A stretch of 20,241 bases of DNA from a virus. The stretch is from positions 1-20,241 of IMG/VR virus record IMGVR_UViG_3300044678_000042; one strand, given 5' to 3'. The position numbers were made by a program, and so were the translations under genes. The notes below the pieces were generated by a model. That model searched no databases. It was not told where the DNA came from and was given only the letters and a program-made list of their open reading frames with translations. Positions 1-20,241 of this stretch are shown in pieces (position 1 is the stretch's first letter; the number at the start of each line of letters is the position of its first letter).

Positions 1-1042
1 CATCTCCCCACAACGTAAGGAGTCTTGCAAAATATTGTTCATACTGTGGTGCTATAGCATCTAGCGAATACAAGGACACTGCTCGCTTATGTATTGCTAC
101 TGGGTCTAAACTCTTTACCCACTCTGTTGCTACTGCAAACTCCATTGCATTTCTGCAACGGTATCCAGTAACACCTTGTGGATTAGTTTCTGTAAATGCT
201 CCCCAGTCTGTGGTAATCGTTGGAGTTCCACAGGCTTGTGCTTCGATAACAACGTTACCGAAAGGTTCTATGTATAGCGTTGGTGCAAACAAGGCAATAG
301 CCCCGCCCATTAACTTTGCTCGCTCTTCAGGACCGACAGGTCCTACCCATTCGCCATACTCAACTTTAGGATCTTTACCAGGACCTGCAAGGATAAGTTT
401 CAAACCCATCTCTTTGCATACGTGCTGGGCAATCCCAATACCTTTGCGATCTACCATACGTCCTACGTATAGGTAGTAATCTTCTTTCTTTTCTTGCAGC
501 GGAAACATCTCTGGTTCTAAGTAACCAGGTATAACCGCATCATAGAAGTTACCATCTACCATCGTTGGGTTCTTAAACATTGCATAGATACTGTGCATCC
601 AAGCGTATGATTCAAAAACTTTGTACTTACTAAATACTCCACCGTAACCCACACCAAACTCTACGCTGATGTGGTTGGGGTAAGCCTTAGCGATTGGTTC
701 TTGTGATGCTCCACCGATAAGACAGATGAAATCTTTTTGCTCTAGGCGTTTTCCTAGTTCTTCGATAACCTTGCCATTAAAGATCTGCCAATGTGGTAAT
801 TCATTATTAAACTCAGCCTCTGTAAAGTGTTTACCTGCTAGGGCTTCTTGCTGTTGCTCCTTGGTGATGCAGGTAATCAACTCATCTACTGGTGCTTCGT
901 TATCCTCGCTTGCATACAGGTAGACCGTATGACCAAGGCTTTTCATCATTATGCAAAAGCGTCTAACCTTTTCGGTATAGGCGCAGTTGACGTAATCTTT
1001 AGTTGTTTGTGTATGGGGCAGACTGATAACGTGGAATCTCAT
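1..1042 (-). CDS. GT4-family glycosyltransferase, C-terminus cut by the window edge
   Basis: Reading the minus strand from the ATG at 1042 gives 347 open codons to the left edge with no stop. The protein begins MRFHVISLPHTQTT, a start I recall from phage and bacterial glycosyltransferases, which supports this ATG although no clear ribosome site precedes it. A Rossmann-like C-terminal half is evident: YVGRMVDRKG at about 182-191, LAGPG at 218-222, and the retaining GT4 signature EPFGNVVIEAQACGTP with the E-x7-E pair at Glu249 and Glu257. The family transfers a sugar from a nucleotide-sugar donor, probably in the host cytoplasm. It starts 9 bases after the stop of the collagen-like fibre gene and is probably co-transcribed with it, so the fibre is a plausible acceptor. 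A role on host wall glycans or phage DNA is also possible. Enzyme class is sure; substrate is unknown. Confidence 0.9.
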   Translation of the reverse strand, partial: MRFHVISLPHTQTTKDYVNCAYTEKVRRFCIMMKSLGHTVYLYASEDNEAPVDELITCITKEQQQEALAGKHFTEAEFNNELPHWQIFNGKVIEELGKRLEQKDFICLIGGASQEPIAKAYPNHISVEFGVGYGGVFSKYKVFESYAWMHSIYAMFKNPTMVDGNFYDAVIPGYLEPEMFPLQEKKEDYYLYVGRMVDRKGIGIAQHVCKEMGLKLILAGPGKDPKVEYGEWVGPVGPEERAKLMGGAIALFAPTLYIEPFGNVVIEAQACGTPTITTDWGAFTETNPQGVTGYRCRNAMEFAVATEWVKSLDPVAIHKRAVSLYSLDAIAPQYEQYFARLLTLWGD

Positions 1043-1051
1043 ACGAGAAGT

Positions 1052-2663
<1,612 letters not shown>

Positions 2664-2667
<4 letters not shown>

Positions 2668-2948
2668 GATGACACCGCTCTGAGAGCCTGCGCTGCAGGT
2701 AGTTGAAAAGTACCAGCGATGAGGTTACATACACCATTGTAATCGAGACGATTAGTAGTAGTCGTACCCGCAATCGCATTTAATACTCCCACTGTGTCTG
2801 TTAAGTTTGTTGATACTGAGCGTTGCGTTGCCCATTGCTTTGCAGCAAGTGCTTCACCCACCATCTCGCCTGGTGCTCTATAGGTGCCACCATTAGCCAA
2901 ACGGTTAAGTTCATCTAATAACGTTGTGCCGTATTCTCCTAGTGCCAC
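2664..2948 (-). CDS. Small virion-type protein with three LNxxAG-like repeats
   Basis: A 94-residue protein with a GTG start, preceded by TAGGAGATATAAG, a good ribosome site that overlaps the stop of the gene before it. Three related segments recur about 25-45 residues apart: DELNRLANG near 12-20, VGVLNAIAGTT near 53-63, and NGVCNLIAGT near 70-79. This LN-x-hydrophobic-AG pattern is familiar from short phage structural proteins near tail or fibre genes, where it probably marks a repeated helical hairpin. It overlaps the next gene by four bases. The function is unknown; a minor virion component is the likeliest reading from context. Confidence 0.7.
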
Positions 2949-2958
2949 CTTATATCTC

Positions 2959-3123
2959 CTACTTCTTCTTAGTTCTCTTGACTGCAGCGTTATCTACTAG
3001 ATTGGGGTATGGTCGCCCTGCTGCTTTGGCTCTTGCCTTTGCTGCTGTTTTCTGTGCAGGTGTTAAAGGCTTTGACTTCTTATTAGGATTCTTTGTATCC
3101 CAGAATGCTACTTTCTTTTTCAT
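2959..3123 (-). CDS. Small basic protein (54 aa), FWDTKNPNKKSKPLTPAQK type
   Basis: Read directly from the minus strand: ATG at 3123, TAG stop at 2961-2959. Its start overlaps the previous stop as ATGA. The 54 residues begin MKKKVAFWDTKNPNKKSK, continue through an LTPAQKTAAKARAKAAGRPYPNL-like middle, and end RTKKK. From memory, closely similar short Lys/Ala-rich proteins with the TPAQ...AKARA...GRPYPNLVDN pattern occur in many phages and are uncharacterised. The helical, positively charged middle suggests nucleic-acid or acidic-protein binding. Together with its neighbours it forms a block of mini-proteins downstream of the capsid gene. The coding call is strong because of the coupling and the family resemblance; the function is unknown. 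Confidence 0.8.
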   Translation of the reverse strand: MKKKVAFWDTKNPNKKSKPLTPAQKTAAKARAKAAGRPYPNLVDNAAVKRTKKK

Positions 3124-3398
3124 TTGCAACTACAATCCCAAGCACGAAGTGACTTGTTAATTCTTGAGTTCGGATCTCTAGCAGTCTTACTAGAAGTGTT
3201 CTTTGCCTTCATCCCACACATACGACCACAGAAAGACTTGCGTCGTCCTGCAGACTTAGGAGACTTAGCAGCCTCAGCCTTTTTGACTGGAGGCTTGAGG
3301 TTCATCCCCTGCGCTTTGGCAGAGGCACGGCCCTTTGCGTTGAGGCCACCCTTTGGGTTCTTGCCCTCTGCTCTTTGCCACGCTGGAGACTTAGCCAT
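3120..3398 (-). CDS. Small basic cysteine-containing protein, DUF6321-like
   Basis: A 92-residue Lys/Arg-rich protein whose ATG shares its A with the preceding TAA stop (TAATG), and whose TGA overlaps the next ATG. It begins MAKSPAWQRAEGKNPKGGLN and carries GRASAKAQG, then RRKSFCGRMCGMKAK at about 52-66 and DPNSRINKSLRAWDC near the C-terminus. I recall this arrangement (KSPAWQRKEGKNP...GGLNAKGR...RRKSFC.RM.GM...DPNSRINKSLR.W.C) as DUF6321, found widely in phages and without known function. Four cysteines (two in CGRMC and two in the final CSCK-like end) could bind a metal, but I cannot show this. Context suggests a virion- or DNA-associated role. Confidence 0.85.
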   Translation of the reverse strand: MAKSPAWQRAEGKNPKGGLNAKGRASAKAQGMNLKPPVKKAEAAKSPKSAGRRKSFCGRMCGMKAKNTSSKTARDPNSRINKSLRAWDCSCK

Positions 3399-3568
3399 TA
3401 CTTCTTCTTACCCATTTTCTTCTTAGCCATCTTTGCCTCAGATAGAGCAATAGCAACTGCTTGCTTCTTGTTCTTTACTACTGGGCCTTTCTTGCCAGAG
3501 TGAAGTGATCCACCCTTAAACTCGCGCATTACCTTGGCGACCTTAGCCTTCTTCTCTGCCTTGTTCAT
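3398..3568 (-). CDS. DUF6496-like small lysine-rich protein
   Basis: A 56-residue ORF read directly on the minus strand, with both ends sharing a base with the neighbours (TAATG at 3568 and at 3398). It begins MNKAEKKAKVAKVMREFKGG, then has LHSGKKGPVVKNKKQAVAIALSEA, which matches my memory of the DUF6496 core (MREFK.G.LHSGS..GPVVKNRKQAIAIALSEA). The last ten residues, MAKKKMGKKK, resemble the end of the 40-aa protein at 3690-3812. Eighteen of 56 residues are Lys. The family is widespread in phages and bacteria and uncharacterised; its charge suggests DNA or RNA contact. Coding status is well supported by the recognisable core and the coupling. Confidence 0.87.
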   Translation of the reverse strand: MNKAEKKAKVAKVMREFKGGSLHSGKKGPVVKNKKQAVAIALSEAKMAKKKMGKKK

Positions 3569-3690
3569 TACTTGGCAGCCTTGCCTGGAGCACCTGTCTG
3601 GACTGATTCGTAAGTCTGAAACTTCATAGCACCTTCGTATTGCTTGTCAGGTGTTGGGTACTTCGTGATGTCTTCTTCGTAGTTTTCCAT
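3568..3690 (-). CDS. 40-aa small protein, acidic N-terminus
   Basis: Read directly on the minus strand: ATG at 3690, TAA at 3570-3568, sharing one base with both neighbours (TAATG). The sequence starts MENYEEDITKYPTPDKQYEG and ends GAPGKAAK. It is the only member of the mini-protein run that is not strongly basic. The MKFQTYESVQTGAPGK stretch hints at a structured region. I do not recognise a family. The evidence for coding is its exact fit between two coupled genes; there is no independent ribosome site, so translation probably depends on re-initiation. Confidence 0.65.
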   Translation of the reverse strand: MENYEEDITKYPTPDKQYEGAMKFQTYESVQTGAPGKAAK

Positions 3691-3812
3691 TACTTCTTCT
3701 TTCCCATCTTCTTAATGGCTGCCTTCTTCATCATCTTCTTCTTCATTTCTTTCTTTGCATCCATCTTACCTTTTGCTGTGTATGGAAACTTCTTTCCGTC
3801 TACGTTTGGCAT
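3690..3812 (-). CDS. 40-aa extremely lysine-rich protein
   Basis: Minus-strand ORF with ATG at 3812 and TAA at 3692-3690. It follows a strong ribosome site (AAGGAGATAACA then ATG) that overlaps the preceding gene's stop. It starts MPNVDGKKFPYTAKGKMDAK and ends AAIKKMGKKK. Sixteen of 40 residues are Lys and six are Met, predicting a short cationic helix. The KKMGKKK ending recurs in the DUF6496-like protein two genes downstream. It is the first gene of a TAATG-coupled chain, so the strong site may load ribosomes for the chain. The family resembles small phage proteins starting MPnVdGKkFpYT..Gk. The function is unknown; binding to packaged DNA or to acidic capsid surfaces is possible. Confidence 0.78.
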   Translation of the reverse strand: MPNVDGKKFPYTAKGKMDAKKEMKKKMMKKAAIKKMGKKK

Positions 3813-3824
3813 TGTTATCTCCTT
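3805..3824 (-). promoter_or_regulatory. Ribosome site plus start, copy 1 of a 20-bp repeat
   Basis: The minus strand reads AAGGAGATAACAATGCCAAA. The identical 20 bases occur at 17839-17858, before another Lys-rich small protein that also begins MPN. It contains an almost ideal Shine-Dalgarno sequence with 6-8 bases before ATG. Confidence 0.85.
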
Positions 3825-4095
3825 AGTTCTTGAAGGTCATTGAGATCCCATCGAAAGCCTTACCAGCCTCGTTGGAAAGTTGGACTGCTGCATCTATGTC
3901 TTTGCTCTTTGTTGAGCGTGGTTCTATCCCTTGACGTGTTGCGTCATAATAGGACTGTAGTTCTTTATCGTGCTGCTTTGCAGTAGGTATACCTCTGTGG
4001 TTTGCAACACCAACGCTTAGTTCTAAGTCGCCTACCTTGCAACCAAAGCATCCTTCGACATACTCAAGGTGCGTTGTGCGTCTATGTAAACTCAT
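3823..4095 (-). CDS. Hypothetical 90-aa protein with CFGCK motif
   Basis: A 90-residue protein whose ATG overlaps the previous stop (ATGA) and whose TAA runs into the strong ribosome site of the next gene. It begins MSLHRRTTHLEYVEGCFGCK, with a Cys-x2-Cys pair at about 16-19 and a nearby His, then KQHDKELQSYYDATRQGIEP and a C-terminal KSKDIDAAVQLSNEAGKAF helix. I recall similar small proteins (HLEYVEGCFGCK... with WD.EL..Y..AR.QGI.P) in actinobacterial phages near capsid genes, without known function. A single Cys pair is not enough to call a zinc finger, though dimeric metal binding is possible. The coding call is firm. Confidence 0.78.
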   Translation of the reverse strand: MSLHRRTTHLEYVEGCFGCKVGDLELSVGVANHRGIPTAKQHDKELQSYYDATRQGIEPRSTKSKDIDAAVQLSNEAGKAFDGISMTFKN

Positions 4096-4418
4096 ACTAT
4101 CGGTGTCACATAATCGCCGTAGCCAGCATCAATAAGAACTTGTGCTTGGTAATCACTGATCTCGTACTCGTGTCCACCAAGGAAGTAGTAACTTGCTGCT
4201 GCTAGATCATCTTGGCTTGGAGTCAAAGTTAAAGTAACAGTAGTTCCATTAACAATGATTGTTTGACCTCGTGCTACATCTGTAAGGCTTGGAGCAATAG
4301 GTCCATCAATAGTGCCACCGATAAAGCGACGACCTGCAAGGCGTGAGTATGGAGTGAACTCGTTATAGTCCGTTCCCCAAGTTTGCCACTGGTACGGAGT
4401 TACTAATGTGTATGCCAT
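4092..4418 (-). CDS. Post-capsid small virion protein, unknown function
   Basis: A 108-residue protein starting at ATG 4418 after AGGAAAGGTTAGAT, a usable ribosome site. The middle is beta-rich (GQTIIVNGTTVTLTLTPSQDD). The C-terminus, GGHEYEISDYQAQVLIDAG, resembles a motif I recall at the end of several small phage head or tail proteins (GGH.Y.vsd..a..L..AGy..yvt). It lies directly after the major capsid gene and a hairpin, the position often taken by decoration or head-completion proteins. No enzymatic motif is seen. A decoration or head-tail joining role is inference from position only. Confidence 0.72.
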   Translation of the reverse strand: MAYTLVTPYQWQTWGTDYNEFTPYSRLAGRRFIGGTIDGPIAPSLTDVARGQTIIVNGTTVTLTLTPSQDDLAAASYYFLGGHEYEISDYQAQVLIDAGYGDYVTPIV

Positions 4419-4442
4419 ATCTAACCTTTCCTAAGTGACAGA

Positions 4443-4460
4443 GGGTAGGTTTCCCTACCC
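4443..4460 (-). other. GNRA-loop hairpin after the capsid gene
   Basis: On the minus strand a perfect 7-bp stem, GGGTAGG paired with CCTACCC, encloses a GAAA tetraloop, 22 bases after the major capsid stop. There is no U-run after it, so it is not a standard intrinsic terminator. It may stabilise the upstream capsid mRNA 3' end or reduce read-through to the smaller genes. Confidence 0.6.
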
Positions 4461-4481
4461 CCTGCCGTTGCACTAGCGGAA

Positions 4482-5660
4482 TTATCCGTTTGTTGCTGCA
4501 GACTCAATGCGATAGAGCGCTGCTTCACGAAGGCGTGCAAAGCCTCCGAAGTAGTACCAACCGATTGTGCGGAAACGACGTAGTGCGTCAATCTCTGGAC
4601 CGATAACGGTTGAGATGTCTGCAGCCTGTGCTTCAGCCAATGCTTCACGACCAGCGACGATTGCGCGGTAGTTGTTGGTAAATGTAACAGTACCTGTGTC
4701 AGCAACTGATGTAATGTTAGATGCTGTAAGTGCATAGGTAAATGTTGTTGATGTTGTACCTGTGATGGTATATGTGCCGTTAACACCTGTGTTAGTTGTA
4801 GCAGCAACTGTTACAACCTGACCTGTTCCGAGGCCGTGAGCAACTGCTGTAGTAATTGTTACTACGTTAGATGTCAAAGCAACGTTGGTGATAGCAACTG
4901 TAGGTGTGATACCTGTAGACAACTTTAGACCGTTAAGAACGCGAGGTGTCTCAACGATGAAAGCGCCTTCGATAACGCCTACTGCACCAGCAACGAACGG
5001 TGTACGCTCAACGTACTTTGTTAGTTCCTGGAAGCCACCTGTACCAGTTTCAGCGCGAAGATCGGCTGACTGACGTGGGTGTAGGTATGCAGCATATAGT
5101 TCACCCATACGAGGCAATGCCTTGTTTGTGCGTAGTGATACAACAGCGTTACGGATGTCCGCAACTGTCATTGTGTCTACTGGGAGAATTCCTGATGATG
5201 CAGTTGGAACAGTTCCTGATGGACCGTTTGAGTAGATCACGTTAGTTCCTGCTGAGAGGACCTGACCTACAACGTTGTCAATAGAATCTGCTGCGTTGTA
5301 CGCGATGATGTCAGCAAGTGCTGAATCAACATCGTTGAAAGAAGTTAGGTTTAACTTCTTTGTTGTTGTAACTGCTGAACCGTATTCGTTCAGTGTTACT
5401 GTAACCTGTGATGGGTTACCTAGTGCAATGCTTGATACATCTGATGTTTCTGTCAATGTAGAAGTAGCCTGAGCCAAATCTGAGTAGATTGAGAAAACAA
5501 CTGATGATCCTGGCATTGCCTGTTGCACTGGCTTAACATCTGCAAGTGAACGCATAACAGGAATGGAACGTAGTGCCATTCTTACATACTGATCGTATGC
5601 TGCTTGTACGAGGTTGCTGATGCTAGACGTGGTGGTAGGGGTACCTGTTGGGATAGCCAT
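4482..5660 (-). CDS. Major capsid protein, N4-gp56-like, with inserted beta domain
   Basis: A 392-residue protein placed directly after the scaffold gene. The N-terminal region (YDQYVRMALRSIPVMRSLAD near 23-41), the GSSVVFSIYSDLAQATSTLTE segment near 51-71, and SQVTVTLNEYGSAVTTTKKL near 84-102 fit my memory of N4-gp56-family capsid proteins with the HK97 fold. The C-terminal part (AIVAGREALAEAQ, then TIGWYYFGGFARLREAALYRIES) also fits. Between FIVETPRVLNG (about 234-244) and YRAIVAGRE (331 on) lies a Thr/Val-rich stretch, about 252-327, with the pattern HGLGTGQVVTVAATTNTG, then NGTYTITGTTSTTFTY. That pattern is familiar from Ig-like or similar beta domains in other phage proteins, and it probably projects from the shell. 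The gene forms the icosahedral head shell. Confidence 0.88.
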   Translation of the reverse strand: MAIPTGTPTTTSSISNLVQAAYDQYVRMALRSIPVMRSLADVKPVQQAMPGSSVVFSIYSDLAQATSTLTETSDVSSIALGNPSQVTVTLNEYGSAVTTTKKLNLTSFNDVDSALADIIAYNAADSIDNVVGQVLSAGTNVIYSNGPSGTVPTASSGILPVDTMTVADIRNAVVSLRTNKALPRMGELYAAYLHPRQSADLRAETGTGGFQELTKYVERTPFVAGAVGVIEGAFIVETPRVLNGLKLSTGITPTVAITNVALTSNVVTITTAVAHGLGTGQVVTVAATTNTGVNGTYTITGTTSTTFTYALTASNITSVADTGTVTFTNNYRAIVAGREALAEAQAADISTVIGPEIDALRRFRTIGWYYFGGFARLREAALYRIESAATNG

Positions 5661-5692
5661 TTGTGGTCTAGCCTTTCTGTTTTAGGATCGGA

Positions 5693-6160
5693 TTAGAGTC
5701 CAGACATCCTAATGACATCATCCAGTTCTTCTCTGCTATTTGCATTCATAAGTTTCTGCATAATGTTGTCGTTGTGTTCAGGAGAAACTCCTGTTTCGAC
5801 AGTATTAGTCATACGCTTATATGCAGCAGCATCGGCTGGATTTACATTAGGTGTTGCCTGGGTTTGGTTAGATTCAATTCCGAATACATCGGAGTAATCC
5901 TCTAGCCATTTAGATACAGACTCTTCAGTTGGGTCTATATCCTGTGGGATAAATGCAGCAATTTTGCTGTTTACCCCGCGACTTGCGAGGGCATCTTTGA
6001 TTGCTCGTTCTCTTTGCGCTTTGTTAAGACTTTCAAACTGTGCTTTTAGTTCAGCCAGTTCCTTGTCTTTTTGCTTAGTAGCCTTACGCAGTTGTTTTAC
6101 AAGGTCATTGCCTGATGAGTCCGTATCGAAGTCATCATCCTCGTAGTCATAATTGGACAT
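5693..6160 (-). CDS. Capsid scaffolding protein
   Basis: 155 residues from the chosen ATG at 6160. An in-frame ATG 15 bases upstream exists, but the bases between the two (GGGAGAAGGACCT) are themselves a ribosome site, so the downstream start MSNYDYEDDDFD is preferred. Residues 3-14 are acidic, residues 18-55 form a charged coiled coil (VKQLRKATKQKDKELAELKA), and there follows RGVNSKIAAFIPQDIDPTEE then VSKWLEDYSDVFG, an order I recall from actinobacteriophage scaffolds. The C-terminal helix NSREELDDVIRMSGL may bind the capsid protein. It sits immediately before the major capsid gene. The protein would guide shell assembly and leave or be degraded; no protease is visible in the window. Confidence 0.82.
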   Translation of the reverse strand: MSNYDYEDDDFDTDSSGNDLVKQLRKATKQKDKELAELKAQFESLNKAQRERAIKDALASRGVNSKIAAFIPQDIDPTEESVSKWLEDYSDVFGIESNQTQATPNVNPADAAAYKRMTNTVETGVSPEHNDNIMQKLMNANSREELDDVIRMSGL

Positions 6161-6180
6161 AGGTCCTTCTCCCATTCTTA

Positions 6181-6273
6181 TTAGATTGACGCAAGCCTCA
6201 CATTCACCTTGGGGAAAGTGGTGTGGCTCTTGCTACTGGTTTTAGTCTCACTCCAACGGACCAGTCGTCCCAT
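6181..6273 (-). CDS. Doubtful 30-aa ORF in the gap before the scaffold gene
   Basis: The 128-base gap between the 474-aa gene and the scaffold gene contains one ATG-started ORF of 30 codons (MGRLVRWSETKTSSKSHTTF...), ending TAATAAG just before the scaffold ribosome site. It has no clear Shine-Dalgarno sequence and resembles nothing I know. The gap may instead be a spacer holding a promoter or an RNA element. Confidence 0.2.
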   Translation of the reverse strand: MGRLVRWSETKTSSKSHTTFPKVNVRLASI

Positions 6274-6288
6274 TGGCAGGCTTGTTAT

Positions 6289-7713
6289 TTAGTAAGCGCC
6301 AGCACGTTCCTGGGATAGCGCTCCTGTTGTTAGACCAGTTTGACCACCGAAGGTAGCCTTTTCTAGTCCAGTAAGTTTTTTGCGTTGCTTCTCTGCTTCT
6401 GTTTTTCCAGCAAGTCCAAAGACTTCTGTCTCTGCAATTGCTTGGCTATATGGATCTTCTCCATAGATAGATGCAAGTTGTGAACCACGTTGTAGTCCAC
6501 CAGCAATAGTTCCAAATCCCTGTTGTGCTTGTTGCTTGGTAATACCAGCAGCACCAAGTTCTTCAGCACGTGCCATACCAGTTCTTAGCCCTGATTGGAT
6601 TGCAGCGCCACCGATTTCAGCAGCAGTTACCTTGCGCTTGATTTGTTCGATAGCATTGGTTGGATCTAGTACATAAGCCAAGATATCTCCATTAGAGATA
6701 CCAGGATAAAATTCTTTGAGTGCCTTAGAAACTTCTGGGTTAGAGTTAACTACACGATTCTGTGCTGTCTGGATGCGGTCTTCTAGTTCTACTGCAGATA
6801 CATCTCCTGCTAGGAACTTCTCAAATCCGCTTTGGATACCAAGTTCACCCTTTGTATAGTAGGACTCAGGCATACCGTAGCGACGCATTACATCTTGATA
6901 CTGGTCCTCAGTACCGATGTACTCAGCCTCAGATAATGCACGAAGACCCTTAGCCACACGTTGTGCGTTAGCAGCAAAGCGCTTCTTGTAGGCATCTGTT
7001 TCACGTAGACGAAGTGTAAACTCTGATGGAGATACGCCTTCTTCAATCAAAGACTTCAGTGGTGTCACTAGTGCTTCGAGTCCATAGTTCTTAAACTCTG
7101 ATAGCAATAGGTCATATGCTGAACGACGCTCTGCTTTGTTTTGATCTGCAATAAGTTTTGCTTGGGTACCAGTCTCACGAAGGTTTACTTCGTAATCTAC
7201 AAATGCTTGTTGATCTGTAAATGTCTGACCATCTGATGCGGTGTAAATCCTTTTACCAGTAACACTATCGGTGCTGGCGGTGCCATCGCCCTCGTCAAAT
7301 TGAAAACCGTCTCCACCAGATGCAGCATTTGTTGCTGCAACATTAAAGTTTAATGGACGTATCTTACGGTACTCACCTTTACCACCAGCACCTGTGCGTA
7401 CAAACTGAACCTTGAATCCAGCAGCCTCTTCTTCTGGCGTTAATTCAATAAGATTTCCAAAGTCTTTGTAACCCTGTACTACACGCTTATTAAAGTCAGC
7501 ATTAGATTCGGTAGGCAATTTCTTGAATGTTGCAGGATCATCTTTGCCTGCTTCAATTTCTTCATCATTCAAACCAAGAGTTTCTGCAGCATCTTTAAGT
7601 GCTTGGTCAATCTCTTCTTTGGTTGCTTTTTTAGGTGCATCTGCACGAACTCGGCGCTGGGTAGCGCCTTCACCATCATCTAGTTGCATTAAGTCTGGAT
7701 TAAAGTTAAACAT
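6289..7713 (-). CDS. Large helical virion protein (474 aa), probable internal or minor structural protein
   Basis: Starts at ATG 7713, two bases after the upstream stop (TAATAATG). Residues 1-200 are hydrophilic and variable-looking. Residues from about 210 on are helical: KSLIEEGVSPSEFTLRLRET then DAYKKRFAANAQR, YQDVMRRYGMPESYYTKGEL, FEKFLAGDVSAVELEDRIQT and KALKEFYPGISNGDILAYVL. From memory, this order (LR.T..YK.RF..N..R...G...LS.AEYI / YG.P..YY / F...D.S..EL..R...A) recurs in an uncharacterised structural family of actinobacterial phages. The C-terminus has short Gln/Gly-rich loops and ends LSQERAGAY. It lies last in a coupled block of four large genes. A role in an internal core or in DNA ejection is inferred from size, composition and position; no enzyme motif is visible. 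Confidence 0.72.
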   Translation of the reverse strand: MFNFNPDLMQLDDGEGATQRRVRADAPKKATKEEIDQALKDAAETLGLNDEEIEAGKDDPATFKKLPTESNADFNKRVVQGYKDFGNLIELTPEEEAAGFKVQFVRTGAGGKGEYRKIRPLNFNVAATNAASGGDGFQFDEGDGTASTDSVTGKRIYTASDGQTFTDQQAFVDYEVNLRETGTQAKLIADQNKAERRSAYDLLLSEFKNYGLEALVTPLKSLIEEGVSPSEFTLRLRETDAYKKRFAANAQRVAKGLRALSEAEYIGTEDQYQDVMRRYGMPESYYTKGELGIQSGFEKFLAGDVSAVELEDRIQTAQNRVVNSNPEVSKALKEFYPGISNGDILAYVLDPTNAIEQIKRKVTAAEIGGAAIQSGLRTGMARAEELGAAGITKQQAQQGFGTIAGGLQRGSQLASIYGEDPYSQAIAETEVFGLAGKTEAEKQRKKLTGLEKATFGGQTGLTTGALSQERAGAY

Positions 7714-7715
7714 TA

Positions 7716-9389
7716 TTACCCCTGGAATCCGAAGTCACGTAGGACTTTAAGTACTGAATCTGATGCTTCTTGACGAGCATTGTCTGTGTACTGCCAACGT
7801 GCATCCTTGCGAAGCGTACGCTGGAAATCATAGATAGACATTTCCTTTTCTGGTCCAATTGCAGAACGCAATGTTGCATCATTAAGGTTAATGGAATCAG
7901 GTGCTACTTCTAGCACAGATGCCATAACATTTCGGTATGGTGCGTAGATGTTTGCTAGATCAAGGCCCTGGTCTAATAGGTTTGCTACCTTGTCTGGTAG
8001 ACCTAACTTAGCCTGGCTTCTAATAACATTCTGGAATGTTCCTACTGACTCACCTACAGCAAGACGTTGCAACCAAGTGTTTATCTGATCCTTGAATGTA
8101 GTATCCAAATCAAATCCATTAGCACGTGCTGTTGCACGTAGCGATGTTAGATCTGCTCCAACTGCACCACCTAGTGTTGAGCCAGGCTTATAGGAGATAA
8201 GTGCTGCCAATTCACGATTGATTATGTTTGGATCTTTGTCATTGGCTGAGTCATACATACGCTTGACAAAAGCATCGAGTCGTGTTGGATCCATAGTTCC
8301 AGTAAGACCTGATGCAGTTGCTTCAATAAATGCCTTAGCAGATGCAAGACCACGAGCATAAGAAGATGTAGTCTTTAACTGACCAATCTTTGCAAGAATC
8401 TCGTCTTTCTTTTGCTGTGTATCAGCAAGTTCTAACTGCTGGTTATACTTATCAAGAGTTTCTGTATATTGTCTACGTTCTGCATCGCGCTTTGCGTATG
8501 TAGTAGCATTGCGAATAGCCCAGTCAGATGCTGCTACACGACGAATAAATTCGTCAGGTTCCATATCATCTTCAGAAGTGGCTGGATCCTTAACGGCTTC
8601 AATAAGAAGTTTCTTAAGTTCATCATCATATAAGAAGATAGAATCTACGTTGCCGTACTTAGACCTAGCAAGAGCATAGATAGCATTGATATCTTCAGCA
8701 CCAGTAGCAGTCTTAGTACCAGTTGGAGTCTTAGGGGCGGTTGCTATACCAGCATTACGCTGAGCATAGTCTGATGCAACAACGCCTTCCTTAGAAACAG
8801 CGCCAAGTTTTTTAGTCCTTGCTGCCTCTTTCTTGGCTAGTGCAACTGCATCTCCAGTGCTAGGAATATCTTCCACAACAACTTTTGGTTTTGTTTCTCT
8901 TTTAACTGCTCCTGCTTTAGATGCAGTAGTTTCAGCAACAGTAGTACCAGTAGTCATCTGTACATTACCCATTGGTCCAGGCTTTGCTGCTGCTGCTGCA
9001 GGCTTTACCTTGATATCAGGAAATGCTTCCTCAACCTTTGGCGCAATGGCATTAAAACTATCGGTCAAATCTTTTTGATCGGACTTTAGTTGGGTTGTGT
9101 CTTCTCCGCGAGCCTCAGCCTTAGCAATTGCTATCTGCTTTTCTCTTATTTTGGTTTGAAGATTGTTGTAATCTTTTGCTGTCTTTTCTAACTTCTGTAA
9201 CTTAGCAAGTTCTTTGAAGTCTTTTTCAGCATCAGCGGTAAGTTGATTGATCTCTTGATTTGCTAACTTAACTTCAGCATCGGTTGCAAAAGGCTTCTTC
9301 TTCTTTGCCTCAAGTTCTTTAATTCTTTTTACTTTATTGCTGTATTGGTCGCTGACTGCTTTTAATCTAGCGGTGACTGGATTAGCCAT
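7716..9389 (-). CDS. Coiled-coil virion protein (557 aa), probable internal or minor structural protein
   Basis: The ATG at 9389 shares its A with the upstream TAA stop. Residues 1-110 are a highly charged coiled coil (VKRIKELEAKKKKP, FKELAKLQKLEKTAKDYNNL). Residues about 110-220 are an Ala/Thr/Lys/Pro linker. Residues 225-557 are helical, with YNQQLELADTQQKKDEILAK and a final segment from about 470: LDLANIYAPYRNVMASVLEV, then MSIYDFQRTLRKDARWQYTD and VLRDFGFQG. I recall that C-terminal pattern (I..PY...MA..LE..P..I.L.D..../LYDFE..LR.D.RW..T..A......VL...G) from large structural proteins of actinobacterial phages. Coupling to the 251- and 474-aa genes suggests one complex. Function is inferred from context only; a tape-measure role seems less likely given the order and length. 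Confidence 0.72.
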   Translation of the reverse strand: MANPVTARLKAVSDQYSNKVKRIKELEAKKKKPFATDAEVKLANQEINQLTADAEKDFKELAKLQKLEKTAKDYNNLQTKIREKQIAIAKAEARGEDTTQLKSDQKDLTDSFNAIAPKVEEAFPDIKVKPAAAAAKPGPMGNVQMTTGTTVAETTASKAGAVKRETKPKVVVEDIPSTGDAVALAKKEAARTKKLGAVSKEGVVASDYAQRNAGIATAPKTPTGTKTATGAEDINAIYALARSKYGNVDSIFLYDDELKKLLIEAVKDPATSEDDMEPDEFIRRVAASDWAIRNATTYAKRDAERRQYTETLDKYNQQLELADTQQKKDEILAKIGQLKTTSSYARGLASAKAFIEATASGLTGTMDPTRLDAFVKRMYDSANDKDPNIINRELAALISYKPGSTLGGAVGADLTSLRATARANGFDLDTTFKDQINTWLQRLAVGESVGTFQNVIRSQAKLGLPDKVANLLDQGLDLANIYAPYRNVMASVLEVAPDSINLNDATLRSAIGPEKEMSIYDFQRTLRKDARWQYTDNARQEASDSVLKVLRDFGFQG

Positions 9390-10144
9390 TAGCCCCTCCC
9401 AATAAACTTGTTGAATGCTTCATAGAATCCCATTACGCTGCTTGCCTTAGCAGGATCACCCTTAGATACTTCTTCGATAAGGTATGCCTCTGGATTAAAC
9501 GCAGCCTCAGTTACAATCTGGCGCTGTACTCCACCGCCCATATCCTTGTACTCTGTTTGTCCAAGGTTCTTTGGGTTGGCTAATTGCTTCTCAATGTTCT
9601 TTGTATACTTAGCAATCTGCGCTTGAGACGCACCGCTTCCTGTTAGATCACGGAACACCTTGTCAATAGTTGCTTCGATAGTGTCAGGGCTGAACTTGCG
9701 CTGTTGCTGGATTACATTGAATCCACCATCGCCACCGCCACCATCACCTGTTGTTTGATTAGAAAGAAATGTTTCAAGGTTATCCACAGGTGTAGTCTGC
9801 TGTGCTGCACCAGGAAGACGTGTGAACTTGTCGCGTGTGTAAGCATTAAGATCTTCATAAGCATTGAAGTATGCTTCTTGCAGTTTAAGAGTTGGCTTGC
9901 CAGTAACATCACCACGGTAATATCCAGCAGCCTTTAATTTCTGTGCCAAAGACTTGCGGTAGTCAGGAGTAAATCCTTCAAAATCTGCAAGCAATTGATT
10001 TGGATTTGCAAATGTTGGCTCAGATACAACGACATCTACAAGGGTAGAACCTTGGTATTGCTTAGTCTTTGTTGTTGTGCCACCTGTGATAATGGATGTT
10101 GCTGGTACCTTCTTTGGGTCAAAAGGTATAAACGTCTCTGCCAT
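9389..10144 (-). CDS. Virion-associated protein (251 aa) with a possible peptidoglycan-binding-like segment
   Basis: Both ends share one base with the neighbours (TAATG). Residues about 51-100 contain YRKSLAQKLKAAGYYRGDV, then TGKPTLKLQEAYFNAYEDLN, loosely like the AGYY.G.vdG..t..A...f pattern of PG_binding_1 domains. The match is weak and could be coincidental. A Gly-rich linker (GDGGGGDGGF) at about 133-142 leads to a second helical unit, DTIEATIDKVFRDLTGSGAS then QAQIAKYTKNIEKQLA, which I recall from small proteins beside large actinophage virion genes. It belongs to the coupled block between portal and scaffold. Binding of cell wall during ejection would fit but is speculative. Coding call firm, function open. 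Confidence 0.7.
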   Translation of the reverse strand: MAETFIPFDPKKVPATSIITGGTTTKTKQYQGSTLVDVVVSEPTFANPNQLLADFEGFTPDYRKSLAQKLKAAGYYRGDVTGKPTLKLQEAYFNAYEDLNAYTRDKFTRLPGAAQQTTPVDNLETFLSNQTTGDGGGGDGGFNVIQQQRKFSPDTIEATIDKVFRDLTGSGASQAQIAKYTKNIEKQLANPKNLGQTEYKDMGGGVQRQIVTEAAFNPEAYLIEEVSKGDPAKASSVMGFYEAFNKFIGRG

Positions 10145-13100
10145 TATTCACCAATCAATCTGCTAAATAGAACGCTGTATGTGGATACTGCACTAGGATC
10201 TCCTGCTGCAATCTCCTGCAAACGTAGTCTTAATGATTCTTTGTAGGACTTGCGGATTCTAATATCGCGGTCTGAACTTGAGTTGTACTGAGTAGTAGTA
10301 AGTATCTCGTACTCATCGTACTCACGTACCATCTCACGCAAACGGCTGATAGTAGGACCTGTAAGGTTTGGTTCTTTAATCATCTCACGTAAATCAGAAA
10401 ATGCTGCGTCACGCTTGATGGTGTTTTCTGCTGCACTAGCAAACTCCATACGAAGTAATGGACGTGCTGCTAGAAATTCCTTTGACCACATCTGCCAGTT
10501 GTCATTGATAATGGTACGTTCACGATCTGTAAAGGCACCAGTTAATGCCTCATCGCGTGTAGCCTTTTGTGAGTAATAGAGTTGCTCATCCTTGGCTACT
10601 GATACTTCCTTGAGGTAATCACCGATCAACTTCTTCTGGCGATAGCCTTCATTCATCAATGTCTGGTAGGCATCGTAGGTAAACTCACCAGTATTTGGAA
10701 TCAAGAATGCTGAACCCTGTGGATATCTTTTAACCAAAGCACGGTTATCTTCTACCCACTTTGATGCTGAGTTGCTGGACTGGAAGTATGGTAATACCTG
10801 TGGATCTGACTCATTAACAGTAAATGGAATCTGATTAGGGAAGTACTTCACCCAATCTGCCATAGCCTCACCATATGGATCCTCAGATCCCTGCTCAGCG
10901 TACTTGTTAATTAACTTGTTCCAGGTCTGCTTGAAGTTAACACTTCCATTATCCCGTGCCCACTCAGCCATATCTGACTTTAAGGTTACAGATGGGCTTG
11001 CTGGAGCAAAGAATCCTGCAACGAAACGAATACCAAGAATACTTTGGACTGTTGCTTCTAGTGCTTCTTGATATGTCTTCATCTCACCTGGAGATGCGTC
11101 AGCACCTGGTGTCTTACCTGCTGCTTCTAGGTATGTAACAGCCTTACGGAATGCTGATGCATACTGAGACTCACGTTCATCCTTGTTCATAGCAGCAAGT
11201 AATCTATTAACGTGTGCTGGTAGCAATGCGTTAATAAACGGCTGATCTTGTCCAATAGGACCTAGAGTTGCACGTTCTGCTGTACCTAGTTCCTTGCCAA
11301 TACGAGCAACGATTGCGTTCTCTGACTTGGCAAGGCTTGGTACTAGAGAATAGATAGTGTTTAGCGGTAATGCTGCTAACGGACCAGAGAATGTTGGCAT
11401 CCAAGACTCAGGATCAAAGGATGGTGTAAGCATCTTTAACTTTGCACTGAACTCTAGTGGTAGTGGTGCTACGAACTTGTCTCCAAGACCGAATACATCT
11501 AGTGCTTTCTTCATTGCGCCGTACACTGGAGCCAATCCAGGGTAAACAAAGTACGCTTCTCCCTGGTCATCCTTCTGTACAAACCCAGAATGGCTTACGC
11601 CTTCATAAGTTAGTGCTGCTTTCTGTATAGCCTCTGGGTTATACTTAGCAGTGCGGTACAAACGACGATAGAAGTCCTCAGTTGCACGGTAGAAACGAGC
11701 AAAGTTACGTGCAGACCACGCTAATTGTGTGCGAAGTGCAGGGTTATCCACAAATGCAAGCGTAGATTCCAGTGCAAGTTCCTCAGATATGCGTACAACC
11801 TGTGATTTTGCTGCATCTGTTGCAGCCTCACGTGCTACTGGGTCTGTAATTCCCTTGGTGTACTGCTTAATCAAGTCTTCTGCGTAGCCACCAGGTGCAT
11901 TAAGGTCATCGTAGTAGCGAACTGCTGCGTTAATTACCAATGGTTCACGTGAGAAACGTGCGTTTGACTCACCTAACCAGGTCCATCCACGCTTAGATAG
12001 GTCAGTAAGGATGTTCTTGCTTTCCATTACTGGCATAAATGCAGGTCCTGCTACAGATGCTGGAAAATCTTCAATGTTTGTTGGTAGGTCTTCTAGGTTA
12101 AAATCCTCTAAATCAATGAATGCTTTACCATCTGCATCTACTTTACGGATCTTACCTAGTAATTCCATATTGATAGACTTGCCATCTTGACGACTAAAGA
12201 GATTTCTTAGGTCATCATAGATTGCTGCAGCGTGTTGCTGTGGTGTGTAGCCTTCTTTTGTATATCGCATAAAGGTTGTCAGTTGATCGCCAAATGACCC
12301 GATATATGGTGCTAGTTCGTTAACAAAATCTTCTTGTGTAATCTTATCGTCAAACAGTTGGATAGCACGCTCACCGAGATCATCAGTTCCGCGAATAATA
12401 ATGTTCCAACCCCAGGCAAGTTTACCCTGGTCATCAATAAGAGACTTCTGTGTAAAGCCACTGCCACCGATTGGACGCATTGCCTTGTCATTAAATGTAA
12501 GTGCAACAGTCTTTCCATTACGATCTGCAGTTGCTATCGCACGTGATGATGCGTTAAGCCCACTGATTGCGTTAGATGCGCCTTCGCCTGCTCCACGTAG
12601 TAGAGCATCTAGGTTGCCGTACTTAACAAAGTCTTTGATATGGCTTGGTAGTTTTTCCAAGATATCTACGTTAGCAGCGTCATTGATTTTAGAACTTAGC
12701 AAAGCCTCTGCCATAATAATACGGCGCTGTTGCAATCTTTGCTGTGAAGTTAAACCACGATATGAAGCAACATCTTCGTTCTTGAGGATTCCTTGCTTAA
12801 TCAATTGCTTGATTGCTTCGACTTCACCATCAACTGCAGCAAGGCGAGTCTTGAAGTACTCTTGATCCTTGCGCTTAACAACACGGTTAATCATACCTAG
12901 GTCTTGTCCAGAACCTAAGCGAATCTTAGTTGCTGTACGACGTGAACGAGCAGTCTTGAGAATTGATTGACCATTGAGAATACCCATTGTGTAATCTTCA
13001 ATAGCATTACGTACTGGGAAACGTGGACCTGCGATAGTTCCAAATGTCCAAGCATCTACTATACGTTCAGCACCTTCTTTGTATTGCATACCTAATACAC

Positions 13101-14979
13101 GGCTGAGCCAAGATTCACGTCCTGCAAAGCGCTGCATATCGCGTAGACCAATAACACGAGAAACATTCGATGTCTGTGCAAAGTACAATGCGCTATCAAT
13201 GCCATCAACTTCTGATGGAATAGAACCATCTGCGCTACGTGCTGAGTAGGTAGCACCTGTAAAAATTTCATCTGAGATAGCCCTGAGTAACTTACGTCCA
13301 CCCTCAGTCTTATCTAATCCGATAAGGTTTCCAACTGTTGCCTGGATACCCTTCATCATTAACTTGCGTTGACCCACATCAGATGATGCGTAGATCTCAG
13401 TAAACGCTTTAGCGTGGTATGAACCTAGCGCTTGACGTGAGTAACGGAAAAAATCTTGTGGCGCTGTTTTTGATGTATGGTCAAATGCTTCATCATCCAC
13501 CAATGAAGCAATAGGTGTGAACTTGGCCTTGATACGATCAAGACGATCAGCAAAATACTCTGGAGTAAATCGCTTAATGTTCTGACGGCCTTCGATAATC
13601 TTGCCTGCAAACGCTGTGCCTGCTTCTACTGGAGATAGTGTTTCACTACCTACAATAGCCTGAAGCAATGCTGAGTCGTCCGTCATTTCCATTGTCTGGA
13701 TAAGAGCGCGAGAGTCTTTATCAATATCAAATATACGTCGTCCTGTAGTTAACGCAAGTACTCGCGCCTTGCGTGCAGGAGACATACGTGGTGCTAACTT
13801 GATACGTGCACCAGCCTGACCGTAGAGCATAGGCTCAACCTTTGAGGCATCTGATAGGAAAGCCTTAGCAGTATCTAGGTCCCACTTGCTACCAAACTCT
13901 TTGTCGCCAAAAGACTTGAAAGAAACAATAAAGTCATCGCTTAGTTCTGGTGCAAGATCGTTAAGTGCAGTACGTGCTGCAACAATATCCTCAGTTACTC
14001 CTGAGTTCTTTGCAGCAACATACTTTGTAAAACGATCTGTGTAATCTGTCCATAGGTTCTGTACATTCTTTGTACCGAAGATGTCTGTAGTATCAAAATA
14101 CTTAGATACCTTCTCAGCACTACCAAGTTTTGCAGTTGCTGCATACTTGCCAGTAATTTTAAGAGCCTGTGATCCACCAAGGTAAACCTTACGTGCCTTG
14201 CCTAGAGCAAGTGTTGGATCCATAAAGATTCGATAGGTTGCATCTGTTGCACCTGAAATCCAAGAGTAGAGCATTCCATCACCCTCAAGATCACGAGGTA
14301 AGAATAGGTTTGCTAACTGACGACCTGGAGAATACTTAGCAGCGTTTACTTCTGCTACTGCATCACGAAGTAGCGGATCAATAATCTCGCGTGTTTCGCT
14401 CTGCTGTGCTTGTGCAGCAATACGCTTTTCTTCTTCGTTCTGTGCTTCTGCAAAAATAATAGCAGGATCAACACCTGCTGAAATACGCTTGGCTACGTTT
14501 ACACGTGCTGCGCCATAGCGAGACACTGCAGTGTTAATGCGGTCTTGGATAAATACGTTCTCACCGTCACGACCTGCTTTGCCCCAGGCATCACCAAAGT
14601 TAATGTTTTCATTTGCAGCAATTGCACCAGTACGGTAGACGCGAGTCATAGTATCGGATGCGTAATCGAGTGCATCAAACAAAGTCTTTGCTGCTACCTT
14701 AAAAGGAGTAAAGGCGTAGTGAGCACCAGTTTCTAACCAAGAACGGTTAGGCTCATCTGAGTCTGGCTTGTTAGTACCAGTCAGTGCTACTAGCGACTGC
14801 TTCTTGTTGTTAGGTAACTTGTTAAACTCATCGTAGGCATACTGCTTAGGTAAATCCGATAAGCGCTGGTGTGTAGATAGCGCTGATGCAAGACCATCAA
14901 TCTGACGAGTCTGTGACGGATTAAGACCTGCACGAAATGCAGCCTGCGATAAGTTAGAGTTCTTTGGCGTTTCTGCCAT
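10144..14979 (-). CDS. Very large virion protein (1611 aa), probable internal or ejected protein
   Basis: The longest gene in the window, joined by TAATG overlaps to the genes on both sides. The protein is mostly helical and Ala/Arg/Asp-rich, with no signal peptide and no run long enough for a confident membrane span. Segments I recall from giant structural proteins of actinobacterial phages include FGTIAGPRFPVRNAIEDYTM near residue 650 and TLAFVDNPALRTQLAWSARN, then FARFYRATEDFYRRLYRTAK, near 1070-1110, followed by GVSHSGFVQKDDQGEAYFVY. No lysozyme, peptidase or polymerase motif was found by eye. At about 1.6 kb residues it exceeds T7 gp16 and sits beside portal rather than after the tail genes. 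I infer a core or ejection protein; a scaffold for particle assembly is an alternative. Confidence 0.78.
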   Translation of the reverse strand: MAETPKNSNLSQAAFRAGLNPSQTRQIDGLASALSTHQRLSDLPKQYAYDEFNKLPNNKKQSLVALTGTNKPDSDEPNRSWLETGAHYAFTPFKVAAKTLFDALDYASDTMTRVYRTGAIAANENINFGDAWGKAGRDGENVFIQDRINTAVSRYGAARVNVAKRISAGVDPAIIFAEAQNEEEKRIAAQAQQSETREIIDPLLRDAVAEVNAAKYSPGRQLANLFLPRDLEGDGMLYSWISGATDATYRIFMDPTLALGKARKVYLGGSQALKITGKYAATAKLGSAEKVSKYFDTTDIFGTKNVQNLWTDYTDRFTKYVAAKNSGVTEDIVAARTALNDLAPELSDDFIVSFKSFGDKEFGSKWDLDTAKAFLSDASKVEPMLYGQAGARIKLAPRMSPARKARVLALTTGRRIFDIDKDSRALIQTMEMTDDSALLQAIVGSETLSPVEAGTAFAGKIIEGRQNIKRFTPEYFADRLDRIKAKFTPIASLVDDEAFDHTSKTAPQDFFRYSRQALGSYHAKAFTEIYASSDVGQRKLMMKGIQATVGNLIGLDKTEGGRKLLRAISDEIFTGATYSARSADGSIPSEVDGIDSALYFAQTSNVSRVIGLRDMQRFAGRESWLSRVLGMQYKEGAERIVDAWTFGTIAGPRFPVRNAIEDYTMGILNGQSILKTARSRRTATKIRLGSGQDLGMINRVVKRKDQEYFKTRLAAVDGEVEAIKQLIKQGILKNEDVASYRGLTSQQRLQQRRIIMAEALLSSKINDAANVDILEKLPSHIKDFVKYGNLDALLRGAGEGASNAISGLNASSRAIATADRNGKTVALTFNDKAMRPIGGSGFTQKSLIDDQGKLAWGWNIIIRGTDDLGERAIQLFDDKITQEDFVNELAPYIGSFGDQLTTFMRYTKEGYTPQQHAAAIYDDLRNLFSRQDGKSINMELLGKIRKVDADGKAFIDLEDFNLEDLPTNIEDFPASVAGPAFMPVMESKNILTDLSKRGWTWLGESNARFSREPLVINAAVRYYDDLNAPGGYAEDLIKQYTKGITDPVAREAATDAAKSQVVRISEELALESTLAFVDNPALRTQLAWSARNFARFYRATEDFYRRLYRTAKYNPEAIQKAALTYEGVSHSGFVQKDDQGEAYFVYPGLAPVYGAMKKALDVFGLGDKFVAPLPLEFSAKLKMLTPSFDPESWMPTFSGPLAALPLNTIYSLVPSLAKSENAIVARIGKELGTAERATLGPIGQDQPFINALLPAHVNRLLAAMNKDERESQYASAFRKAVTYLEAAGKTPGADASPGEMKTYQEALEATVQSILGIRFVAGFFAPASPSVTLKSDMAEWARDNGSVNFKQTWNKLINKYAEQGSEDPYGEAMADWVKYFPNQIPFTVNESDPQVLPYFQSSNSASKWVEDNRALVKRYPQGSAFLIPNTGEFTYDAYQTLMNEGYRQKKLIGDYLKEVSVAKDEQLYYSQKATRDEALTGAFTDRERTIINDNWQMWSKEFLAARPLLRMEFASAAENTIKRDAAFSDLREMIKEPNLTGPTISRLREMVREYDEYEILTTTQYNSSSDRDIRIRKSYKESLRLRLQEIAAGDPSAVSTYSVLFSRLIGE

Positions 14980-15383
14980 TACAGACCTCTGGATACGGCT
15001 TGCTGATAAAGGATTGCTATTTCACCGTCTGTATCGTATGGAAGCATCTGAGATAAAATGTCAGATAGTTTTTCTGACTGACCTGCATAACCCATTACCT
15101 CTGGTCCTGGGCCTGGTCCTACTGCAACACCTGATGTGATTGGTTCATCTGGACGTTGTGTTGGTGCAAACAATTCTGTGACAGGTGGTTGTGGCGCAGC
15201 CTGTGCTGCAGCCTGAACTTGACCTGTAGGTAATCCGCGAACATCTGGTGTTCTAGCGGTAGGTGCTCCTGCTATTTGTTCTGCCATAGCCTTACGGTCA
15301 CCGTAATTTTCTGATGCTGGTAAATCTGTACGAACGGAGAATTTGCCAGGACCTGATACGCCCCTGATTGGGTTATCTACCAT
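14979..15383 (-). CDS. Pro/Ala-rich hypothetical protein downstream of portal (134 aa)
   Basis: Starts at ATG 15383, overlapping the previous gene by 11 bases, and ends in a TAATG overlap with the 1611-aa gene. It opens with VSGPGKFSVRTDLPASENYG, followed by DRKAMAEQIAGAP. The middle is Pro/Ala/Gln-rich (AAQAAPQPPVTELFAPTQRP) and low complexity. The last 35 residues form a likely helix (SEKLSDILSQMLPYDTDGEI). I recall the same order (GPGKFS.RTDLP...YGD...ag.P, then LF.PTQRPDEP.T.G...GPG.GPE) in proteins next to portal genes of actinobacterial phages; it has no established function. Confidence 0.72.
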   Translation of the reverse strand: MVDNPIRGVSGPGKFSVRTDLPASENYGDRKAMAEQIAGAPTARTPDVRGLPTGQVQAAAQAAPQPPVTELFAPTQRPDEPITSGVAVGPGPGPEVMGYAGQSEKLSDILSQMLPYDTDGEIAILYQQAVSRGL

Positions 15384-15597
15384 CGGTTTCCTCCTGTATC
15401 TTTTCTAAATCATTTGTAAATTGCTCCCAAGCCTTATTGACTTTGGAGTTTCTATTAGCGTTGTAGATTGCTATTTCCATTATCTCTTCTGTAAATGTAG
15501 ATACAGATGATGCAATGTTGTGTGCAAATCCTGAAAGGGTAACTAAAAAGTCAGCGAAGTGTACTGGACGCGGAACATCATTGTTATTATTCTCCAC
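15373..15597 (-). CDS. Hypothetical small protein (74 aa)
   Basis: ATG at 15597 follows GGAGAATAATAACA, a fair ribosome site. It begins MENNNNDVPRPVHFADFLVT. The central part SGFAHNIASSVSTFTEEIME looks amphipathic and the end, KAWEQFTNDLEKIQEETDGR, is a charged helix. It overlaps the next gene by 11 bases. I do not recognise a family. Its place between portal and the large virion genes suggests a small structural or assembly factor. Confidence 0.6.
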   Translation of the reverse strand: MENNNNDVPRPVHFADFLVTLSGFAHNIASSVSTFTEEIMEIAIYNANRNSKVNKAWEQFTNDLEKIQEETDGR

Positions 15598-15623
15598 GCC
15601 CAGTACCTTTCATTAGAATTATA

Positions 15624-15764
15624 TTAACCCTTTTTTACCGCGTTGCCGCGACGACCTGCTGGCATCATTGATGGTACTACCTTGCCACCTGCTGGCTTAG
15701 AAGTATCCTTCTTGCCCTCGACTGGCTTTGACATTGGTGCTGCTGCACGTGATCCTTTGTTCAT
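15624..15764 (-). CDS. Small basic protein after portal (46 aa)
   Basis: Read directly on the minus strand: ATG at 15764 after AAGAGGGGGTGTAAAT, a strong purine-rich ribosome site, and TAA at 15626-15624. It begins MNKGSRAAAPMSKPVEGKKD, contains PSMMPAGRRGNAVKKG, and has no hydrophobic core, so it is probably disordered. It lies in the gap between portal and the 74-aa gene, which would otherwise be empty. The MPAGRRGN ending is reminiscent of other short phage peptides, but I cannot name a family. Confidence 0.6.
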   Translation of the reverse strand: MNKGSRAAAPMSKPVEGKKDTSKPAGGKVVPSMMPAGRRGNAVKKG

Positions 15765-15779
15765 ATTTACACCCCCTCT

Positions 15780-17534
15780 TTATGCTGCCCCGCCAATGGC
15801 GGCTAGTAGTTGGCCTATATCTGGACGTTGAGCAGCAGCGGGTGCGCCTCCTGGTTGTTCTGGAGTTGGCTGCGAGGCAGGGGCAGGGAGTGCTCCCGCT
15901 GCTGGAACTTGAGGTGCACCTGGCATTAGTTCTGGTGCTACTGGCATCTCTGGCGCAGGTTCTGGCGCAAATGCCTTACCAATAATAGTTTCTAGTTGAA
16001 GTCCCTTTTGGCGACCTTGGATAACTTCTGCGATACGCGTAATGATTTGCGAAGGATCCTGACCTTGCGCTGCAAGGGCTGGAATGGCTTGAGCATACTG
16101 AGCAACAGCCACCCGCAAAGAATCGCGCATTTCTTCGATATCAACACGTTGTTCCTCCTGCGTTACGTTTAACTCCATTGGAATCTCACGACGTACATAG
16201 TCACGAGATACGAGTTTATCTGAACGCATTTGTAGTAAAGCAATGATGGCACGGTTAGGATCCATACCAGACATAATGCCGTAGCGAACATCTACACCGT
16301 AATTGCCATCAATCTGCTTTGATGGAATGTACTTCATATTAAACGGAGTACCATCATCTACGCCCTTGATTTCCTTTTGCATAGAACCAAAGATCTTCTC
16401 ATCTACTTCAAAGCAAAGAGAAGCAAGGTCTGTAAACATACGAGCAAACTGTGCTTGTGCTGACTTAATCTGTGTATCAAAGCCTGCTTGTAGTGCTTGT
16501 ACACCGCGACCTGTAACGATAGATGCATCAATGTTACCTGAGCGAACCTCTGGGTAACGAGAACCTAAACGCAATTCACGCTCTAGTACACCTGACTCTG
16601 TAAAGACTCCAGGTGGTAGTTCCAAAGGAACACGGCGGATACCTTGTGGATTAGCAGAACGCATAATTGCATCTGGACCAAGTGCCAACTCTTGCACATC
16701 CTGTGGGATAGCAATAGGTGCTTGGATAGACTTTTCTGCTGCTTGAATCTGCAATACTGCAAAGCGAGCACGAGCAAGTTGAACTGATAACACATCATCA
16801 AACTGTCCACGTGCTTCACCATCAATAGATGAGCGCATAGCAACGTATGCCATACACTTACCAATAGGGTTTGGAATGTTTGAGAGTACTAGGTTCTTAC
16901 GCTCTGGAATAAAGATTAGATCCTGGTCTTTGTCGTGGTAGCGAACTAGTGACACATAAGGTGAGCCAGGAGAATAGACATTCTTTGGCATAATCTGGTC
17001 ATAGAACTCTGGGTACTGCATTGCAAGTGTCTCAGCATCAGATGCCATTACCTGCGTGAGCGAGACGGTACGACCAAATCTATCAATCTCAGGATAAGTA
17101 CCAAAAGGATTAAGCAAACGTATTCTCGGATTATTGGTTTCATAGTCCATCTCCACCATACCTGGCAACATACCGTAGGTGTTAAACCAATCAGCACCAG
17201 TATACATTTGAATTTGTAGTTCAGATGCGCTGATGTAATGGTTAACAATACGAGTACGTGTGTCTGCTGCTTTACGTGCTGAGTCTGAAACCATATTGGT
17301 TGCAGCGCAGTTAAATGATGGTAGCGGTGCCATTGCTTCTGCAAGGTCACGTGCTGCTACGTCAATAAAGTTAGCAACTAGAGGCTTTGGGTATTCCTCT
17401 GAAAACATTGCAGGGTAAACCTTGCTAATGTCTCCCTGACGTACAGAGAGCACATCACGCATTCTCTGGTCACGTGCGGAGTAGCGCGTCTGTAGGCGAT
17501 TAACCTTGGCTACTACCTCTTTAGTTGATAACAA
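15780..17534 (-). CDS. Portal protein
   Basis: A 584-residue protein following the terminase genes. The start is TTG at 17534, seven bases after AAGGAC; no nearer ATG preserves the N-terminus. The N-terminal half has RMRDVLSVRQGDISKVYPAM and FIDVAARDLAEAMAPLPSF, the pattern I recall from portals of actinobacterial phages. It continues with YFNTYG-like WFNTYGMLPGMVEMDY and the ARARFAVLQIQAAEKSIQAP helix. Around 325-370, SGNIDASIVTGRGVQALQAG then FDTQIKSAQAQFARMF fits the portal wing/stem region. Residues about 520-584 are a Pro/Ala/Gln-rich, probably disordered tail. The dodecamer would sit at one capsid vertex, be the docking site for terminase and form the DNA channel. Confidence 0.85.
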   Translation of the reverse strand: MLSTKEVVAKVNRLQTRYSARDQRMRDVLSVRQGDISKVYPAMFSEEYPKPLVANFIDVAARDLAEAMAPLPSFNCAATNMVSDSARKAADTRTRIVNHYISASELQIQMYTGADWFNTYGMLPGMVEMDYETNNPRIRLLNPFGTYPEIDRFGRTVSLTQVMASDAETLAMQYPEFYDQIMPKNVYSPGSPYVSLVRYHDKDQDLIFIPERKNLVLSNIPNPIGKCMAYVAMRSSIDGEARGQFDDVLSVQLARARFAVLQIQAAEKSIQAPIAIPQDVQELALGPDAIMRSANPQGIRRVPLELPPGVFTESGVLERELRLGSRYPEVRSGNIDASIVTGRGVQALQAGFDTQIKSAQAQFARMFTDLASLCFEVDEKIFGSMQKEIKGVDDGTPFNMKYIPSKQIDGNYGVDVRYGIMSGMDPNRAIIALLQMRSDKLVSRDYVRREIPMELNVTQEEQRVDIEEMRDSLRVAVAQYAQAIPALAAQGQDPSQIITRIAEVIQGRQKGLQLETIIGKAFAPEPAPEMPVAPELMPGAPQVPAAGALPAPASQPTPEQPGGAPAAAQRPDIGQLLAAIGGAA

Positions 17535-17543
17535 TTTAAGTCC

Positions 17544-17846
17544 TTATCCCTTGTATACGTTTGCGCCGTATTTCTTCTTAAGAATCTTAAGCATTGCTGC
17601 ATCTTGTGGAGTCATCTTTGTTTTAGCAGGTGCCTTAGTTGTTGTAGGCGTAGGAGTCTTAGTGGTCTTTGAAACTGCTGGGGCCTTTGGCTTTGTAGTA
17701 GTCTTTGGTTGAGACTTAATCATTGAATTAGAAACTTGTGGCTTACTAGAAGCAGAGCCAGTAATAACTACCTTTGCTGCTTGCTTTGCCTTTTCAGTTG
17801 TCTTTTTTAACATTGATGCAGGTACTTTCTTTTCCATATTTGGCAT
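17544..17846 (-). CDS. Lys/Thr/Pro-rich small protein between terminase and portal (100 aa)
   Basis: The chosen start is ATG 17846, directly after AAGGAGATAACA; an in-frame ATG at 17897 lies inside the terminase gene and lacks a comparable site. The protein begins MPNMEKKVPASMLKKTTEKA. Residues about 40-80 are a low-complexity Lys/Thr/Pro tract (KTTKTPTPTTTKAPAKTK) similar in style to histone-H1 tails, and it ends DAAMLKILKKKYGANVYKG. It is strongly basic and likely disordered apart from short end helices. It ends ten bases before the portal start. DNA binding during packaging is a plausible but unproven role; it could also stand in for a missing small terminase component. Confidence 0.72.
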   Translation of the reverse strand: MPNMEKKVPASMLKKTTEKAKQAAKVVITGSASSKPQVSNSMIKSQPKTTTKPKAPAVSKTTKTPTPTTTKAPAKTKMTPQDAAMLKILKKKYGANVYKG

Positions 17847-17858
17847 TGTTATCTCCTT
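17839..17858 (-). promoter_or_regulatory. Ribosome site plus start, copy 2 of a 20-bp repeat
   Basis: The minus strand reads AAGGAGATAACAATGCCAAA, identical to 3805-3824. Here it decides the start of the 100-aa Lys/Thr-rich protein and lies just after the terminase stop. Confidence 0.85.
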
Positions 17859-17859
17859 G

Positions 17860-19719
17860 TTAGATGAACGTACGATCTTTTTCTGCGAGCAGTTCATCTA
17901 TGTTGATAACTGTTCGTTTGCCTATCTCACTACGAGACAGGAATGGATTCTTCATATGGTGTGTCTTGTGCATACCTTGGTTGAGCATTTCACGGGCGCG
18001 GATCTCACAGAACCATAACGCCATCACCATATCGGTCTTACCCTTAGTAGTAGGCGACCAGGTAATTAGTTGCTCGATGAGCGCCTTAATGTTTTCAGTT
18101 TGGTCAGAAGGTAAATGAATAAGGTTGTCTCTGTGGTGTTTACCGTCGTGCTGCTTGGTGCCGAACAAAGTTGACATTGATGCAACACCGAAGCCTGAGT
18201 CCCACTTGTTGGATCCAGTATGGTGTTCCCGCAGTAGCACTCCTCTGGAGGCCAGGTTCTGACGGATTCCCTCATCTTGCGTAAGGAATGATTGGAATGC
18301 ATTCTTTTCTACAATCCACTCGGTGGGCTGGTATAGCGCAGTCCAGTCAAAGATTATCTGACGGATTGCAGCAGGCGTAGGACGAGTAATCTTAATAGCA
18401 TCAACGATATAGCGTTTATGACTAACCCGATCAATAGCGTAACAAACGACGGCTGTATCACCAACCATAGCGGGATCAAGACCACAAATAATTGAAAAGC
18501 CGCTAAGGTCACGCGGATGGCCTGGGTTACCAGGAACCAAGCGACCTGCTTTACGCATACCATCTATAGAACCTCGCACACATACTGGGTCAAAGATTGC
18601 ATCATCTGATATATCCTGCTGCTGGTAAACCAGCGCCCAGGTAGAAGCATCCATTGCTTGTCGTTCGTTGTAAAGGTTACGACCATTCCAGCGTGGGTAT
18701 AGTCCATCCTCATTCAAATCTGATTCCATCTGCCCATCAAAGGGAGCATCGGATGCTGGCCACAGGGTAACCCACTTGTCGGGGTCTTCGTGTGTCTCCA
18801 GTAATGCTGGCATTGCCAAGTACTTCCACGGTACTAGACCTCCAGGGTAGCGGTCCTCGGAGCGTAGTTCTTTGTAGAGATCAATTGCTGTAACGCGGGT
18901 ACCGATAATGATTAACTTACCAGTAGGGTTAAGACGAGAACGCACATCCTGGGTTAACCAGCGGATTTGCTTCTCAAACTCGTTGGCGTTCTTTAATGTC
19001 ACCGCATCGTCTACGATAATCATATCTGCACGCTTACCGTAGATCTGACCACCGATACCGACGGCTTCGATGTTTGGATCCTTTTCTGAGGATTCTCTCA
19101 GTTCATCACCAAAGGTCACACGGGTTGCTTGCCAAGAAGCGGTCTTAGAGTTAAACCCTACGCCAGCAGCGTAAGCCTGTTGCAGTGCTTCATAGTTAGG
19201 ATGAGTCAGGCGTTGCTTGATGGCGTAGAGAAAGTCTGCTGCTAGTTGCTGAGTCTGAGAGACAATCAGCACACGAAAGTTAGGGTTCTGACATACCTGC
19301 CAGGTAACGTAGTCAATAGTTACCGTCATTGACTTGGCGTGGTTGGGCGGGATATTGATAAGAATACGGTTACTAGCCAGCCCAGGTTCGTACTTCATAC
19401 TGGGATGTAGCCAACCAGGTTCTCTGCCTTCGATTACATCGATGAGGTTCTGCTGGTGTGGAAAAGTCTTGGAGTGTAGGTAGCGTTCACGGAACTCTGC
19501 AAAGGTCAAATCGTGGACATCGGATGAGGCAAAGTTCTTGTCCTTGAGTCCTAGGCGTGTTCGGTCCATCTTGTCTGCAAAGACCTTATCGGTCCTGCGG
19601 TAGTACTCGTAGGTCTTGTAGGATTTACCAGCAGCAGCCGTGGCTGCTTCGATGGTTAGGCCTTCTGCTACACCTGAAAGGATCAGACGCTTGGCGATGT
19701 CACTGGACTTCTCGGACAT
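17860..19719 (-). CDS. terL: Terminase large subunit with N-terminal helix-turn-helix-like segment
   Basis: A 619-residue packaging motor. ATG 19719 follows AGAGGAGACCAG. The ATPase domain has a Walker A-like PPNHAKSM at 124-131, Walker B MIIVDD at 233-238, and a coupling-type GTR at 273-275. The RNase-H-like nuclease shows Asp415 in GLDPA, Glu471 in VEKNAFQ and Asp563 in KTDMVMALW, the expected acidic triad. Residues about 1-58 (LILSGVAEGLTIEAATAAAG then KSYKTYEYYRRTDKVFADKM) look like a helix-turn-helix of the small-subunit kind, which most large subunits lack. It uses ATP to pump DNA through the portal and cuts concatemers. It is the first gene of the leftward operon, and no separate small subunit is visible in the window. 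Confidence 0.95.
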   Translation of the reverse strand: MSEKSSDIAKRLILSGVAEGLTIEAATAAAGKSYKTYEYYRRTDKVFADKMDRTRLGLKDKNFASSDVHDLTFAEFRERYLHSKTFPHQQNLIDVIEGREPGWLHPSMKYEPGLASNRILINIPPNHAKSMTVTIDYVTWQVCQNPNFRVLIVSQTQQLAADFLYAIKQRLTHPNYEALQQAYAAGVGFNSKTASWQATRVTFGDELRESSEKDPNIEAVGIGGQIYGKRADMIIVDDAVTLKNANEFEKQIRWLTQDVRSRLNPTGKLIIIGTRVTAIDLYKELRSEDRYPGGLVPWKYLAMPALLETHEDPDKWVTLWPASDAPFDGQMESDLNEDGLYPRWNGRNLYNERQAMDASTWALVYQQQDISDDAIFDPVCVRGSIDGMRKAGRLVPGNPGHPRDLSGFSIICGLDPAMVGDTAVVCYAIDRVSHKRYIVDAIKITRPTPAAIRQIIFDWTALYQPTEWIVEKNAFQSFLTQDEGIRQNLASRGVLLREHHTGSNKWDSGFGVASMSTLFGTKQHDGKHHRDNLIHLPSDQTENIKALIEQLITWSPTTKGKTDMVMALWFCEIRAREMLNQGMHKTHHMKNPFLSRSEIGKRTVINIDELLAEKDRTFI

Positions 19720-19737
19720 CTGGTCTCCTCTAATAGA

Positions 19738-19750
19738 GCGCCGAAGGCGC
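19738..19750 (-). other. Leader hairpin ahead of terL
   Basis: GCGCC and GGCGC form a perfect 5-bp stem with a 3-base loop, ending about 8 bases before the ribosome site of terL. A second inverted repeat (GTAAAA/TTTTAC, 19751-19765) abuts it. It could affect ribosome access or mRNA stability. Confidence 0.45.
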
Positions 19751-19807
19751 GTAAAAAAATTTTACTGGGGAAGAGATCTCTATACTGGAGATAGAACTAT
19801 CCCCACT

Positions 19808-19828
19808 AAAAGCGGTGCCGTGCACCGC
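19808..19828 (-). terminator. Possible intrinsic terminator in the terL leader
   Basis: On the minus strand, GCGGTGC and GCACCGC make a perfect 7-bp GC-rich stem with a 3-base loop, followed directly by TTTT. The U-run is short. It points toward terL about 90 bases before its start, so late transcription would have to begin after it or read through it. Confidence 0.4.
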
Positions 19829-19877
19829 ACAGTTCGGGCTTGACGCCCGAGCAAGCCGAGAGCGCAGCGAGGGGTAA

Positions 19878-19924
19878 GTTGGTGCTCGTCCTAGGGGGAC
19901 TCGCGTAGTGCCAACGTAGCGAGT
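19878..19924 (+). other. Interleaved stems, possible pseudoknot or switch
   Basis: GTTGGTGCT (19878-19886) can pair with AGTGCCAAC (19907-19915) through 9 pairs including two G-U, read as plus-strand RNA. ACTCGC (19899-19904) pairs perfectly with GCGAGT (19919-19924). The second stem starts inside the loop of the first and ends outside it. This could be a pseudoknot, two alternative folds, or chance. Confidence 0.3.
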
Positions 19925-20023
19925 ATCGGTCGTAAAACTAGTACTGGTTCGTTTTACTCCCTACTATATATAAGGCAGAAAAAATAACCGATTTCCCGTC
20001 TACGGTAGATTTTATTTACGTTT

Positions 20024-20039
20024 TGTGACCAAGGTCACT
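20024..20039. promoter_or_regulatory. CRP/GlxR-like operator
   Basis: TGTGACCAAGGTCACT matches the CRP-family site TGTGA-N6-TCACA in nine of ten defined positions, and its arms GTGACC/GGTCAC form a perfect 6-2-6 inverted repeat. In Actinobacteria such sites are bound by GlxR/Crp. A phage repressor operator of the same form is an alternative. Confidence 0.45.
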
Positions 20040-20177
20040 AAGAATATGTGTACAAATTAGGACATTACGGGTGGTCTCACTTTAGCGTATATTTTTTGTT
20101 GGGGAGTATGTATGTAGTGGTGTCGGAACTTAACACCTAGGGGAGGGCTTTTGCGACACGCCCGACCGCGTTGCCAA

Positions 20178-20211
20178 CTGTCCACAGCCTGTGGATAACC
20201 CTGTGGATAAC
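20178..20211. promoter_or_regulatory. DnaA-box cluster with a 12-bp tandem repeat
   Basis: Two exact TTATCCACA boxes lie on the minus strand (20190-20198 and 20202-20210), inside a perfect tandem repeat of CCTGTGGATAAC (20188-20199 and 20200-20211). A third, CTGTCCACA (20178-20186) on the plus strand, differs by one base from the TTGTCCACA box of actinobacteria. CCACAG/CTGTGG also forms an inverted repeat between boxes one and two. AT-rich bases follow (TTTATAGAATAAAA). This resembles an origin or a DnaA-regulated site; function is inferred. Confidence 0.65.
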
Positions 20212-20241
20212 TTTATAGAATAAAAGAGGGCGGGCAGTACT

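Follow-up and report, generated by a model that had tools for sequence, protein, structure and literature searches.

Gene-free region upstream of the terminase gene

To begin with, the window, that is, the whole stretch of DNA that was analysed (an IMG/VR viral contig of 20,241 bp), was found to carry the late operon of a tailed phage on the minus strand. The first gene of this operon encodes the terminase large subunit, TerL (17860..19719; PHROG 38, E 1.4e-66), and the genes for the portal (15780-17534) and the major head protein (4482-5660), on the same strand, belong to it as well, together with those for a tail fibre and a glycosyltransferase. Upstream of TerL, positions 19720..20241 form a gene-free region that holds the slot described below, and in the near-identical 39.1 kb contig G001 a total of ~650 bp spanning this region precede the first plausible leftward ORF. 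Among the relatives, the slot region sits between small leftward genes and the rightward late operon. An Rfam search of the window gave no match and a tRNA search found none. Moreover, inverted repeats of ≥10 bp were absent from 19700-20241, and the idea of a hairpin origin was therefore dropped.

Within this region, CCTGTGGATAAC occurs in two identical copies, at 20188-20199 and 20200-20211, which form a perfect 12-bp tandem, and each copy holds one exact DnaA box TTATCCACA on the minus strand (box 1 at 20190..20198 and box 2 at 20202..20210, 12 bp apart), just as the initial annotation had described. The third near-box of opposite orientation that it reported is also present, on the plus strand at 20178..20186 (CTGTCCACA); it differs from TTATCCACA at two positions and from TTGTCCACA at one, and thus ranks as a weak box on sequence grounds. 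Its CCACAG forms the inverted arm of a triad, CCACAGCCTGTGGATAACCCTGTGGATAAC (20182..20211, plus strand), which closely reproduces the element that precedes dnaA in Nanopelagicales, box 1 being homologous to the first TGTGGATAA of that host triad. CCACAG appears at the equivalent place in host genomes and is absent from many box-bearing relatives. The cluster lies ~460-490 bp from TerL, on its upstream side, and no ORF of ≥80 aa covers the stretch, in agreement with the gene-free location upstream of the late operon that had been claimed for it.

The adjacent AT-rich DNA, also part of the earlier description, does exist, but it is short: the stretch by the boxes (CTTTATAGAATAAAA) extends over only ~15 bp, with the flank TTTATAGAATAAAAG (20212..20226) adjoining box 2, while less stable stretches are found farther off, at 19751-19800 and 20009-20058 (~380-440 and ~120-180 bp away, respectively). 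Counterparts of this flank (CTATAAAG, ACATAATAC and GTTAATAAC, among others) occur beside the outermost box in many relatives, and it may serve for unwinding or as a -10 element for the leftward genes. On the TerL side, ~100 bp from the boxes, a conserved anchor element, ACTCCCCAACAAAAAATATACGCTAAAGTGAGACC (20074..20108, minus strand), was found, of which a pattern scan detected 119 stretches in viral contigs; an anchor-like stretch is also present upstream of TerL in Planktophila phage F5.

The window holds four exact boxes over both strands (~0.2 expected), two of them in the cluster, and a same-strand exact pair within 20 bp would be expected ~2e-5 times under a zero-order model. Furthermore, 12 boxes with at most one mismatch were counted (5.2 expected), a number equalled in 0 of 100 shuffles. 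The other two exact TTATCCACA words (9780-9788 and 11744-11752) are located within tail-region genes; pairs of exact boxes at the identical 1,964-bp step were observed in G001, G002, G004 and G016, and such boxes in tail-region genes probably reflect coding conservation. As the record ends 30 bp past the cluster, the rightward extension was taken from relatives: G001/L002 and L003 supply the missing right-hand sequence, their bases being identical to the window across the compared overlap.

Box-bearing and box-less relatives

A search with TerL yielded 80 loci and a search with the anchor element provided more; 138 loci contained the region, and 104 non-redundant regions were kept, the contigs being metagenomic and mostly fragments. 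The ends of one relative, G005, overlap by 127 bp, and this contig is probably complete, with a length of ~39.4 kb. Among the tail-fibre genes of G001, a tyrosine-recombinase gene (PF00589; 9341-10147, oriented) was detected that is 100% identical in G020 and G007, an identity explained by either recent transfer or shared descent. TerL relatives were searched for in bacterial genomes and none were found.

Exact boxes were present in the slot of 56 of the 104 regions, with one to five in each and at least two in 47 of them. The initial annotation had regarded a chance origin of the cluster as unlikely, which is borne out by this retention and by the low expectation of the same-strand pair. TTATCCACA was the commonest 9-mer repeated within a region, and box words were found 110 times in exact form vs. 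17 times with one mismatch. The spacing varies between 11 and 40 bp, mostly between direct repeats with steps of 12, 20, 13 or 18-21 bp, the commonest step between neighbouring boxes being 12 bp (20 out of 54 pairs). Such a combination of exact words and free spacing is the mark of a protein-binding site.

The other 48 regions carry a different sequence in the slot, with conserved flanks on either side, and some of them are 98-99% alike in the TerL protein; the boxes are conserved in about half of the relatives. As boxes were also absent within 3 kb of TerL in the Planktophila isolates E7 and F5, they are not essential to this phage type. In 25 box-less regions the slot contained CTAGACA/TGTCTAAC inverted repeats and in four CTAGACCG repeats, while the remaining ones had TGACTGGTCA/GGTCAGACCAG palindromes, GATGCA repeats or nothing nameable. 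The palindromic motif was also present in nine of the 56 box regions. The slot types were set by simple patterns, which left 16 regions unclassified. In a TerL DNA tree of 108 rows, at least 21 changes between box and no-box states were counted, with slot types still clustered compared to shuffles.

None of the ORF families within -6/+4 kb tracked the presence of boxes (best uncorrected P-value of 0.0016), and a comparison of 142 ORF families with the slot types D and E gave nothing convincing (best uncorrected P-value of 0.0005); for genes beyond -6/+4 kb, the comparison was restricted to ~20 larger contigs. Moreover, the D-type motif had no match within three mismatches in 296 genomes of the host order, so mimicry of a host site in this way does not extend to every slot type. 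As for the GC skew, proposed earlier as a check, a change at the slot was indeed seen in each of five large relatives, but the direction of the genes changes there too, and the skew is therefore uninformative on the origin.

Likeness to the element upstream of host dnaA

The isolated relatives nearest by TerL were OX376640/1 (46%), which are the Planktophila phages LanE43AprE7 and LanE43AprF5, isolates that infect Ca. Planktophila (PMC10202952). Next among the named relatives came the Streptomyces Manuelvirus (Beephvirinae; 43%), whose member WRightOn is annotated with a similar set of nuclease, helicase, resolvase, primase and sigma-like proteins. Unlike the window, E7, F5 and the Manuelvirus members examined (WRightOn and JXY1) have no TTRTCCACA boxes upstream of TerL. 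Judging from these relatives and from the boxes themselves, the host is probably an acI-type actinobacterium. Nanopelagicales genomes were fetched by means of a published acI 16S probe (PMC3699509), including LanE-43, the host of E7 and F5.

In six complete Nanopelagicales genomes, the exact boxes cluster at dnaA, and the number of exact boxes in these streamlined hosts is low (5-14 per genome). Directly before dnaA, P. versatilis carries CCACAGCCTGTGGATAACATTGTGGATAAG, the window counterpart being CCACAGCCTGTGGATAACCCTGTGGATAAC. The identity of the triad was 27/28 to IMCC19121 (the best) and 27/29 to P. versatilis, and the boxes of the host triad are 12 bp apart, as in the window. When up to two mismatches were allowed, CCACAGNCTGTGGATAACNNTGTGGAT was found once per genome in all six complete genomes, always at dnaA, and the 30-mer of the window had 24 matches in 296 genomes of the order, with none for a reversed control. 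Of these matches, 20 were checked, and every one was found in the same orientation at a distance of 44-86 bp upstream of dnaA. A further 18 triad-like sites came from genomes outside the order sample, six of them just upstream of dnaA, two at a record end and 10 without dnaA within ~2 kb, so that the association of the triad with dnaA is not a strict one across the class. Thus, the phage and the dnaA-upstream cluster of Nanopelagicales and other Actinomycetia share the inverted CCACAG arm, two boxes 12 bp apart and their order, whereas dnaA follows in the bacteria and not in the phage, the shared part amounts to only ~30 bp and, unlike in the phage, the second box is the weaker TTGTCCACA in several larger genomes outside Nanopelagicales.

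In an unbiased comparison, all 1.33 Mb of the P. versatilis chromosome were screened for similarity to the 104 phage regions. The strongest hotspot was the dnaA-dnaN interval, hit by 33 phage regions through CTCTGACCTGSGGTTTTA, and the other top hotspot was the triad upstream of dnaA, hit by 15 and 14 regions in two adjoining bins, with an E value of 2e-5 for the window. In a shuffle control run on the dnaA loci of six hosts only, which covers the box match, the best E value of the shuffled regions was 1e-4 and that of the window 1.2e-7. The dnaA-dnaN element alone reached E values of ~7e-5 to 1e-4, hardly better than the best shuffles, and it is its recurrence and its place that suggest a true match. 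This element (CTCTGACCTGSGSTT) was detected in 68 of the 104 phage regions, of several slot types, 128-151 bp past the last box, and at 1748-1765 in P. versatilis. It belongs to the dnaA-dnaN interval in P. versatilis and IMCC25003 and lies elsewhere in LanE-43 and IMCC19121; the window itself is without the CTCTGACCTG element.

With acI oriC, located in the dnaA-dnaN interval, the phage region shares TTATCCACA boxes in gene-free DNA, although fewer than in the host interval, and most phage relatives also contain the element of 15-18 bp that matches this interval of some hosts. The host has a TACTACTACTACC repeat followed by TATATATA, whereas the match in the phage is partial at best (TATATATAGTAGG). 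In the dnaA-dnaN interval of six acI genomes, P. versatilis included, a TACTAC[TG]ACTACC repeat and then TATATA were observed in all, an arrangement resembling a DnaA-trio, as described in PMC10797057, plus an unwinding element.

Candidate replication origin and alternative readings

The sites are exact host-consensus DnaA boxes in the arrangement found upstream of the host dnaA gene, and about half of the relatives retain them, letter for letter, at a single position. The case for host DnaA, which the initial annotation had put forward as a binder, gains much from the match to the element upstream of the host dnaA, and host DnaA would be by far the likeliest protein to bind the boxes. That the region is also an origin of the phage is suggested by its context and is held with less certainty than the binding of DnaA. 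Overall, we consider it moderately probable that the cluster is a predicted host-DnaA binding site inside the probable replication origin of a relative of the Ca. Planktophila phages, modelled on host sites. In the infected cell, host DnaA would assemble on the phage boxes and open nearby AT-rich DNA of the same gene-free region, after which the phage's own DnaB-like helicase and DnaG-type primase would enter, with polymerase III coming from the host; in the box-less relatives, another factor would take the role of DnaA. A point against a DnaA-dependent origin is that the DNA directly beside the boxes contains no strongly AT-rich unwinding region.

The gene content fits the use of host DnaA and polymerase III. 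Genes for a DnaB-like helicase, the CHC2 (Zn-ribbon) and Toprim parts of a primase, a Cas4-like nuclease and a sigma-like protein are present in the relatives, while neither a phage initiator nor a DNA polymerase was recognised among their genes examined, so the phage family needs the host initiator or one that escaped recognition. DnaA was not recognised among the phage proteins examined either, and no dnaA gene follows the phage cluster. Host DnaA boxes in a mobile replicon are also a feature of P1 oriR, where they lie beside iterons, P1 also having its own RepA; a P1-like initiator was not seen here. Little was found in the literature on phage DnaA boxes. For the Pseudomonas phage vB_PseuGesM_254, DnaA boxes plus AT-rich DNA were predicted as the origin, by software and in a single genome, and the available passages contain no comparison with a host dnaA element (PMC11512268).

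Other functions of the same boxes were weighed against initiation. They might be an operator over a leftward early-gene promoter, copying the control that DnaA exerts on the dnaA promoter, a rather unlikely reading that draws on the triad facing the leftward genes, just as it faces dnaA in the host, and on the short AT-rich, -10-like stretches beside the outermost box in many relatives. However, the triad alone is shared and the upstream dnaA promoter sequence is not, and the nearest plausible leftward ORF starts ~190 bp away. Alternatively, the phage copies might be decoys that sequester host DnaA, so that host initiation is delayed or dnaA is released from its control by DnaA, and would not mark a phage origin. 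The copied element is indeed the dnaA-proximal one and not the box array of the dnaA-dnaN interval, the 5-14 exact boxes of a host genome would soon be outnumbered by replicating phage DNA, and their patchy occurrence among close relatives is in keeping with an optional aid; yet two to five boxes per phage genome are modest early in infection, and there is no need for a decoy to occupy one particular position or to trade places there with different repeat arrays. Titration is deemed an unlikely reading.

The possibility, given equal weight in the initial annotation, that the repeats are iterons of a phage-encoded initiator that happen to resemble DnaA boxes was not supported and is now deemed very unlikely. 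The direct repeats do keep to one place, where relatives have TAGACCG or GATGCA units instead, and this recalls replicons differing in their iterons, but the word is identical to the host DnaA box, the entire layout is also the host's, the steps vary from 11 to 40 bp instead of being regular and no initiator family was recognised. Moreover, box and non-box loci were not told apart by any ORF family within -6/+4 kb, and phage-initiator iterons were rejected because nearby ORF families fit neither the box/no-box division nor the D/E types. Finally, exact boxes also occur inside tail genes (9780 and 11744), as a chance resemblance or a functionless relic would allow; conservation of the word over 104 regions, the fixed position and the match to dnaA-upstream elements make this extremely improbable.

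Returning to the reading as a DnaA-dependent origin, it would tie phage replication to the growth control of the host. In the available sources, the start of replication in phages of the most abundant freshwater bacteria appears little studied, and more distant relatives have already been cultured on an acI host. We tentatively propose, as a possibility, that phages of acI-type actinobacteria possess a modular origin slot, in which a mimic of the host dnaA-proximal DnaA cluster alternates over short evolutionary times with unrelated arrays (CTAGAC units, TGACTGGTCA palindromes, GATGCA repeats and mixtures), with no tracked change in phage genes. If so, close relatives would start replication or capture host regulators via different host proteins, and near-identical phages swapping DnaA boxes for other arrays at a fixed slot would amount to a natural experiment on the choice of initiator.

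Several further features were observed around the slot. In L068 and 30 other loci, a leftward ORF of ~200 aa located ~2 kb left of the slot matched PF02767, the central domain of the DNA polymerase III beta-clamp (E 3.7e-8); such a sliding-clamp-like gene is found near the slot in ~1/3 of the relatives, somewhat more commonly in the D/E types, a difference not significant after correction. An extra small gene (MPAPLIGAAALAALRAAAIRQAGKKG...) lies between the slot and TerL, directly upstream of the latter, in L014, L062 and L063. A palindrome, AGTTGAANNTTCAACT, is common to the L025 and L010 regions and to P. versatilis (202926-202944, 285848-285868 and 500722-500742), and is perhaps another host regulator site. 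Furthermore, 12 exact sites of CGAACNNNNGTTCG were found within 450 bp left of the anchor in L013, L067, L134, L138, L146, L202, L223 and L225, that is, in eight of the 104 phage regions vs. ~0.08 expected, and P. versatilis has four sites. This word resembles the actinobacterial LexA (SOS) box, and SOS control of the phages bearing it is possible.
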